From NCBI GenBank assembly GCA_015067835.1, contig SVLS01000001.1, positions 1-64,000 of the forward strand: DNA of 64,000 nt, in the 5' to 3' direction. This document shows, piece after piece, positions 1 to 64,000 of the stretch. Under the pieces are notes generated by a model. That model did not search any database and was not told the DNA's origin. It saw nothing but the letters and a program-made list of their open reading frames with translations. The DNA comes from Oscillospiraceae bacterium. GTDB lineage: Bacteria > Bacillota > Clostridia > Oscillospirales > Oscillospiraceae. Position 1 is the first letter of the stretch; each line of letters begins with the position of its first letter. The translations under genes were made by a program, and so were the position numbers.

Positions 1-1
1 G

Positions 2-664
2 GCACAGGAGATCGCAGATACTCTGAATGGAGTAAAATGTGTATACAATGATGCTACCAAGCCAGAAACCTTTACCTCTATGGTGGAGGATGTGGTTCGG
101 GATGCAGGCCGTATCGATGTGCTAGTCAATAATTTCGGCACATCCAACCCCGGAAAAGATTTGGACTTTGCCAATACAGAGCCCCAAATGTTTCTGGACA
201 CAGTGAATTTGAACCTGAGAAGCGTCTTTATGGCAAGTCAGGCTGCGGCCAAGTATATGGCAAATCATGGTTGCGGCAGTATCATCAACATTTCCTCAGT
301 GGGCGGTGTTGTGCCGGATGTCTCCCAGGTTGCCTACGGCACCAGCAAGGCAGCAATCAACTATCTGACAAAGCTTATCGCTGTCCATGAGGCTAAGAAT
401 AATATTCGCTGTAACGCGGTGCTTCCTGGCATGACTGCCACGGAAGCAGTGGAAAAGCATCTGTCTGATGATTTCCGGAATCTGTTCATGAAGCATATTC
501 CCTTGGGGCGTATGGGGCTGCCGGAGGAAATTGCAGAAGCAGTAGTCTACTTCGCCAGCGACGCCTCTGCCTACACCACCGGCCAGATTCTCACCGTTTC
601 CGGCGGCTTCGGTCTGGCTACTCCGGTCTATGGTGATCTGGCAAATAAGGATACGCGAAGATGA
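2..664 (+). CDS. SDR family oxidoreductase (5' truncated by window edge)
   Basis: Frame is open from base 2 (AQEIADTLNGVKCVYNDATKPETFTSMVEDVV...); NNFG, S-x-YGTSK and GQILTVSGGFG are classical SDR motifs. Confidence 0.9.
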   Translation, partial: AQEIADTLNGVKCVYNDATKPETFTSMVEDVVRDAGRIDVLVNNFGTSNPGKDLDFANTEPQMFLDTVNLNLRSVFMASQAAAKYMANHGCGSIINISSVGGVVPDVSQVAYGTSKAAINYLTKLIAVHEAKNNIRCNAVLPGMTATEAVEKHLSDDFRNLFMKHIPLGRMGLPEEIAEAVVYFASDASAYTTGQILTVSGGFGLATPVYGDLANKDTRR

Positions 665-710
665 AATACCATAACCCGCATATATAAAACAAAATCAGTT
701 CCAATAAAAA

Positions 711-748
711 AGAGGATGCTGTCTTAAAACACAGTATCCTCTATATTG
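711..748 (+). terminator. Rho-independent terminator after the SDR
   Basis: AGAGGATgCTGT/ACAGtATCCTCT hairpin followed by a T-rich stretch. Confidence 0.6.
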
Positions 749-960
749 TTATTCAGTTTCTTTAATGCCGTCAATTAGTAGGTGTTAAACAAACAGAAAT
801 TTGGTGGCCATCAAGATCAGCAGACCGCCGGACACCTACATTATAAAACATCCAGGCAGGATTTCCTCGACTTTATTTGTTCAAATAGCACAGCCGCCTC
901 CACCGAGACGGCTGCTTTATCCGTTAGAAAAATTGGATTTGTCAGTATCTATGCCCCTGC

Positions 961-1359
961 TTAATACTTTTTCTTCAAAACAAAGAAACTGACCCAAAAC
1001 AGCACCAGCATCAGACACACAGCACCGCTGGAAGCGATGCATAGCAGATCCTGTCCCAGAAGTCTAAACACGATCGCACCCAAGGCGCAGATGATAATAA
1101 ACAAATAACCGGCCCAGGCCCAGGCCTTGTTGCGGATAAAGTGGAACCGTTCATCCGTTTCGGCAACTTCTCTTTTTTCTCGATAAGTCTCACTCCTGCT
1201 CAAACGGTAACTGCGGAGCAGACGCACAACGCCAATGACCAGCAAAGCAGAACCCATGCCGCTCCAAAATTCATCCAGGGTTTCCAGGCAAGACAGAACT
1301 GTCAAAACAAGACCAAGCAAAAGCCAGATCGCACCAAAAATAATGTCCTTTTTCTTCAT
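961..1359 (-). CDS. Small multi-TM membrane protein of an XRE/membrane-protein pair
   Basis: MKKKDIIFGAIWLLLGLVLTVLSC... with several hydrophobic segments and an ETDERF motif; start trimmed to MKKKD. Confidence 0.7.
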   Translation of the reverse strand: MKKKDIIFGAIWLLLGLVLTVLSCLETLDEFWSGMGSALLVIGVVRLLRSYRLSRSETYREKREVAETDERFHFIRNKAWAWAGYLFIIICALGAIVFRLLGQDLLCIASSGAVCLMLVLFWVSFFVLKKKY

Positions 1360-1360
1360 A

Positions 1361-1558
1361 TTATTCCTCGTCAAAAATGAAGACCTCTTCAATGGTCATC
1401 CTAAAGAATGTTGCAATTTTATGGGCTAAGAGAATGGAGGGATTGTAGCGTCCGTTCTCCAAAGAACTGATGGTTTGCCGTGAAACGCCCATAGCTTTGG
1501 CAAACTCCTCCTGAAGGATGCCTCGTTCCTTCCGGATAAATTCTATCTTATTTTTCAA
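1361..1558 (-). CDS. XRE-family helix-turn-helix regulator (TTG start)
   Basis: LKNKIEFIRKERGILQEEFAKAMGVSRQTISSLENGRYNPSILLAHKIA; AGGGGGG upstream of the TTG. Confidence 0.85.
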   Translation of the reverse strand: MKNKIEFIRKERGILQEEFAKAMGVSRQTISSLENGRYNPSILLAHKIATFFRMTIEEVFIFDEE

Positions 1559-1586
1559 AAAAACCCCCCTGAAAAGATATTTAAGA

Positions 1587-1650
1587 TGTAAAGCCCACTT
1601 TACAATCCAAGCATAACATACCATCAATCAAATGTCAAGCAAACTTTACA
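1587..1650 (-). promoter_or_regulatory. Promoter and palindromic operator of the XRE/membrane-protein operon
   Basis: Minus strand TTGACA (1638..1633), N17, TATGCT (1615..1610); perfect palindrome TGTAAAGcccaCTTTACA at 1587..1604 and a further CTTTACA at 1644..1650. Confidence 0.6.
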
Positions 1651-1686
1651 AAATCTGCCCTCGACATCTATCTCGGTGCTGCTTGT

Positions 1687-1715
1687 TGGTTGCGGAGGCA
1701 GGACTCGAACCTACG
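1687..1715 (-). repeat. 29-nt exact direct repeat of the tRNA-fMet 3' end (candidate att remnant)
   Basis: tggttgcggaggcaggactcgaacctacg is identical to 10861..10889 in the same orientation. Confidence 0.8.
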
Positions 1716-1730
1716 CCCTGTTGCGGTGCC

Positions 1731-1771
1731 CTATATTTCCCGCGGCGGTCAAAGCCGCCTTGAAAATATAG
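1731..1771. repeat. Perfect-arm hairpin next to the tRNA 3' fragment
   Basis: CTATATTT...GGCGG...CCGCC...AAATATAG nested inverted repeats. Confidence 0.55.
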
Positions 1772-1994
1772 ACCGCTGCCACTCGCTTGCCTCCTTCCTC
1801 CCGTCCCCGGCGGCAGTCGGCTCGCTCCCCTCCGGGTTATGAGTAAACGCGCCCAGCGCGTATTTGTGCTTTTTCTTTGTGTTTCTCAATACTTTTATTC
1901 GGTTTCCCTGCTTTTAAGAAACATTTGGAACTATGGTATATAGGCAATTTGAAGGCACGTTGGTGTCAGCGTTGGCGTCAGATCCAGCAGTAAC

Positions 1995-2430
1995 TTATAC
2001 GTGTTCCCGCAGCTCTTTACGCACCTGCATCAATAGCTTTCCCAGTCGATTTTGGCCCACCTTGTTAACGCATTTGGGACAAGTACAATTACCCCAGAGG
2101 TTATCGTGATGGGTATTCCCCTCTACCAGTTCGGCATCACCGGTAGCAAGAAGCTTTTCTGCCAACTCAGGGATCGCAAACTTTGCTCTCAATACTCCCA
2201 GCATCACCTCAAGAGACAGTTCGCCCCAGTTTGTAGGCAGGTTGGGTTCTTTCTTGCCCATCTGTTTCGCTCTCACCGGATTCTTGATCAAGGTATATTT
2301 CACCTTGTCTTCCTCTCTGGATCACTTCTGCGCCTGGAATGCAGCTTCGCCATTAGGGTAAACCAACCCTTTATAATTCACAGGAGTTTGATAGAAATTC
2401 GAGAGGAAACGGTATGCTTATTCGTTTTAC
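1995..2430 (-). pseudogene. NADAR (YbiA-like) domain gene, interrupted
   Basis: ORF 1995..2303 gives the C-terminal NADAR half (LRAKF..LLATGDAELVEGNTHHDNLWGN..NRLGKLLMQVR). Upstream in the same frame: AYRFLSNFYQTPVNYKGLVYPNGEAAFQAQK*SREEDKVKYTL, with TGA at 2334..2332 and no proper start. Confidence 0.75.
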
Positions 2431-2437
2431 AGGACTC

Positions 2438-3109
2438 TCAATTGGAAAATTCAGGAGGGTTTACCGGGTTCCCAGCAAAGGCATTAGGGCCGGGGTCGGA
2501 CATGGAGAAATACATTTTTGCCGCCTTTGTGGTTCCGAAATCCCGATTAGACCCGGAATTTTGCACCTCGTTGAATGCATCCCGGAACATTTGATTGTGG
2601 GCCTCCTCACGGTTGAGTAGGAAATCGATGGTCTCCCGCACCTTCTTATCGTGAATTTGCCGGTACAGATACTCATAGACCACCTTTGCCCGCTGCTCTG
2701 ATGCGATATTGCTCAATAAATCGGCGCACAGGTCTCCTGTCACCGTCACATAGTCCGCTGTCCATGAATAGCCGGATGCGTTGATAAGGCCCGGATTCAA
2801 ACCCAGAATCACATGGCTCTGAATCTCACCGGCATTGACCTGGTCAGCGCCCACATCGTGACCGTTCAGCAGGTTAATCGTCTGTGCAACCATTTCCATA
2901 TGACCCAGCTCCTCAGCCGCAATGTCCAAAAACAGGTCCTTGATCTTAGGGCCTTTGATACGGAAGCTCTGTGACATATACTGCATGGCAGCCTTCAATT
3001 CGCCGTTGCCGCCACCCAGCTGCTCCTGCAGCAGCGCTGCATACTGGGGATTGTGGCGCTCGATCCCCACCGGGTGAAATAACTGCTTTTCGTGCTTGAA
3101 CAAGCACAT
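2438..3109 (-). CDS. Manganese catalase family protein / spore coat CotJC-like
   Basis: MCLFKHEKQLFHPV...NPQYAALLQEQLGGGNGELKAAMQYMSQSF...AAEELGHMEMVAQTINLL; SD AAGGGAG upstream. Confidence 0.88.
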   Translation of the reverse strand: MCLFKHEKQLFHPVGIERHNPQYAALLQEQLGGGNGELKAAMQYMSQSFRIKGPKIKDLFLDIAAEELGHMEMVAQTINLLNGHDVGADQVNAGEIQSHVILGLNPGLINASGYSWTADYVTVTGDLCADLLSNIASEQRAKVVYEYLYRQIHDKKVRETIDFLLNREEAHNQMFRDAFNEVQNSGSNRDFGTTKAAKMYFSMSDPGPNAFAGNPVNPPEFSN

Positions 3110-3285
3110 CACTCCCTTCAATGTGATACGCTTATTCTTCCATTTTCTTCCCGAAACTATTCCTCCACGCAGCTGCCCGAAGGTTTTCCTTTTATTAGTT
3201 TCTCTGCCAAGGATTTAAGTCCCGCCCCGCAACCATAAGGAAAGCCTGCTGTTTCTCAACAGCAAGGATTCTTGTATAAAGAAAT

Positions 3286-3312
3286 CGAAGACCACCGTTG
3301 GGTGGTCTTCGG
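3286..3312 (-). terminator. Terminator hairpin downstream of the catabolic cluster
   Basis: CGAAGACCACCgttgGGTGGTCTTCG. Confidence 0.55.
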
Positions 3313-3316
3313 TTGT

Positions 3317-4084
3317 TTACCGAAAGGCATACGGAAATAGACTTAGGGCATTTTTGTAGAGAATATTCTCTTTGGCTTCCATAGGAATATCTGCCAGTGC
3401 GATTCTGGGATAAGAATAGGAGCAGGCGTAAGTATCCGTACCGAACAGAATCTTTTCCGAACCCAAGCGGCTGACGGCATACTCTATGATGTTATTTAGA
3501 GAAACACCGCCGGCGGATGTATCCACGTAGATGTTCCCGCTTTTGGCGCTGGCTACCGCCTCTATGTGATCCATGGAAGCTAAGTGTGCAATGATCAGCT
3601 TCATTCCGGGGTATTTGTCAGCAAACTTCGGCATTTCCGGGATATGTTGGGGGTGCATCAGCATCACGGCATTGCGCTCTTCGGCAAAGGCAAACAGAGA
3701 ATCTGCATAATCGAGAATGTCATAACCGTGATAGGATGGGTGGATCTTAATGCCCAAAACCTTCTGGTGGCCAAGCATCTGCTCAGCCTGCGCATAGGTT
3801 TTTTCCTGACGGGGATCAATCACGACCCACTGGTACATCCAATCGGTTTTTTGTACCAAGTCATACAGATATTCGTTTTCCTCAAAAACACATTCGGGAT
3901 GGTACAGCAGGGATGCATAGGTGGACATTCCCACATAGGGGATGCCGAACCGGTCGCATTCTGCCTTCATAAATTCCAGTGAGCGGAAGTGAATCGGCTT
4001 TTGAGGACAATCAAAGGGCGAACCGTGATTAAAATGGGAATGAATATCAATAGGGGGATGGGAAAATTCCGGAAATTGGATCAT
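3317..4084 (-). CDS. Amidohydrolase family / TIM-barrel metal-dependent hydrolase
   Basis: IDIHSHFNHG, GIKIHPSYHGYD, LIIAHLA, ILFGTD motifs; SD AAAGGAGA. Confidence 0.88.
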   Translation of the reverse strand: MIQFPEFSHPPIDIHSHFNHGSPFDCPQKPIHFRSLEFMKAECDRFGIPYVGMSTYASLLYHPECVFEENEYLYDLVQKTDWMYQWVVIDPRQEKTYAQAEQMLGHQKVLGIKIHPSYHGYDILDYADSLFAFAEERNAVMLMHPQHIPEMPKFADKYPGMKLIIAHLASMDHIEAVASAKSGNIYVDTSAGGVSLNNIIEYAVSRLGSEKILFGTDTYACSYSYPRIALADIPMEAKENILYKNALSLFPYAFR

Positions 4085-4106
4085 GACCATTCTCCTTTTC
4101 GGTGTT

Positions 4107-5030
4107 TTACCATAAGCCGGGATTTAAGACTCTTCTGGGGGTGTCAACAAAGCAGTTGCGGATCTCTGCCAACTGGTCAGCAGAAAGCGTAACACACTTG
4201 CTGAACAGATCCACGTTTTCCTGAACCTGCTGGGGTGTTTCGCAACCCAGCACAAGACTTGTGATTGCGGAAAGAGAATTGACGTAGCTAAGCGCCAATA
4301 CAGCAGGAGTAAGACCATACTTTTCGCAAAGACCTCGGAATTTCACAAGAGTGTCCCGGGCAAATAGCATCTTCTCCGGGAGATGATCGGGGTCTGCAAA
4401 TACAAGTCCTTGCAGGAAAACGCTGCGGGCAAAGACAATCATACCGGATTTCTCCAGCTTTTCCATACCACCATTCTTAATTTGGGTCCAGTCAAACAGA
4501 TTGATAGGAATTTGTGTAGCATCAAAGCCGGTTTCTGCAATTTTTCCGTAATCGTGATGGCTGTATGCGGAAGCACCGGTAAAGCGAATGTCGCCATCAG
4601 CCTTCAGTTCCTCCATAGCCTGCCGTACATGATCTTCATCCCGAAGATATTCGTCAAAATTATGAAGTAGCAGCATATCCAGCTGTTCCACCCCAAGGCG
4701 CTCCTTGGATGCGGCCACTTTACCTTGAATATACTCCTTGACGAAGCGGTAAGTACCGGGTTGGATACCGGTGACTTTAGTGACAATGAGAGGTTTTTTG
4801 CTGGGAGCAATGGTTTTTAGCCAGGCGCCAATGACCAGCTCTGAATCACCGTAGGCGGCGGCAGTATCCAATACATTGATGCCGTTTTCTATTGCCAGGT
4901 TCAAAATGGTGTTGCTGGTTTTCGGATCCGGCTTTCCGGTGGCATTGTTGATTCCGTAGTTCATGCCTAGCTGAACGGTACCCAAGGAAAATTCAGAGAT
5001 ATTTAATCCTTTGCAGGTTACTGTTTTCAT
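4107..5030 (-). CDS. Aldo/keto reductase
   Basis: SLGTVQLGMNYGI, NVLDTAAAYGDSE, LDMLLLHNFDEYL typical of AKR. Confidence 0.92.
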   Translation of the reverse strand: MKTVTCKGLNISEFSLGTVQLGMNYGINNATGKPDPKTSNTILNLAIENGINVLDTAAAYGDSELVIGAWLKTIAPSKKPLIVTKVTGIQPGTYRFVKEYIQGKVAASKERLGVEQLDMLLLHNFDEYLRDEDHVRQAMEELKADGDIRFTGASAYSHHDYGKIAETGFDATQIPINLFDWTQIKNGGMEKLEKSGMIVFARSVFLQGLVFADPDHLPEKMLFARDTLVKFRGLCEKYGLTPAVLALSYVNSLSAITSLVLGCETPQQVQENVDLFSKCVTLSADQLAEIRNCFVDTPRRVLNPGLW

Positions 5031-5045
5031 TGTGTAATGACTCCT

Positions 5046-5846
5046 TTACCAGATCGTCCATCCGCCGTCCATCACAAGCGTTGCGCCGGTCACATAACCG
5101 GATGCATCGGAGGCCAAGAATGCAACGGGGCCCTTAATGTCGTCCTCATTAGCCCAGCAACCAAGAGGGCAGTTTTCTATGTAGGTCTGCTGGAATGCTT
5201 GCTTGCTGGGATCGTCAGCAAGACCGGGGTTGAAGCCGCCGGGAGCGATACAGTTAACCCGGATGCCGTTCTTTCCATAGCGGCCTGCCATGTACTTGGT
5301 AAGACCCTCCATTGCCCATTTCTCGGTGGTATCCGTATCCTGTTGATCCCCCCAAGTATCCGGATAGAAGGGGAAATGGGGGCAATCCAAGCCGCGTATG
5401 GAGCTGATGTTAATGATGCTGCCCTTCTTTTGGGGAATCATGTACTCCAGCACGGCCTGGGACAGGAGGATCTGTCCGTTAAGGTTTACATCGGCGGAGT
5501 CCTGCAGCTTCTGCCGGGTGGCGTCCTGCAGGGAGACCATGTTGCGGCGGTCCACGGCATTGTTGACCAAAATATCAATGTGACCGAATTTCCGGTACAC
5601 TTCCTCTGTAAAGCTGTGGATAGATGCATCATTGGACAAGTCTAAGGACATTCCGTAAGCTTCATAGCCCTGCTGGCGCAAGGTCTTGGCGTATTCCTCG
5701 CACTTTTCTCCGCTGCGGGAGGCGATCACCACCGTTGCGCCCATTTCGCACAGGCCCAGAGAGATGGATGCGCCGTAAAGGCCCCGGCCACCGGTGACAA
5801 TCGCCACCCTGCCGGTCAGGTCAAAAAGTTCTTTTGTGTGTTTCAT
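5046..5846 (-). CDS. SDR family oxidoreductase
   Basis: VAIVTGGRGLYGASI, LVNNAV, IRVNCIAPGGF, VTGATLVMDGGWTIW; ATGA overlap with the upstream gene. Confidence 0.92.
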   Translation of the reverse strand: MKHTKELFDLTGRVAIVTGGRGLYGASISLGLCEMGATVVIASRSGEKCEEYAKTLRQQGYEAYGMSLDLSNDASIHSFTEEVYRKFGHIDILVNNAVDRRNMVSLQDATRQKLQDSADVNLNGQILLSQAVLEYMIPQKKGSIINISSIRGLDCPHFPFYPDTWGDQQDTDTTEKWAMEGLTKYMAGRYGKNGIRVNCIAPGGFNPGLADDPSKQAFQQTYIENCPLGCWANEDDIKGPVAFLASDASGYVTGATLVMDGGWTIW

Positions 5847-7345
5847 TTTCCGCGCCACTTTACATCGGTATCAAATTTGAAGGAGTAGAGGTCTGCATCC
5901 TTCATAGAGATTTCCATACGGATCTCCTTGCCGGACAGTTCAGCCAGGGACTTGGGGAATACGACTCTGCGTTCCACGCTGTCGCCAAAGACCTTGCCGG
6001 AATCGTAGCCCTCAAGGTAATTGCCCTCTGTGTCGGTCAGACGGAACTGCACATGGCCTGCACCGGAGGTGGCAAAATTGATATGCAGCGCATCACCCTC
6101 AAAGATAAAGGGCTTGGTTAGTACCTTTCCGCCGGCATAATCGCTGTGCCACGAGAAGAAGCCATCCAACCGGGATGTATAGCGGCAAACGCGGAGTTTT
6201 TCTCCCATATAGCCGCGGGAGGCATACATGGAGATCTCGTCCGGAGCGCCGGGAATGTCCGAGGCAGTCTGCGCCATGCCGTAGTAGAAATAGCAATCTC
6301 CGTAAACCCAGTTATCCAGGCTCTCAATGCCCGGGGTCAGGAAGGCTTCCTCCGTACGGCGGTAGCTTTCGCCATCGCGGGAGGTCATCACCAACCCGTC
6401 CGTAATGACTGTGCCGATGCGGTGGAGTCTGTTCCGGTACATCCAGGTTCTGTTCTCATAACCGGGCAAGCTGTCGTAGTTCTGCGGGTCGTCCTGATAG
6501 CGGTCCTGATATCGAACGGGGAAACCGATAAACATATGGTCGGCGCGGTAATACTTTTGAATGTCATTGATATAAAGATCCACATCATCCCGTTCCGGAT
6601 CAAATGTGATCATGCGGGGCTCATCCCAGTTTACAAAATCTTTGGATGTGCGGACACGGATATCGCGGGTTAGATTATCGTTATGCGCGGCATTTCCTGC
6701 GCCGGGAGCCCACTTTCCGTTCACGGTATCGGTCCCGTGAACGCCGCGGTAGAACAGGAAATACTGCCGTGTTTCTTTATCCCACAGCGCCACATTCATG
6801 GAGTCATAGGCGCCGTCATCCGCCAAAGTGCGGACTCTCTCAAACTGAACGCCATCCGCGCTTTTATAGTAATCCAGGCTCTGTTTCGCCGTTTCCACCA
6901 GCGCCTTATAGCGCTCATCCGCAGGACATTCAGGGTTGGTATCGCAGAAGATAAACCAGCTTCCCCGCTTTCGGGCATCCAACGGAAGCGGGATGATATT
7001 ATTATCAATACGACCGCCGTACCGCTCCAGATTCAGCGGCACACGGGTAAATGCTTTTCCATCCCTGCTTTCCGCAAGGCACCACACGGCAGTATTGCCG
7101 GGGTTGAAGCTTCCTTTGGAGACCGTGGGAAAGCTGAGTCCGCGGTAGTAAAGGCGGAAGATCCCGTTTTCATTGAGAACGCAGGCATAGCCGCCGCTGG
7201 CATTTCCTTCCCAAAGCTCGTTCAGCTCCAATGCCACGCCCTTATACTCCGGTCTGTGCATCTGCACACGGACACCCTCTGCGCTGTCCATCATGTATTC
7301 ATCCCAGCAGACCTCTCTGCGGGAACCGATTTGCAATGCATTCAT
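5843..7345 (-). CDS. Hypothetical protein, probable beta-propeller (GH32/GH43-like fold)
   Basis: 500 aa; repeated W/Y-F-R-G and D-x-D blades (FRLYYRGLSF, YFLFYRGVHG, RDDVDLYINDIQKYY); no signal peptide seen. Confidence 0.55.
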   Translation of the reverse strand: MNALQIGSRREVCWDEYMMDSAEGVRVQMHRPEYKGVALELNELWEGNASGGYACVLNENGIFRLYYRGLSFPTVSKGSFNPGNTAVWCLAESRDGKAFTRVPLNLERYGGRIDNNIIPLPLDARKRGSWFIFCDTNPECPADERYKALVETAKQSLDYYKSADGVQFERVRTLADDGAYDSMNVALWDKETRQYFLFYRGVHGTDTVNGKWAPGAGNAAHNDNLTRDIRVRTSKDFVNWDEPRMITFDPERDDVDLYINDIQKYYRADHMFIGFPVRYQDRYQDDPQNYDSLPGYENRTWMYRNRLHRIGTVITDGLVMTSRDGESYRRTEEAFLTPGIESLDNWVYGDCYFYYGMAQTASDIPGAPDEISMYASRGYMGEKLRVCRYTSRLDGFFSWHSDYAGGKVLTKPFIFEGDALHINFATSGAGHVQFRLTDTEGNYLEGYDSGKVFGDSVERRVVFPKSLAELSGKEIRMEISMKDADLYSFKFDTDVKWRGK

Positions 7346-7357
7346 AGGAAATCCTCC

Positions 7358-8296
7358 TTATTTCTTGGTGAATCGATACTGGGCTGCGCCGGTATCAACA
7401 TCGTAATGTTCCATCTTGAAGTCCAGATCGCCGGCCTTTGCCAGGGCTTCCATCACCACTGTGGTGGTCATGGAGAACCATTCAGATACATCCCGGCCGG
7501 TTTTTCGCAGGTGCTTCACACCGGGGCAGTAGGCGATCTTGACGGTAAGACTGTTGTCATCCTGCAAAATCTCCAGGGCATCCTCGGCCTTTTCTGCTAT
7601 ATAAGTGCTGCGGATTTTTTCAGAAATGGCATCAAAGGGGTTTTCTTTGATCTTCTCCAAAACTGGTTTATACACATTCCGGGTGAATATCTCCAGATAT
7701 TCCCGAACATCGGCCTCTCCGTGGAACTGTCCCAAATATTCGATTCCCATATTCATGGAACTATGGAAATCCGGGTGGAAGTATTCGTGGTCAGCCGCGT
7801 GGAATTCTTTGACCACGGTGTTTTTGTCCATGTGCATAACGCCCTTGAACTTTTTTGTGTCCCAAATCACGGAATTGCAGCCGGCCTTGTCCACATCCAG
7901 GTGATTCCGGATCCAGGTCAGACCCTCGGCCTCCAAAGCGGAGCGATAGTAGTCACAGTGGTCGCAGTAGTGGGGATAGGGTTCAATGCCCAAAGTTTCC
8001 TTGAATTCCAAGAGCCGACCCTTGGAGGGGCAGCGGTGCATATTCTTTATAAACCAGCCTTCCTCCAAATTGTAGATGAAGGTCACTTCGGAGGATTCCT
8101 CGGTGAGGGTGCCGGTCCAGTAGTCCACGCAGCCTTTTACACCGTCCTTGCGGACAAAGTTAATAAGAGGAATTCCTTTGCCTGTGGGCTTGAAGAGAAA
8201 GTCCCAAAGTTGATCTACCTCTGCCCGGCCGTATTTCCGGTCCAAAAAGGCGAACAGCTCATTGTAAGACAGGATAAATTCAGTGCAGGAAATCAT
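7358..8296 (-). CDS. Conserved hypothetical protein, 312 aa
   Basis: Long ORF in an operon; contains a YPHYCDHCDYYRSALE Cys/His motif; family not recognised. Confidence 0.6.
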   Translation of the reverse strand: MISCTEFILSYNELFAFLDRKYGRAEVDQLWDFLFKPTGKGIPLINFVRKDGVKGCVDYWTGTLTEESSEVTFIYNLEEGWFIKNMHRCPSKGRLLEFKETLGIEPYPHYCDHCDYYRSALEAEGLTWIRNHLDVDKAGCNSVIWDTKKFKGVMHMDKNTVVKEFHAADHEYFHPDFHSSMNMGIEYLGQFHGEADVREYLEIFTRNVYKPVLEKIKENPFDAISEKIRSTYIAEKAEDALEILQDDNSLTVKIAYCPGVKHLRKTGRDVSEWFSMTTTVVMEALAKAGDLDFKMEHYDVDTGAAQYRFTKK

Positions 8297-8310
8297 AAGA
8301 TGCCTCCTTG

Positions 8311-8769
8311 TCAGATTTTTACTTTGCCAATAATCTTTTTTACCGTTTGGGGGATATTGTCGCAGCAGGCAGGGGAATGGGCATCTTGGGGGAAGAGAAC
8401 AATAAAACTACCGGAAGAAAGACGGACAGGGGTCGCATCTGCATCGGTTTGCGCCAACAAAGCATCAATTTCCGGGTTAAAGGCTTTTGTAACTGCACAA
8501 AGCTGGTTAGTAGGCTTCACAAAAATGATTTCCTCGCCCTCCACCATATACATCACATCTATGTATTTTTGGTGGGCTTCGCATAAAGCACCCTCCGGAG
8601 AATGGGTTTCATAACTGTTCAGCAGAAGAAACAGATTGTCTCCGTCTATATCTATACGTCCACCGGGATAATTATCCGGGGTATATTTTGCCATCTCTTT
8701 CAGCGCCTTAGTCACGCCGGTATGAATGTCTGCATAGCAGGAGGCATTTTCAATCAGATCCAGAATCAT
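8311..8769 (-). CDS. YhcH/YjgK/YiaL family protein
   Basis: YETHSPEGALCEAHQKYIDVMYMVEGEEII and LFPQDAHSPACCD are family signatures. Confidence 0.9.
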   Translation of the reverse strand: MILDLIENASCYADIHTGVTKALKEMAKYTPDNYPGGRIDIDGDNLFLLLNSYETHSPEGALCEAHQKYIDVMYMVEGEEIIFVKPTNQLCAVTKAFNPEIDALLAQTDADATPVRLSSGSFIVLFPQDAHSPACCDNIPQTVKKIIGKVKI

Positions 8770-8780
8770 AGCAATTATCC

Positions 8781-9659
8781 TTACAGTTCGCCAATTTCTT
8801 TCAGCATTTTTTCAATTTCAGGGACATACTCAGGCTTGATAGGGGAGCAGTAATCGGGACAATGATAGCCTTCGTATCCCAAAAGATTCATGGTGGTGGA
8901 GTAGGCAGGCCACAGATTCCAGCCGATGAAGGCATCCCGGAGGGCAACGATGTTGTTCAGGCACTCTGCGGCGGTGGTGTAATCGCCGGCTGCCATAGCC
9001 TTGAACATCTTGCCGGTGTTCACCGGGGTGCAGGAGCACATACCGTCTAAGCACTTGTCAATGCCCCATTTGTAGGCAATGTCGAAGGTATCAAGACCGG
9101 AGTACACCATAATAAAATCCTTGGGAACATCGGGATTCAGGGTCAGCTTGCGGAACATCTGCTGATCAGCGGACTTGATGCCAATAAAATTGGGAACATC
9201 CCGCAGCAGCTCCAGTACCATATCATAGGTGATTTTAGTTTGGGTCACGCTGGGAAGATCGTACAGGAGAATACTGTGGCGGGTAGATGCGGCAACGCCT
9301 TTGAAATAGTTCATCATCTGATCCCGGCTGCAGGTGGAGTAGTAAGGGGCCGTGAAAACAAAACCGGCAATATCAAGGTTTTCCATAGCGGCCATACGTT
9401 CTTTTGCACGGGCGATGGAGGTATCCATTGCACCTACAAATACCGGCACCCGTCCGGCTGCAGCCTCCACCGCAGTGGTGGCTACCTCCGGGCATACATC
9501 CTGCTTCAGTGCAGCCTGCATACCCATGGAACCCATGCACAAAAGACCGACTGCTCCGGCATTGATCTGATCCTCAATTTGTTTGCGGTAGCTTTCCACA
9601 CAGAGATTTCCTTTTGCGTCCAAAGGTGTGCCTAATGCGGGAACAAAACCTGCTTTCAT
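8781..9659 (-). CDS. Dihydrodipicolinate synthase / N-acetylneuraminate lyase family aldolase
   Basis: FVPALGTPLDAKGNL...GAVGLLCMGSMGMQAAL..., LLYDLPSVTQTKI, IGIKSAD. Confidence 0.9.
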   Translation of the reverse strand: MKAGFVPALGTPLDAKGNLCVESYRKQIEDQINAGAVGLLCMGSMGMQAALKQDVCPEVATTAVEAAAGRVPVFVGAMDTSIARAKERMAAMENLDIAGFVFTAPYYSTCSRDQMMNYFKGVAASTRHSILLYDLPSVTQTKITYDMVLELLRDVPNFIGIKSADQQMFRKLTLNPDVPKDFIMVYSGLDTFDIAYKWGIDKCLDGMCSCTPVNTGKMFKAMAAGDYTTAAECLNNIVALRDAFIGWNLWPAYSTTMNLLGYEGYHCPDYCSPIKPEYVPEIEKMLKEIGEL

Positions 9660-9806
9660 AATTATATTCCTCCAATGTAATATTGTATAGGTCTATTTTA
9701 CTGCCCGCGTTGTGGGCTGACAATCTTTGAAGGGGTCAAAAATCCGGTAAATGTGTCCTAAATTAACAAAAATAAAAAGAAATTGTCTTTTTGGGAAATA
9801 ACTTCC

Positions 9807-9835
9807 TTGACAACCGAAGCCGGTGATTTTACAAT
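9807..9835 (+). promoter_or_regulatory. Candidate sigma70/A promoter of the AraC gene
   Basis: TTGACA N17 TACAAT. Confidence 0.6.
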
Positions 9836-9855
9836 AAAACAAGAGGTGATACCCT

Positions 9856-10671
9856 ATGAGCAAAATGGCAAATCGCTGGGAAACCCCGATGGGCGGGGTG
9901 ATTCCCTATCTGCAGTGGAGCGAACTATCCGCAGAAGAACTGAACTTTTGGAAAACCGGTCGCCACAACCACGCATCCTATGAGCTGCATATCATTCTGC
10001 AAGGCCGGTGCAGCCTGTTTATCAACAATGCAGAACTGTCCTTAGAGGCCGGGCAGGGGGTTATCATCTCTCCGGAGGTGTACCACGGCCCCAATACTGT
10101 GGAGCAGCCCTTCAGCCGTTTTTCCGTTGCCTTTTACCCGGCCGAAAATTTGCTGCCCGCGGGGGATTTTCTCGCCTTTCAGGCTGACGAAACCATAATC
10201 CATATTTGTAATTGTATTTTGCAGGAACTCAAGCAGACAGAGGACTTATTTCACAAAGAATTGCTTTCCGACCAATTCGGTCAGCTGATCCTTACTGTGC
10301 TGCGGACAGTAAAAGAAAATCCGCCTGCCAAGGCCATCGCTTATCCAAAGCAACTGGAGGATATGACGGTGATCGATCGATTCTTCGTCACCACACCCCC
10401 CAGGCAGCGCACCAAGGAGAATTTGGCCAATCTCTTAAACTGCTCCCAGCGGCAGGCGTTGCGAAAAATTTATGCCCTTTACGGTATGAGTTTTCAGAAA
10501 AAGCAAATGCTCTCCCAGATCGAAACCGCCCAGCACCTGCTGCGGACTACGGATCAAAGTGTGGACGAGATCTGTGAGGCAGTGGGCTATTCCGACCCCG
10601 CCGCTTTTTATAAAGCCTTCAAGCTGTTGGCCGATACTACACCGATTAAATATCGCAAAAATACAACCTAG
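9856..10671 (+). CDS. AraC family transcriptional regulator
   Basis: Cupin-like N-terminus (GRCSLFINNAELSLEAGQGVIISPEVYHGP) and AraC HTH (IETAQHLLRTTDQSVDEICEAVGYSDPAAFYKAFK). Confidence 0.92.
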   Translation: MSKMANRWETPMGGVIPYLQWSELSAEELNFWKTGRHNHASYELHIILQGRCSLFINNAELSLEAGQGVIISPEVYHGPNTVEQPFSRFSVAFYPAENLLPAGDFLAFQADETIIHICNCILQELKQTEDLFHKELLSDQFGQLILTVLRTVKENPPAKAIAYPKQLEDMTVIDRFFVTTPPRQRTKENLANLLNCSQRQALRKIYALYGMSFQKKQMLSQIETAQHLLRTTDQSVDEICEAVGYSDPAAFYKAFKLLADTTPIKYRKNTT

Positions 10672-10832
10672 TCCAAATGATTAATAATAGATTATGTGTT
10701 TATATCTCTCATTGAGATCATCTTTATCCACAAATAAACAACGCCAATTTTCACCCGGCGTTGGTGTCAAAATTGGTGTCAAATGCGTTTTGATATATTG
10801 CATTTCATCTCAAAAAGTCACAAAAACAAAGA

Positions 10833-10858
10833 AAAACCACGGCAAAAGCCGTGGTTTT
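10833..10858. terminator. Bidirectional terminator hairpin
   Basis: AAAACCACGGCaaaaGCCGTGGTTTT. Confidence 0.7.
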
Positions 10859-10860
10859 TA

Positions 10861-10936
<76 letters not shown>

Positions 10937-11057
10937 ATATTTAGCACTTTCTGAGTGCCTAGGTATTATAGCACGGGTAAGTTTATTTGTCAACCCTTTT
11001 TCGTTCTTCAGAATACGACAAAAAAGGACAGACCCGGTCAGATCTGTCCTTCATTGT

Positions 11058-12485
11058 TTAGAAATAGCACTTCTCAGCAATATATGCCTTCAAATCCTTA
11101 ATGGGAACACGCACCTGCTCCATGGTATCCCGGTCGCGGACAGTTACGCAGTCATCAGCGGGCGTAGTCTCATCGCCCACGGTCTGGAAGTCCACAGTGA
11201 TACACAGAGGTGTGCCGATTTCGTCCTCACGGCGATAGCGCTTGCCGATGGAGCCGGAATCATCAAAGTCCACCATAAAGTCCTTACGCAGCTCTGCATA
11301 AATCTCCTCAGCCTTGGGAGACAGCTTCTTGCTCAGGGGCAGGATAGCCGCCTTGAAGGGTGCCAGAGCCGGATGCAGACGCAGAACGGTACGGACATCG
11401 TCCTTTCCGTTCTTATCCTGACCGACGACCTCCTCGTCATAAGCCTCGCACAGGAATGCCAGCGCCACACGGTCGCAGCCCAGGGAGGGCTCAATGACAT
11501 AGGGGATATAGTGTTCATTCTTCTCCTGGTCGTAGTATTCCAGGGACTTGCCGGAGGCCTCCTGGTGACGGCCCAGGTCATAGTCAGTACGGTCAGCAAT
11601 GCCCCACAGTTCGCCCCAACCGCCACCGAAGGGGAACTGGTACTCAATGTCCGTGGTTGCACGGGAATAGAATGCCAATTCAGCAGGGTCGTGGTCACGC
11701 AAACGCAGGGAATCTTCCTTGATACCCAGGCTCATCAGCCAATTCTTGCAGAAATCCTTCCAGTAGGCAAACCACTCCAGGTCGGTGCCGGGCTGGCAGA
11801 AGAATTCGCATTCCATCTGCTCGAACTCACGGGTACGGAAGGTGAAGTTGCCAGGCGTAATCTCGTTACGGAATGCCTTACCCACCTGGCAAACGCCAAA
11901 GGGCAGCTTCTTCCGGGTTGTACGCTGAATATTTGCAAAATTCACGAAAATACCCTGGGCGGTTTCAGGCCGCATATAGACGGTGGAGGAGGAGTCCTCG
12001 GTAACGCCCATCTGGGTCTTGAACATCAGGTTAAACTTACGGATAGAGGTAAAATGATGCTTGCCGCAGCTGGGGCAAATGACATCCTCGTGAGAAGCAA
12101 TGTATGCATCCATCTCTTCCTGGCTCATGGCATCCACATTCACATCCTTGCCGGACTCGGAAGCGGAAATCAGCTGGTCTGCTCTCTGCCGGGAGCCGCA
12201 GCCCTTGCAGTCCACCAGCGGATCAGAGAAAGAGCCCACATGTCCGGTGGTCACCCAAGTGGTGGGATTCATCAGAATGGCAGCGTCCAGACCCACATTA
12301 TAGGGAGACTCCTGCACAAATTTCTTCAGCCACGCTTTTTTCACATTGTTCTTGAACTCCACACCCAGAGGGCCGTAGTCCCAGGAGTTTGCCAAGCCGC
12401 CGTAAATCTCCGAGCCGGCGTACACGAAGCCACGGTTCTTACAGAGATTTACAATCATATCCAAGGTTTTTTCGCTGTTTTTCAT
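11058..12485 (-). CDS. glyQS: Glycine--tRNA ligase, homodimeric type
   Basis: [65 protein letters not shown]; start trimmed to MKNSEK after GGAGG. Confidence 0.96.
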
Positions 12486-12564
12486 TGCAATATCCTCCAA
12501 ATTTTCGGATCGTTTTTTGTTGATTTATTATACATAGCCTGCCGACAGAAATCAAGCTATTTCT

Positions 12565-13392
12565 TTATTCCGCCGCTACCAGCTCCGGACCCAGATCCTT
12601 CGCCATCAGCTCATATACCATCTGTGCAATCTCAACGGTGTTCATTTCTGCATATTCTTCCGGCTGGATGGTCTTGACCACATTCAAATAGACCTCCGTC
12701 GCCTTCAGCTTGGGAATATTCTTAAAAATCTGGGGTGAATTTCTCACTGTGCACACCACGATGGGCACCTTGGTCTTTTGGGCAATTTTGAAAACGCCGC
12801 TGCGGAAATGGTGCAAAAGCCCATCGCCTTTGATGTAGCCCTCCGGGAACACACCCATGGACACCTCATCCTCTTTGATCAGGCGGATGCTGTTGATAAT
12901 GGTTTTCAGCGCTTCCCGGTCATTTTCCCGGTTGATGGGCTGGCACATAATTTTGTGCATAAGCGGACCAATCAGGAATTTGGAAGTATTCTCCCGCTTT
13001 GTGATAAAAGCCAGCTGATGTCCCTTCATCACCTGAAGCAGAATCACCGGGTCTGTCTCGCTCAGGTGGTTGCACACCACCACGAACCGCCCCTGCTTCG
13101 GGATACGGTGACTGCCTTTGGTATGAATGTGCACCCGCAGAGCCTTCACAATGGCAGAAATATAGAGATTCATCATCGTTCTGTAAAACCGGCTGTCGTG
13201 CTCCTGGGGTTTCCTTTGGTCCACCAGCAGGCACGCAATCCACAGAAACAGAAATGCCAGAATCACAAAGCCTAAAGCGCTTCCCAAAAAGCAGACCGGT
13301 GCCAGCCATAGGCTGTGCAGTCCTGCCTGTGCTGCAATGCACACGACGGCGCTGACCAGTCCGGAAGCGACGGCAATTCCGCCTAAAAGCAT
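12565..13392 (-). CDS. plsC: 1-acyl-sn-glycerol-3-phosphate acyltransferase (PlsC)
   Basis: VVCNHLSETDPVIL, GVFPEGYIKGDG; start trimmed to MLLGG after GGAGGGG. Confidence 0.85.
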   Translation of the reverse strand: MLLGGIAVASGLVSAVVCIAAQAGLHSLWLAPVCFLGSALGFVILAFLFLWIACLLVDQRKPQEHDSRFYRTMMNLYISAIVKALRVHIHTKGSHRIPKQGRFVVVCNHLSETDPVILLQVMKGHQLAFITKRENTSKFLIGPLMHKIMCQPINRENDREALKTIINSIRLIKEDEVSMGVFPEGYIKGDGLLHHFRSGVFKIAQKTKVPIVVCTVRNSPQIFKNIPKLKATEVYLNVVKTIQPEEYAEMNTVEIAQMVYELMAKDLGPELVAAE

Positions 13393-13537
13393 AGTTTCCC
13401 CTCCACTTATCCGTATTTTCCTCATTATACTCTATTTTTTCAAAGGAAACAAGTGGAAAATACATTGTGTAGGGGTAGAAATTATAAGAATAAAATGGTA
13501 TAATATTGTATTATCCTCAACGGAAAGGTATTTGACT

Positions 13538-15253
13538 ATGGCTCTGTCCCAAAATGCTCCCTGGCTTGCCTATTACGGAAACACTCCGGCATCGCTTTCC
13601 TATCCGGATTGCTCGATGTATGAGCTGGTCGCACAGGCTGCGCAGAAGCATCCAAAAACAACCGCCTATATTTTTATGGGACGGAAAACTGACTATTCTG
13701 CCTTTTTGCAGCGAATTGACGCTGCTGCAAAAGGGCTGACTGCCATAGGCATCAACAAGGGCGACCGGGTAACGCTGTGTATGGCCAACACCCCACAGGC
13801 GCTGGACTGCTTTTATGCGCTGAACCGCATTGGCGCCATTGCCAATATGATTCATCCTCTTTCCGCACCGGAGGAAATTGCCCTTTGCATCAATATGTCT
13901 CACAGCAAGGCTGTTTTGACCTTGAGTCAGTTCTACGAAAAGGTTGCTTCTGTAAAGAATCGTTTGGAAGCACCCTGTCAGATCATCATCGCCCGGATTC
14001 AGGAAGAGCTGCCTCCGGTTACGAAGCTTTTCTATCCCCTGTCTCAAACTGCCCGAAAGGAAAAGCCTTTGCCTGCCGCCGGCTATATTCTTTGGTCGGA
14101 TCTGCTGAAAAAGGGACAAGGCATCTCCTTACCAGAGCATCAGGCTGCCGCTGATGACTGCGCCGCAATTCTCTATTCCGGTGGAACCACCGGCACCACC
14201 AAGGGGATTTTGCTATCCAACCGCAACTTTAACTGTCTGGGTCTGCAAACCATTGCCGCCTCCGGCTATCCGGACATTTCCGGAATGAAAATGCTGGCAG
14301 TAATGCCGATTTTCCACGGCTTTGGTCTCGGAGTCGGCGTGCATACGCCCTTGATTGGCGGCGCAACCTGCATTCTGGTGCCTCAATTCAGCATCAAAAC
14401 CTATTCCCGGATTCTGCGCCGGCAGAAGCCGGATTTTATCCCCGGCGTGCCTACCCTTTTTGAAGCGCTGCTGCGGTGCAAAAATCTGGAAAATGTAAAT
14501 CTTGGATTTCTCAAGGGCATTTTTTGCGGTGGCGACACCCTCTCTCCTTTGCTAAAAAAGCGGGTGGATGCCTTTTTGAAAGCCCACGGCTGCACGGAGC
14601 AGATTCGGGAAGGCTATGGTGCCACCGAATGTATCAGCGCTTCCTGTCTGACACCTAAAGATTATGCCCGGGAGGGCTCTATTGGTGTTCCCTTCCCTGA
14701 CACCTTCTATAAAATTGTCAAGCCCGGCACCACAGAGGAGGTTCCTCCCCATAGGGAGGGAGAAATCTGCATTTGCGGTCCGACGGTTATGCTTGGCTAT
14801 ATGGACAACCCCGAGGAAACAGCCCAGGCTCTGCAAATTCATCCCGATGGCAAGCGCTGGCTTCATACGGCAGATTTAGGCTTTATGGATGAGGACGGAT
14901 TTGTATACTTCCGTCAACGCCTGAAGCGGATGATTGTATCCTCCGGCTACAATATTTACCCCTCTCAGCTGGAAAGCATTCTTGACCGCCACGAAAAGGT
15001 TTTGCAGTCCTGCGTGGTGGGCGTAAAGGACGATTATAAAGGTCAGCGGGTGCACGCTTTCGTCGTACCGGCACCGGGCATTACGCCTGATGATGCCCTC
15101 CGGGAAGAGCTTCTGGCTTATTGCCGCAACTGCTTTGCCAAATTTGCGATGCCCCGGCAAATAGAATTCCGTACCGACCTTCCAAAAACCGCTGTAGGCA
15201 AAGTCGCCTACCGGATTCTGGAGGCGGAAGCCAATGAAAAGGCAGGATTATGA
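13538..15253 (+). CDS. AMP-binding acyl-CoA synthetase/ligase
   Basis: ILYSGGTTGTTKGILLSNRN, EGYGATEC, HTADLGFMDEDGFVYF, GYNIYPSQLE. Confidence 0.93.
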   Translation: MALSQNAPWLAYYGNTPASLSYPDCSMYELVAQAAQKHPKTTAYIFMGRKTDYSAFLQRIDAAAKGLTAIGINKGDRVTLCMANTPQALDCFYALNRIGAIANMIHPLSAPEEIALCINMSHSKAVLTLSQFYEKVASVKNRLEAPCQIIIARIQEELPPVTKLFYPLSQTARKEKPLPAAGYILWSDLLKKGQGISLPEHQAAADDCAAILYSGGTTGTTKGILLSNRNFNCLGLQTIAASGYPDISGMKMLAVMPIFHGFGLGVGVHTPLIGGATCILVPQFSIKTYSRILRRQKPDFIPGVPTLFEALLRCKNLENVNLGFLKGIFCGGDTLSPLLKKRVDAFLKAHGCTEQIREGYGATECISASCLTPKDYAREGSIGVPFPDTFYKIVKPGTTEEVPPHREGEICICGPTVMLGYMDNPEETAQALQIHPDGKRWLHTADLGFMDEDGFVYFRQRLKRMIVSSGYNIYPSQLESILDRHEKVLQSCVVGVKDDYKGQRVHAFVVPAPGITPDDALREELLAYCRNCFAKFAMPRQIEFRTDLPKTAVGKVAYRILEAEANEKAGL

Positions 15254-15254
15254 T

Positions 15255-15974
15255 ATGAAAAAACGAATCTGGGAACTGGATGCCCTGCGAGGGCTCTGTA
15301 TTCTGGGTATGGTGGTCGTCCACTTTATTTACGATTTGGTGGAGCTGTACGGCCTGGTCGCCTGGGAATACCCTCCCCTGTTCACCTTTGTCAAGCAATG
15401 GGGCGGTGTGCTGTTTTTACTGATTTCCGGCATCAGCGTTACCTTAGGCTCTCATTGTATCCGCCGGGGTCTGCTGGTATTCGCCTGCGGACTTGTATGC
15501 ACCGCCGTCACTGTGGGAATGTATCATTTCCAAATGGCCGGCAAAAGCATCATTATTTACTTTGGTGTGCTGCATTGTCTGGGCGTGTGTATGCTTCTGT
15601 GGCCGATTTTTCGCAAGCTGCCACATTGGGCGCTGGCACTTTTGGGACTTTGCCTGGCCATCATCGGTCTGTATTTATTAGGGCGTCCGGGACTTCCTTT
15701 CCCCTATTTGATGCCTCTTGGGCTGCCCTGGTCCGGCTTTTCTTCTTCGGATTATTTTCCGCTGCTCCCCTATTTTGGCTTTTTCCTCATTGGGTGTGCG
15801 TTGGGACGCAGCGTATATCGAAAGAAGCAAAGCCTTCTGCCCAAGGTCAACGCCAATTTCTTTCTCATTCGTTTTTTAACGCTGTGCGGCAAGCACTCTT
15901 TATGGATTTATTTGCTTCATCAACCCCTGCTCAGCGGTATTTTCTATTTGATTATGTGGCTGCAGCCCAAATAA
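15255..15974 (+). CDS. Heparan-alpha-glucosaminide N-acetyltransferase-like (DUF1624) membrane protein
   Basis: RIWELDALRGLCILGMVVVHFIYDL; multi-TM. Confidence 0.8.
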   Translation: MKKRIWELDALRGLCILGMVVVHFIYDLVELYGLVAWEYPPLFTFVKQWGGVLFLLISGISVTLGSHCIRRGLLVFACGLVCTAVTVGMYHFQMAGKSIIIYFGVLHCLGVCMLLWPIFRKLPHWALALLGLCLAIIGLYLLGRPGLPFPYLMPLGLPWSGFSSSDYFPLLPYFGFFLIGCALGRSVYRKKQSLLPKVNANFFLIRFLTLCGKHSLWIYLLHQPLLSGIFYLIMWLQPK

Positions 15975-15987
15975 CGGAGGTCATCCT

Positions 15988-16734
15988 ATGAAAAACTTTT
16001 TAAAAACCCATTATCTCCCCCTTGGTGTACTGGCATGCAGCGTGATCACTATGTTTTTGCGGATGCTTTTGTGGATTTCGGCCATTTCCAACGATGAAAG
16101 CAATCTGCTTCCTGCAGGCACCTGGCCGGATGTAGTAAGCTGGATTATGGTGGCAATTGTGATTGCTTTACTGGTCTTTTTCTGCTGGAAGCTGAAAAAG
16201 CTGCCCAAGTACCGTGATCATTTCAAACCCTCTAAGCTGGCAGCTGCCGGTATGCTTCTCGGTGCTGTGGGCATCCTGATTTCTTCCATTTCCGCTCTTG
16301 GCGGCAACGGAGACACCTTGACCACCATCAGTGCTGTTTTGGGCATCGTTTCTGCCGGCTCGTTGGGCTATCTGGCCTTTTGCCGGATGAAAGGCGCCCG
16401 CGTTTCCATTGCATTTCACGGCATTATCTGCCTGTACCTGATGCTGTACCTGATTTCCTGCTACCGAGTGTGGAGCTCCTGCGCTCAGCTGCAGGTCTAT
16501 GCCTTTGAGCTGCTGGCTGTGGTATTTACAATGCTGGCCTGTTATCATCGTGCCGCCTTTGACACCGATCAGGGAAAACCCCGCTCCTACGCCTTTTTCT
16601 CCTGTGCTGCACTGTTTTTCTGCATTGCTGCATTGCCCGGCTGTAATAATGAAATGTTCCTTCTGGGCTGTGCCGCCTGGATGTTCACCACCCCCTGCGA
16701 CCTGACCCCGGCTGCTGAAAATGAAAAAGCTTGA
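15988..16734 (+). CDS. Multi-TM membrane protein, hypothetical
   Basis: Repeated hydrophobic segments; in operon. Confidence 0.65.
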   Translation: MKNFLKTHYLPLGVLACSVITMFLRMLLWISAISNDESNLLPAGTWPDVVSWIMVAIVIALLVFFCWKLKKLPKYRDHFKPSKLAAAGMLLGAVGILISSISALGGNGDTLTTISAVLGIVSAGSLGYLAFCRMKGARVSIAFHGIICLYLMLYLISCYRVWSSCAQLQVYAFELLAVVFTMLACYHRAAFDTDQGKPRSYAFFSCAALFFCIAALPGCNNEMFLLGCAAWMFTTPCDLTPAAENEKA

Positions 16735-18049
16735 CGCCTTGATGTTACCGGAATATGTCCGGCAATGTATGGATGCTCTGGAATCCCACGGCTTTGCCTG
16801 CTATGCAGTGGGCGGCTGCGTACGGGATATGCTTCTGGGGCTGACGCCGCAGGATTATGACCTGTGCACCAACGCATTGCCGGAGCAAATTCGCACTGTT
16901 TTTGCCGAAAAAAGACTGATTTTGAATGGCGAAAAGCACGGAACGGTGGGCGTGATAACCGATGGCGGTGTTGTGGAAATCACCACTTTTCGGTCAGAGG
17001 GCGATTATACAGACAGTCGCCATCCTGGCTGGGTGAAGTATCTGGATTCCATTGAGGCGGACCTTGCCCGGCGGGATTTCACCGTCAATGCAATGGCCTA
17101 TTCGCCTAAGCGCGCCCTTGTTGATCCCTTTGGCGGACAGCAGGATTTGCAAAACGGCATTTTGCGGGCAGTCGGCAATCCTACCGCCCGGTTTACGGAG
17201 GATGCGCTGCGCATTGTCCGGGGTATGCGTTTTGCGGTGCGTTATCAGCTCACTCTTCAGGATGATACGATGGAAGCCATGTACGCCTGTGCGTCGCTGC
17301 TGGAGCATATTGCCAAGGAGCGGATTTTTGACGAGTTATGTAAACTTCTCCTGCGAACAACAGGAGAGGATTTGCTCCGTTTTTCCGCCATTCTCGCACA
17401 AATCATCCCGGGGCTTGCGCCCACAATAGGCTTTGCGCAGCACAGCTCCCACCATTTATATGATGTCTTCACCCACACCGCCTATGTTACCGGCGGTGTG
17501 GAGGAGGAGCTTTCTCTGCGCTGGGCTGCCCTGCTCCACGATTTGGGAAAGGTGCATACCTTTACGACGGACGAAAACGGCAATGGGCATTTTTACGGTC
17601 ACGCCGCCGTCAGCGCCCAGCTGGCAGATGAGATTTTGCACCGTTTGAAAGCACCTACCGCTCTGCGGGAGGATGTGGTATTTCTCATTGCACAGCACAT
17701 GACACCTGTGCTTCCTGAGCGAAAAAGAATGCGCAGGCAGCTGAGCAAATGGGGCGCAGAGCGTCTTCAGAAGCTGCTTATGCTGCAGAAGGCGGACTTT
17801 TCTGGCAAGGGCACAGTCAACGAGGATTTTCCCTTTGATGAAACCAATGCGCTGCTGCAGGCACTTCTAGAAGAAAACAGCTGCCTGAGCTTAAAGGATT
17901 TGGCCGTCAACGGCCACGATTTGATGGCGCTTGGCTTTTCCGGCGAGGCTGTAGGGCAATGTCTGAACTGGCTGCTGCAGCAGGTGGTGGAAGAAACCCT
18001 CGAAAATGAAAAGGCGGTTTTATTGACTGCTGTTAAAAATAAGAAGTAA
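16721..18049 (+). CDS. cca: CCA tRNA nucleotidyltransferase / poly(A) polymerase family
   Basis: CYAVGGCVRDMLLGLTPQDYDLCTNA, RRDFTVNAMAY, EDALRIVRGMRFA, HD motif LHDLGK. Confidence 0.94.
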   Translation: MKKLDALMLPEYVRQCMDALESHGFACYAVGGCVRDMLLGLTPQDYDLCTNALPEQIRTVFAEKRLILNGEKHGTVGVITDGGVVEITTFRSEGDYTDSRHPGWVKYLDSIEADLARRDFTVNAMAYSPKRALVDPFGGQQDLQNGILRAVGNPTARFTEDALRIVRGMRFAVRYQLTLQDDTMEAMYACASLLEHIAKERIFDELCKLLLRTTGEDLLRFSAILAQIIPGLAPTIGFAQHSSHHLYDVFTHTAYVTGGVEEELSLRWAALLHDLGKVHTFTTDENGNGHFYGHAAVSAQLADEILHRLKAPTALREDVVFLIAQHMTPVLPERKRMRRQLSKWGAERLQKLLMLQKADFSGKGTVNEDFPFDETNALLQALLEENSCLSLKDLAVNGHDLMALGFSGEAVGQCLNWLLQQVVEETLENEKAVLLTAVKNKK

Positions 18050-18068
18050 GCTCGGTGGAGGACCGTAT

Positions 18069-18929
18069 ATGAAAAAGATAATTGCCTCTCTTTTGCTGCT
18101 GGCGCTGATCCTGACCGGCTGTGCCGCCCAATCCCCCAGGGAAGAAGTTGACTACCTGACTGTTCACTACATCGATGTGGGTCAGGCGGACTGTATTTTG
18201 CTGCTGGCCGGCGACACCGCAGTTTTAATTGACGGCGGCAATACGGATACCTCTGCCGAAGTGGTTTCTTATCTGCGCCGTTATGGCGTAAAAGACGTGG
18301 ATTTGATGGTCAACACCCATCCTCACGGAGATCATATCGGCGGACTGCCCGCCGTTCTTTCCGGTTTCCCGGTGGAAACGGTCTGGACCTCTACCTTGAA
18401 TTACGATTCTTATACCTTTGACCGCTTTATGAACCTGGCACGGGAGCAGGATGCCAAGATTGAGATTCCCACCCCCGGCACCGTCTATCAGGAGGATGGA
18501 TTACTTTTGACAGTTCTTGGTCCTGTGGGAACGAACTACGAGGATTTGAACGACACCTCCCTGGTACTGATGGCGCAGTTTGGCGAAAAGAAGTTCCTGT
18601 TCACCGGAGATATGGAATCCGTTGCGGAAAACCATCTTCTCACCTCGCAGGTATCCTTGAAGGCCGATGTGCTGAAGGTCGGACATCACGGCAGTTACAG
18701 CTCCACCAGCGCACCGTTTTTGAAGGCGGTTGACCCGGATTACGCCGTCATCAGCTGCGGCAGGGACAATGAATACGGTCATCCTCACCCCGGGCCTATG
18801 AAAGAACTGAAAAACCAAAATGTGGAGGTCTTCCGCACCGACTTGATGGGCAGCGTAACGATTATGACGGATGGGAAAAAGCTTTCCTTCCTTCTGGAGT
18901 ATCCTGCCGCAATGCCCAACGCTGCTTAA
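18069..18929 (+). CDS. ComEC/Rec2-like MBL-fold metallohydrolase, lipoprotein
   Basis: Lipobox LILTGCAA; HYIDVGQADCILL, NTHPHGDHIGGL, LKVGHHGSYSSTS. Confidence 0.92.
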   Translation: MKKIIASLLLLALILTGCAAQSPREEVDYLTVHYIDVGQADCILLLAGDTAVLIDGGNTDTSAEVVSYLRRYGVKDVDLMVNTHPHGDHIGGLPAVLSGFPVETVWTSTLNYDSYTFDRFMNLAREQDAKIEIPTPGTVYQEDGLLLTVLGPVGTNYEDLNDTSLVLMAQFGEKKFLFTGDMESVAENHLLTSQVSLKADVLKVGHHGSYSSTSAPFLKAVDPDYAVISCGRDNEYGHPHPGPMKELKNQNVEVFRTDLMGSVTIMTDGKKLSFLLEYPAAMPNAA

Positions 18930-18941
18930 GGCTGAATTGCT

Positions 18942-21455
18942 ATGAAAAATCACATTGTTCTGGGCATTTTGGCCCACGTGGATGCAGGCAAAACCACCCT
19001 GTCCGAAGCGCTGCTGTACCAAAGCGGAATGCGGCGCAGTCTGGGACGGGTGGACCACGGAGATGCCTATTTGGATACCCACGCGCTGGAACGCGCCAGA
19101 GGAATCACCATTTTCTCCAAGCAAGCCCTGTTTTCCACCCAAAATCGAAATATTACCCTGGTGGACACCCCCGGTCACGTGGATTTTTCCCCGGAGGCAG
19201 AGCGGACGCTGCCTATTCTGGACAGCGCCATTTTGGTCATCAGCGGTACGGACGGTATTCAGGCGCACACGCTGACCCTGTGGCAGCTGCTGCAGCGCTA
19301 TGAAATTCCCACCGTCATTTTCATCAATAAAATGGACTTATCCGGCGCAGACCGGGCAAAGCTGCTTGCCCAGCTTCAGCGGGAATTTTCCTCCGGATGC
19401 GTGGAATTTGGTGAGAATCTGGACGAAGCTTATGAAGCCGCCGCTTTATGCGAAGAAGCGCTGCTGGAATCCTATTTGCAAACCGGAGCGGTTGCACAGC
19501 CCGATTTGCAGCGTTTGGTCAGCCAGCGGAAGCTGTTCCCCTGTGTTTTCGGCTCTGCGCTGCATCTGGAGGGCGTCGACCGTCTTCTGGAGATTTTGGA
19601 TCTCTATTTGCCTCAGCCCCAATGGGGAGATGCCTTTGGCGCACAGGTTTACAAGATTTCCCGGGATGCACAAGGCAATCGCCTGACCTGGCTGAAGGTC
19701 ACAGGAGGAAAGCTTCCCGTCCGTTCTCAGATATGTTATGTAAACCGCTCAGGGGACACTGTTGAGGAAAAAGCCATTCAGCTTCGCCTGTACTCCGCCG
19801 AGAAGTTCACCCCTGTGGATTGTCTTCTCCCAGGACAAGTTGCCGCCGTCACCGGTCTTACCGGCACCTATGCCGGGCAGGGTCTTGGTGCAACGCCTGA
19901 CAGTCCTCTGCCCACCTTGGAGCCGGTTATGACATATCGGGTAAATCTCGTCGGCGGCGTTGACCCGGCCGTTGCCTTACCCCAATTACGGCAGTTGGAG
20001 GAAGAAGATCCCATGCTCCGTCTGGTATGGGAAGGCGGGAAAATTTACATCCAGATTATGGGTAAGGTGCAGCTGGAGGTTTTTCGCAGTCTTGTGAAGG
20101 AGCGCTTCAACCTGGAGGTCACCTTGGATGCCGGGCGGATTTTCTATAAGGAAACCATCGCCCAGGCTGTGGAAGGTGTTGGTCATTTTGAACCTTTGCG
20201 GCACTATGCAGAAGTGCATCTGCTGATGGAACCGCTGCCCCAGGGCGCAGGTCTGGAATTCTGTTCCACCTGTCCGACGGATTTTCTGGACAACACCTAC
20301 CAAAAGCTGATTATGACCCATTTCAAGGAAAAGACTCATCGGGGTGTGCTCACCGGCGGACCGATTACGGATATGAAAATCACGCTGGTGTCCGGTCGCG
20401 CCTATATTGAGCATACTGTTGGCGGTGATTTCCGGCAAGCTACCTACCGCGCCATCCGTCAGGGCTTAATGAAGGCGCAATCCATCCTGCTTGAGCCTTG
20501 GTATCGCTTTGTTTTGACCGTGCCCACACCCCAAATCGGGCGTGCCATCACGGATATCCGGGCAATGAGCGGTGAAATGGAGCCGCCGGAAAATCTGGGT
20601 GACTATTCCGTTTTGCAGGGAATTGTGCCGGCTTCGGAATTGGAGGATTATCCGGTGCAGGTCGCCGCCTACACCCAAGGCTTAGGGCGTATGCAGCTTG
20701 CGTTGGATGGATACAAGCCCTGTCATAACACCGATGCTGTGGTGGAGGCGCTGGCCTATGACCCGGAAGCCGATCTGGAAAACACGCCGGACTCCGTATT
20801 CTGCGCCCACGGTGCAGGCTTTACTGTCAAGTGGCATCAGGTTGCGGAGTATATGCATCTGGAAAGCTGTATGAAGGCAAAGCAAGCGCCTCAAACAATC
20901 CCCCAGAATCTTCGTCCGGAGGATAAGGAGCTGGAGGCCATTATGCTCCGGGAATTTGGCCCGCAGAGCACAACCCTGTACCGCCCGACACCCCGTTCTG
21001 ACAAGGAGGATTCGCGTCACATCAAGCCCCTGAAGCAGCAGTATCTGATTGTGGACGGCTACAATATTATCTTCGCCTGGGATGAGCTTGCTCAAATTGC
21101 CAAAGAAGATTTAGAAAATGCCCGGCGGCGGCTGTGCGACATACTAAGCGACTTTTCCGGTTTCCGGAAATGGAAAATCGTTGTGGTTTTTGACGGCTAT
21201 AAGGTCAAGGGAAATCTGGGCGAAAAGCTGCAGCATCACAACATTCAGGTGGTCTACACCAAGGAAAACGAAACCGGGGACAGCTATATTGAAAGTCTGG
21301 TGGCACAAATCGGCTCCAACTACAATCTGCGGGTCGCCACCTCTGATTCTCTGGTTCAGCTGGGGGCTTTGCGCTCCGGTGTGCTGCGGATGAGTGCCCG
21401 GGAATTAAAGTGGGAGATTGATCAGGCAAAAAAGGAAATGACACAGCACTATTAA
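18942..21455 (+). CDS. Tet(M)/EF-G-like ribosomal GTPase with C-terminal NYN (Rae1/YacP-like) ribonuclease domain
   Basis: GILAHVDAGKTTLSEALL, RGITIFSKQALF, LVDTPGHVDF, INKMDL; C-terminus YLIVDGYNIIFAWDEL...IVVVFDGYKVKG...VVYTKENETGDSYIE...RVATSDSLVQ...RMSARELKWEI. Confidence 0.92.
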   Translation: MKNHIVLGILAHVDAGKTTLSEALLYQSGMRRSLGRVDHGDAYLDTHALERARGITIFSKQALFSTQNRNITLVDTPGHVDFSPEAERTLPILDSAILVISGTDGIQAHTLTLWQLLQRYEIPTVIFINKMDLSGADRAKLLAQLQREFSSGCVEFGENLDEAYEAAALCEEALLESYLQTGAVAQPDLQRLVSQRKLFPCVFGSALHLEGVDRLLEILDLYLPQPQWGDAFGAQVYKISRDAQGNRLTWLKVTGGKLPVRSQICYVNRSGDTVEEKAIQLRLYSAEKFTPVDCLLPGQVAAVTGLTGTYAGQGLGATPDSPLPTLEPVMTYRVNLVGGVDPAVALPQLRQLEEEDPMLRLVWEGGKIYIQIMGKVQLEVFRSLVKERFNLEVTLDAGRIFYKETIAQAVEGVGHFEPLRHYAEVHLLMEPLPQGAGLEFCSTCPTDFLDNTYQKLIMTHFKEKTHRGVLTGGPITDMKITLVSGRAYIEHTVGGDFRQATYRAIRQGLMKAQSILLEPWYRFVLTVPTPQIGRAITDIRAMSGEMEPPENLGDYSVLQGIVPASELEDYPVQVAAYTQGLGRMQLALDGYKPCHNTDAVVEALAYDPEADLENTPDSVFCAHGAGFTVKWHQVAEYMHLESCMKAKQAPQTIPQNLRPEDKELEAIMLREFGPQSTTLYRPTPRSDKEDSRHIKPLKQQYLIVDGYNIIFAWDELAQIAKEDLENARRRLCDILSDFSGFRKWKIVVVFDGYKVKGNLGEKLQHHNIQVVYTKENETGDSYIESLVAQIGSNYNLRVATSDSLVQLGALRSGVLRMSARELKWEIDQAKKEMTQHY

Positions 21456-21460
21456 ATGAC

Positions 21461-21494
21461 AAAATCCGCACCTGCTTTCACAGGTGCGGATTTT
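21461..21494. terminator. Terminator between convergent genes
   Basis: AAAATCCGCACCTG...CAGGTGCGGATTTT. Confidence 0.75.
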
Positions 21495-21515
21495 ATTGTT
21501 GGTTAAAAGGATGCT

Positions 21516-23888
21516 TTATCCTGCGTGATACATCTGGCTGTACAGGATGTATCTGTAATTGTAGGGATACAGCCGCTGCACATCTTCATCCAGCTTCTGC
21601 GGCTCACCGCCGTTCCACTGGTACAGGTCACCACCGGAATTCTCGCTGTAATCGGTCAGGTACAAAAACCGACCATCTGCCGTAAGATCGATATTGTCTG
21701 TATTCATTTCCTCGGCGATTTTAGTCTTCTCCCCGTTTTCATAAACATTCAGGGTTGCATTGTCGCCATCTCTTTCGGTAATGAAGAAAATTCTGCTCCA
21801 GTCCAGCTGCATCGCAGCGGTATGACCAAAAACCTCGTCGGCAATTTTCTTGCTGCCGCCATTTTCCCAGATTTTCAGCGTGCCTCCGGATTTTTCGCTG
21901 TAGTCCGTTGAATAGAGAATCTTGTTCCAATCTCTGGATACCGTAATGCGATAGCGGCTAACATCATCATCCACCTTCTGGGACTCCCCATTGCTGTACA
22001 AATACAAGGTGCCGCTTTCCTTTTCACTGTTATAATCCGTTATATACAGCAGCTTGTCGGCATCTTCATTGTAAGAATCGATGGTGTACACATCATTGGC
22101 AATTTTCTTTCCGTTGATATACAAATCGCCGATTCCGTCTTTGTAATTCTTGTAATAGCAGTACCGGTCATTTCCCAGGAAGTAACCACTGTAGGACGAA
22201 ACATCGCTGGCGTACTTTTCCGCCTTTTCCACAACGCCGTTATTGATGGCAATGCGGTACAGGTCGCCCACGGATTCATTCACATCCGTCATAAAGAAAA
22301 TCTGCGTGCCGTTATCGTTCAAATCAAAGCTTGTTGCCTCGTCGTTATCGATGGCACTGACAGCACTTCTGCTGGCCACATAGTAGCTTTTTGCTGTATT
22401 CAGCGCCTCCTTTACCATATCTTCCACCTGATAGGCGTAGCTTACCTCGGAGAGCTTAATCTTCTCAATATTTGCCTTCTGGCGTGCCTGGTATACAACC
22501 ACCGGAGCCTCATATGCAAACTGATAAGAGCTGCTGTAGTAAGAGTCATATACAAAGCCTTCTGTCAGCTTCACTGCTTCCTTGCCGTCAAAGAAGAAGA
22601 GGGTATACTGGCTCTGCTCTATGGTTTGATTCTTCAGAGAATTCCGCAGGGAATCCCGGTCTTGCTTCTCCCAGTAGGCGGTATAAGCCTGCTGATAAAC
22701 CGCATATTCCTGCTGATAGACTTCATAGGCCGCATAGTACTCATCCCAGGTGTCATACATCCAGGAATAGGGTGTGGAGGGTTGTTGCGGATAGTCTGTT
22801 ATTAAGGCATCCTCGGCAGCCTTGTCGTCAAGAACATAATCCATCAGAGGCACGGTTTCCGTCTCGGCTTCAACATAATAAAGCTCGCCGGATTCGTAAA
22901 TCTTGAGAACCTCCTTGACGCCGGAGGCAATCTTTACCTTCTCCTGACCTTCTGCCTGCTTGTAGAGCACATCTTCCTTCATATAGTACAGAACGGTCAT
23001 ATCCTCGTTGAGTCTGTACCAGGAGGATGCGCCACTGGCAATCTTTATTGCTTCCTGGCCCAGGTACTTCAGATAATAGGTATAGGTGCTGTCCGTCTTA
23101 TCCTGAACGCGGTAGCCCAGCTTATTTCCATCGTCAGACACGCTGAAATCATACTCGCTAACTTCAGAATCGATTTTCTCTTTCTCATCCTTGTCCACAA
23201 AGTACTGGTACAGACCGCCGTCTTTCTTGACATAGGTAACCACCGTACCGGCTTCATTAACACGGAAATTGACAATCTCAGAGTCTACCTTTACTGCCTC
23301 GGCTTCCGGGTTTTTCGTGGAGCGATGGTACAAATTGATGCCGTCATCGCCGGCCTCATATTTATCCGGGAAGAAAATGCGGCTTCCATCCTTACTGAAA
23401 GCGATTCCATTGCCAATTGCTGTCACTGCGGTATCGCTATTATTTGCCAAGCTGTCCGTTACCTGCCAGGGCTCACCACCGGTTTCCAGGTTTAAGAAGT
23501 ACAGCTGGTCATCCTTGATATAAATTGCTGCGCTTTGCTGTGTTGCCGCGCCACCCTTAAACAGCAGCAAAACCACCACAACTATCGTCAATACAGCAAG
23601 ACCAATGCCCCCAAAGAGCAGAATCTTCGGGAACTTCTTCTTTTGGGCAGGCTTCTCTTCCACCGGAGCTGCTGTTACAGGCTGCGCCACCGGTTCAACA
23701 GGCTGTACTGCGGGTTCAACCGGCTTCGTCACCAGCGCTGCACCGCAGCCCTGACAAAAAGACGCTCCAACCACAGCCGGCCGACCGCAAACAGGGCAGA
23801 ATGTGGTCTGAGGAATAGGTGTTCCGCAGCTGTCGCAGAACTTGGTTCCCTCTGCCAGCTGTTTATTACAATTCGGACAAGTAGGCAT
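21516..23888 (-). CDS. Double zinc-ribbon, single-TM protein with large extracytoplasmic propeller-like region
   Basis: CPNCNKQLAEGTKFCDSCG and CPVCGRPAVVGASFCQGCG; TM ILLFGGIGLAVLTIVVVVLLLF; repeated ITDY/YLTDYSE-SGG-LY blades. Confidence 0.8.
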   Translation of the reverse strand: MPTCPNCNKQLAEGTKFCDSCGTPIPQTTFCPVCGRPAVVGASFCQGCGAALVTKPVEPAVQPVEPVAQPVTAAPVEEKPAQKKKFPKILLFGGIGLAVLTIVVVVLLLFKGGAATQQSAAIYIKDDQLYFLNLETGGEPWQVTDSLANNSDTAVTAIGNGIAFSKDGSRIFFPDKYEAGDDGINLYHRSTKNPEAEAVKVDSEIVNFRVNEAGTVVTYVKKDGGLYQYFVDKDEKEKIDSEVSEYDFSVSDDGNKLGYRVQDKTDSTYTYYLKYLGQEAIKIASGASSWYRLNEDMTVLYYMKEDVLYKQAEGQEKVKIASGVKEVLKIYESGELYYVEAETETVPLMDYVLDDKAAEDALITDYPQQPSTPYSWMYDTWDEYYAAYEVYQQEYAVYQQAYTAYWEKQDRDSLRNSLKNQTIEQSQYTLFFFDGKEAVKLTEGFVYDSYYSSSYQFAYEAPVVVYQARQKANIEKIKLSEVSYAYQVEDMVKEALNTAKSYYVASRSAVSAIDNDEATSFDLNDNGTQIFFMTDVNESVGDLYRIAINNGVVEKAEKYASDVSSYSGYFLGNDRYCYYKNYKDGIGDLYINGKKIANDVYTIDSYNEDADKLLYITDYNSEKESGTLYLYSNGESQKVDDDVSRYRITVSRDWNKILYSTDYSEKSGGTLKIWENGGSKKIADEVFGHTAAMQLDWSRIFFITERDGDNATLNVYENGEKTKIAEEMNTDNIDLTADGRFLYLTDYSENSGGDLYQWNGGEPQKLDEDVQRLYPYNYRYILYSQMYHAG

Positions 23889-24024
23889 TTTTCTTTCCTC
23901 CTTAACGTTTCACCGGGAATTTCGACAAAATCCCGGTGCTTTTTTCATTATATTCCTTTTGTCATATTTTGTCAATTATGCAGCCCAAGCAAAAAGGTCT
24001 GCCGACATTCAGCAGACCCTCTCG

Positions 24025-25302
24025 TTATACCGTTTCTTTTGTTTTGCGCACCTTTTTCAGCTTATAAAGCTCTTCTGTAGCCATCCGGGTTTTTGCCACC
24101 GGTGTTTTACCGGAGGGGAAGCAATAATAAAGCGCTTCCTGATTGCCGATGCATATAACATCCGCAATTTCATACCAGTAGTAATCCGCATACAACCCGT
24201 AACAGGCCAGCGCACCCTGCCGATATTCCAATTTCCCGTCACAGCCGGTCAGATGAAAGCCATCCGTCGTATGGGAAAGATGCCCCTTTCCCACCATATA
24301 AATGGCCTTGAAATCCACCAGCATACCGATGTCCACATCGGTTTCAAGCTGATAAGTGCCTTCCTCCAGCTCCCGGCGTACTTCTGCCCGTTCCCAGGCA
24401 TACCAGTCCGGAATATGAGAAAACTCCGTCTCTCCTTCCAGCGCCTTCAGCTGACCCAGGGTATCCATCTCCCAAACCTTGTGGCAATGGTTACACTTCA
24501 GCGAAATGCCCTTGCCCTCCATCTGTCCCTCTGTGCCGCAATGGGGACATTTGTAGAGAATACGCTCCAGTCCGTCTGCCCGGAATTTTTCTGTAACTTC
24601 AATGGCGTTATCCCGCTGCCAGGCAAAGTTGTCAAAGGTAAATGCCTCATCCAGCAGCTCATCCAGCTGCCGCACGGTCATTGTCTTGATTTCCTCTGCG
24701 GTAGCCAAACAGCTTACTGTGGCGTAGGTGCGTACCTTGCGCTTTTGCAGACAGTTGTACAAAGGATCCCGGGTAAATGCGCCCTGAGTAATGACTGTCA
24801 CCACCGGCACGCCCAGCTTTTTCAGTAAAACCCCCATTTTCCGCGGCAACGGCGTTGCCGTTCCGTCAAAGGAATAGCTTGCCTCCGGGTACATCAGTAC
24901 GCTGGTCTTTTTCTCCTTGAGCATATACTCCATATCCCGAATCAGCGCAACATCGCTGACAAATTTCTGAGTGGGAATACAGCCCAGAAAGCGCATCAGC
25001 CATTCCTTGCCCACGAAGCCGTCGCTGGTACAGACAATGCCGTAGGGCTTCGGGTAAAAAATCCTTGACGCCATCATCAAATCAATAAAGCTGGAGTGAT
25101 TCATCAAAATCAGGCAGGGCTGACCCTTGACCTTTTCCATCCCGTGGGTGGTAAACTTAAAATGGGTGCTCCACAAATCAGGAATTGCCGCAATGCGAAT
25201 GACGCTTTGCAGCAAAAAATTGGGATGCAGCGGCTTGCGATGCTTCCCTTTCGGCAGCGCCATAACTGCATCATAATCTTTTTTTCGGGTGCGAATCTTC
25301 AT
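24025..25302 (-). CDS. PlsC-like acyltransferase with internal zinc ribbon
   Basis: LILMNHSSFIDLMMA, VLMYPEASYSFDG; CPHCGTEGQMEGKGISLKCNHCHKVWEMD. Confidence 0.82.
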   Translation of the reverse strand: MKIRTRKKDYDAVMALPKGKHRKPLHPNFLLQSVIRIAAIPDLWSTHFKFTTHGMEKVKGQPCLILMNHSSFIDLMMASRIFYPKPYGIVCTSDGFVGKEWLMRFLGCIPTQKFVSDVALIRDMEYMLKEKKTSVLMYPEASYSFDGTATPLPRKMGVLLKKLGVPVVTVITQGAFTRDPLYNCLQKRKVRTYATVSCLATAEEIKTMTVRQLDELLDEAFTFDNFAWQRDNAIEVTEKFRADGLERILYKCPHCGTEGQMEGKGISLKCNHCHKVWEMDTLGQLKALEGETEFSHIPDWYAWERAEVRRELEEGTYQLETDVDIGMLVDFKAIYMVGKGHLSHTTDGFHLTGCDGKLEYRQGALACYGLYADYYWYEIADVICIGNQEALYYCFPSGKTPVAKTRMATEELYKLKKVRKTKETV

Positions 25303-25453
25303 AACAATCACATCCTGATCCGTTGTTTGTTTTGCTTATTTTATCACGAAACCGCCTCTTTTTCAATATGTGAATAAACTCTGAACAAAAAATGTCTTCC
25401 TTTTTAGGACAATGTCGTATATAATGGGCATATATGTCAAAGGAGGAAATGCT

Positions 25454-25846
25454 ATGCATCATAAATTTGCGGCAGTCATTCAGAAAATTCTTCATGTTCT
25501 GGAGGCAATTATCGCTGTACTTACTTTGATTGTGCTGGTGGGGATGATTGGTCTGGAGATTTACCGGATGTTTACATCGCCGGGCTATTTTACTTCCCTT
25601 GACAACTATTTGCACAATATCCTCACCATCGTGGTGGGTCTGGAATTTGTGCGGATGCTAATTGATTTGACTCCGGCAAACACGCTGGAGGTGCTGATTG
25701 TGGCCATTTCCCGCCACGTCATCCTGAATCACAACAACCCCTTGAGCAATGTCGCCTGCGTGCTGTGTATCGCAGCCTTGTTTGCCACCCGCCGTTTCCT
25801 GATTCCGAAAAAGGAAATGAAGGTGGAGCTTTCCGAGGTGGAATAA
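25454..25846 (+). CDS. PsiE-like (phosphate-starvation-inducible) membrane protein
   Basis: AISRHVILNHNNPLSNVACVLCIAALFATRRFL resembles the PsiE C-terminus; several TM segments. Confidence 0.65.
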   Translation: MHHKFAAVIQKILHVLEAIIAVLTLIVLVGMIGLEIYRMFTSPGYFTSLDNYLHNILTIVVGLEFVRMLIDLTPANTLEVLIVAISRHVILNHNNPLSNVACVLCIAALFATRRFLIPKKEMKVELSEVE

Positions 25847-25856
25847 AAGTCAATCG

Positions 25857-25889
25857 CCCCGCTTGTATCCAATACAAGCGGGGCTTTTC
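25857..25889. terminator. Terminator between convergent genes
   Basis: CCCCGCTTGTATccaATACAAGCGGGGcttttc. Confidence 0.8.
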
Positions 25890-25890
25890 G

Positions 25891-26949
25891 TTATTCTTTC
25901 TTCATTGTCAAGCCAACTGCTTCTGCTGCCCGGCACAGGGATTCCCATGTGGACGGAATGATTGTAACCATATCTCCAGCCTCTGCCTTGCGTTTCTGCT
26001 CCAGTTCGCCGGGATAGTAAATTTCCTCCACACCCTCTGCCCGTTTGGCAGATTTGAACTGCTCAATCATCGTTTCCACGGACTTGGTAAATGCTTCCAC
26101 CGGCATCATTTTCTCTATATCCATCGCGATAATGAGGTGGCCAGTATTGCCGCATTTACCCGGCGTTTCATTCCAGGAGTTAATATCGTGGGTCAATGCC
26201 GCGCCGGAAAGAATGCCGGCCATACACTCCACCATCACAGAAAGGCCGTAGCCCTTATGCGCACCAAAAGGCAGCAGCACACCGCCGCTGAGGTATTCCT
26301 CCGGCTCGACGCTGGGTCTGCCATTCTTATCCAGAATGCAGCCGGGGGGCAGCTGCTTACCAGTGGCCTTTGCCAGCTGAACTTTTCCGTCTGCCACAGC
26401 GCTCATCGCCACATCCATCATCAGTGTTCCGTATTTGCCTGCCGGCACAGCGTATGCAAAGGGATTGTTGCCGATGGTTGCCTCACAGCTGCCTGTTACC
26501 GCCATAATGGGATTGCCGGTGCTCATTACCATGCCAATCATTCCCTGCCGGGCGATTTCATCTGCATAGACGCCTTCCGCACCGTTGTGATGGCTCTGCC
26601 GCACATTTACCACACCAATTCCTTTCTCCTTTGCTAACCGGATAGCAAGCGCCGTTGCCTTACAGCTTGCCGGGATTCCCAATCCTCCGTTGGCACTGGC
26701 GCGAGCCCAACTGCCGGATTGCTGTTCAATTACCAACTCTGCATGGGCCGAAATGCCCCCGGATTGCAAACATCGCACATAGCGCTCCACCCGCAAAACA
26801 CCGTGGGAATTGACGCCCCACTGATCTGCGCAAATCAATACACGCGCTATAGCTTCTGCATCCTCACAGGTAACCCCCAGTCGCTCAAAAACAGCAACTA
26901 CCTGAGATGTCAAAAGCTGGCGATGGATCACAATATTTTCATTGCTCAT
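25891..26949 (-). CDS. Malate/L-lactate dehydrogenase (Ldh) family oxidoreductase
   Basis: ADQWGVNSHGVLRVERYV, NVRQSHHNGAEGVYA, GNNPFAYAVPA, PFGAHKGYGLSVMVE. Confidence 0.93.
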   Translation of the reverse strand: MSNENIVIHRQLLTSQVVAVFERLGVTCEDAEAIARVLICADQWGVNSHGVLRVERYVRCLQSGGISAHAELVIEQQSGSWARASANGGLGIPASCKATALAIRLAKEKGIGVVNVRQSHHNGAEGVYADEIARQGMIGMVMSTGNPIMAVTGSCEATIGNNPFAYAVPAGKYGTLMMDVAMSAVADGKVQLAKATGKQLPPGCILDKNGRPSVEPEEYLSGGVLLPFGAHKGYGLSVMVECMAGILSGAALTHDINSWNETPGKCGNTGHLIIAMDIEKMMPVEAFTKSVETMIEQFKSAKRAEGVEEIYYPGELEQKRKAEAGDMVTIIPSTWESLCRAAEAVGLTMKKE

Positions 26950-27077
26950 ATTCTTCCTCCTTGTTTGGTGGTTCTATATGTATCATATACTTGCTGCTCC
27001 TTAAAAACAAGTAGGATTGTTGAACAATATTACAATGCAAATTTTGTTGTTTTTGCCGTCTTTTTCACAATTTTCTC

Positions 27078-27106
27078 TTGTCAGCACCCCGGTATAGTGA
27101 TATGAT
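27078..27106 (+). promoter_or_regulatory. Candidate promoter of the GntR gene
   Basis: TTGTCA N17 TATGAT. Confidence 0.6.
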
Positions 27107-27135
27107 GGAAGTACATTCCACCAGGAGGACTCCCT

Positions 27136-27789
27136 ATGCAGCTTAAAACCGTTTCTACCGTGGATGCCGTCTGCAAGGCTTTGGAAAATGATATTTTCCA
27201 GCTCCACTTCCCCGCAGGCTCCAAGATTACAGAAAACGACCTTGTCTCCCGCTATGGCGTGAGCCGAAACACCCTGCGTGAGGCCATCGCCTATCTTTTG
27301 TCCAGCGGTCTTTTGGTCAAGGTAGCCAATAAAGGTGTATACGTAAAAGAAATTACACAAGACGATATTCAGGAACTTTTTCATTTACGGGAGCTGTTGG
27401 AAACGGAAGCCCTGCGCACCGTTTACGCCTGCGGCTTTATCCCCATTGACCTGATGCACCAGGTGGAGGTGTTGGAGGGAATTGACGCAGAAAAGGACTG
27501 GTACGCCTATGTTCGGGCAGATTGCGATTTCCACGCAGCTCTGGTAACTGCCGCCGGAAGTGACCGCTTGTCCCGCTTGTACGAAACCATTGCCACTGAG
27601 GTAAAGCTTTGCATTTATCAGTCCCACAGCTTTATCCCCTTGCGCAGCGAGTATACCCATCACCATCGGCAAATTCTGGAAGCATTGGAAAACGGTAATC
27701 TGGATGAGGCCATTCAGATTCTTTCCGTTCACATCGATCACGCCATTCAAAGCTATGCCGAGGGTTTTCAAAAGCACTCTGCAGAATGA
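27136..27789 (+). CDS. GntR family (FadR-like) transcriptional regulator
   Basis: ENDLVSRYGVSRNTLREAIAYLLSSGLL wHTH; FCD-type C-terminus. Confidence 0.92.
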   Translation: MQLKTVSTVDAVCKALENDIFQLHFPAGSKITENDLVSRYGVSRNTLREAIAYLLSSGLLVKVANKGVYVKEITQDDIQELFHLRELLETEALRTVYACGFIPIDLMHQVEVLEGIDAEKDWYAYVRADCDFHAALVTAAGSDRLSRLYETIATEVKLCIYQSHSFIPLRSEYTHHHRQILEALENGNLDEAIQILSVHIDHAIQSYAEGFQKHSAE

Positions 27790-27799
27790 GCCGCAAAAA

Positions 27800-27835
27800 G
27801 CGGAGTTCGCGTTCAGCGAACTCCGCTTCTTTTAT
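27800..27835. terminator. Terminator between convergent gntR and thrB
   Basis: GCGGAGTTCGCgttcaGCGAACTCCGC followed by T-rich. Confidence 0.75.
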
Positions 27836-28722
27836 TCTCCGTCAATGACATGTGCGCCCTGGAACTCAATGTGCAGGGGAATCATCTGCCAGTTTGCCTT
27901 GGTGATGGCATCCAGCTTCTTGGCCAGCTTTTCCTCCAGACCGGGATTGCGGGTAATACACAGCAGGGTAGGACCTGCGCCGCTGACGCAGAAGGCTGCA
28001 CCGGTGGTGCGAATCAAACCCTCAATCTGGTCGTAATCCGTAATCATTTTCTTCCGATGGGGCTGATGAATACGATCCTGCATTGCAGTACGCAGAAGCT
28101 TTTCGTCACCCAATTCCAATGCCTTCAGCACCAATGCGCCGTGGGCGATGTTGTATACCGCATCTGCACGGTCATACTCTGTGGGCAATACGCTACGGGC
28201 CAGAGGTGTCGGCAGGTCGAAATCCGGCACAAGCGCCAGGAATTCCCAATCCGGATGGAGGGGGAAGTTCACCGTCACCGGCAAGCCATTGTCCACCATA
28301 GAGGCCGTCAGACCGCCGAAAAAGGCCGGTGCCAGGTTATCCGGGTGTCCTTCCATTGCGTTGGTGATGTTGAGCAGACCCTGAGTGGACAGCTTGTTGC
28401 CACGCAGGACATTGGCTCCCATTGCACCCGCCACCAGCAACGCCGCCGAAGAGCCTAAGCCGCGGCAAATGGGAATCTGCGCATCAATGTGAATTTTTAC
28501 ACCCCGGATTTCCTCGCTGAGAGATTCCAAAACAGCGCAGTAAGAGGTGTATGCCATATTGTCAGGACCGGCGTAAGCCTCGTCGCAGCCGGTGATTTCC
28601 AGGCCGGATTCCATTTCCTCGAAGGTTACGTCCGTATAAAGACTCAGTGCACAGCCGAAGGCATCAAAGCCGGGACCCAGATTGGCAGTGGTGGCCGGCA
28701 CGCGAATGGTTACTTTTTTCAT
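27832..28722 (-). CDS. thrB: Homoserine kinase
   Basis: MKKVTIRVPATTANLGPGFDAFGCAL; IPICRGLGSSAALLVAG GHMP motif. Confidence 0.95.
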   Translation of the reverse strand: MKKVTIRVPATTANLGPGFDAFGCALSLYTDVTFEEMESGLEITGCDEAYAGPDNMAYTSYCAVLESLSEEIRGVKIHIDAQIPICRGLGSSAALLVAGAMGANVLRGNKLSTQGLLNITNAMEGHPDNLAPAFFGGLTASMVDNGLPVTVNFPLHPDWEFLALVPDFDLPTPLARSVLPTEYDRADAVYNIAHGALVLKALELGDEKLLRTAMQDRIHQPHRKKMITDYDQIEGLIRTTGAAFCVSGAGPTLLCITRNPGLEEKLAKKLDAITKANWQMIPLHIEFQGAHVIDGE

Positions 28723-28735
28723 TGTCTTTCTCCTC

Positions 28736-30181
28736 TCACAGCGCAAGAACAAAGTCCAGCATCTTTTCCTTGTCAATTACAGCGGTATGGCGCTCCGGCT
28801 TTTCACGCAGAGCCGCCAGATTCTTAGGGATTTTTACACCGGTTACGGCGGCTAACTTGTCCAGCTGGTCAAATTCATCGCCATTTACGGTCTCTCCAAT
28901 GGCGTTCAAAACGGCAGCCGGGAATTTATAGGGAGATGCGGTGGACAATACCACCATCGGGCGCATATCCCCTGTTCGGTTTACATAATCTTGTGCCACT
29001 GCCCAGCCGGATGCGGTATGGGTGTCGCAAAGATAGCCATTTTCCCGCCACACCTTGGCGATGGTCTCAGCACCCTTTGCATCATCACACCAGCCGGCCC
29101 AGAACTGCTCCTGAATCTCCGTCAGCAGCTGCTGCGGCACTTGGTAATATCCCTGGGTGTTCAATTCGTTCATCAATCGTGCCACCAAGGCTGTATCGCC
29201 GCTCATTAAATACAGCAGCCGTTCCAGATTGGAGGACACCAGAATATCCATCGACGGTGAATCCGTCTTGTGAAGCACCCGGCGGCGGTCATAAGTACCG
29301 GTGCGAATAAAGTCAGTCAGCACATTGTTGGCATTGGAGGCGCAAATGAGCTTTCCGACAGGAAGCCCCAGCTTTTTTGCAAGATAGCCTGCCAGAATGT
29401 CGCCGAAATTGCCTGTGGGAACAGAGAAGTTGACCTCCTCCCCCATTTGAATTCTTCCGGCATCCAGTAGATCCCGGTAAGCTTTGAAATAGTAAGTAAT
29501 CTGCGGAACAAGGCGACCGATATTGATAGAATTTGCCGAGGACAGGTTCACCGGCAAATCCTTTTCCCGGCAAGCGGCAAAAATCTCTTTCACGCCGGTC
29601 TGGGCGTCATCAAAATTTCCCCGAACGGCGCAAACGGTTACATTTTCACCCTCCTGAGACACCATTTGCCGACGCTGGACATCGGAGACGCCTCCATGAG
29701 GATAAAATACGCAAATGCGGATGCCGTCCACATCCTTAAAGCCCTCCAAAGCGGCCTTGCCGGTATCGCCGGAGGTGGCGGTGAGGATGAGGATATCCTT
29801 TTTCTCGTTCTTGGCTGCCTTGGCGGCCGTCAGCAGCTGGGGCAGCATAGATAGGGCCACATCCTTAAAGGCAGAAGTGGGTCCCCGGAACAGCTCCAGA
29901 ACGTGAAAACCTCCTACAGAAACCGTAGGTGTCAAATCCTCTGTTTCAAACTTTCCCACATAAGCCTTTTCCACCAAAGTCTGCATATCAGGGATGTCCG
30001 GCAGGAAGGCCGAGAGAATCATTTGGGCCATATCTAAGGTATTTTTTTGAATACAGCTGCGCCACGAAAATGCCGGCAAAGCACAGGGCAGATACAGTCC
30101 GCCATCCGGTGCAAGTCCTGTCAAAACCGCCTGTGCGCTGTCAACTTCCGGGGATTGCCCCCTGGTAGAATGATATTGCAT
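28736..30181 (-). CDS. thrC: Threonine synthase
   Basis: MQYHSTRGQSPEVDSAQAVLTGLAPDGGLYLP, GPTSAFKDVALS, TATSGDTGKAALEGF. Confidence 0.95.
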   Translation of the reverse strand: MQYHSTRGQSPEVDSAQAVLTGLAPDGGLYLPCALPAFSWRSCIQKNTLDMAQMILSAFLPDIPDMQTLVEKAYVGKFETEDLTPTVSVGGFHVLELFRGPTSAFKDVALSMLPQLLTAAKAAKNEKKDILILTATSGDTGKAALEGFKDVDGIRICVFYPHGGVSDVQRRQMVSQEGENVTVCAVRGNFDDAQTGVKEIFAACREKDLPVNLSSANSINIGRLVPQITYYFKAYRDLLDAGRIQMGEEVNFSVPTGNFGDILAGYLAKKLGLPVGKLICASNANNVLTDFIRTGTYDRRRVLHKTDSPSMDILVSSNLERLLYLMSGDTALVARLMNELNTQGYYQVPQQLLTEIQEQFWAGWCDDAKGAETIAKVWRENGYLCDTHTASGWAVAQDYVNRTGDMRPMVVLSTASPYKFPAAVLNAIGETVNGDEFDQLDKLAAVTGVKIPKNLAALREKPERHTAVIDKEKMLDFVLAL

Positions 30182-30222
30182 AATTTTTCCTCGCATTTTT
30201 TGTACTTTTTTCACGAAACTAC

Positions 30223-30251
30223 TTGGCAATTTGTTGCAACTATGATATACT
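30223..30251 (+). promoter_or_regulatory. Candidate promoter of hom
   Basis: TTGGCA N17 TATACT. Confidence 0.6.
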
Positions 30252-30293
30252 ACTATTCGTTAAAAAGCAAGTGTTTTTCGCAGGAGGATGCTT

Positions 30294-31415
30294 ATGAGAA
30301 TAGGTTTATTGGGCTTTGGAACCGTGGGCAAGGGTGTTTATGAACTGACTTCCGCACGGAAAGATATGCAGGTCGTCACCGTCCTTTGCCGCCGTGACCT
30401 GACATTGCCGGATGCCACTGTCACCCATAGCTTTGACGACATCCTGAACGACGATACCATTGACACCGTGGTGGAAGCCATCGGCGGTCTGCACCCTGCC
30501 TTTGAATATGTCCACGCCGCGATTCTTGCAGGAAAGAACATCGTCACAGCCAATAAGGCTCTGGTGGCAACCTATTATGACGACTTGCTTCCCCTGGCAG
30601 AGAAAATGGGCGTGATGTTCCGCTGCACCGCATCCGTAGGCGGCGGCATCGGCTGGCTGTCCGAGCTGGAGCGGGTACGCCGCATCGAAACCGTTACCCG
30701 TGTGGGCGGCATTATGAACGGCACCTGTAATTACATTTTGGATTCTATGACCCGTCTGGGTCTTACTTATCAAGAAGCGCTGACCCAAGCCCAGGAGCTG
30801 GGCTATGCAGAAGCAGACCCCACCACCGATGTGGATGGCATCGACACCTGGCATAAGCTGATTGTGTCGGCAAATATCGCTTTCGGTGTCAGTCTGGACA
30901 TCAGCCGGATTCCCGCCGCCGGCATTCGCAACATCAAGGCGGAGGATGTGGAGAATTTCAAAGACCACGGCTATGTCTGCAAGCTGGTTTCCACCGGTAT
31001 CCATCAGGGCGGTCGCTTTTCCGCCTATGTCCAGCCCACGCTGTTTGGCAGCAGTGAGCCGGAGTACATCGTTCCCACAAATTACAACTTGATTACCCTG
31101 GTAGGTAACACTTCCGGCCGCCAAAGCTTTTTCGGTCAGGGTGCCGGTCGCTATCCCACAGCATATAATGTGGTGCAGGACTGCGCGGATTTGCTTCGCG
31201 GCCAAGGCTTCTACTGTCCTTATGGTGCCAAGGTGCCCGTGGATAATTCCAGCCCGCTGTGCTACTATGTCCGTGGCGGCAGCTGGCCGGAGGATAAGAT
31301 TGCTGATCGCTGGGGCAATGCCATTGTGTCCGCTCCCGTCAGCGTTGAATTTGCCCATCACTGGCTTCTGGAGAATCCGGATGCCTTCATTGCCGCCCTT
31401 CCTACCGGGCGCTGA
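30294..31415 (+). CDS. hom: Homoserine dehydrogenase
   Basis: MRIGLLGFGTVGKGVYEL, IVTANKALVA, GIMNGTCNYILDSM, GYAEADPTTDVDG. Confidence 0.95.
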   Translation: MRIGLLGFGTVGKGVYELTSARKDMQVVTVLCRRDLTLPDATVTHSFDDILNDDTIDTVVEAIGGLHPAFEYVHAAILAGKNIVTANKALVATYYDDLLPLAEKMGVMFRCTASVGGGIGWLSELERVRRIETVTRVGGIMNGTCNYILDSMTRLGLTYQEALTQAQELGYAEADPTTDVDGIDTWHKLIVSANIAFGVSLDISRIPAAGIRNIKAEDVENFKDHGYVCKLVSTGIHQGGRFSAYVQPTLFGSSEPEYIVPTNYNLITLVGNTSGRQSFFGQGAGRYPTAYNVVQDCADLLRGQGFYCPYGAKVPVDNSSPLCYYVRGGSWPEDKIADRWGNAIVSAPVSVEFAHHWLLENPDAFIAALPTGR

Positions 31416-31441
31416 ACACTTTCAGAAAGAAGGAATTGACG

Positions 31442-32761
31442 ATGTTGAAAGTTGCAAAATTTGGCGGTTCTTCCATGGCAGATGCCGGTCAGTACAAAAA
31501 AGTACGGGATATTCTGCTCAGCGATCCCAGCCGCCGTGTTGTGATCGTCTCTGCCGCCGGCAAGCGGGATAAGAACGACCATAAAATCACCGATCTGCTG
31601 TATCTGTGCCACGCTCACGTCCAATATGGCGTAGATTGTACCGGCATCTATGAGATGATCACCTCCCGGTACCTTTCCATCCGGGACGAACTGAACATTC
31701 AGCTGGATTTGGAATCGGAATTTGCCGCTCTGAAGCAGCGGCTGGATGCCAAAGCTGTCACCCAGGATGAATTGGCCAGCCGGGGCGAATATTTCTCTGC
31801 CAAGCTGATGGCTGCCTATCTCGGCTTCCAGTTTATCGATGCCGTGGAGTGGGTGAAATTTAACCTTGACGGCTCCGTGGATCAGAAAACCAGCTATGAG
31901 CTTCTGCGCAATCTGATCCTGAAGGGCCAGGGTGCTGTCATTCCCGGTTTCTACGGTTTGATGCCCGACGGTCACATCCGCACCTTTACCCGGGGCGGCA
32001 GTGACATTACCGGTGCTTTGGCAGCTGCCGCACTGAACGCGGATGTATATGAAAACTGGACCGATGTTTCCGGTATTCTGATGGCCGATCCCCGGATTGT
32101 GGATGATCCCCAGGCCATTCCCGAGGTTACTTATGACGAATTGCGGGAGCTGAGCTATTCCGGCGCACAGGTGCTTCACGAAGGCACTATCTTCCCTGTT
32201 CGTGAAAAGAACATCCCCCTGAACATCCGTAACACCAACGCCCCGGAAGATAAGGGTACTATGATTCAGGAGCGGTTTGATACCCCCGCCGATCCCAACC
32301 GCTTTATTACCGGCATTACCGGAAAAAAGGACTTTACCATTTTGTCCCTGAGCAAGCGGGGAATGGGCAATCAGGTTGGCGTACTGCGCAAGGTGCTCTC
32401 CGTCCTGGAGCGGCACAATATCAGCGTGGACTATGTGCCCAACGGCATTGACAATGTCTCCGTCGTGATGACCACCGAATCCGTTGTCCCCTACCTGTAC
32501 GCCATCTTGGCTGAAATTCAGAAGGAAGTGGAGCCGGACAGTCTGGATGTCCACGACCAAATCGCTGTGGTTGCCGCTGTTGGCCGGCACATGGCCTTCC
32601 GGCCCGGTATTTCCGGCCGTCTGTTCGCCGCCTTGGGCGAAGCCGGCATCAACATTCGTATGATTAATCAGGGTCCTGACGAGCTCAACATCATTTTCGG
32701 TGTGGATAACCGGGACTTCAAGGCCGCCATCCGCGTGCTGTATAATAGTTTTGTAAAATAA
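31442..32761 (+). CDS. lysC: Aspartate kinase
   Basis: MLKVAKFGGSSMADA, FTRGGSDITGA, C-terminal ACT-like repeats. Confidence 0.95.
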   Translation: MLKVAKFGGSSMADAGQYKKVRDILLSDPSRRVVIVSAAGKRDKNDHKITDLLYLCHAHVQYGVDCTGIYEMITSRYLSIRDELNIQLDLESEFAALKQRLDAKAVTQDELASRGEYFSAKLMAAYLGFQFIDAVEWVKFNLDGSVDQKTSYELLRNLILKGQGAVIPGFYGLMPDGHIRTFTRGGSDITGALAAAALNADVYENWTDVSGILMADPRIVDDPQAIPEVTYDELRELSYSGAQVLHEGTIFPVREKNIPLNIRNTNAPEDKGTMIQERFDTPADPNRFITGITGKKDFTILSLSKRGMGNQVGVLRKVLSVLERHNISVDYVPNGIDNVSVVMTTESVVPYLYAILAEIQKEVEPDSLDVHDQIAVVAAVGRHMAFRPGISGRLFAALGEAGINIRMINQGPDELNIIFGVDNRDFKAAIRVLYNSFVK

Positions 32762-32772
32762 GGAGGGTTTCT

Positions 32773-33777
32773 ATGAAAACCTATACTGTTGCTATCCTTG
32801 GTGCCACCGGTGCGGTGGGTCAGGAAATGATCAAAGTGCTGCAGGAACGGAATTTCCCCGTTAAAAAGCTGATTCCTCTGGCCAGCCGCCGCAGTGCCGG
32901 CAAAACCATTTTGTTTCACGGTGAAGAAGTGACCATTGCAGAAGCCTGCGACACTGCCTTTGAGGGTGTGGACATTGTTCTTGGCGCCGCTGAGAATGAC
33001 ATTGCCAAAAAGTTCGCTCCGGCCATTCGTGCCGCCGGCGCTGTATTTGTAGATAATTCCTCCGCCTTCCGGATGGACCCGGAGGTTCCTCTGGTGGTGC
33101 CGGAGGTCAATCCTCAGGATGTGACCTGGCACAAGGGCATTATCTCCAATCCCAACTGCTCCACCATCATCACTTTGACGGCAGTCAACGCCCTCAACAC
33201 CATCGCCCCCATCCGCAGAATGATTGCCTCTACTTATCAGGCTGTCTCCGGTGCCGGTGCAGAAGGTCCTGTGGAGCTTCAAAATCAGGTGGAAGCGCTG
33301 TATCTGGGAAAGCCCTGCGAAACCAAGGTGTTCTCTCACCAGATCGCCTACAATCTGATCCCCCAAATCGGCGGCAACGCCTTTGAAGGCTACACCAGCG
33401 AGGAAATGAAGCTTCAAAACGAGGGCAGAAAGATTATGCACCTGCCGGAACTGAAGGTTTCCTGCACCTGTGTCCGCGTTCCCGTTATGCGCAGTCACTC
33501 CATCTCCGTTGCCTGCCAGTTTGATGTGCCGGTTACTGTGGAGCAAGCGCGGGAGCTGATTGCGAAAGCACCGGGCTGTAAGCTGGTAGACGATTTGGAC
33601 AACAAGCAATATCCCATGCCGCTGGAAACCTCTGACCAGGATTTGGTCTTTGTGGGTCGAATTCGTCAGGATTTGACATACGACAACGGCATTTGCCTGT
33701 GGTGCTGCGGCGACCAGGTCCGTAAGGGCGCAGCCACCAACGCAGTACAGATCGCAGAGCTGCTGATCCAGAAATGA
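32773..33777 (+). CDS. asd: Aspartate-semialdehyde dehydrogenase
   Basis: VAILGATGAVGQEMIKVL, SNPNCSTIITLTAVN, YQAVSGAG. Confidence 0.96.
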   Translation: MKTYTVAILGATGAVGQEMIKVLQERNFPVKKLIPLASRRSAGKTILFHGEEVTIAEACDTAFEGVDIVLGAAENDIAKKFAPAIRAAGAVFVDNSSAFRMDPEVPLVVPEVNPQDVTWHKGIISNPNCSTIITLTAVNALNTIAPIRRMIASTYQAVSGAGAEGPVELQNQVEALYLGKPCETKVFSHQIAYNLIPQIGGNAFEGYTSEEMKLQNEGRKIMHLPELKVSCTCVRVPVMRSHSISVACQFDVPVTVEQARELIAKAPGCKLVDDLDNKQYPMPLETSDQDLVFVGRIRQDLTYDNGICLWCCGDQVRKGAATNAVQIAELLIQK

Positions 33778-34529
33778 AAGAAAAAATATACACCATCCCT
33801 GTCAACGAGGGATTTGAGGCGGTAGATGAATGTCCCTTCTGCGCCATGGAGCGTCAGGAGGAACAGCGCGCCATCCGTTACTATGCCGGCCCGGGTGCCA
33901 GTTATATGGAGCCGGATGTTCGGGCATCCACGGATCGGGCAGGCTTCTGCGGCTGCCACATGAAAAAGCTGTATGACTACGGCAATGCTCTGGGCGCTGC
34001 GCTGATGCTGCAAACCTACTATGCAGGTCTCCTGGAGGAGCTGCAAGCAGAACTTTCCGATTACGAAATCCCCGCCAAAAAGGGTCTGTTTAGCAGAAAA
34101 AAGGAGTCTTCTGCGGAGGATTCCTATGTAAATCGACTGCGCAGCCGGGTTTCGTCCTGTGCGATATGCGAAAAAGTCGACTACAATATGGATCGCTATT
34201 TCGAGACCTTTTATTATCTGTTGAAAGAGCCGGAATTTCGTCAGAAGGTGGAAGCTTCCAAAGGCTTCTGTCTGCGGCACTTTACCAAGCTTTTGGAAAT
34301 CGCCCCGGAGCATCTGCCGGAAAAGCAGCAGCCCTGGTTCCAGAAAACCGTTCCTCCGCTGATGCTGGAAAACATCGCGCGGGTGAAGAAGGATTTGGAC
34401 GGTTTGGTGGAAAAATACGATTACCGCAACGCTTCCAGGCCCTGGGGCAATTCCAAGGATGCCCTGCCCCGGGCTATGCAAAAGCTGCAGGGTATTTACC
34501 CTGCCGACGGTCCGTATAAGAATGAATAA
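33774..34529 (+). CDS. Conserved hypothetical Cys-rich protein (DUF6062-like)
   Basis: DECPFCAMERQEEQRAIRYYAGPGASYMEPDVR...GFCGCHMKKLYDYGNALG; ATGA overlap with asd. Confidence 0.65.
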   Translation: MKEKIYTIPVNEGFEAVDECPFCAMERQEEQRAIRYYAGPGASYMEPDVRASTDRAGFCGCHMKKLYDYGNALGAALMLQTYYAGLLEELQAELSDYEIPAKKGLFSRKKESSAEDSYVNRLRSRVSSCAICEKVDYNMDRYFETFYYLLKEPEFRQKVEASKGFCLRHFTKLLEIAPEHLPEKQQPWFQKTVPPLMLENIARVKKDLDGLVEKYDYRNASRPWGNSKDALPRAMQKLQGIYPADGPYKNE

Positions 34530-34531
34530 GC

Positions 34532-34565
34532 AAATTCCCCGGCTCTCTGCCGGGGAATTTTTCTG
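34532..34565 (+). terminator. Terminator of the hom-lysC-asd operon
   Basis: AAATTCCCCGGC...GCCGGGGAATTT. Confidence 0.75.
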
Positions 34566-34584
34566 CCATCTCTCCACCCACCAC

Positions 34585-34706
34585 GTCATTGCGAGGAGGG
34601 CGAATGCCCGACGTGGCAATCTCCTGTCGCCATCTACCGACACATTTCGCAGTAACAAACTGCGCACCAGGAGATTCCCACGGTCGCTGCGCTCCCTCGG
34701 AATGAC
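34585..34706. repeat. Palindromic MITE/REP-like element, copy A
   Basis: Ends GTCATTGCGAGG / CCTCGGAATGAC, inner arms CGTGGCAATCTCCTG / CAGGAGATTCCCACG; related copy at 61191..61283. Confidence 0.75.
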
Positions 34707-34728
34707 ATAAAAAGTCGTGTCATTGCAA

Positions 34729-34758
34729 AAAAGCGCTGATGTTTCCATCGGCGCTTTT
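34729..34758 (-). terminator. Terminator downstream of mgtE
   Basis: AAAAGCGCtGATGtttcCATCgGCGCTTTT. Confidence 0.65.
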
Positions 34759-34776
34759 ACATCATTTACAGCAGGC

Positions 34777-36153
34777 TTAGACGCCCAGCAGCATATTGGC
34801 AAACAGGAAATAAACCAGCAGACTCAAAGCGTCCACAATGGTGGAAATAAACGGACTTGCCATCACCGCCGGATCCAATCCCAGCGCCTTCGCTGCCAGC
34901 GGCAGGATACAGCCCACAAATTTTGCGCAAACCACCGTCACCGCCAGCGTCAGGCACACCACGCCATTGACCAGGAAGGTAATGTCGCTGTTGCCCATCA
35001 GCAGGTTATCCACCAGCCATATTTTCAAAAAGCACACCAAACCCAGTGCAATACCGCAAAGGACGGCTGTGCGCAGCTCCTTCCAGATTACCGCACCCAA
35101 ATCAGAGAATTTCAGTTCTCCCAGACTCAGGGCGCGAATCACCGTAACGCTGGACTGTGCGCCGGAGTTGCCGCCCGTGCCCATCAGCATGGGAATGAAG
35201 GCCGTCAACACCACCTGCGCCGCTAACGCACCCTCAAAGGCAGTGATAATCATTCCCGTAAAGGTCGCCGACACCATCAGGAGCATCAGCCAGGGGATTC
35301 TGTTTTTAAACAGCTCAAACACAGAGCTCTTCATATAGGTCTTTTCGGACGGAAGCATACCGCCCATCAATTCCATATCCTCCGTGGTCTCGTCCACCAT
35401 AACGTCCATAACGTCATCAAAGGTAACGATGCCAACAAGGCGGCCTTCTCCATCCACCACCGGCATTGCCAGGAAATTGTACCGATTGAACATCTGTACC
35501 ACTTCCTCCTGGTCGGTATGGGTGTTGACGGAGATGAAATTGGTTAACATAATATCGGACACCCGAATCTCATCATCCTGCACCAACAGCAAATCCTTCA
35601 CCGTGGTCAGACCAATCAGTTTTCTTCCCTTGGTCACATAGCAGGTATAAATGGTTTCCTTGTCCACACCTTGACGGCGAATCCGCAGAATTGCCTCCTC
35701 CACCGTCATCTCCGGACGAAGCGCCACATATTCCGTGGTCATCAGCGAGCCGGCAGAATTGTCCGGATACCGCAAAATCTGGTTGATGGATTTGCGCATT
35801 TCCGGGTCGGCCTGCTTCAGAATCCGCTTGACCACATTGGCCGGCATCTCCTCTACCAGGTCGGCCGCATCGTCCACATACAGCTCGTCCACGATTTCCT
35901 TCAGCTCGTTGTCAGAAAAGCCGCGAATCAGCAGCTCCTGCGCCTCAGGATCCATTTCCACAAAGCTTTCTGCCGCCAATTCCTTGGGCAGCAGGCGAAA
36001 TACCAGAGGAATACGGGACTCCTCCAGTCCTTCGAACAGCCCAGCCACATCGATGGGATTCATGGTAGAAAGCATCTCCCGCAATGCGTGGTATTTTTTC
36101 TCCTCCAGCATTTTCAGCAGGGCTTGTTCCATAATTTCAAAACGTTCTGTCAT
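34777..36153 (-). CDS. mgtE: Magnesium transporter MgtE
   Basis: MgtE N-domain, two CBS domains, C-terminal TM domain with LMGTGGNSGAQSSVTVIRAL and MASPFISTIVDALSLLVYF. Confidence 0.95.
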   Translation of the reverse strand: MTERFEIMEQALLKMLEEKKYHALREMLSTMNPIDVAGLFEGLEESRIPLVFRLLPKELAAESFVEMDPEAQELLIRGFSDNELKEIVDELYVDDAADLVEEMPANVVKRILKQADPEMRKSINQILRYPDNSAGSLMTTEYVALRPEMTVEEAILRIRRQGVDKETIYTCYVTKGRKLIGLTTVKDLLLVQDDEIRVSDIMLTNFISVNTHTDQEEVVQMFNRYNFLAMPVVDGEGRLVGIVTFDDVMDVMVDETTEDMELMGGMLPSEKTYMKSSVFELFKNRIPWLMLLMVSATFTGMIITAFEGALAAQVVLTAFIPMLMGTGGNSGAQSSVTVIRALSLGELKFSDLGAVIWKELRTAVLCGIALGLVCFLKIWLVDNLLMGNSDITFLVNGVVCLTLAVTVVCAKFVGCILPLAAKALGLDPAVMASPFISTIVDALSLLVYFLFANMLLGV

Positions 36154-36201
36154 ATTCCTTCCTCCTGTTTTTAAGATTTGGAAGGCAATATGCGCAAGCG
36201 A

Positions 36202-36276
36202 TTACTTCCGGAGGCTACGCCATAACGCCTCCAGCGGACTTCGCTCAGGTATATTGCCACTACTGCCGGCGTCCAT
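36202..36276 (-). CDS. 24-aa candidate leader peptide upstream of mgtE (MDAGSSGNIPERSPLEALWRSLRK)
   Basis: SD AAGGAGGG at ideal spacing, ATG to TAA; lies just downstream of a consensus promoter and inside a strong inverted repeat. Confidence 0.6.
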   Translation of the reverse strand: MDAGSSGNIPERSPLEALWRSLRK

Positions 36277-36307
36277 TGCGTTCCCTCCTTTAATATCAGA
36301 TATTGAC

Positions 36308-36336
36308 ATTTTATTCCCATTGCTTCAAATTGTCAA
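36308..36336 (-). promoter_or_regulatory. Promoter of the mgtE leader transcript
   Basis: Minus strand TTGACA (36336..36331) N17 TAAAAT (36313..36308). Confidence 0.7.
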
Positions 36337-36394
36337 CCTTGACGATTGCGTTTTCCTATAATAAAATAATGTTATCATCATTTGGGAGGTTCTT

Positions 36395-36976
36395 ATGATA
36401 CGAATTGCAACCATTGCAGATATTCCCGAAATGCTGGAAATCTATGCCCCTTTCGTGGAAACGACTGCTTATTCCTTTGAATATACTGTTCCTACCTTAG
36501 AGCAGTTTACCTCCCGCTTTGAAAAATACACCCGGCAATGCCCGTGGCTGGTATGGGAGGAAAACGGTCGGGTGCTGGGCTATGCCTACGGAAGTCTTCC
36601 CTTTGAGCGGGCGGCCTATTCCTGGTGTGCCGAGGTTTCCATTTACCTTGCCCCGGAAATCCACGGTCGGGGTATCGGCAGAAAGCTATACGCCGTTCTG
36701 GAGGAAATTCTGTGGCAGCAGGGCTATCGGGTGATTTACTCGCTGATTACCAGCGAAAACACCGGCTCTCTCGCCTTTCACGAAAAGGTTGGATATCAAT
36801 ATTGCGCCACGCTGCACGGCTGCGGCATAAAATTTGGTCGCGAGCTGGGTGTGGTTTGGATGGAGAAGCGGTCAAAAGAGGATGCACTCCCCTCCAAATT
36901 CCCCCTGTCCTGGCGTGCTGTTGTCGATACCGCCAGAAAATGGTCGGATATTTTAGACAAATTGTCTCTTTCCTAA
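36395..36976 (+). CDS. GNAT family N-acetyltransferase (phosphinothricin acetyltransferase-like)
   Basis: IRIATIADIPEMLEIYAPFVETTAYSFEYTVPT, EIHGRGIGRKLYAVLEEIL, LAFHEKVGY. Confidence 0.92.
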   Translation: MIRIATIADIPEMLEIYAPFVETTAYSFEYTVPTLEQFTSRFEKYTRQCPWLVWEENGRVLGYAYGSLPFERAAYSWCAEVSIYLAPEIHGRGIGRKLYAVLEEILWQQGYRVIYSLITSENTGSLAFHEKVGYQYCATLHGCGIKFGRELGVVWMEKRSKEDALPSKFPLSWRAVVDTARKWSDILDKLSLS

Positions 36977-37056
36977 ATCCTAAAAATGTGGTATGTTAAT
37001 GATAGGAGTTTGTTGGCATTTTTGCCTCCGATAATATAAGAAGGAGCTGAGAAACT

Positions 37057-38247
37057 ATGTACTTTCAGAAAAAGCGCTGTATCGCCATGCTTTTGGCCGG
37101 CGGCCAGGGTAGCCGTTTGAAAGTTTTGACAGAAAAAACCGCCAAGCCGGCTGTCCCCTTCGGCGGCAAATATCGTATCATCGATTTTCCCCTGAGTAAC
37201 TGCGTCAATTCCGGCATTGACACGGTGGGTATTCTCACCCAGTATCAGCCTTTGGAGCTGAATGAGTACATCGGCAACGGTCAGCCCTGGGGATTAAACA
37301 AAACCCACAGCTGCGCGCAGGTGCTGCCGCCCTATGAGCGGCATGACAAAAAAAGCGGCTGGTACAAAGGAACAGCCAATGCCATTTATCAGAATATTGA
37401 CTTTATTGACCGCTACAATCCGGATTATGTGGTCATCCTTTCCGGTGACCATATTTACAAGATGGATTACGCCGCAATGGTGGCCTATCACGAGGCAAAC
37501 AAGGCCTCCTGTACCATCGCTGTGCGTACTGTTCCCCTGAAGGAAGCTTCCCGGTTCGGTATTCTGAATACCAATCCTGACAATTCCATTTACGAATTTG
37601 AGGAAAAGCCCAAGAATCCCAAGTCTACCAATGCCTCTATGGGCATCTATGTGTTCAACTGGGAGGTTCTGCGCAATGCATTGATTGCTGACGAGGATGA
37701 CGAGACCTCCTCCAACGACTTTGGCAAAAACATCATTCCCACTCTGCTGGCTCAGGGTCATAAAATGCTGGCCTACAATTTTGACGGCTACTGGAAGGAT
37801 GTGGGTACCATCGATTCCCTGTGGGAAGCCAATATGGATTTGCTGGGGCAGAAGCCTGCCTTTGACATCCGCAGCGATGAGCGTACGAAGATTTCCGCCC
37901 GGAACAATGCCCTGCCCTCCTCCTATGTGGACGGCAATGCCAAAACGGTTAACTGCTTTATCGCAGAGGGCTCTGAAATTTTCGGAACTGTTACCCACAG
38001 CATTATTTCCATTGGCTGTACCGTGGGTGCCGGTGCTGTGGTGGAGGATTCTGTGGTTATGCCCGGTGTCACCATTGAACCCGGCGCCATTGTGCGCCAC
38101 GCCATCATCGGCGAAAACAGCCGAATTGGCGCGAATGCGGTTGTGGGCGGTGCTTTTGGCCCCAAGGATAAGAAGAAAATTAGCGTGACCAGCAAGGGCG
38201 CTGTGGTGGAATCCAACACCGTGCTCCTGCCCGGCGATATGCTGTAA
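37057..38247 (+). CDS. glgC: Glucose-1-phosphate adenylyltransferase
   Basis: [40 protein letters not shown]. Confidence 0.97.
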
Positions 38248-38260
38248 GGAGGAATTGACC

Positions 38261-39373
38261 GTGAATGTAATGGGTATCATTTTTGCCAACGATGCCACTT
38301 TGGGCGCGTTGACTGACAAAAGAACCATGGCATCCCTCCCCTATGGCGGTCGGTATCGGCTGGTGGACTTCCATCTGAGTAATATGGCCGCCGCTGGTGT
38401 TCGCCATGTAGGCATCATCACCCGGCAGAATTACCAGTCTCTGATGAACCATATCGGTTCCGGTGAAGAGTGGGGTCTGGAGCTGGAGCAGGGCGGTCTG
38501 GAATTTCTGACGCCTTACGCAATGAGCGCAACAGACAGCTACCACGGCAAGCTGGAAGCCATCCACGAGGCGATGGACTTTTTGGAGTACGGTGGCGATG
38601 ATGAATATGTCATCACCTCTGACTCTGCCATTATTTCCAACATTGACCTGCAGGATGTGCTGGCTTCTCACATTGCCAGCGGCAAGGACGTGACTGTGGT
38701 TACCAAGGCCGGCATTGCCAACGGGCAGAAGCAGCTGGACCTGGCGCTGAAGCTGGATGACAAGGGTCAGATTCAAGATGTGGCCGTTGACTATATTGCC
38801 CCTGCCGGCTATCTGGCTTCCATGGATATTTTTGTGATGTCCAAAGCCTATCTTCGCAATACGGTACGGGAGTTTATCTCCCGGAATCTGTTCCACATGG
38901 ACCGGGACTTGATTTTGGGGCAATGGCAAAAAAATGCTATTACCCTGAATGTCTATCAGTTCTCCGGTACAGCATTGTACAACGAATCCCTGACGGAGTA
39001 TTTCCATAACTCCTTCGCCTTGATTGACCCGGATGTACGGCATGATTTGTTTGGCGGCTACCATCCTGTCTTTACCAAGGTGCGCGACCGTGTTCCCAGC
39101 TATTACGGCGAATGCTGCAGCATTGAAAATTCCATTGTGGCCGACGGCTGTGTGCTGGAGGGCGAAGTGGAGAATTCTGTTCTGTTCCGCCAGGTAACCA
39201 TTTGCAAGAATGCCAAGGTGAAAAGCTGCGTCATTATGAACGACACTGTCGTTGGTGAAGGCGCACAGCTGGAATATGTCATTCTTGATAAGGATGTGGT
39301 GGTGCATCCCGGTGCAAAGCTGTGCGGCACGCCTCACCATCCGTTGGTTATTAAAAGAGGAGAAATCGTATGA
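38261..39373 (+). CDS. glgD: Glucose-1-phosphate adenylyltransferase subunit GlgD
   Basis: VMGIIFANDATLGALTDKRTMASLPYGGRYRLVDFHLSNM. Confidence 0.95.
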   Translation: MNVMGIIFANDATLGALTDKRTMASLPYGGRYRLVDFHLSNMAAAGVRHVGIITRQNYQSLMNHIGSGEEWGLELEQGGLEFLTPYAMSATDSYHGKLEAIHEAMDFLEYGGDDEYVITSDSAIISNIDLQDVLASHIASGKDVTVVTKAGIANGQKQLDLALKLDDKGQIQDVAVDYIAPAGYLASMDIFVMSKAYLRNTVREFISRNLFHMDRDLILGQWQKNAITLNVYQFSGTALYNESLTEYFHNSFALIDPDVRHDLFGGYHPVFTKVRDRVPSYYGECCSIENSIVADGCVLEGEVENSVLFRQVTICKNAKVKSCVIMNDTVVGEGAQLEYVILDKDVVVHPGAKLCGTPHHPLVIKRGEIV

Positions 39374-40815
39374 AAATAGCCATTATGGCATCCGAAGGTG
39401 CGCCCTACGCCAAATCCGGCGGTCTCGGAGATGTGATGGAGGCTCTGCCCGCCGCCCTTTCCAGAATTGAAGGCAACGAGGTGGTGCTGCTCCTCCCCTA
39501 TTACAAAAAAATTAAGGAAAACCATTCCTATCAGGTGGAGCAGGTGATGCACTTTACCGTGCAGCTGGGCTGGCGTCAGCAATATGCCGGCTTGATGCGT
39601 CTGCGAAATCGGTCGGATGGCGTTACCGTCTATTTCATCGACAACGACTATTATTTCGGCGGCCGTCCCGGCCCGATTTACGGCGATTGCGATGACGGAG
39701 AACGGTTCGCCTTCTTCTCGAAAGCATGCCTGGAGGCTCTTTCCTATCTGGCCTTTATTCCCGATGTGATTCAATGCAATGACTGGCAGACCGCCTTGGT
39801 GCCTGTCTACCTGAAAGCGCAGTATTACTATCTGTTCCCCCGGACTCGCACGATGTTCACCATCCACAATGTGGAGTATCAGGGTTGGGCACAGGGTTAT
39901 TTCTTTGACGATGTGCTGGCTCTGCCCTGGGAATACCGGGGCTGTCTGGATATGCACGGTCAGGTAAATGTGATGAAGGGTGCCATTGAAACTGCAGATA
40001 TGGTAACCACCGTCTCTGAAACCTATGCCCGGGAGCTGATGTATCCTTACTATGCCCACGGGCTGGACGGCGTTCTTTCCAATGCCGCCTGGAAGCTTTG
40101 CGGCATTACCAACGGCATTGACATCAATACCTTTAATCCGGAAACGGATCGCAATCTTCCCACGCACTACAACGCTGATACCTTTGTGGAGGGAAAGTCA
40201 AAATGTAAGGCCGCTTTGCAGGCCGAGGTTGGTCTTTCTATTCAGCCGGACACGCCCCTGCTTGTGATGGTAACTCGCCTGGCCGGTCATAAGGGTTTGG
40301 ATTTGCTGTGCTATATTGCCCGGCGGTTACTGCTGGAGGATGACTGCCAGATTCTCATCCTCGGCACCGGTGAGCCTCATTACGAAAGCTTCTTCCGGGA
40401 GCTGGCCGCAGAATTCCCTGACCGGGTTGCGGCAAAGATCACCTTCAACCTCGGTCTGGCTGCCCGGGTTTATGCCGGAGGCGACATTTATATGATGCCC
40501 TCCCGCTCTGAGCCCTGCGGACTGAGCCAAATGAATGCTATGCGTTACGGCACCGTTCCTGTTGTCCACGCCACCGGCGGCTTGCGGGATACTGTCCCAC
40601 CGGCAGACGAAAATGGTGAAAACGGTCTGGGCTTCACCTTCCAGAGCTACAACGGTGATGACTTCCTGGGCGCAATGAAGCGCTGTCTTTGGCTGTATCA
40701 CCACAATCGGGAGGGCTTCCGCGCCCTTCAGCACCGGGGAATGAGCCAGGACTTCAGCTGGGAAAAGCCTGCCGCAAGGTATATGGAGCTGTTTTGGAAA
40801 ATGTGCAATCAATAA
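39370..40815 (+). CDS. glgA: Glycogen synthase
   Basis: MKIAIMASEGAPYAKSGGLGDVMEALP, NDWQTALVPVYL, PSRSEPCGLSQMNAMRYGTVPVV. Confidence 0.97.
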   Translation: MKIAIMASEGAPYAKSGGLGDVMEALPAALSRIEGNEVVLLLPYYKKIKENHSYQVEQVMHFTVQLGWRQQYAGLMRLRNRSDGVTVYFIDNDYYFGGRPGPIYGDCDDGERFAFFSKACLEALSYLAFIPDVIQCNDWQTALVPVYLKAQYYYLFPRTRTMFTIHNVEYQGWAQGYFFDDVLALPWEYRGCLDMHGQVNVMKGAIETADMVTTVSETYARELMYPYYAHGLDGVLSNAAWKLCGITNGIDINTFNPETDRNLPTHYNADTFVEGKSKCKAALQAEVGLSIQPDTPLLVMVTRLAGHKGLDLLCYIARRLLLEDDCQILILGTGEPHYESFFRELAAEFPDRVAAKITFNLGLAARVYAGGDIYMMPSRSEPCGLSQMNAMRYGTVPVVHATGGLRDTVPPADENGENGLGFTFQSYNGDDFLGAMKRCLWLYHHNREGFRALQHRGMSQDFSWEKPAARYMELFWKMCNQ

Positions 40816-40820
40816 AAAGT

Positions 40821-40850
40821 GTGCGTACCGGACGGTACGCACGTTTTTTA
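40821..40850. terminator. Terminator downstream of glgA
   Basis: GTGCGTACC...GGTACGCAC followed by T7. Confidence 0.75.
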
Positions 40851-41075
40851 TATGGGAGTGAAAATAAATTTCTGGGTCAGTCCGTCACAATCAGCATAAA
40901 CCGTTACGCCGCCATCGTCCTTTTTATCCACCGTCAGCTTCACTTCCTTGCCTTTCAGTCTTTGCCGCACACAGTCTTCCGGGTTATCCGTCTCCACTTC
41001 CTCGAAAAAGATATCCCGCATTTGATTATTGGGACAGAGATTTTGAATTTCCTGCACCAGCTCATATTCTGCCAT
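40848..41075 (-). CDS. Small conserved hypothetical protein
   Basis: MAEYELVQEIQNLCPNNQMRDIFFEEVETDNPEDCVRQ; start trimmed to the SD-preceded ATG. Confidence 0.6.
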   Translation of the reverse strand: MAEYELVQEIQNLCPNNQMRDIFFEEVETDNPEDCVRQRLKGKEVKLTVDKKDDGGVTVYADCDGLTQKFIFTPI

Positions 41076-41185
41076 AAAATCGCCTCCCTTTCGGATACTA
41101 TTAAAAAATATAAACATTTGAAGATTGGTTTACTTTTCTTTTGTTTCGTGATACAATGAGGCAAACTGAGGTTGGAGTGAAGTCT

Positions 41186-42340
41186 ATGAATTTCGACCAT
41201 ACTTATTTAAAAATTGACTTGGATATTATTTCCCGGAATTTTGAAAACATTCGAAATAAGGCAAATGTGCCGGTAATGGCAGTGATCAAGGCGGATGCCT
41301 ATGGTCACGGCGCTGTGGCAATTGCACGGCTGCTGCAGGGCAAATGTGCCTTTTTCGGTGTCTCGTCTACGTCAGAAGCTTTGGAATTGCGCCAAGCTGG
41401 CATCTGCGCACCTATTTTGATACTGGGACGAACCGCAGTCTGCGCGTTCCCCCAAGCCATTGCGGCAGACATCCGCCCCACAATTTTCAGCTACGAGGAC
41501 GCGGTCGCCTTGTCCGAAGCAGCTGTAAAGCTGGAAAAAACCGCACAGTTCCACTTTGCCGTGGACACCGGTATGGGACGCATCGGCTTCCCTCCTACGG
41601 AGGAAGCAGCCGACCTGTGTGCCCAAATTGCCCGCCTGCCGGGTCTGATGCCCGAAGGTCTTTTCAGCCATTTTGCCACAGCGGATTGCCAGGATCTGAG
41701 CCACTGCCGGGCACAAATTGCATTATTTGACGCTTTCGACCGGATGCTGAAGCAGCGGGGCCTTTCTGTTCCTTTGCGGCATTTGGATAATTCCGCCGGT
41801 CTGATGAACTTTGCGCATCACTATGAGATGGTGCGTGCCGGCATCGTCACCTACGGAATGTATCCCAGCGACGAAGTGGATGAAAATCTTCTTTCCATCG
41901 CCCCTGCACTGCAATGGGTCAGCCATATTTCCCACCTGAAGCAGCTTCCCGCCGGCTGTCCCATCAGCTATGGTGGCACCTTTGTCACCACGAAGCCTAC
42001 TACCGTTGCAACCATTCCCGTTGGCTATGCCGATGGCTATCGCCGCAATCTGAGTAATCGCTTCTATGTGCTGATTCGTGGGCAAAAAGCCCCGATTCTG
42101 GGCAGAATCTGTATGGATCAGATGATGGTGGATGTCACCCACATCCCGGATGTTCAGCTTCAGGATGCTGTAACACTGATTGGTACGGACGGTCAGGAAA
42201 CCATCACAATGGAATGTATTGCCGCAGCCGCGGACAGCTTTAACTATGAATTTTCCTGCGGCATCAGCCGTCGTGTGCCCCGATATTACTACCAAAACGG
42301 CAAACAGCTCAGCGCTGTTCATTATCTGCTGGATGTCTGA
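41186..42340 (+). CDS. alr: Alanine racemase
   Basis: VMAVIKADAYGHGAVAIARLL, VDTGMGRIGF, RICMDQMMVDVT. Confidence 0.95.
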   Translation: MNFDHTYLKIDLDIISRNFENIRNKANVPVMAVIKADAYGHGAVAIARLLQGKCAFFGVSSTSEALELRQAGICAPILILGRTAVCAFPQAIAADIRPTIFSYEDAVALSEAAVKLEKTAQFHFAVDTGMGRIGFPPTEEAADLCAQIARLPGLMPEGLFSHFATADCQDLSHCRAQIALFDAFDRMLKQRGLSVPLRHLDNSAGLMNFAHHYEMVRAGIVTYGMYPSDEVDENLLSIAPALQWVSHISHLKQLPAGCPISYGGTFVTTKPTTVATIPVGYADGYRRNLSNRFYVLIRGQKAPILGRICMDQMMVDVTHIPDVQLQDAVTLIGTDGQETITMECIAAAADSFNYEFSCGISRRVPRYYYQNGKQLSAVHYLLDV

Positions 42341-42350
42341 AAGATTGCAA

Positions 42351-42385
42351 AAAGCACCTGTTGCGAGGCAACAGGTGCTTTCTTT
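42351..42385. terminator. Terminator between convergent alr and galT
   Basis: AAAGCACCTGTTGCgagGCAACAGGTGCTTT. Confidence 0.8.
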
Positions 42386-43877
42386 ATTCATTAACTGCCG
42401 CCACGAACCGCAGAAAAGCGTCTCTTCCCTGCCCGTCATTTTTGTAAACACCGGCATCCTCCAGTACGGAAGCAAAGACCTTTCCTGTTTCCTGAAGAAG
42501 AATCGGCAGTGCATTCTCCTTGGTAAAGGTGTACTGCTTTTTCAGCTCCTCCACCCAAGGTGCGTGCTTGCACAAAAGCTCATCCGATGCAATGTCCTGC
42601 CCCGCCACAATGGCTTCTGCCAATGCGCTTAGTTCTCCCTTCAGCCGACTGGGAAGCACCGCCAGACCCATTACCTCTATCAAGCCAATGTTTTCCTTTT
42701 TGATGTGATGCTTGTCTGCGTGGGGATGGAAAACACCCAAAGGATGCTCCTGCGTTGTGATGTTGCAGCGCAGCACCAAATCCAGCTCATAATTCTCCCC
42801 TCTGCGCCGGGCAATGGGGGTAATGGTATTGTGGGGTTCTTCCTGAGAAAACGCCACCACGCCCACGGATTCATCCGAATAATGGCGCCAGACAGACAAA
42901 ATCTTCTCTGCCAGCTCCGCAATCATTTCCGGGTCTTTTCCGTTCAGGCGAAGCACGCTCATCGGCCACTTCACAATGCCTGCACAAACCCCCTCATAGC
43001 CCTTGAAGGTCACTTCCCGTTCTACCGGCGCTACTTCCATCGCAAAGGTATAGTGACCGCCCTGGAAATGCTCGTGGCTCAGGATGGAGCCGCCCACGAT
43101 GGGCAAATCCGCATTGGAGCCAACGGTATAATGGGGAAACTGCTTCACGAAATCCAACAGCTTGTCAAAAGCGGAGCGGTCGATTTTCATCGGAATATGC
43201 TGCTTGTTAAATACGATACAATGCTCCGGATAGTATACATAGGGTGAGTATTGCAAGCACCACTCCTGCCCGGCCACTTCAATGGGAATAATCCTGTGAT
43301 TCTGCCGGGCCGGATGATTGATACGACCGGCATAGCCCTCATTTTCCACACACAGCTGACATTTGGGATAGCTGCTTTGGGGCGCATTTTTCGCCGCCGC
43401 AATGGCTCTGGGGTCCTTCTCCGGCTTGGAAAGGTTGATGGTAATATCCATCTGCCCGTAAGGGCTGTCGTATTTCCAGCGCATATCCTTGGCGATGCGG
43501 TAACGGCGGATATAATCCGTGTCTCCGCTGAAGCGGTAATACCAATCCGTTGCCGCCGACGGGCTTTGCTGATACTTCTCCTTGAAGATACGGATAACTT
43601 CCCGTGGCATCGGCGTCAATGCGCCCATAATTTTGGTGTCAAATAAATCCCGGGAGGTAATGTCATTCCGGCAAATGCCCTTTTCGCAGGCATAGTCCAG
43701 AATGCCCTTCAGAATTTCCTCCAAATCCTCGCTTTGCGGCTCTTGAGATGGGATATAATCGTCCTTTTGCAGCAGCTCCAGCAGCCGGTTGGTCAGCAGC
43801 TGGTGGTCACAGGGCTCTGCCAGCCCAGTGTTCATGGCATAGGACACCAGAGAATCAATATAGGTTTCAATTTGCAT
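42384..43877 (-). CDS. galT: UDP-glucose--hexose-1-phosphate uridylyltransferase (GalT type 2)
   Basis: YPKCQLCVENEGYAGR, LPIVGGSILSHEHFQGG, NITTQEHPLGVFHPHADKHHIKKENIGLIEVMG. Confidence 0.95.
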   Translation of the reverse strand: MQIETYIDSLVSYAMNTGLAEPCDHQLLTNRLLELLQKDDYIPSQEPQSEDLEEILKGILDYACEKGICRNDITSRDLFDTKIMGALTPMPREVIRIFKEKYQQSPSAATDWYYRFSGDTDYIRRYRIAKDMRWKYDSPYGQMDITINLSKPEKDPRAIAAAKNAPQSSYPKCQLCVENEGYAGRINHPARQNHRIIPIEVAGQEWCLQYSPYVYYPEHCIVFNKQHIPMKIDRSAFDKLLDFVKQFPHYTVGSNADLPIVGGSILSHEHFQGGHYTFAMEVAPVEREVTFKGYEGVCAGIVKWPMSVLRLNGKDPEMIAELAEKILSVWRHYSDESVGVVAFSQEEPHNTITPIARRRGENYELDLVLRCNITTQEHPLGVFHPHADKHHIKKENIGLIEVMGLAVLPSRLKGELSALAEAIVAGQDIASDELLCKHAPWVEELKKQYTFTKENALPILLQETGKVFASVLEDAGVYKNDGQGRDAFLRFVAAVNE

Positions 43878-43879
43878 GC

Positions 43880-45088
43880 TTATTCCCCCATTTCCACGCC
43901 GCCCTGGGGACGGATGGACAAAATATGGCAGGCGCCTTCTCCCAATGCTCCGTCAATTCCCGCGCGGAAAGAATCCAGCATTTCAAAGGGAACAAAGGCT
44001 TGCACCGTTCCGGCGAAGCCACCGCCATGAACACGGTAAGCACCCTTGCCCTGTAAGTAATGTCGGCACAGACCCAGCGCCACTGCCATATCCTGATGAC
44101 GGATATAGCCGGCCGGGATAACATTCTGTAAGTACATATAAGAGGATTCGCCGCTTTCCTTGATGAGTTGCAGGAAAGTGTCAAAATCGCCGCTTCGCAG
44201 CGCATTGACCTGCTGCGTTACCCGCTCATTCTCTTCATATTCGTGGATGCCCCGCATCACGGCCCGGTCGCCACATTTCTCCCGCAGAGCGGGGATCGCA
44301 TCGTAAAAATCCTTTTCCGGCACCTGGGTCAGCACTTCCTTGCCGAAATAGTCACACAGCGATTTAAACTCCTGAGTAACAGCGGCATATTCGTCCGTCA
44401 AATCTGCATGGTCCGCGCCGCTGTCGATGATGCACAGCGCGTGGTTGCAGGCTGCAAAATCAAAGTCAACCTTCTGGATGTCCGGCTTGCCTTTTTCCGC
44501 AAAATCAATGGTCACCATACCACCAACAGCGGAAGCCGTCTGATCCATCAGCCCACAAGGCTTGCCGAAGAATACATTTTCGGCATACTGACCAATCATA
44601 GCAATTTCCGGCTGGCTGACCTTTCCGTCAAAGAACAGATGGTTGATGATGGTTCCCATCAGCACCTCAAAGGCCGCAGAGGAACTCAAGCCCGAGCCAG
44701 GAAGCACCGTAGACTGCACATAGGCGTCAAAGCCCTGCACCGGGCAGCCCAGCTCTACAAACCGTGCCGCCACGCCACGAATCAAGGCTGCTGTGCTGTT
44801 CACCTCAGCTGCAACCGGTGTCAGCATTTCTAAATCCACCTGACACAGGGGATAGCCCTTGGACAGAACCCGAATAACATTGGTGCCGTTGCACTTTACT
44901 GCCGCCTGCGTGTCCAGATTCACCGCACCGGCCAGCACCCGACCACGCTGATGGTCCGTGTGATTGCCGCCGATTTCCGTCCGTCCGGGTGCAGAAAAAT
45001 ATCGCTGTGGTGTGCCGCCAAAGGCGGCTGCAAATCCGGCGTCCAGCTGCTGCTTCTGCGCCGGTGTCATTTTCAAAGTCAAATCCAT
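43880..45088 (-). CDS. galK: Galactokinase
   Basis: PGRTEIGGNHTDHQRGRVLAGAV, VLPGSGLSSSAAFEVLMG, YRVHGGGFAGTVQAFVP. Confidence 0.96.
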   Translation of the reverse strand: MDLTLKMTPAQKQQLDAGFAAAFGGTPQRYFSAPGRTEIGGNHTDHQRGRVLAGAVNLDTQAAVKCNGTNVIRVLSKGYPLCQVDLEMLTPVAAEVNSTAALIRGVAARFVELGCPVQGFDAYVQSTVLPGSGLSSSAAFEVLMGTIINHLFFDGKVSQPEIAMIGQYAENVFFGKPCGLMDQTASAVGGMVTIDFAEKGKPDIQKVDFDFAACNHALCIIDSGADHADLTDEYAAVTQEFKSLCDYFGKEVLTQVPEKDFYDAIPALREKCGDRAVMRGIHEYEENERVTQQVNALRSGDFDTFLQLIKESGESSYMYLQNVIPAGYIRHQDMAVALGLCRHYLQGKGAYRVHGGGFAGTVQAFVPFEMLDSFRAGIDGALGEGACHILSIRPQGGVEMGE

Positions 45089-45158
45089 TGTGGATAACCC
45101 TCCTTGTGTCCTATCTTTTCTTATTATACACATTTTTTGCGAAAAAGGGAATATGCAT

Positions 45159-45947
45159 TTATCGCTGTTTGCAGGCATATTCGTAAGCTTTTTTATAATT
45201 TTCCATTGCCCGATAGCATTGTTCCAGTCTGGGATAGCATTCCCGGGGTCGCAAAGACTCTATTTGGGAGTAATACATTGTCGCCTTTTCATAGTCGCCC
45301 TGCCAAAACGCTACCTCTCCACGCAAAAACTGCCACAGCTCATCCTCCTGATTTTCGCAGGCCTCCAAAAAGGTCAGACACCGCTGCAGCTTGCCCGTTT
45401 TCCATGCCTGCTCCGCCCGTACCAGATTGGGAAAATCATCTGCCGGCAAAGCAACCGGTTCCCGGGAAGCTCTGGCAAGTAAAAGCATCCGCCGCTGCTC
45501 CAGCTCCGGAATACGATAGCAGTCCGGCAAGGCTTCCGCTTCCTTCAACAGCTGGCAGGCGTGGGCAGACCGGCTGCTCTCAATGGCGTTCTTTGCCTTT
45601 TCAAGGAGCAAAAGCTGCTTGAGCAAGTAATACTCCCCATCCAAAAGTGCATCCGGCCCACAATAATGCTCCAAAGCATCCTCCAGCGCTGCAAAATTCC
45701 TTTTCCCATAGGCTTCCCGTGCTTGTGAAATGGCTTCCCCATTGGCAGAAGCCGCTGCTTCTCCCAAAAAGTATCCAATGGGTCGCCCCAGTTTTCCTGC
45801 CAAATAGGTCAGCGTCTCCATAGACGGTCGCGCTGAGCCGTTTTCAATTTGAGATAGCATATTGCGTGTAATGGCATTTTCACACAGCTGGCGTTGAGAC
45901 AGCCCCGCTTCCAGCCTTGCCTGCCGCAATTTTTGCCCCAGTTCCAT
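45159..45947 (-). CDS. XRE family regulator with C-terminal TPR-like region
   Basis: LGQKLRQARLEAGLSQRQLCENAITRNMLSQIENGSARPSMETLTYLA HTH; helical repeats after it. Confidence 0.88.
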   Translation of the reverse strand: MELGQKLRQARLEAGLSQRQLCENAITRNMLSQIENGSARPSMETLTYLAGKLGRPIGYFLGEAAASANGEAISQAREAYGKRNFAALEDALEHYCGPDALLDGEYYLLKQLLLLEKAKNAIESSRSAHACQLLKEAEALPDCYRIPELEQRRMLLLARASREPVALPADDFPNLVRAEQAWKTGKLQRCLTFLEACENQEDELWQFLRGEVAFWQGDYEKATMYYSQIESLRPRECYPRLEQCYRAMENYKKAYEYACKQR

Positions 45948-46088
45948 AAACTCACTCCCGGGTAATTATAATTTACCCCTATTCTAGCACATTTTTATAA
46001 ATATTTCTACTGTTGCAAAAATTTCATTTGCCTTTTTTGCCTTTTTGGTTTAACATAGAAGAAATATTACTTTGAAAGGAGGCATAGT

Positions 46089-47051
46089 ATGCTTCTTGAT
46101 CGTCACAAGCTGCGAGAAGAGGCCCACAGAAGCTTATCCAATGCGCCACACGCCCGGCGTGTTGTGTTAATTCATACCGGCGCAATCCTGTTGTTTTCTC
46201 TGCTGCTGATGCTGGCGGATTACTTGCTGGACAGGCAAATCAGCACCACCGGCGGCTTGCGCGGTATGGATAACCGCGCCATTCTGTGTACAATCCAAAT
46301 GATGCTCCGGCTGATTCAGTTGATTCTGCTCCCCTTCTGGCAAATCGGCTATATCTACTATGCCTTGCAGGTTGCCAAAGGTGACTCCACCGGAGCAGGC
46401 GACTTGATGGAGGGCTTCCGCCGGTTCGCGCCCGTATTGCGGTTAAAGCTGTTATTGACGGCAATTTCCCTTGCAGCAATGCTAATCAGTGCCTATGCCA
46501 GCTGCTTCGTATTCCTGATGTCTCCCCTGGCAAAGCCACTGCTGGAATTTTTGGAGGCTGTTCCCGGTGATACCATAGATGAAGCCGTGATTATGGAGGC
46601 TTTAAAAACTGTCCCAACCCAGAATTTTGTCCCCGCCATTGCATTCTTTGTGATGAGCCTGCTGGCCGGTCTGCTTTTCCTGTTTTATCGCTACCGTATG
46701 GCCGAGATGTGGCTGATGAACCGCCCGGAGGGTGGTGCGTGGGCAGCATTGCGCAACAGCGGCAAGGGAATGAAGGGCAATTTCAAGGCGATATTGAAAA
46801 TCGACCTGAGCTTCTGGTGGTTCTACCTTTTAGAGGTTCTGGTAACAGTCATTGGCTACGGCGATGTGATTCTGGGCGCTTTTGGTATGGAGCTGAGCAC
46901 AGACGCCTTCACCACCTATTTCCTGTTCTTTATGCTCTACCTGCTTTTGCAGCTGGCGCTGTACTGGTGGAAACGCAACGAAGTCGCGGTTACTTATGCC
47001 CACGCCTACTGTGCGCTGTTCCCTCAAGAGGACACCAAATCTCAACAATAA
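46089..47051 (+). CDS. DUF975-like integral membrane protein
   Basis: Multi-TM, 320 aa, arrangement resembling Firmicute DUF975 proteins. Confidence 0.5.
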   Translation: MLLDRHKLREEAHRSLSNAPHARRVVLIHTGAILLFSLLLMLADYLLDRQISTTGGLRGMDNRAILCTIQMMLRLIQLILLPFWQIGYIYYALQVAKGDSTGAGDLMEGFRRFAPVLRLKLLLTAISLAAMLISAYASCFVFLMSPLAKPLLEFLEAVPGDTIDEAVIMEALKTVPTQNFVPAIAFFVMSLLAGLLFLFYRYRMAEMWLMNRPEGGAWAALRNSGKGMKGNFKAILKIDLSFWWFYLLEVLVTVIGYGDVILGAFGMELSTDAFTTYFLFFMLYLLLQLALYWWKRNEVAVTYAHAYCALFPQEDTKSQQ

Positions 47052-47082
47052 AAAATCCGGTGCAGAAGCACCGGATTTTTTG
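47051..47082. terminator. Terminator between convergent genes
   Basis: AAAAATCCGGTGC...GCACCGGATTTTT. Confidence 0.8.
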
Positions 47083-47084
47083 AT

Positions 47085-47858
47085 TTATCCTTCAACAACA
47101 GGTGTGACGGAAGTAATGTGAGGATTCACGCCGTCATACCAATACAGGAAGCCTTCCAAATCAATCTTGTCGCCAACCTTCAGCGCCTCGACTGCCTTGT
47201 AAACTTCGGTATCAGCACCGGTCAGATAGGATTCTACGCAGAAGTTGTAAATCTTATCACCGATGGAAACATTGAAGTACAGGTCGGAGCCGGCTTCACC
47301 GGAACCATCCCAGTTGTACAGGAATGCATACTCAGTGGTATCATCCTTCTTGGTGGAGGGAGCAACGGTTGCACCCTTGAAAGCAGCCTTGATGCCGGCC
47401 TTCTTTACCAGGTCCTCGGAAGCCATCAGGCTGGTTACATCCTCGGGATCAGCAATGAAGGTATCCGCACCCTCAATAAAAGTGAAGGTAGCGCCCTCTG
47501 CCAGCTCGGGCATACCCTTATAGAAGGTCTTATAGCCGGTCATACGAATCTTGGTGCCGGGGATCAGCTTCGCAGCATCCTCCTCGGAGCAAACGACCTT
47601 ATAGCCAAAGTAAGCGCCGTCCTTGTCCTGGGCATAAATGACAATGGAGTTATCCCACCAGCCTTGGGTGGCCTGAACATAACCTTCCACTACTACCTTG
47701 GCTTCGTCTGCAGCAGCGGCGTATTCTGCATAGGTCATAACCTGCTCAGCAGGCTCACTGGGTTTGGTGCTGGGTTCAGTGGGTTTTTGGGTGTCAGCGC
47801 AGGCAGCGATGCCCAGCATCATTACCATTACCAACAACAGAGCAATTACTTTTTTCAT
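47085..47858 (-). CDS. Secreted lipoprotein, hypothetical, two OB-like halves
   Basis: MKKVIALLLVMVMMLGIAACAD lipobox; T/P/S linker; VVVEGYVQA...KVGDKIDLEGFLYWYDGVNPHITSVTPV. Confidence 0.7.
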   Translation of the reverse strand: MKKVIALLLVMVMMLGIAACADTQKPTEPSTKPSEPAEQVMTYAEYAAAADEAKVVVEGYVQATQGWWDNSIVIYAQDKDGAYFGYKVVCSEEDAAKLIPGTKIRMTGYKTFYKGMPELAEGATFTFIEGADTFIADPEDVTSLMASEDLVKKAGIKAAFKGATVAPSTKKDDTTEYAFLYNWDGSGEAGSDLYFNVSIGDKIYNFCVESYLTGADTEVYKAVEALKVGDKIDLEGFLYWYDGVNPHITSVTPVVEG

Positions 47859-47939
47859 TTCAAAGACTCCTTTTCATAGTGTTGCAATATGCGCAATGTC
47901 ATTATACTACAAATATTTTAGAAATCAATCGGTATGAAA

Positions 47940-49514
47940 TTATTTTTTTCTTTTTTCTTTCATTTTTTGATAGAAAAAGCCAACGCCCAAGCAAATCCAG
48001 GCTCCGCCCAACGCTCCAAGCAAGCAAATTGCCGTTGTAGGCATCGGTCTGAGGTCTGTACGCTCCACCTGGTCCAGACGATACAAGGAGGAAACCTGGC
48101 TGTACAGCTCCTCAAAATAGGCTTCATCAACGGTCTCCTTTCGGCGCACCGACCGGGTGACGGACTCAATCATCTGCCCGGCGGCATCCCGTAAGGAAGC
48201 CGAACCGTTAAACACCGGTGTGATAAAGGTGTTGTGGATATTGTCCTGCAAAATTTTCGCAGCCTCCAGCTTTACCCAATAATGAAGGTCATTGTCTTCA
48301 CCGCTGCGGTTTACATAATCCAGATATTCTGCGCTGTTCTGTGCCTTGGTGGTAACAGGCAAATAGCCTTCTGTTTGGCTGTACCCAATTTGCACCTTGT
48401 TGGTCAGCAGGAACTGCGCAAACAGCCAGGAGGCCAGCACCTCCTGCCGGTCATCCTGATTGAAAATGCAAATCGAAGGGCCTTGGGAAATCATCTGGGG
48501 CTTTTCCGGATCAAACTGAGGAACCGGTAGAACCTCCATTTCAAAATCCACCACCTTATCCGGGCTGATGTCCAGCAGCGGTGCATTCGGGCCCATCCAG
48601 GTTGCGCCCGCAGTGGAATCCACAGCAAAAATGCATTGGCCCGCGTTCAGCAAGTCCGCCGGGTAACTAGCGATTTTGAAGGTGCAGAAGGAGCCCTTCT
48701 GTACATGGTCTGCCACCTCGTAGAGGAGAGACTTGGTGGTGTCGTTAAAGATTTCAATCGCTCCGCCTGATGTAGAATATCCGGCATCCAGCTGCCTCAG
48801 CATCTGGATCATCATATTGTCCGTGGATTTATACACAAAGGGCAGCATAATATCTTGCCCATTAACCGCAAAAGTCCCGTCGGCATTTTTCTTCATTGCC
48901 GCGTCGGACACTTCCCACACAAAATCCCACGTTAGGACTTCCGGTAAAGTGTAGCCCAGCTTTTCCACATAGGTCTTGTTAATATAGCAAGCTTCCGTGG
49001 AGCGCATATAAGGAACCGCGTACTGAACGCCTCCGATTTTTCCTTCCTCTAAAAATTGAGGGACAATTTCCTCCTGCGTCGGTCCGTCAAATCGAAGCTG
49101 GCTGCCGCCAAAGCCATACTTTTCATCTGCAGCCAGGTCATCCAGCGGGACAACACAGTTATTGCCGGTCATATAGGTGGCAATATGGTCCGGATAGGTG
49201 ATGCAGACATTGGGGGGCGTATTGGCGCCGATATTCTTCAATACATCGTCATAAAGCCGTCCGTAATCCGTATACAGCCGCAGATTTACCATCACATTGG
49301 GGTAAAGCGCCTGAAAATCGGCAATCGCCTGACGATACACCTGAACCTGAGACAGATTGGTGTCATTTTTCGCCCAAAAGGTGATTTCATAGCTTCGGGA
49401 CAGGTCAAATTCCTCCGGAACTTCAAAGGCCTCCCGTTTCACCGTTCCGTGACAGCCGGAAAAGACGGTCAGCACCAGCGTCAACACAAGTACAAGTGCC
49501 GTTGCTTTTTTCAT
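47940..49514 (-). CDS. Extracellular solute-binding protein (sugar ABC transporter) with C-terminal TM helix
   Basis: Lipobox LTVFSGCHG; SYEITFWAKNDTNLSQVQVYRQAIADFQALYP; C-terminus AICLLGALGGAWICLGVGFFYQKMKEKRKK. Confidence 0.85.
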   Translation of the reverse strand: MKKATALVLVLTLVLTVFSGCHGTVKREAFEVPEEFDLSRSYEITFWAKNDTNLSQVQVYRQAIADFQALYPNVMVNLRLYTDYGRLYDDVLKNIGANTPPNVCITYPDHIATYMTGNNCVVPLDDLAADEKYGFGGSQLRFDGPTQEEIVPQFLEEGKIGGVQYAVPYMRSTEACYINKTYVEKLGYTLPEVLTWDFVWEVSDAAMKKNADGTFAVNGQDIMLPFVYKSTDNMMIQMLRQLDAGYSTSGGAIEIFNDTTKSLLYEVADHVQKGSFCTFKIASYPADLLNAGQCIFAVDSTAGATWMGPNAPLLDISPDKVVDFEMEVLPVPQFDPEKPQMISQGPSICIFNQDDRQEVLASWLFAQFLLTNKVQIGYSQTEGYLPVTTKAQNSAEYLDYVNRSGEDNDLHYWVKLEAAKILQDNIHNTFITPVFNGSASLRDAAGQMIESVTRSVRRKETVDEAYFEELYSQVSSLYRLDQVERTDLRPMPTTAICLLGALGGAWICLGVGFFYQKMKEKRKK

Positions 49515-50383
49515 CCCTTTGTCCCTCCCCGTGCCACGCCGGCCATAATCTTCCGCCGGAATACAATAAACAGTACAATTAAGGGCAGAGAAACCACCAC
49601 GACTGCCGCCATCATCGCCGGGATATTCTCCCGACCGAAGCCGCTTTCCCGAATAGCCTGAATACCCTGCGACACCAGATAATATTCCGGGTCATCGGTA
49701 ATGAGCCGCGGCCAAACGAAGGAATTCCAGCATTCAATCACCTTCAGCACCGTAATGGTCACCAGCGTGGGCTGACAAATGGGCACCATCACTCGCAGCA
49801 GGTATTTCAAATCCGAGGTGCCATCCACCTTTGCCGCCCAGTACAGCTCATCCGGCACTTGGGCAAAATTCTCCTTCAGCAGATAGATGTAGAAAACCGA
49901 GGTCACGGAAGGCATAATCAGCCCTGTAAAGGTATCCCGCAAATCCAGATTGGTAACTGTCAGGAAATTGGTGATGATAACCAGCTCATTGGGAATCATC
50001 ATCATTGCCAGATAGATGGTAAAGGCCAGATTCCGCCCACGGAAAGTCATACGAGAAAAGCCGTATGCCGCCAAAACCGTAACAATCAGCATAATGGCCG
50101 TTGTCAGCACCGTAAAAATCACGGTATTGGCCAGATATTTTGCCAAGGGCACCGCTGTAAAGGCAAGGCGGTAGTTCTCCCAAGTAGGCGTCGTGGTGAA
50201 AAACTGAGGTGTAAATTCGCTGCTGTACTGGCCGTAGCTTTTGATGGAGGTCAGAATCATCCAGTAAAAAGGAAACAGCACAATCAGCGCCCAAATGCTC
50301 AAAAAGGTGTAGGTAATGCCCTTGGTGATGCGCTTGCGCGTCAGCGCCCGCTGTTCAATTCTCTTATAATCCAGTTGTTCCAT
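49511..50383 (-). CDS. Carbohydrate ABC transporter permease (MalG-like)
   Basis: ALIVLFPFYWMILTSIKSYG; EELYWAAKVDGTSDLKYLLRVMVPICQP EAA loop. Confidence 0.93.
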   Translation of the reverse strand: MEQLDYKRIEQRALTRKRITKGITYTFLSIWALIVLFPFYWMILTSIKSYGQYSSEFTPQFFTTTPTWENYRLAFTAVPLAKYLANTVIFTVLTTAIMLIVTVLAAYGFSRMTFRGRNLAFTIYLAMMMIPNELVIITNFLTVTNLDLRDTFTGLIMPSVTSVFYIYLLKENFAQVPDELYWAAKVDGTSDLKYLLRVMVPICQPTLVTITVLKVIECWNSFVWPRLITDDPEYYLVSQGIQAIRESGFGRENIPAMMAAVVVVSLPLIVLFIVFRRKIMAGVARGGTKG

Positions 50384-50392
50384 GGCACATCC

Positions 50393-51286
50393 TCATACAT
50401 AGTGAACGTGTTTCCGACTGACAACCAGGTTGATACAGGTAATGGTCAGCACGATTGCGAACAAAATAATGGCTGCCGCCGAGGCAAAGGAAGGATATCC
50501 GCCGCTGGCACCATAGAGCATATCGTAGACATAGCCCACAATGGTATTCATTCCCGCCACATTCAAATCCGTCCCAAACAGGGCAACCGAATCGCTGTAG
50601 GCCTTGAAAGCACCGATAAAGCCGGTAATCACCAGATAAAACACAGACGGAGAAATCATCGGCAGCGTAATTTTCGTAAACATACGCAAGCCCCGGGTGC
50701 CATCCACTCTGGCGGCGTGGTAGTAGCTGTCGTTAACGGAAGCCAGCGCACCGGTGAGCACCAGCACCTTGAAGGGCATGACTACCCAGATGGTATACAA
50801 GCTCAGCACCAGCATCTTTGCCCAATACGGACCGGTGATAAAGTCCACCGATTCGCCGCCGAACATGGTAATCAGCATATTGATCAGGCCGTCCGTATAG
50901 GTGGTCTTCTCAAACAGAATCATAAACACCAGACCCACCGCCAGGGTATTGGTGACATAGGGCAGGAAGTAAATCGTCTGATACAGCTCCCGCAGCTTTT
51001 TGATGGAGCTCAGGCCCAGAGAAATCAACAGCGCAAGGCCGGTGGAAATCGGCACGGTAATAATCACCAGCAGGAATGTATTTTTTACCGCCTGCAGGAA
51101 ATAGGGATCTTGAAGCACATAGGCATAATTATACCAGCCTACGCCGGTATAGCTTTGGGAAACAGAGTTGAAGTTTTCTTCAAAGGAATAAATAAAGACA
51201 TCAATCAGGGGATAAACCATAAAAACGCCCAAGAACAGCATCGAAGGCAGTAAGTACAGCCAGCCCTTTCGGTTTTGTTTTTCCAT
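50393..51286 (-). CDS. Sugar ABC transporter permease (MalF/UgpA-like)
   Basis: YLLPSMLFLGVFMVYPLIDVFIYSF; YYHAARVDGTRGLRMFTKITLPMISP EAA loop. Confidence 0.93.
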   Translation of the reverse strand: MEKQNRKGWLYLLPSMLFLGVFMVYPLIDVFIYSFEENFNSVSQSYTGVGWYNYAYVLQDPYFLQAVKNTFLLVIITVPISTGLALLISLGLSSIKKLRELYQTIYFLPYVTNTLAVGLVFMILFEKTTYTDGLINMLITMFGGESVDFITGPYWAKMLVLSLYTIWVVMPFKVLVLTGALASVNDSYYHAARVDGTRGLRMFTKITLPMISPSVFYLVITGFIGAFKAYSDSVALFGTDLNVAGMNTIVGYVYDMLYGASGGYPSFASAAAIILFAIVLTITCINLVVSRKHVHYV

Positions 51287-51438
51287 AACAGCTTTCCCCA
51301 TTTCAAATGGTTTCTTTTTCCTATATTATATGCGCTTTTCAGCCTATTTGCAAGGCATTTCCCAAAAAATGCCGTTCTGCCCAATAACAGGCAGAACGGC
51401 AGAAAGTGATTGGTATAAATTGTCGTCTTATGGCTGGA

Positions 51439-54126
51439 TTATTCCGTCCGCAGAGCGGCAACCGGGTCTTTGTTGGCCGCCTTTTTCGCCGGAATCAGAC
51501 CGCCGATGAGGGTCAGGATCACGCTCAGGATAATCAGGATCACCGCCGCGCCCCAGGGCAGCGATGCATTGACGCTGTTATCTCCTATCAGCATGTGGAT
51601 GACCGCATTGCCGGGAATCAGCAAAAGCAGGGTGATTCCCACGCCCATAATACCGGCGCACAAGCCTATGATGAAGGTTTCTGCATTAAACACCAGCGAA
51701 ATATTTCCCTTGGATGCTCCGATTGCCCGCAAAATACCAATTTCCTTGGTGCGTTCCAGCACGGAAATATAGGTAATAATGCCGATCATAATGGAGGAAA
51801 CAACCAGAGATACACCCACGAATGCAATCAAAACATAGGAAATCACATCCACGATGGTGGTCACGGAGGACATCAGCAGTTCCACATAGTCGGTGTAGGT
51901 GATTTGATCCTTTTCCTCCACTGTTTCGTTGTAGGCATCAATGGCCGCGGCAATGCCTTCCTTCGCCTCGAAGCTGTCCGTGTAAAGATTGATCGCCGAC
52001 GGGGCATCCAGACTGACCACGCCAAACAGCTCCATATTCTCTTCATAGCTGCCGGAGGAAATATACCGGTCATAAATGCCCAAAAGCTCCTCATCCTTGG
52101 CGCGGGTCAGGTACTGATCCATTGCACCGGCCAGCTGCGCTTCGCTCATAGCCAGCATCTGCTCTGCCATCTGAGGGTTATCTCCGTACATCTGGCTCAG
52201 CAATTCCTTGCACAGTGCAGCCTTATCGGATACGCCCAGACTTGCAATAAAGGCTTTGGTATCCTGAATTTTTGCTGCATCATCCTTGGGAACAAATTGA
52301 ATGCCGCTGAGAACATTGGTGTCCGGGGATTCTTTTTGCGCCTTCACCACCGGACTTTCCTCTGTCCAGGACATAATGTGCTTGGTGAGCGCCTGTGTAT
52401 AGCACAGATTTGCCGTCAGCGGGGTGAATTTTGCATCCTCGTAGGGACGGATAACACCGGAAATCTCCAGCGGCAGCGCATCGCGCAGCTGCTTTTCCAG
52501 TTCTGCATCTGTGTTGATGGCACGGAACAGACCGTCCTCGCCCTTCACATAGCGGAACGCCTCCGGCAGAAGAATGAACTTCTGCTTGCGAATTTCCTCA
52601 TAGCTCCAGGAACGGTTTTCCAGCTCCACCTTTTCTCCGGCTTCCAGCTGTGCCAAAACCTCCCGGTATTCCGCCGCAGGCAAAATGCCCAGCTGATAGA
52701 GCATTGCCGCAGGAATCTCGTTGTTTTGGGTCAGCACCAGAACAATCTGCTGATGGTTTTTAGGCCAATCTCCGGAGAGCAATTCATAATTGCTCATCAG
52801 CATCGGAGAGACAATTTCTCCGTTGGGACCCGGCAGCAGCTCCTGGAAGCTGTTGATCGTCATCATACTGCTCATATCTGCCATACCGCCCATAGGAGAA
52901 AGCGAGGGCTGCTTGCTGTAGCCGTTTACCAATTCCCCATTGGGGTCATAGGTGTACAGGCTGAATTGCGGGTCGTAGGTATAGACAATGCCGTTGCCGC
53001 CAATATACTGATGAATGGGGCTGTCCGGGTTGTCCAAGTATGCTTTGAAGGCTGTCAGGTTGTTTTCCGTTACGCTGGAAGTAAAGGAGGAGAACAGCTC
53101 CAGATCCAGACCGTTCATATACACCTTATCCAGGGGATGATCCACCTGCCCCAGCTCTGCAAATTGTCCATTACCCAGCAGGCTGCTGAAATCCATCGCC
53201 TGACTCTCAATGGTGATGGGATAGGAAGTCATGGTGTCTTTTTGAATGTCCTTGATATAATTATTGACACCGTTGGACAACGAAAGAATCAAGCCGATGC
53301 CGATGATGCCGATAGAGCCGGCAAAAGCCGTGAGAATGGTGCGCGCCTTTTTGCTCCTCAAATTCTGGAAGGACAGGTTCAGCGCTGTCCAGCAGGACAT
53401 AAACGCCCGACCCAGATTGCGGTGCTGGGCTTTTTCCTCCGGCTGTACTTCATAAGCGTCGGTGTCATCGATAATGCGGCCATCCCGCAGACGGACAATC
53501 CGGGTTGCATAGTTTTCTGCCAGCTCCCCATTGTGGGTAACCATCACCACCAAGCGATCCTTCGCCACTTCCTTCAGCAGCTCCATTACCTGCAGACTGG
53601 TTTCCGAATCCAAGGCACCGGTGGGCTCATCGGCCAGCAAAATATCCGGGTCATTGACCAACGCACGGGCGATAGCCACCCGCTGCATCTGACCGCCGGA
53701 AAGCTGATTGGGCTTTTTATGCAGCTGATCGCCCAAGCCCACATCCTCCAGCGCCTTTTTCGCCCGCTTTTTCCGCTCACTGCGGCTGAAGCCGGAGATG
53801 GTCAGCGCCAGCTCCACATTGGCCAGAATGGACTGGTGGGGAATCAGGTTATAGCTTTGGAACACAAAGCCAATGGTGTGATTCCGATAGGAATCCCAAT
53901 CCCGGTCAGAATATCCCTTGGTGGATACATTATTAATAATCAAATCGCCCTGGTCATAACGATCCAAACCGCCAATGATGTTCAACAGCGTTGTTTTTCC
54001 TGAACCGCTGGGTCCCAAAATCGCTACGAACTCATTGTCGCGCAAATTAAGGCTCACCTGGTCCAGCGCCTGTTGCACCAACTCACCGGTTTTGTATTTT
54101 TTAGAAATTCCAAGTATCTGCAGCAT
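51439..54126 (-). CDS. ABC transporter ATP-binding/FtsX-type permease fusion (MacB-like)
   Basis: ILGPSGSGKTTLLNIIGGLDRYDQG, LSGGQMQRVAIARAL, LLADEPTGALD; C-terminal FtsX domain ERTKEIGILRAIGASKGNI. Confidence 0.94.
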   Translation of the reverse strand: MLQILGISKKYKTGELVQQALDQVSLNLRDNEFVAILGPSGSGKTTLLNIIGGLDRYDQGDLIINNVSTKGYSDRDWDSYRNHTIGFVFQSYNLIPHQSILANVELALTISGFSRSERKKRAKKALEDVGLGDQLHKKPNQLSGGQMQRVAIARALVNDPDILLADEPTGALDSETSLQVMELLKEVAKDRLVVMVTHNGELAENYATRIVRLRDGRIIDDTDAYEVQPEEKAQHRNLGRAFMSCWTALNLSFQNLRSKKARTILTAFAGSIGIIGIGLILSLSNGVNNYIKDIQKDTMTSYPITIESQAMDFSSLLGNGQFAELGQVDHPLDKVYMNGLDLELFSSFTSSVTENNLTAFKAYLDNPDSPIHQYIGGNGIVYTYDPQFSLYTYDPNGELVNGYSKQPSLSPMGGMADMSSMMTINSFQELLPGPNGEIVSPMLMSNYELLSGDWPKNHQQIVLVLTQNNEIPAAMLYQLGILPAAEYREVLAQLEAGEKVELENRSWSYEEIRKQKFILLPEAFRYVKGEDGLFRAINTDAELEKQLRDALPLEISGVIRPYEDAKFTPLTANLCYTQALTKHIMSWTEESPVVKAQKESPDTNVLSGIQFVPKDDAAKIQDTKAFIASLGVSDKAALCKELLSQMYGDNPQMAEQMLAMSEAQLAGAMDQYLTRAKDEELLGIYDRYISSGSYEENMELFGVVSLDAPSAINLYTDSFEAKEGIAAAIDAYNETVEEKDQITYTDYVELLMSSVTTIVDVISYVLIAFVGVSLVVSSIMIGIITYISVLERTKEIGILRAIGASKGNISLVFNAETFIIGLCAGIMGVGITLLLLIPGNAVIHMLIGDNSVNASLPWGAAVILIILSVILTLIGGLIPAKKAANKDPVAALRTE

Positions 54127-54227
54127 AATATGCTCCTTTCGGCGGCATTTTTATTATCTTGCACTAATCATATATCCATTTTCCCCCAATTCTATGAACA
54201 ATTAGAAAATTTTTTCAAAATTCTATG

Positions 54228-54258
54228 GAAAGCGGCTGTTCCGGAGAACAGCCGCTGG
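54228..54258 (-). terminator. Terminator downstream of acsB
   Basis: AGCGGCTGTT...AACAGCCGCT. Confidence 0.6.
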
Positions 54259-54272
54259 GAGAAAATGCATTC

Positions 54273-56399
54273 TTACAGCAGAGGCTCCATTGCCAGAACC
54301 GGGTGATTCTTCTCCGTCAACCAGTTCAGCAGCTCCTCGCCATCGGTGGTAATGGTTTCATCCGCCACCAAATCCACGAAATTCTCAATGCCATACAGCT
54401 CAAAGGCAGTCTTGTTCAGTTTCTCTGCCACATCGTCCTTCAGCTCCTTAGGCATCCAAACAATTCTCTCAATGCCGCCTTCTGCAGCGATGAATTTTTT
54501 GGAGGAGATAAAGTGACGGCCGTGACCCATATAACCGGGTGTCTGTACACCGCCGCCGGTGCAGGAAGCCAATTCGCCAAAGGTCATACCTGCCGGAGTC
54601 ATACCCTTAAACTCCCGGTTGACTACGATGAAGCCGTTGCTCATAGGCTCAATGCCGCAAATACACTCAAAACAGCCGCAGGAGGTCATAGGATCTTCCA
54701 GAATGGAATACAGCGTGACATTTTCCACTGCGCCGTGGGTTGCCTCTGCAATCATCTTGTTGACCGACTCAAACCGACCGGTACGCTCATCCAGCAAGCC
54801 TTCCTTGAAAATCGGCTGGCAAGGGCCGTTGGGATTCAGCTCGTTGGTTGCCTTGGCATCCAGCCAGGAAACGGCACCGCACAGACCCAACCGCTCGGGG
54901 GTAACCACGCAGCAATGGGCAGGTGCAAAGGACTGGCACAGAATGCAGGTATAATAGCGGTCCACTGCCTCGTCGGTCATGGATGCCAAACGGTCATCTC
55001 TTTGATTATACCGCGGCATTGCCATTTCATCCCGGAACTTGGCTGCCTGGGCTGCATCGGTAATCAAAGTGATTTGGCACTTATCCACCACCGCTTCAAA
55101 CTCGTTCATAATCATTACATACAGAACTTCTGCAAAGTCCTTCAGCCGCAAGCCGGCTTCATAAGCATCATTGGACACGCGGACACGCACCTGATTCCGC
55201 TGACCGGTGTGCATCACACCCTCCATATAATTGAACCAGGCGTGGAATTTCCGCTCGATGACGGACTCGAAGTCCACCTGCATCTTCTTGCCGGCAACCT
55301 CCACATAAGTAGCCAGCGCCAATTCCTTTTCCTCGTCCAGATCCGGTCCGATCACGGTAATCTTGTGATCCTCAATCTCACTGAGCTGACGCATTACCAC
55401 CAGCTCTGCGGTGGGATTCTTTCCGGAGAAGAACTCGTTGTGCATATCCGCTTTACGGATGATTTCACCTTCAAATGCAGCAGCAAATGCCACAGGGATG
55501 GGCAGCTCTGTTGCCTTAATCTTGATGTTGCGCAATTCGAGAGACTTCTTAACGGTATCGTTATGGTCGCAGACAGACTCCAGCGCACCGGGAACCTGGT
55601 TCTCACCCAGATCGATGTCTACGATGACCGGGAAGCCAAGCGCAATGGCACCTGCACCGGCAGAGACCACCACAGCGTCAATGGCACCAAAGGTATTGAC
55701 AAATGCAGGAACACGGTTCTTGGTGTATTCCAGCAAGCCGGCCAAATCGCCGGGCTGAATGTTGCCGAAAATCAAGGCCGCACGAACGGCAACCGTTACA
55801 ACGTGAATGACAGAAGTGACATCGTGACCCAGAGGAATCACACGCAGCTCCAGACCCATCTTCACGCCGCCCTCGACGCATTGCTCAATGACATCGCCAA
55901 CCAGGAAGGTCATAATGCCCTTGGACTGGTAGTCCTTGACCACCTTCACCACAGCTTCAGGATCCTCTGCCTTGCCCAGCACCACGGCTACGCCGGGAAT
56001 ATCTCCGGTAACCAGCGGAACGCCCAGGGAACGGATGATGGGGTCGGGAACGAAACCGATGCCGGATTCATTTTCGTAGGGGTCGCCGCCTTCTGCATAC
56101 TTCAGGCCTTCCAGAATTTCTGCACCCACAGCAGTAGCCAGACCGGCATTCAGCGCCTGACCCAAATCCTCCTGATTGGTAATCAGACTCTTCAAAACAC
56201 CGACACAGGCAGTCAGGTCACCCAATGTCTTGACCTTTACGCCGGTTGCGGCATAAATGGTAGGGAAATAATAAGCAGTATCCGGGAAGGCAATCTCCTT
56301 GTCTGCACCATATTTGGCAATGGCATCGTTGACAGCACCCTCTGTCAAGCCGGCAACTGCATTGCTGCCACCATAGATCAAATCAGTTAATACGCTCAT
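54273..56399 (-). CDS. acsB: CO-methylating acetyl-CoA synthase (ACS) beta/alpha subunit
   Basis: YYTCILCQSFAPAHCCVVTPERLGLCGAVSWLDAKATNELNPNGPCQPI and SCGCFECICGIEPMSNGFIVVNREF, A-cluster Cys motifs. Confidence 0.96.
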   Translation of the reverse strand: MSVLTDLIYGGSNAVAGLTEGAVNDAIAKYGADKEIAFPDTAYYFPTIYAATGVKVKTLGDLTACVGVLKSLITNQEDLGQALNAGLATAVGAEILEGLKYAEGGDPYENESGIGFVPDPIIRSLGVPLVTGDIPGVAVVLGKAEDPEAVVKVVKDYQSKGIMTFLVGDVIEQCVEGGVKMGLELRVIPLGHDVTSVIHVVTVAVRAALIFGNIQPGDLAGLLEYTKNRVPAFVNTFGAIDAVVVSAGAGAIALGFPVIVDIDLGENQVPGALESVCDHNDTVKKSLELRNIKIKATELPIPVAFAAAFEGEIIRKADMHNEFFSGKNPTAELVVMRQLSEIEDHKITVIGPDLDEEKELALATYVEVAGKKMQVDFESVIERKFHAWFNYMEGVMHTGQRNQVRVRVSNDAYEAGLRLKDFAEVLYVMIMNEFEAVVDKCQITLITDAAQAAKFRDEMAMPRYNQRDDRLASMTDEAVDRYYTCILCQSFAPAHCCVVTPERLGLCGAVSWLDAKATNELNPNGPCQPIFKEGLLDERTGRFESVNKMIAEATHGAVENVTLYSILEDPMTSCGCFECICGIEPMSNGFIVVNREFKGMTPAGMTFGELASCTGGGVQTPGYMGHGRHFISSKKFIAAEGGIERIVWMPKELKDDVAEKLNKTAFELYGIENFVDLVADETITTDGEELLNWLTEKNHPVLAMEPLL

Positions 56400-56460
56400 A
56401 CAAACTCCTCCTAAAATGATATTGCAATTTATATTAAGCCCTCAGGCTGAATATACAAGG

Positions 56461-57069
56461 TTAAAAGCTGTCACGAAGCCGGGCTAACAGGCAGCCCGCT
56501 AAGTAATAAACTGTTTCGTAACGAATAAACTGCAGGATGTTCACATCCCACAAAATGGATAAGGTTGGGGGAAACTCATCGTCCCCATCGTAAAATTTCA
56601 AAAGCACCGGCAAATCGGGCAAGGGATAAATAACCACAGACAAATCCCCGCCGGACACCCGCTTTCCCTGCAGGCTATGGCAAATTTCAAGAAACTTTGC
56701 CGGATTTTGGGAGATTTTCGGTGCAATGCTGTCTCCGCTGATGCCCAAAGTACCACCGGACACTAACACGCCCGGCAAGCTGTTGACAGAGCAAAATTGG
56801 TTTGCCGCTGTCGCATTCGCCTTGCGGTCACAGAGCCAATCGTAAACCGTCAGACTCTGAGAAAAGTTCGCTGGATGACCGTCCAGAAGAATATGTCCCG
56901 TCTCTCGGTTTACATAACATTCTTGCCCCAGGAAGGAAAAGGTCATCCCCTGCTCCCTCGCCGTTATATTCGGATGACGGCAAAGCTTTTCAAAATCATA
57001 CTCCAGGAAGTGCTGCCGCGCCGCTTCCTGCATTTTTTCATAGTTGTTCATAGTACGTCTAAAGAGCAA
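56461..57069 (-). CDS. DUF3786-like protein
   Basis: FLGQECYVNRETGHIL...LPLPDLPVLLKFYDGDDEFPPTLSILWD-type sequence; position next to acsB fits DUF3786. Confidence 0.75.
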   Translation of the reverse strand: MLFRRTMNNYEKMQEAARQHFLEYDFEKLCRHPNITAREQGMTFSFLGQECYVNRETGHILLDGHPANFSQSLTVYDWLCDRKANATAANQFCSVNSLPGVLVSGGTLGISGDSIAPKISQNPAKFLEICHSLQGKRVSGGDLSVVIYPLPDLPVLLKFYDGDDEFPPTLSILWDVNILQFIRYETVYYLAGCLLARLRDSF

Positions 57070-57106
57070 AATCCGGGAGGGAGGCTCACTCCCTCCCGGA
57101 TTATAT
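57070..57106 (-). terminator. Terminator/attenuator between the acsC-acsE fusion and the DUF3786 gene
   Basis: ATCCGGGAGGGAG gctca CTCCCTCCCGGAT; minus-strand T-rich tail. Confidence 0.65.
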
Positions 57107-57123
57107 TGCGGGATAAGTATTTC

Positions 57124-59388
57124 TTACAGATCCAGATAGCTGTCGGAATACAGCACGTGGTTCTTGAAGATGTCACAGGACTTAATGGTCTCCATCAGTC
57201 TGCGGTCGTTGGGGTTGACGATAGCGGAGGTCAGACCCTGCATCATACACATTGCAACCAGAGCGGAGTCCATAATAGGACGGACTTCCTTGGGTGCGCC
57301 GTTGGAGTTGTTGGACAGACCGCCGGTGGACTTCAGGCCTTCAGCAGCGAACAGGCGGATGGCTTCCAGAACCTCCATCTGCTTGTCCTGCATACCCTTC
57401 ACAACCAGGAACAGGGGGTCGAACCACAAATCATCAGAGGTCATACCCAGGCTCATACCACGCTCCAGCATATTGTGGCAGTGCTTCATACGCTCTTCGT
57501 TGTCCTTTGCGATACCGTCAGCAGAGCACAGAGCGATACAGATTGCATCGTTGGCAGCAGCCAGGTCGATATAGCCGATACGGGAGCCAGCGTCAGCGGA
57601 GTTGACGATGGGCTTGCCGTTGGTGCGGTTGTAGACCTTGATACCGGCCTCGATTGCCTTCATATTGGCAGTATCCAGAGCCAGAGGAACATTGTTGAAG
57701 TTCTCCTGCAGCAGCTTAACAGCCCACATCATACGCTCGGGACCGTCCTTCTCAGCAGGTCCGATGTTGACATCCAGGTAGGTAGCACCGGCAGCAATCT
57801 GCTCAGCGGCACGCTTCAGGATAGGCTCGGGATCACGCTCGTCCATTGCCTTGCGGATCGCAGGAGCGATACAGTGAATACGCTCGCCGATGGTGACGAA
57901 GGTCTGTGCTTCGGGATTGTGACCTTTATACTGCACGCCCATATCCACCACTTCAATCTTGGGAACCTTGGTAGCCAGCAGCTCGTCGAAGGACAGCTCC
58001 TTGACTTCCACAGTAGTAGCAGCCTTGGCAGCGTTCTCAGCGGCGGCAGCCTTGGCAGCAGCCTCGTACTCCTTGTCCTTCATATACTTGGGCAGCTGAA
58101 CAGCCTCCAGAGGACCAACGACCACATTCCAGCCGGGCAGCTTCTCCTGAATTTCGCCCTTCATAACAGCAACCTTACCGGGGATAATCAGGGTGCGGTT
58201 CTTGATCTTGTTCTCGATATCCAGCTCCTCAAAAGTCTTCTTGATGGTGGAGGAAGAGAGCTTACCGGCAGCCCAGGCAGTCAGAACAGACATACCGGAA
58301 GCGTCGGTAATAATCAGGTTAATGGGCTGGTTGGAACGCTCCAATTCACCGGAAACCAGGAAGTAGGTCAGTGCAAAGTCAACCGTCAGACAGCAGGGGC
58401 TGTTCTCGTCTGCACCGTTCAGGGGATAAATCTTTGCTTCCACCTTCATGGGCTTCTGAGGATCGGTGAAGATGTTCTGACGCAGACCGTACAGAGGCAG
58501 AGCCTGTGCGTAGGTCATATTCTCCATCACGATGATGGAAGCATACTTTTCAGTGAACATTGCAGCATAAGCAGTCTGCAATCTAGCGTCGCCCTTTGCC
58601 AGTCTTGCAACATTGACGATGGAGGGATAACCGAAGCTGCGGTCGCCATCCTTAATGGCAGTACGGCGAACCAGAACGGCATTGGCCAGGGTTTCCTTGG
58701 CAGTCTTGCCGGTAACATCCAGAACCAGGTTCTTGTTGCCCTTGGCTTCCAGATTCTTTACGGTGTCGTACAGGTCGGAGATGTTTTCTGCCCAAACACC
58801 CAGAGTCACACCCTTTTCGGTGGCCAGTGCGTTCATTGCTTCCCAGTTTGCAGGGGTAGCGCCATCCAGAATGACATCCTTGCCGCAAACTTCCAGAGCA
58901 GCCTTTGCGCACTCTACATCCCAGCATTCCAGAACCAGGCTGCGGCCGGTAGCGGCTGCCTTCTTAACCAGCTCTGCATAAACAGCGGGATCGTTCTGCT
59001 TATTGGCAACGAAGACGAACTCCACATACATCCGCTCGCCGATACGCTCGTAATCCACCTTCTGCAGGTCAGCCAGCTTCTTGTCAGCATCCTCGCACTC
59101 AGTGCAGACACAAACAGCATACAGGTTCTTATTAACCAGAGTCTTTTCGTGACGGAACAGAACGGTTTCGCCGCCCAGCTTGTGTTCGCCAACGGAGATG
59201 GTCTTCATGGGAGGCGCAGTCTGCTCATTAAGCATTGCCTTTGCTTCCTCAGAGAAATAGGGGCACTTATCAATTTCCACAGCACCCTGTGCAACCTTCA
59301 TACAGAAAGCCATACAGGTGGGGCTGCCACACTCCTTACAGTTCTTCTTAGGAGAAATCTTAAAAATGTCAAGACCTTTCAAAGCCAT
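57124..59388 (-). CDS. acsC: Fusion of CFeSP large subunit (AcsC) and methyltetrahydrofolate:corrinoid methyltransferase (AcsE)
   Basis: N-terminus SPKKNCKECGSPTCMAFCMKVAQG...KCPY 4Fe-4S motif; Ala-rich linker YEAAAKAAAAENAAKAATTVEV; C-terminus FVTIGERIHCIAP...ATYLDVNIGP...PLALDTAN...NSADAGSRIG...STGGLSNNSNG. Confidence 0.93.
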   Translation of the reverse strand: MALKGLDIFKISPKKNCKECGSPTCMAFCMKVAQGAVEIDKCPYFSEEAKAMLNEQTAPPMKTISVGEHKLGGETVLFRHEKTLVNKNLYAVCVCTECEDADKKLADLQKVDYERIGERMYVEFVFVANKQNDPAVYAELVKKAAATGRSLVLECWDVECAKAALEVCGKDVILDGATPANWEAMNALATEKGVTLGVWAENISDLYDTVKNLEAKGNKNLVLDVTGKTAKETLANAVLVRRTAIKDGDRSFGYPSIVNVARLAKGDARLQTAYAAMFTEKYASIIVMENMTYAQALPLYGLRQNIFTDPQKPMKVEAKIYPLNGADENSPCCLTVDFALTYFLVSGELERSNQPINLIITDASGMSVLTAWAAGKLSSSTIKKTFEELDIENKIKNRTLIIPGKVAVMKGEIQEKLPGWNVVVGPLEAVQLPKYMKDKEYEAAAKAAAAENAAKAATTVEVKELSFDELLATKVPKIEVVDMGVQYKGHNPEAQTFVTIGERIHCIAPAIRKAMDERDPEPILKRAAEQIAAGATYLDVNIGPAEKDGPERMMWAVKLLQENFNNVPLALDTANMKAIEAGIKVYNRTNGKPIVNSADAGSRIGYIDLAAANDAICIALCSADGIAKDNEERMKHCHNMLERGMSLGMTSDDLWFDPLFLVVKGMQDKQMEVLEAIRLFAAEGLKSTGGLSNNSNGAPKEVRPIMDSALVAMCMMQGLTSAIVNPNDRRLMETIKSCDIFKNHVLYSDSYLDL

Positions 59389-59408
59389 AATATGTATCCT
59401 CCTTCCGA

Positions 59409-60353
59409 TTAGACGAGTTCCGTAATGAACTTCTTAATGGCTGCAATCGCTGCAGGATGACGCATAATGACAGCGTCAGCACCGCCGGTCAGGTTTGCGG
59501 CAGCAGTTGCCACTTCCATATCAATGGCGCGCTCTTCCTGGCAACCCCAAGCGGGTTCATCCTCTGCGGAAGCGGTGGATTCCTTCACGCTCCAGGTATC
59601 GGTGGATACCGGTGCAATAATGGGCATCTGCAGGTCAGCATCGGACTGAGCCAGTGCAGCCAGGCGGACGCGGTCCAGAGTGGATGCCACATACTCAAAG
59701 CCATAGCCCACAGCAGCGGTACCGATGTTCATCACAATGCTGTCAGCAGGAACGTTGGCGTCCTTCTTCAGCATGATGTTCAGCTGCTTTGCCAGGTTGA
59801 TGTCGTCAGCGGTCTCAGCGCCGACCTTCTGACCGTAAGCCAGAACGACGGAAGCGCCAACGGTCTTGCAGTTTTCCTGCTTGGCAGACATACAAACGAT
59901 GTTCTTGCCGGGCAGAGCCTCGGAAATCTTAGCGAACAGTTCGCCGTCCTTTTCCAGGTTCTTGCAGCCCATAATGACCAGAGGCATGGAAACAGCTTCA
60001 GCAACAGCCTTGGCGTCTGCCACGCAGTCAGCAACGGAGCGGTTTGCGCCGTTGGGGTCAGCAGACTCGAAGTTCAGGCACAGGAAATCAGCGCCTTCCA
60101 TGGTTTCTGCCTTCTTGGCATAATCTGCCATAGTTGTGCATCCGGCATAGAATTCCTTCAGGCCGGCGGAAGTCCATTCAGCGGCAGCGTCAGAAATTTC
60201 AACGCCAATCTTGGGAGCATTTTCGATGGGAGCATCGAAGGTGTAGAACGGCAGCACATTCTGGCCGCCGATGACAACAGCCTTGTCACCGGTGCCCAAG
60301 GTCACGGCATTGATCTTGCCGCTGAAGGGCTGCGTCTTAGGTGCGAAAGACAT
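59409..60353 (-). CDS. acsD: Acetyl-CoA decarbonylase/synthase delta subunit (CFeSP small subunit)
   Basis: GAVTLG-type start, VIGGQNVLPFYTFDAPIENAPKIGVEISD, AADLTGGADAVIMRHP-like C-terminus. Confidence 0.94.
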   Translation of the reverse strand: MSFAPKTQPFSGKINAVTLGTGDKAVVIGGQNVLPFYTFDAPIENAPKIGVEISDAAAEWTSAGLKEFYAGCTTMADYAKKAETMEGADFLCLNFESADPNGANRSVADCVADAKAVAEAVSMPLVIMGCKNLEKDGELFAKISEALPGKNIVCMSAKQENCKTVGASVVLAYGQKVGAETADDINLAKQLNIMLKKDANVPADSIVMNIGTAAVGYGFEYVASTLDRVRLAALAQSDADLQMPIIAPVSTDTWSVKESTASAEDEPAWGCQEERAIDMEVATAAANLTGGADAVIMRHPAAIAAIKKFITELV

Positions 60354-60400
60354 AGGGTATATCCTCCTTAAAAATAATAAATATTTTAAAAACAGTTTGA

Positions 60401-61171
60401 TTACAGTCCGATGGACTGTGCGATGCCCTTAAGGGCAACCTTCATAGGGTCATTGTCCGGCAATTTGGAAGACGGTTCTCCGTCGCAGTCGCAGCGATAA
60501 ACGGATTCATCGTGGGGCAGAACGCCAAAGAGCTTCAGCCCGTATTTCTCGATTTCCGCTTTTACGCCATCGTCCAAAACGCCGCCCGGCGCCCGGTTGA
60601 CAATCAGACCCATCTGGCCGGGATTCAGATTCATTTGCTCCACCATTTCGGCAATTCTGGCCACAGCCTGAATGCCACGGCGGGAGCAGTCGGAAATTAA
60701 AAGCATCGTATCCACGTGGGGCAGCGTTCCCCGCGCAATGTGTTCCAATCCGGCTTCGTTGTCCATTACAATATAGCTGTAATTTTTTGCATACTTGTCC
60801 ACCTGGGTTTTGAGCACGCCGTTGACATAGCAGTAACAGCCCTTGCCCTGGGTGCGGCCCATTACCAGCATATCAAAATCGTCTTCCTCCACAATCGCAG
60901 AGTTGAATTTGAAGTCTGCATAGTCCGCCTTTGTCATACCGGCAGGAATGGTGCCCTTCATTTCAGCCTGGGCCATTTCTTCCCGGATCGCTCCCAAAGA
61001 GGTCTCCACTTCTACGCCCAAAACCTCATTGAGGTTGGCGTTGGCATCTGCATCCACAACCAGCACAGGACCGTTTTTCTTCTTGCACAGGTAGTCAATC
61101 AGCATACCGCAGGTGGTGGTTTTTCCCACGCCGCCCTTACCGGCAACGGCGATGGTATGAGGTGTTGCCAT
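60401..61171 (-). CDS. CooC/AcsF-like nickel insertion ATPase
   Basis: TIAVAGKGGVGKTTTCGMLIDYL, VLVVDADANANLNEVLGVE, YSYIVMDNEAGLEHIARGTL. Confidence 0.92.
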   Translation of the reverse strand: MATPHTIAVAGKGGVGKTTTCGMLIDYLCKKKNGPVLVVDADANANLNEVLGVEVETSLGAIREEMAQAEMKGTIPAGMTKADYADFKFNSAIVEEDDFDMLVMGRTQGKGCYCYVNGVLKTQVDKYAKNYSYIVMDNEAGLEHIARGTLPHVDTMLLISDCSRRGIQAVARIAEMVEQMNLNPGQMGLIVNRAPGGVLDDGVKAEIEKYGLKLFGVLPHDESVYRCDCDGEPSSKLPDNDPMKVALKGIAQSIGL

Positions 61172-61190
61172 AGATATTTGCTCCTTTATA

Positions 61191-61283
61191 TCATTGCGAA
61201 CCAGTGACCCGCGGTCACTGGTGTGACAATCTCCTTTTACGATGGGGATTCCCACGCCAGTGTGCGCACTGACTCGGAATGAC
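61191..61283. repeat. Palindromic MITE/REP-like element, copy B
   Basis: TCATTGCGA...GTGACAATCTCC...GGGATTCCCACG...CTCGGAATGAC matches copy A at 34585..34706. Confidence 0.7.
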
Positions 61284-61301
61284 AATCTTTAAAAGTTTTG
61301 T

Positions 61302-62231
61302 TTACACCAAATCCAGCAGACCGGCTTCCTTGGCAATGTAGGCCACATCGTCGAACTTATTCAGTGCGTACAGATGGATGCCGTTGATGCCGCAGGCACG
61401 GTACTCGTCAATTTGGTTAATGGTGTATTCGATACCGGCTTCCCGGAAAGCGGCCTTCTTGCCTGCCACATCTGCATCGAAGGGCTCTGCGCAGAAGGGA
61501 TCGGGGAAGATCCAGTTCTTGGAAATGATTTCACACAAAGCTCTGGGCATAACGCAACCGTTGCGGGACAGTGCCATATTGATGGTTGCCTTCATATCCA
61601 GAATAGGCATAATGCCCACATCTACGGGCATCCAAATGCCTGCTGCACGGATGGCATCCAGCCAGTAACGGAACTGGTCCATATCCCAGCACAGCTGTGT
61701 CATAATGTAGTCAGCGCCATTGTCCTGCTTCTGCTTCAGAAAGGCAATGTCTGCCTCCAGGCTGCGGCACTGAATATGGCCTTCGGGAGAACCGGCTACT
61801 GCAATGGTAAACTTGTCGCCGAATTCCTTACGGACAAACTTTACCAGCTCTGTTGCATAGTGCAGATCACCGCCGGTACCGGTCCATCCAAAGGGCAGGT
61901 CGCCCCGCAAGGCCAGCATGTGGTTGATGCCGTGATCCAAATAATTCTGTAGCTGCTCCCGGATGCCTTCCTTGGTGTTGCCGATGCAGGTAAAATGGGT
62001 AACACCGGTGGTCTTGCCGTCCTTTACAATTTTATCCAGAACCTCCAGATTCTTTCCAATGTTTGTGCCGCCGGCGCCGTATGTACAGGAAATGTAGTCA
62101 GGGTTCAAGGTGTACAGCTGTTCCAGCACACCGCCTTCACCGCACAGCTTTTCCATTCCCACATCCGTCTTGGGGGGAAATATCTCAAAAGAGAACGCAC
62201 TGCGCTCATCAAAGATATCCATTACGCTCAT
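61302..62231 (-). CDS. metF: Methylenetetrahydrofolate reductase
   Basis: FSFEIFPPKTDVGMEKL, DYISCTYGAGGTN, HFTCIGNTKEGIREQLQNYLDHGINHMLALRGD. Confidence 0.95.
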   Translation of the reverse strand: MSVMDIFDERSAFSFEIFPPKTDVGMEKLCGEGGVLEQLYTLNPDYISCTYGAGGTNIGKNLEVLDKIVKDGKTTGVTHFTCIGNTKEGIREQLQNYLDHGINHMLALRGDLPFGWTGTGGDLHYATELVKFVRKEFGDKFTIAVAGSPEGHIQCRSLEADIAFLKQKQDNGADYIMTQLCWDMDQFRYWLDAIRAAGIWMPVDVGIMPILDMKATINMALSRNGCVMPRALCEIISKNWIFPDPFCAEPFDADVAGKKAAFREAGIEYTINQIDEYRACGINGIHLYALNKFDDVAYIAKEAGLLDLV

Positions 62232-62278
62232 TTTGTCTTTTCCTCCTGATTGCAATTCTTTGCAAAATTAACATTACA

Positions 62279-62321
62279 ATATGGGCGCACTACGCCCATA
62301 TCGATACGACTATATCGTATC
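62279..62321. promoter_or_regulatory. Two adjacent perfect palindromes upstream of metF overlapping a candidate promoter
   Basis: ATATGGGCGcactaCGCCCATAT and GATACGActataTCGTATC; minus strand TTGAAT N17 TACGAT overlaps the second. Confidence 0.6.
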
Positions 62322-62408
62322 ATAGATTTGCTCAAAATTCAACCCAAATTTTAGACATTTTTGTGTGTAAAGTTTATCTATTTTGACATTTTTATCTATT
62401 ATTCTGTA

Positions 62409-62735
62409 TCAGCTCATTAACGCCCACAAAAGATGGCATACCATCTCCTCTTTTGACATGCTTCTCCCTGTCTCTGTGGAAGGATGCTGCAGGCTCTCCT
62501 CCAGCATCCGGTGCAGTGCTGCCACATCCTGAACAGAATCCGGCCGCCCGGATACCAGATAGTCCACAGAGACCTCAAACACTTTAGACAAAGCAACCAG
62601 GGTGGTAACGGCCGGCTCTCTTCTTCCCTGCTCATACATCCCCACTGCGCTGGGGCTGATGTGCAGCAGCCTGGCCAGCTCCGCCTGACTCATTCCATAG
62701 CTTTGGCGTAAAGACGCAATCCGTTTTCCCAACAT
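62409..62735 (-). CDS. XRE family transcriptional regulator
   Basis: LGKRIASLRQSYGMSQAELARLLHISPSAVGMYEQGRREPAVTTLVALSKVFEVSVDYLVSG. Confidence 0.92.
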   Translation of the reverse strand: MLGKRIASLRQSYGMSQAELARLLHISPSAVGMYEQGRREPAVTTLVALSKVFEVSVDYLVSGRPDSVQDVAALHRMLEESLQHPSTETGRSMSKEEMVCHLLWALMS

Positions 62736-62874
62736 AATACTCTCCCGCTTTCTGTCGTTTTTTCGCTATCTTAGCATAGAAATACTGCGAAAGGTGGTGA
62801 AAGCCGTCGAGAACAATTTCTTTTCAGCGAAAAATCCGTTTTTCTGACAGTCTGAAAAAACCTTGTGTTCCCTC

Positions 62875-62903
62875 TTGTTTTTTTCAGTATATGGGGTTAT
62901 AAT
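62875..62903 (+). promoter_or_regulatory. Candidate promoter of the DUF1858 gene
   Basis: TTGTTT N17 TATAAT. Confidence 0.55.
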
Positions 62904-62932
62904 AGGCGAAGAAATGTAAAGGAGGTCGTATT

Positions 62933-63166
62933 ATGGCTGTAAAAATTGAAAAAGATACCATTATTGGTGACATTCTGGATATCGCACCCCAGGCTGCACC
63001 TTTGTTTTTTGCCATTGGCATGCACTGTCTGGGCTGTCCCTCTGCACGGGGCGAAACCGTAGAGGAAGCCTGTATGGTTCACGGAATCGAATGTGAGCCC
63101 TTCCTGGCGCAGCTCAATCATTTCCTGGAAGCCTACGAAGCAGACCAGGCTGAGAAGAATCAGTAA
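62933..63166 (+). CDS. DUF1858 domain-containing protein
   Basis: KDTIIGDILDIAPQAAPLFFAIGMHCLGCPSARGETVEEACMVHGIE. Confidence 0.92.
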   Translation: MAVKIEKDTIIGDILDIAPQAAPLFFAIGMHCLGCPSARGETVEEACMVHGIECEPFLAQLNHFLEAYEADQAEKNQ

Positions 63167-63221
63167 CACCGGCTTTGCCATCCCGGATTCAGCCGGGATG
63201 GCATTTTTTGGAGGAACCGCT

Positions 63222-63890
63222 ATGCACCTGCCCATTTCCAGCCGTCTTTTGGCCTGTGCTGCCTTGGTCGCTCCCGGCGACCGGATTGCAGACATCGGCT
63301 GTGACCACGGATATTTGAGCATCTATCTTCTGCAAAAGGGTATCGCCTGCTCTGCCATTGCCGCTGATATCAACGAAGGTCCGCTTCAATCTGCCCGGCG
63401 CAACGGCGAAAAATACGGCGTAGCCCACAAAATGAGTTTTCATCTGTCCGATGGGGTCTGCAATGTCCCCCGGGATTTTGACACGCTTATCTGTGCCGGT
63501 ATGGGCGCGGATACAATGATTTCCATTCTCAGCAATGCCCCCTGGCTCCAAAATCAGCAGTACCGTCTGATTTTGCAATGCCAGAGCAAAACGCCGTCGC
63601 TGCGGCAATATCTTTCCCAGCAGGGCTGGCAGATTGTCAGAGAAGCCATTTTGCGGGACGGCCGATTCCTGTACACCATTATGGAGGTGCTGTGGCAGCC
63701 GGATGCGCCACGGCTGACGCCCCAGCAATGGTATTTCCCCCCAGTGCTTTTGAATAATCCCAAGCCGGAGCTGGAAGAGTATCATCAGCGTCTGGTAAAC
63801 CGGCTTCGCATCTCCGTCACCGGTCACGCCGAGCAGGCAGATTCAGCGGAAGTGGAAGCCCTGAAATACTTGGAATCCATCGTTTTTTAA
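63222..63890 (+). CDS. trmK: tRNA (adenine(22)-N(1))-methyltransferase
   Basis: LPISSRLLACAALVAPGDRIADIGCDHGYLSIYLLQKGIACSAIAADINEGPL. Confidence 0.92.
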   Translation: MHLPISSRLLACAALVAPGDRIADIGCDHGYLSIYLLQKGIACSAIAADINEGPLQSARRNGEKYGVAHKMSFHLSDGVCNVPRDFDTLICAGMGADTMISILSNAPWLQNQQYRLILQCQSKTPSLRQYLSQQGWQIVREAILRDGRFLYTIMEVLWQPDAPRLTPQQWYFPPVLLNNPKPELEEYHQRLVNRLRISVTGHAEQADSAEVEALKYLESIVF

Positions 63891-63902
63891 GGAGAATTTA
63901 CA

Positions 63903-64000
63903 ATGACCACCGTACAGAATATTTTGGATTTTATGGAGACCGTCGCTCCCAGCTATATGAAGTATAACTGGGATCACATTGGTCTGAATTGCGGCCATTC
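63903..64000 (+). CDS. Nif3-like dinuclear metal centre protein (3' truncated by window edge)
   Basis: MTTVQNILDFMETVAPSYMKYNWDHIGLNCGH. Confidence 0.85.
   Translation, partial: MTTVQNILDFMETVAPSYMKYNWDHIGLNCGH

Follow-up and report, generated by a model that had tools for sequence, protein, structure and literature searches.

A widespread clostridial fusion of an EF-G/Tet-type GTPase and a YacP/Rae1-type nuclease domain, a candidate quality-control factor for stalled ribosomes

What is the function of a protein in which a GTPase of EF-G/Tet architecture runs directly into a ribonuclease domain of the YacP/Rae1 (NYN) type? The question is raised by a gene at positions 18942..21455 (+) of the window, by which we mean the whole stretch of 64,000 nucleotides of Oscillospiraceae DNA analyzed here. 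The gene forms one uninterrupted reading frame of 837 codons. A preliminary description had proposed a GTP-driven rescue or quality-control factor rather than a tetracycline-resistance determinant, and had warned that a frameshift might have joined two genes. Using Pfam and reading-frame analysis, we confirmed an intact fusion carrying all the motifs quoted there. A frameshift or assembly artefact is ruled out by the occurrence of this fusion as an open frame in many independent genomes (more than 100, from many clostridial families); in the window, moreover, an intrinsic-terminator-like hairpin of 14 pairs (21461..21494, +) lies 6 bases past the stop codon. The architecture as such is not new. 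Tet proteins with a C-terminal YacP-like NYN domain were described in ten clostridial species by Atkinson 2015, with RNase-assisted tetracycline resistance as the proposed function (PMC4342817), and the window gene, which encodes a Tet-like translational GTPase with such a domain in a clostridium, has the identical domain architecture and is evidently a member of that group.

The G domain (residues 2-225; 18945..19616) matches GTP_EFTU over its whole length (E 2e-52) and carries the motifs AHVDAGKTTL, RGITI, DTPGH, and NKMD. Domain II (residues 233-310; 19638..19871) was recognized by a weak match to EF-G_D2 and from the structure model, and domain III (residues 328-396; 19923..20129) by a weak match to EFG_III. 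Domain IV (residues 399-513; 20136..20480) and domain V (residues 516-596; 20487..20729) match EFG_IV (E 7e-19) and EFG_C (E 4e-16), respectively. With G1-G4 motifs and EF-G domains I-V present, the protein belongs to the translational GTPases of the EF2/EF-G superfamily. For residues 5-594, the nearest solved structures by sequence are Tet(O), EF-G, and Tet(M), and a Foldseek search with the AlphaFold model returned EF-G on ribosomes as top matches. This model, built from 23 sequences, has a mean pLDDT of 83 and a pTM of 0.64 and consists of two folded halves. The GTPase half ends in a subfamily-specific tail (residues 591-642; 20712..20867) of the pattern Y.PC + DSVFCxHGAG..V.W..V..xxH, in which cysteine and histidine residues are conserved and which also terminates the unfused members of the family. 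C594, C621, H623, and H639, conserved within tail residues 591-639 (20712-20858), could form a metal site. The two halves are connected by a linker (residues 647-697; 20880..21032) with one short conserved helix; its pLDDT falls below 50 at residues 647-664 and 671-697, and the model suggests that these ~50 residues are probably disordered and flexible.

The C-terminal half (residues 702-836; 21045..21449) matches NYN_YacP with an E-value of 2.7e-43 and 148 bits, far above the cut-off of 24.6. Its four acidic residues D705, D751, D780, and D802 align (E 5e-23) with D7, D53, D81, and D104 of Bacillus subtilis YacP (5mq8/5mq9), the latter numbering being counted by hand from the alignment, so that the catalytic aspartates, whose loss would have spoken against a nuclease, are retained. 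All four are invariant in 68 of 68 fused proteins. Rae1, a nuclease attacking mRNA in the ribosomal A site (PMC6613710), thus shares with the window protein the NYN_YacP domain, the acidic residues, and the occurrence as one copy per genome. Rae1 is small and standalone, whereas the window domain follows a GTPase in the same chain. Its match breaks off around residue 139 of Rae1, at profile position 137-143 of 166, so that the C-terminal segment with the R166 region is lacking. In B. subtilis, the R166P variant of Rae1 behaves as a loss of function (PMC6613710). Some fused proteins of other families extend to profile position 164-165 and keep this segment.

To follow the distribution of the fusion, we analyzed 201 genomes of the window's family, 399 of the phylum, and 245 of the class. 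NYN_YacP was found in 127 of the 201 family genomes, where the open frames are ~780 aa or longer and hence fused; the exceptions are a broken copy in G132 and a few short frames, most of them near contig ends. In the phylum and class samples, the NYN_YacP frame is, with few exceptions, either ~850-950 aa or ~170-210 aa long. Positive Bacillota genomes nearly always carry a single NYN_YacP, fused or standalone; two matches were seen in G132, G423, G528, G719, G722, G784, and G825. The preliminary description had asked whether there is a separate yacP; none exists in the window genome, the fusion being its sole NYN_YacP gene. With one such domain per positive genome, the fusion, judged from these sequences, takes the place of standalone Rae1. 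A profile search found the GTPase in none of 15 NYN-less family genomes, and the fusion therefore appears to come and go as a unit. Among named genomes, a scan identified at least 593 relatives. Among the matches listed, the best come from Oscillospiraceae, with Candidatus Faecousia as the nearest (64% over the C-terminal part), and Lachnospiraceae, Monoglobus, and Christensenella are also represented.

"Tet(M)-like," the term of the preliminary description, fits the domain order of the GTPase but is otherwise loose. The protein has domains I-V and the G motifs in common with Tet(M), Tet(O), and Otr(A), yet identity to Tet(M) and Tet(O) is only ~28-30%, and its score of 393 bits against NCBIfam tet_protect is about half of the 775-bit cut-off. 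It differs from these proteins by the added FCxHG tail and nuclease, by the tip of domain IV, and by its position in the tree. Elongation factor G has the same five-domain fold; the window genome possesses EF-G-like genes of its own, e.g., C14, to which the fusion protein has ~26-39% identity in separate segments and from which it differs in tip sequence. When 80 chosen genomes were searched with a profile covering the GTPase and its FCxHG tail, fused proteins scored 1072-1104 bits and unfused proteins of 640-670 aa scored 758-821 bits, compared with ~360-436 bits for Tet-type proteins and up to ~230 bits for EF-G. In a tree rooted with EF-G, Tet(M, O, S, W, Q, B(P)) and Otr(A) form one clade (support 99/88), and fused and unfused members together form a separate one (100/99); EF-G sits on a long branch, which makes the position of the root less sure than the separation of these two groups. 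The window GTPase accordingly lies outside the Tet clade, and membership in the TetB(P) or Otr(A) branch is ruled out by the same tree. A clade of unfused relatives (L210-L221; 638-654 aa) spans several families and displays an SVFCSKG-type tail and the same domain-IV tip.

Tet proteins dislodge tetracycline with loops of domain IV (PMC4342817). In the window protein, the tip segment of this domain (residues 485-509; 20394..20468) reads GRAYIEHTVGGDFRQATYRAIRQGL and the family consensus is GRAHLKHTEGGDFRQATYRAVRQGL; both differ from the Tet(M) tip, GLYYSPVSTPADFR. Tet(M) residues Y506, S508, P509, and V510 are replaced by A487, I489, E490, and H491 in the window and by A, L/V, K, and H in the family. 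The tree and the tip thus support the view of the preliminary description that the gene is not a tetracycline-resistance determinant. Within the family, the tip residues H, K, H, T, E, G, G, D, F, and R are each conserved in 65-68 of 68 fused proteins, and unfused members have the same motif with a variable E. The window tip (AYIEHTV) itself deviates at Y488, E490, and V493, where H and K are otherwise found in 67 and E in 65 of the 68 proteins. Y488 and E490 occur in the window copy alone when compared with the 67 other fused proteins, and V493 is rare. Since three genomes of the same genus keep the motif (AHLRHTEGG, AHQKHTEGG, and GHLKHTEGG), the copy of the window genome may be altered or under relaxation.

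Both halves of the fusion point to an essentially single origin. All fused GTPases group together with the copy from Ligilactobacillus salivarius (99/98), and the data are compatible with a single fused clade (p-AU 0.36). The NYN domains of fused proteins likewise form one clade (100/99), in which the standalone domain of G826 is nested. G826 has no GTPase upstream of this domain and is a probable case of GTPase loss from the fusion. Conversely, the L. salivarius megaplasmid copy, which is nested in the fused clade, terminates directly behind the FCxHG tail, and no NYN remnant is recognizable beyond it, a probable loss of the nuclease. These trees suggest that NYN joined the GTPase essentially once, with at least one later NYN loss and one GTPase loss. 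The fusion is a widespread chromosomal gene. The L. salivarius GTPase without nuclease (L157:5980-7914) is annotated as TetM/TetW/TetO/TetS tetracycline resistance, which is probably a misnomer.

The genomic neighborhood of the window gene is mostly unconserved. A gene for a metallo-beta-lactamase-fold protein (18069..18929, +) ends 12 bases upstream, a gap so short that the two are probably on one transcript, and a CCA-adding tRNA nucleotidyltransferase gene (16721..18049, +) precedes it; neither neighbor is kept past close relatives. The exception to this poor conservation is ylmH. It lies directly 3' of the fused gene at seven named loci and divergently beside the fused gene L110 and the unfused gene L220, and Pfam confirmed YlmH_RBD, with or without S4, in all three ylmH neighbors scanned. 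Of 111 family genomes with both genes, 25 (12 genera) have ylmH immediately downstream on the same strand, the YlmH_RBD match starting 189-317 bases after the NYN match. Random placement would predict ~0.02 such adjacencies, a figure that overstates independence because the 25 genomes are related; they do not amount to 25 independent events, but they strongly indicate that part of the family has conserved the two genes as a pair. The two genes also co-occur: ylmH is present in 111 of 127 genomes with and 40 of 74 without NYN_YacP (Fisher p 4e-7, with no correction for kinship or completeness). In the window genome, no ylmH adjoins the fusion, and the linkage is absent from the window's genus. 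YlmH is a factor of bacterial ribosome-associated quality control (RQC) that supports alanine tailing (PMC11317155); the paper makes no mention of Rae1, NYN, or TetM. The linkage in relatives thus favors a rescue or quality-control role, as the preliminary description had supposed.

Other components of these pathways are common in the family. NFACT_N (RqcH family) was detected in 187 of 201 genomes, the window's included, and SmpB in 175. In the window genome (G000, 90.6% complete), we found neither smpB nor ylmH, and no tmRNA scored above the Rfam cut-off. As all three same-genus genomes contain smpB and ylmH, these are most likely assembly gaps, and the idea that the fusion substitutes for trans-translation was rejected on the grounds of smpB presence in these three genomes and in the family.

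We rate the chances as roughly even that the fusion is a GTP-driven A-site endonuclease for stalled ribosomes and not a tetracycline-resistance determinant. It would act as a chromosomal translation factor on paused ribosomes: judging from what is known of the families, the GTPase part would bind the factor site and the domain-IV tip would enter the A site. GTP hydrolysis might then cause domain IV to leave, and the NYN domain, tethered by its flexible linker of ~50 residues, would cut the mRNA there once the A site is empty. Trans-translation (SmpB/tmRNA) or quality control by RqcH/YlmH could then take over the truncated complex. Cleavage in an mRNA-filled A site is required before tmRNA-SmpB can act (PMC12320835). 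The sequences themselves bear out the fusion, its intact motifs, its essentially single origin, its taking the place of Rae1, and, in relatives, the pairing with ylmH. That the protein binds ribosomes, enters the A site, and cleaves mRNA there we infer by analogy with the families concerned. Because a Tet-type domain IV and Rae1 share the A site, the two would have to act in turn or on neighboring ribosomes. The predicted flexibility of the linker permits either, and the order in which domain IV and NYN act is guesswork. The near-invariance of the G motifs (AHVDAGKTT, RGITI, DTPGH, and NKMD over 68 fused proteins, with AHVDAGKTT nearly invariant and K and D of NKMD invariant) and that of the NYN acidic residues speak in favor of the model. 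The deviating tip of the window copy, the missing C-terminal region of Rae1, and the partial ylmH linkage, absent from the genus, speak against it.

The same nuclease could instead serve regulated decay as in Rae1, cutting particular mRNAs during translation, with the GTPase as a ribosome anchor only and no rescue involved. The single NYN_YacP per genome would make the fusion the Rae1 equivalent, and the standalone domain of G826 suggests that the nuclease may survive loss of the GTPase. However, GTPase motifs and domain-IV tip are conserved almost absolutely, which speaks for an active GTP-driven function; the ylmH linkage also points elsewhere, and we consider this reading unlikely. Ribosome protection against tetracycline or another A-site antibiotic, with the nuclease as an accessory, corresponds to the interpretation of Atkinson 2015. 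It draws on the domain order shared with Tet(M)/Tet(O), on tet_protect as the top HMM match, and on automatic annotation of relatives as TetM/TetW/TetO/TetS family. Tetracycline protection is nevertheless disfavored by the tree, the unconserved Tet(M) tip residues, the low score, and the chromosomal, single-copy setting. In addition, three relatives in a plasmid collection lack the predicted-resistance flag that Tet(M)/(O)/(W)/(Q)/B(P) carry there, and we regard protection as quite improbable.

A role in ribosome or tRNA maturation, in which the GTPase would bind pre-ribosomes or free subunits and NYN would trim rRNA or tRNA, seems more remote still. The first predictions for NYN domains placed them in the maturation of rRNA and tRNA (cited in PMC4342817), and the window fusion stands in one run with the gene for the CCA-adding enzyme, which directly abuts the fusion gene in the relative L067. 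This direct linkage is seen only in the window and that one close locus, and a third of the family genomes sampled do without the fusion, which would be unexpected of a core maturation enzyme.

Returning to the stalled-ribosome model, one may go further and suppose that a large part of the Clostridia swapped Rae1 for a self-contained device that clears ribosomes, in which a dedicated non-Tet GTPase would open the A site for a tethered mRNA-cutting nuclease and so feed RqcH/YlmH; we hold this extension to be doubtful. Relative to Atkinson 2015 (PMC4342817), where the group was filed under Tet, we add that the gene is widespread, that it is nearly always the sole NYN_YacP of its genome, that it belongs to its own clade outside Tet including unfused proteins, that its origin is essentially single, and that some members of the family have ylmH beside it. 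If the model is true, a common gut-clostridial gene that is sometimes automatically annotated as tetracycline resistance is a quality-control factor and resistance surveys over-count, and the mRNA endonucleases of stalled Gram-positive ribosomes become directly testable with one protein.

The fusion family shows little sign of mobility compared with Tet(M)/Tet(O)/Otr(A), and carriage on mobile elements was rejected, as only isolated plasmid- or phage-labeled records were found. Two unannotated "Bacteriophage sp." records from human feces (MT835563.1 and MT835514.1) contain the linker and NYN part and are probably bacterial or prophage-flank DNA. Some plasmid-labeled records, e.g., NZ_CP149687.1 of Clostridioides difficile, resemble chromosomal segments in that they carry sigH and tuf along with a standalone NYN gene. 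Downstream of the fusion in the window, a convergent gene (21516-23888, -) encodes a protein of 790 aa whose N-terminal region bears zinc-ribbon-like motifs; it also has a likely transmembrane segment, and its C-terminal part is repetitive.

Follow-up and report, generated by a model that had tools for sequence, protein, structure and literature searches.

The mgtE gene of an Oscillospiraceae bacterium is preceded by a leader that probably acts as a switch, in which the ORF of a translated leader peptide lies within an RNA that can adopt either of two mutually exclusive folds, and the position of the ribosome selects between them to control mgtE. By comparison of related genomes, a frame that appears to be translated, three covarying helices, competition between their strands, and a tie to mgtE were shown. 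The leader would represent an apparently undescribed tuning of Mg2+ uptake by ribosome progress along a short leader; no paper describing it was found in the open-access literature. The locus lies in the window, that is, the whole 64,000-nt stretch of DNA that was analysed, and all leader and mgtE features given below are on its minus strand.

Leader ORF upstream of mgtE

The leader-mgtE transcript has a promoter, TTGACA-17-TAAAAT, at 36308..36336 (TTGACA at 36336..36331, TAAAAT at 36313..36308; 11 of 12 matches), and a promoter-like pair was found 30-70 nt 5′ of the leader start in 42/43 members of group A (the genus of the window and its close relatives) and 49/51 members of group B, compared to 17% of shuffled sequences. 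The promoter is followed by the leader Shine-Dalgarno (SD) sequence AAGGAGGG (36283..36290), which is retained among leader-bearing relatives, and by a 24-codon ORF, MDAGSSGNIPERSPLEALWRSLRK (36202..36276; ATG at 36276, TAA at 36204..36202), characterized by its conservation, 3-nt periodicity, and frame. The leader stop is separated by 48 nt from the start of mgtE (34777..36153), whose SD and start codon, GGAAGGAATATG, occupy 36151..36162. The coordinates given to the promoter, SD, ORF, and pairings in a preliminary description of this DNA all proved exact. The mgtE product is a full-length MgtE with MgtE_N, two CBS, and MgtE channel domains (Pfam), and no other gene of its genome matches the MgtE Pfam family. 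Its best solved relative is 2yvx (E 5e-83), with which the pore motif aligns (LGLDPAVMASP with LGVDPALVSNP), including the ion-binding Asp of the pore.

Two further elements were observed around the transcription unit. At 36331..36344, the leader TTGACA overlaps back-to-back with a plus-strand promoter (TTGACG-17-TAAAAT, 36339..36367) that precedes a GNAT acetyltransferase gene at 36395, and the core of these divergent promoters, GTCAAGGTTGACA, recurs 5′ of mgtE in many relatives. On the 3′ side of mgtE, a dispersed palindromic repeat is located at 34577..34720; a query spanning 34530-34720 gave 86 matches in the genome, including weak partial ones, crowded on contig C16.

About 110 mgtE upstream regions were collected, both within the genus of the window and from further genomes of Oscillospirales and Lachnospiraceae, yielding 94 distinct leaders. 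The leader ORF, 20-39 codons long, is common to nearly all of the sampled regions, the exceptions being L005/L040, L041, L051, L094, and L106; the upstream regions of L092 and L108 are cut at contig ends. L005/L040 and L041 are close relatives in which a promoter-like sequence stands directly 5′ of the mgtE SD, a natural deletion of the leader. The general peptide pattern is M-D-(A/S/G/T)-G-(S/G)-(S/N)...-R-S, represented by M-[DE]-x-G-[SG]-[SN]-G-[NS]-I-P-G-R-S in group A and by MD[AG]GSSTG...GRS in group B, and the peptide varies freely past Arg-Ser. Codon 2 encodes D or E in 124/125 leaders and codon 4 encodes Gly in 120/125, while the entropies of positions 1, 2, and 3 over codons 2-5 are 0.54, 0.43, and 1.37 bits, respectively.

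The initial leader-finding script accepted in-frame distances only, and the claim for a conserved frame rests instead on a frame-blind alignment, in which every gap within the leader ORF is a multiple of three nucleotides, and on distances counted without assuming any frame: in each of the 77 distinct regions, the ATG is separated from CGAAGT by 24, 27, 30, 33, 36, or 39 nt, always a multiple of 3. Because the third codon positions are free to vary, the frame is kept in all of these regions, and the peptide is conserved across orders, comparative evidence shows that the leader ORF is no chance frame and that its translation is under selection. The near groups were drawn from relatives selected by mgtE, and the distant set was chosen by leader similarity, so that peptide conservation in the latter is partly a matter of choice, which does not apply to its tie to mgtE or to its covariation. 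The conservation of the peptide that the preliminary description had proposed to look for was borne out across the class. The Pro/acid-containing sensing motif of the mgtL type that it implied was not, as 28/51 group B leaders have no proline in codons 1-16 and the sole constant acidic residue is that of codon 2.

The ORF includes a near-invariant rare codon, CGA (Arg12, 36241..36243), which encodes the Arg in 92/94 near leaders while accounting for 5% of Arg codons in the long ORFs of the window. Ile is encoded by ATA, which makes up 9% of the window's Ile codons, in 43/43 group A leaders. The next codon after CGA, AGT for Ser13 (36240..36238), is used in 83/94 near leaders and makes up 8% of Ser codons in the window. 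CGA is also constant in the 10/87 leaders in which it is predicted to be unpaired, which reads as a constraint on the codon, with an RNA contact possible too. In enterobacteria, CGA is the poorly and slowly read member of the codon set of its tRNA (PMC4046918), and we infer slow decoding of CGA in this leader.

These data bear on two other explanations. The folded leader could itself be a riboswitch for Mg2+ or another ligand, with the ORF playing a minor part; this direct sensing would fit the alternative folds described below, the highly conserved CGAAGU, and the fact that the leader appears to have replaced the M-box in this clade, but it is distinctly unlikely, as third-position freedom, the strictly kept frame, and cross-order peptide conservation all point to selected translation, and CGA remains constant even at predicted unpaired sites. 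An amino acid attenuator or a free-standing functional micropeptide might be proposed from the conserved Arg codon and the conserved N-terminus, respectively. Either is very improbable, however: a single Arg is conserved, neither a codon run nor an intrinsic terminator of the kind expected for an amino acid biosynthesis attenuator (trpL/hisL type) was found, the downstream gene encodes a Mg2+ channel, the C-terminal half of the peptide varies freely, and the ORF was found solely before mgtE.

The association with mgtE was assessed using R1, a sequence-only model spanning the leader SD to the RS codons, in whole-genome runs that ignored mgtE. Among 295 genomes of the order, mgtE was located within ~215 nt at 26/30 fetched R1 loci, and among 391 genomes of the class, within ~250 nt at 12/16 further loci. 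Three matches, L142, L144, and L178, also belonged to the training set of the model. Among the class matches are four leaders of the MDAGSSSGTIPDR(R/S) type whose families lie outside the order of the window. At L153, mgtE is 742 nt away, and this locus was left out of the mgtE-adjacent count and of the structure tests. R1 matches without adjacent mgtE (L155, L167, L168, and L180-L183) do not show the leader arrangement and were regarded as chance; a loose DNA pattern applied across the class had given almost nothing but chance matches, and R1 was used in its place. The genome of the window carries the leader in one copy.

No Rfam 15 family matches the leader above its gathering score; the only match was a tRNA located far from it, and nothing credible appeared at E≤10. 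This conserved class of small ORFs, absent from Rfam, is easily missed in annotation. The M-box is missing from 59/60 relatives searched, and in the exception, G015, it is located (C21:137-308) immediately 5′ of a second mgtE, 49% identical, whereas the leader is retained by the orthologous mgtE. The case for the leader doing the work of the M-box rests mainly on this, and a leader switch would explain how mgtE is controlled where the M-box is missing. G015 itself has two Mg2+ devices side by side, the M-box and the leader, each before its own mgtE.

Covarying helices and strand competition

The 156-nt leader of the window has a predicted folding energy of -53.5 kcal/mol, compared to -39.6 ± 3.8 kcal/mol for dinucleotide shuffles (z -3.65; 0/200 as good). 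Four helices were delineated. In P1, leader codons 4-13 (strand b) pair with a post-stop arm (b′); in the window, these strands correspond to codons 7-12, GGCAATAT.....AGCGA (36241..36258), and to TCGCT....ATATTGCC (36184..36201). In P0, the best-supported pairing, the leader SD, AUG, and codons 2-4 (strand a, 36267..36288) pair with late leader codons (strand d, 36209..36230), which hides the leader start. P2 is a hairpin between strand c, CTGGAGGC (36227..36234), and part of d (36215..36208). In P3, the end of b′ and the pyrimidines beyond it pair with the mgtE SD; in the window, the anti-SD strand CATATTGCCTTCC (36180..36192), which overlaps b′, forms CATATT.G.CCTTCC (36192..36180) with GGAAGGAATATG (36162..36151), including the mgtE ATG. 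P1 and P3 compete for b′, and P0 and P2 compete for d.

Most of the pairings given in the preliminary description are recovered in these helices: GGCAATAT (36258..36251) with ATATTGCC (36191..36184) and AGCGA (36245..36241) with TCGCT (36201..36197) in P1, and GGAGGC (36232..36227) with GCCTCC (36215..36210) in P2. CCTTCC (36185..36180) and GGAAGG (36162..36157) also pair, as part of a longer helix; P3 extends past them and therefore covers the mgtE start codon as well. Its full length, and P0 (36288..36267 with 36230..36209), had been missed.

Covariation was assessed by comparing the duplex energies of each sequence's own strands to those obtained with strands swapped within its group, a procedure that controls for conserved letters. 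The z-scores for P1, P0, and P3 are -5.8, -7.9, and -8.0 in group A and -8.2, -11.5, and -2.9 in group B, while unrelated control pairings (three per group) range from -1.1 to +1.7. As the swap test assumes exchangeability within groups, similar sequences were thinned to limit relatedness, giving -3.2, -5.6, and -5.7 in group A and -6.2, -8.6, and -2.1 in group B, the last of these being weak for P3; five of the six thinned controls lie at -0.3 to 1.4, and the sixth, the late leader with the mgtE SD in group A, reaches -2.0. For 31 distant sequences that had not been used in helix discovery, the corresponding values are -8.6, -10.1, and -4.7 (controls, -0.2 to 1.2). Compensatory series are also seen by eye (GGAAACG/CGTTTCC, GGAGACG/CGTCTCC, GGGAACG/CGTTCCC, and GGATATACC/GGTGTGTCC). 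The covariation anticipated for the stems was therefore found in both the leader:post-stop helix and the helix masking the mgtE SD. In L056 and L059, the P3 loop carries a long insertion, and the strands CCTCTTATT...AATAGGAGG are intact. This insertion is palindromic, repeat-like, and >100 nt long, and is located between the leader and an mgtE start at 3001.

Application of RNAalifold to plain MAFFT alignments gave no useful consensus, because the loops vary and the pairings alternate, and the duplex swap tests were used instead. A pseudoknot combining P0 and P1 was rejected by reasoning, since the very short a-b link cannot span the long P1; for this reason, P0 and P1 are treated as exclusive.

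The covariation of P3 is also relevant to Rho-dependent attenuation of the type described for enterobacterial mgtA/corA, in which leader translation would expose a rut site and the P3/SD pairing would be secondary. Enterobacterial leaders of similar layout do work via Rho (PMC11552253), no intrinsic terminator was found in the window, and T-runs of at least 6 occur in just 6/94 leaders. Little credence is given to this explanation, however, as a purely transcriptional device has no need of a helix that covaries with the mgtE SD and whose strands survive long loop insertions.

Ribosome position and access to the mgtE start site

To relate these folds to translation, 87 leaders were folded with a 32-nt ribosome block placed at varied codons, and the cost of opening the mgtE SD was taken as the readout; nearest-neighbour folding of this kind describes secondary structure and ignores pseudoknots and Mg2+. 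A block at CGA raises the opening cost by a mean of ~3.1 kcal/mol relative to no ribosome, and adds >0.5 kcal/mol in 71/87 relatives (32/40 and 39/47 in the two groups). With the modelled ribosome over codons 3-15, the mgtE SD is masked by ~3 kcal/mol. The effect is largest when the codon preceding CGA occupies the P site and has disappeared by R+7, suggesting that masking is greatest for a ribosome waiting on CGA. Across relatives, these predictions agree with the earlier proposal that masking of the mgtE SD is decided by where the ribosome stands. In group B, a block at codon 1 fails to open mgtE (R-11: +2.3).

In the window, the predicted opening cost is 9.0 kcal/mol with no ribosome, 3.9 with a ribosome at the leader start, 9.0 at CGA, and 6.6 at the stop. 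As the ribosome-free fold of the window already masks the mgtE SD, the comparison that matters there is of a ribosome held at the leader start with one further on, and the contribution of P1 may be confined to transcription or to mRNAs whose leader start is occupied by a ribosome.

The proposed switch would operate as follows. In the ON fold, b would pair with b′ (P1) around the P2 hairpin (c:d), leaving the mgtE SD and start open because P1 uses up b′. In the OFF fold, b would be unavailable, b′ would pair with the mgtE SD and start (P3), and d would pair with the leader's own SD and AUG (P0), halting further initiation. A ribosome on codons 3-15, above all one awaiting CGA, where it may pause, would cover b and impose the OFF fold; absence of the ribosome from b, or its being held or lost near the leader start, would allow P1 to form and mgtE to be translated. 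Control would be exerted at translation initiation and not by Rho. The signal is presumed to be Mg2+: the leader would be elongated well when Mg2+ is high, giving OFF, and poorly, or with drop-off, when it is low, giving ON. This assignment, in which high Mg2+ shuts mgtE off and low Mg2+ turns it on, assumes that the leader behaves like mgtL, on which ribosomes elongate well at high Mg2+ and fail early when Mg2+ is low (PMC11282234).

The opposite sign would result if leader translation melted a silent fold (P0+P3) and activated mgtE, as in ordinary translational coupling. The leaders of L008, L016/L017, and L037 run through b′ and end 15-23 nt before mgtE, and their translation could open the mgtE SD instead; in the window, with the mgtE SD masked in the free fold, the opening cost drops from 9.0 to 6.6 kcal/mol once a ribosome is at the stop. 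Such coupling is unlikely, however, since the leader stop is 40-80 nt 5′ of mgtE in most relatives, a ribosome positioned there causes little mean change in mgtE-SD access, and ribosomes at codons 3-15 mask the SD.

Returning to masking by the leader ribosome, it is possible, if short of probable, that a class-wide, hitherto undescribed leader-peptide family (MDAGSS...R) before Clostridia mgtE uses the decoding rate of one invariant CGA codon, and not proline or acidic runs, to report Mg2+ and flip a double switch that sets access to both its own start site and that of mgtE. The leader offers a clean test of whether Mg2+ can be reported through the decoding of one codon.

Relation to known systems

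The M-box (ykoK leader, RF00380) likewise controls Mg2+ transporter genes in Firmicutes, but the mgtE leader element is built around a translated ORF, and the RF00380 covariance model gave no match above cut-off in the window. A mycobacterial translational M-box with uORFs (PMC12810186) shares a conserved uORF, competition among SD, anti-SD, and anti-anti-SD strands, and association with Mg2+-related genes; it differs in relying on an M-box aptamer and Rho and in having an unrelated peptide. The Thioalkalivibrio mgtE motif (PMC11109978) likewise precedes mgtE as a structured RNA, and one of its stems contains the SD and AUG; compared on the basis of its description, it differs from the present leader in being a riboswitch candidate from one genus, described without a uORF.

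The closest parallels are with mgtL and corL, the leaders of enterobacterial mgtA and corA (PMC11552253, PMC11282234), for which leader-ORF control of Mg2+ uptake has been worked out. Both systems place a short translated leader before a Mg2+ transporter, translation here being deduced from coding conservation; both have two exclusive folds with one stem hiding the leader's own SD, represented here by P0, P1, and P3, which covary and share strands; and in both, leader expression is inverse to transporter expression, as measured there and as predicted here. In contrast, the present system involves MgtE, another phylum, and an unrelated peptide without EPDP or proline runs; it has an invariant CGA codon and is conserved over a whole class; and the covarying partner of its switch strand is the mgtE SD, not a rut site. 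With the Pro/acid motif unconserved and the transporter, phylum, and peptide all different, the mgtE leader is not filed as a member of mgtL/corL; rather, a conserved, sequence-unrelated counterpart before mgtE of gut Clostridia would be a convergent solution.

Follow-up and report, generated by a model that had tools for sequence, protein, structure and literature searches.

In the 64,000-nucleotide stretch of Oscillospiraceae DNA analysed here (the window), a single gene encodes both AcsC, the large subunit of CFeSP, and AcsE, its methyltransferase (MeTr). The two enzymes are normally separate in the acetate-making Wood-Ljungdahl pathway, and the fusion is carried by a large group of gut bacteria, most of which are uncultured. 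The fusion is conserved and real, and it is apparently undescribed: we found no description of it in the open-access literature searched. We consider it highly probable, on sequence evidence, that its product is a bifunctional chain in which the CFeSP large subunit carries its own methyltransferase, that the fused AcsE arose once, and that the fusion is the likely cause of the reported "absence" of acsE.

The gene is one uninterrupted ORF of 754 amino acids on the minus strand. A sequence-only reading of this DNA had proposed a natural AcsC-AcsE fusion at 57124-59388 and gave no strand; reading the interval on the plus strand yields a spurious frame. The features of the gene are as follows.

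57124..59388, minus strand: acsC-acsE fusion gene, a single 754-aa ORF that scores above both family cut-offs and recurs as the same ORF in many genomes
58075..59388, minus strand: AcsC part (CFeSP large subunit), residues 1-438, assigned with NF003195, phmmer and Foldseek
59263..59340, minus strand: N-terminal 4Fe-4S cluster cysteines C17, C20, C25 and C42, assigned from Pfam FeS and their invariance
58075..58452, minus strand: C-terminal corrinoid-binding region of AcsC, residues ~313-438, which aligns to the final stretch of CFeSP large subunits
57997..58074, minus strand: linker portion rich in Ala, Lys and Glu (residues 439-464), which differs in length and sequence among fusions
57898..57996, minus strand: conserved arm before the barrel, residues 465-497 (...VPKIEVVDMGVQYKGHNPEAQTF), with no counterpart in the stand-alone AcsE proteins inspected
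57127..57897, minus strand: AcsE (MeTr) part, residues 498-754, assigned with NF040758, aligned catalytic residues and Foldseek

Both halves belong to their families by the curated cut-offs of NCBIfam. The AcsC equivalog model NF003195 scores 501 bits over residues 1-439 (cut-off 306), and the AcsE model NF040758 scores 464 bits over residues 496-754 (cut-off 370). Pfam domains on the 754-aa protein are FeS at residues 13-44, CdhD at 70-434 and Pterin_bind at 518-725. The closest solved AcsC in both sequence and fold is that of the Clostridium autoethanogenum CFeSP in the CODH/ACS complex (PDB 9fzy), whose AcsC chain, in contrast to ours, has no fused methyltransferase; the AcsC half matches chain 9fzy_F in phmmer with an E-value of 5.5e-134 (451 bits) and in Foldseek with a TM-score of 0.90 on the target. 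For the AcsE part, Foldseek gives TM-scores of 0.84-0.85 on the targets 2yck and 2e7f, and the closest AcsE structures are those of Moorella MeTr (1f6y and 2e7f), to which the fusion's AcsE is ~37% identical over the aligned part.

The residues expected at both active sites are also in place. C17, C20, C25 and C42, which we take from established family knowledge to be the 4Fe-4S cluster ligands, are invariant among 30 aligned fusions. In the AcsE part, D572, N596, D657 and N693 align with D75, N96, D160 and N199 of the Moorella enzyme, its pterin-site residues according to established family knowledge, and all four are conserved. The 4Fe-4S motif with AcsC domains and the complete pterin-binding methyltransferase domain that had been recognized from the sequence alone are thus borne out, and the data support an AcsC-AcsE fusion whose two active sites appear intact in sequence. 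Other corrinoid protein families fit poorly. The HgcA/HgcAB models of mercury methylation have cut-offs of 285 and 275 bits; the protein scores 50 and 37, and the weak HgcA-model matches fall on the C-terminal corrinoid-binding stretch of the AcsC half. The metH model scores 87 bits against a cut-off of 1011, and the Pfam domains for homocysteine binding, B12 binding and activation are lacking from the protein.

The fusion lies in an operon on the minus strand with the gene order metF-like, CooC-like ATPase, acsD, acsCE, DUF3786, acsB. Its other members are listed below.

61302..62255, minus strand: metF-like methylene-THF reductase, putative methyl-THF supplier (Pfam MTHFR, E 7.5e-63)
60401..61285, minus strand: CooC/AcsF-like P-loop ATPase, probably for nickel insertion (Pfam AAA_31/CbiA; same place in relatives)
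59409..60353, minus strand: acsD, CFeSP small subunit and AcsC partner (NF040759, 459 bits, cut-off 430)
56461..57069, minus strand: DUF3786 protein between the fusion and acsB (Pfam PF12654, E 1.2e-35)
54273..56399, minus strand: acsB, acetyl-CoA synthase, the methyl acceptor (NF040764, 1003 bits, cut-off 800)

The motifs C..CQ...GLCG and CGCFE of the A-cluster are present in AcsB of the window. The rest of this genome, a MAG of 1.73 Mb that is 90.6% complete, encodes a CODH, RACo and Fhs, so that with the acs operon the core of the Wood-Ljungdahl pathway is present. A search of this 90.6%-complete genome for a stand-alone acsE, a check suggested by the sequence-only reading, found none, nor was a second acsC found, which leaves the fused AcsE as the sole methyltransferase candidate found there. 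The AcsE-domain search also returned no MetH-like match in this genome; many relatives have one. A second AcsB is encoded on another contig of the genome (L217:6594-8747, minus strand, contig C10). This 717-aa protein is 55% identical to AcsB of the window, its gene adjoins cooC and lies near the CODH gene, and the A-cluster motifs are kept in both copies. Two AcsB types occur across the family Oscillospiraceae as well. Upstream of the operon, positions 62933-63163 on the plus strand encode a small protein with a hybrid-cluster-protein-associated redox disulfide domain (TIGR03980).

The fusion marks a clade of ~13 Oscillospiraceae genera: other genomes share it, but it is not a general feature of Clostridia. 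Within the genus, 21 of 36 other genomes contain a full-length fusion at 80-91% identity, and most of the remainder contain pieces of it cut by contig ends. A scan of named genomes found the fused state at 72 of 80 loci, among them loci of Candidatus Faecousia, Avoscillospira, Limimonas and Pseudoflavonifractor sp. MSJ-30; NCBI taxonomy places Faecousia and MSJ-30 within Oscillospiraceae. Seven of the eight other loci are truncated at a contig end, and the eighth, L090, has a single TAG in the linker. In a family sample of 401 genomes, 38 have a full-length fusion; by table count, ~13 genera are fused and ~23 keep acsC and acsE apart, and no genus shows both states. The occurrence of the domain pair across Clostridia had been raised as a check on the proposal. 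It holds for these Oscillospiraceae genera and not more widely, since no fusion was found in samples of the class Clostridia (390 genomes) or of the phylum (399 genomes), where acsC and acsE at the inspected loci are adjacent but separate. Large "open frame" values in the class and phylum samples resembled fusions, but every such locus that was inspected proved to consist of adjacent genes with stops between them. The loci of the relatives G117 and G143 were likewise rejected as fusions, with one or two stops between the genes.

In L090 (CAMGCA010000009.1), the in-frame TAG is at positions 6830-6832, and the fusion is otherwise intact. Several unusual substitutions lie near the TAG, which could reflect an assembly error, decay or a natural re-split.

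Since almost every member is a MAG, the fused gene could be suspected of being an assembly artefact or a pseudogene mended by a frameshift. However, dozens of independent assemblies share it, including the RefSeq record NZ_JAHLPU010000040 of Pseudoflavonifractor sp. MSJ-30, whose title bears no MAG label, and low dN against dS points to purifying selection on both halves. Because the fusion recurs across assemblies, we regard the artefact reading as refuted, with a negligible chance of being correct.

An Ala/Glu-rich linker had been noticed at 57965..58080. We find the linker close by, at residues 439-497 (~57898-58074, minus strand), but it is more than a spacer: the final 33 residues show conservation across fusions and are predicted to adopt an ordered structure. 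In Moorella thermoacetica, CFeSP (AcsC/AcsD) and MeTr (AcsE) are separate chains (PDB 4djd, 1f6y and 2e7f). The domains, cluster cysteines, catalytic residues and operon logic are the same here, whereas AcsC and AcsE form one chain, joined by a linker of 43-66 residues (83 distinct fusions) that includes the extra conserved arm. The middle of the linker is variable and of low complexity. In the arm, a Tyr is conserved in 82, a Phe in 83 and a Val in 79 of the 83 distinct fusions, and the linker end Y-K-G-H-[ND]-P is common to both fused groups. A structural model of residues 465-754 (pTM 0.84) predicts that the arm, at a mean pLDDT of ~80-91, is ordered and packs on the barrel. The whole-chain model has low confidence (pTM 0.43) and served for fold assignment only.

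The same alignments bear on whether the gene might yield two chains, either by translation from an internal start or by proteolytic cleavage of the linker, which would confine the fusion to the gene level. A Met in the arm (VVDM) occurs in 55 of the 83 distinct fusions and could act as such a start, and the stop in the L090 linker, if natural, would also fit. On the other hand, the arm Met is not conserved, and 24 of the 83 have no Met within 40 residues before the barrel. The ancestral start Met of AcsE, present in 39 of 43 separate genes, is replaced in every distinct fusion, by Ser in 74 and by Ala in 9. This makes a conserved internal start unlikely, and we judge the production of two chains from this gene to be very improbable.

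The fused AcsE module would have a single origin within Oscillospiraceae from neighbouring acsC and acsE genes. Most unfused relatives carry these genes side by side in the order metF-cooC-acsD-acsC-acsE-acsB. The separate genes of other Oscillospiraceae and Clostridia (for example, in G277, G143, G117 and G854) are orthologous and in the same order; they differ in having a stop and a short gap between them, with the AcsE Met directly before the barrel. In G117 and G143, both genes are in one frame, parted only by the stops and a few codons. In the AcsE tree, all fused sequences form one clade (support 100/99.9), to which the unfused G854, with separate acsC and acsE at L181:3790-5980, is sister. 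The AcsC tree joins G854 (L181) to two fused genera, and AcsC rejects a single fused clade (p-AU 0.039). AcsD behaves like AcsC, with G854 AcsD sister to two fused genera. AcsC and AcsE taken together do not reject a single fused clade (p-AU 0.354). Recombination, a re-split or a second fusion are each possible from the AcsC tree alone. The most likely history is that a module of AcsE plus arm arose once and was later joined to different AcsC halves, or that G854 re-split; a scenario of two separate fusion events whose arms converged is less likely.

Such a history could be a neutral one, in which two neighbouring, co-translated genes lost the stop between them and their products behave as separate proteins that gain nothing from the tether. 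The adjacency of the genes in relatives, their shared frame in G117 and G143, the variable low-complexity middle of the linker and the possible reversion of G854 to separate genes are all consistent with this. Against it, ~13 genera have kept the fused state, none of the genera sampled is mixed, and the fusion has gained an arm, absent from separate AcsE, that is conserved and predicted to be ordered. We hold a neutral fusion to be a serious contender, at somewhat less than an even chance.

The proposed bifunctional chain would probably work as follows. In model acetogens, in which the proteins are separate, AcsE takes the methyl group of methyl-THF and passes it to Co(I), after which the AcsC corrinoid domain delivers it to AcsB. 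The AcsC half of the fusion is expected from homology to bind a corrinoid and to cycle between Co(I) and CH3-Co(III), and RACo is present; all functions of the fusion are assigned by homology. Together with AcsD, the fusion would form CFeSP. The C-terminal AcsE barrel would bind methyl-THF and methylate the Co(I) corrinoid of the AcsC half, and the mobile corrinoid domain would then deliver the methyl group to AcsB. One paper describes the C-terminal domain of CFeSP as a mobile element that serves both ACS and the methyltransferase (PMC12289521). The AcsE barrel would hang from the C-terminal end of this domain by a flexible stretch of ~25 residues followed by the 33-residue arm. Tethered in this way, methyltransferase and acceptor would be present in a 1:1 ratio and locally concentrated, while the corrinoid would stay free for AcsB and the activator RACo. 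Because AcsE would be tethered to the mobile domain, methyl transfer could occur in cis at a fixed 1:1 stoichiometry, which we infer to be a reasonable expectation.

The arrangement resembles MetH in principle, with a folate-binding methyltransferase barrel and a corrinoid domain on one chain and flexible linkers between domains. However, MetH has homocysteine and activation domains, another B12 domain, another domain order and no CFeSP parts. MeTr is a homodimer of free chains, but the AcsE chain in the fusion is not free. A more speculative proposal, which we think rather unlikely as a whole, is that AcsCE is self-methylating: the arm would dock or gate the methyltransferase and park it during visits to AcsB and RACo, transfer would take place in cis, the Wood-Ljungdahl pathway of gut acetogens would have evolved a MetH-like design of its own, and recombination would have spread the module of AcsE plus arm between lineages. 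The fusion offers a natural construct for studying the geometry and stoichiometry of methyl transfer between CFeSP and MeTr, with one linker to cut or shorten.

Recent surveys give the fusion a wider meaning. A 2024 survey of human gut CODH genomes with eggNOG-mapper KO assignments (PMC11338639) reported that it failed to detect acsE (K15023) in 78% of the CODH/ACS genomes of Oscillospirales (7/9 genera). Faecousia is among the main Oscillospirales genera of that survey, and a text search of the paper found no mention of a fusion. A method that gives each protein a single label would score AcsCE as acsC alone, and the fusion very likely explains most of the missing acsE in gut Oscillospirales. 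A 2025 rumen study also counted acsE among the genes by which it defined acetogens (PMC12449052). The direction of the pathway in the carriers could be acetogenesis or its reverse, either being compatible with the sequence. Since the second function of the fusion would escape pipelines that assign each protein a single label, acetogenic potential in these abundant gut and rumen bacteria has probably been undercounted.
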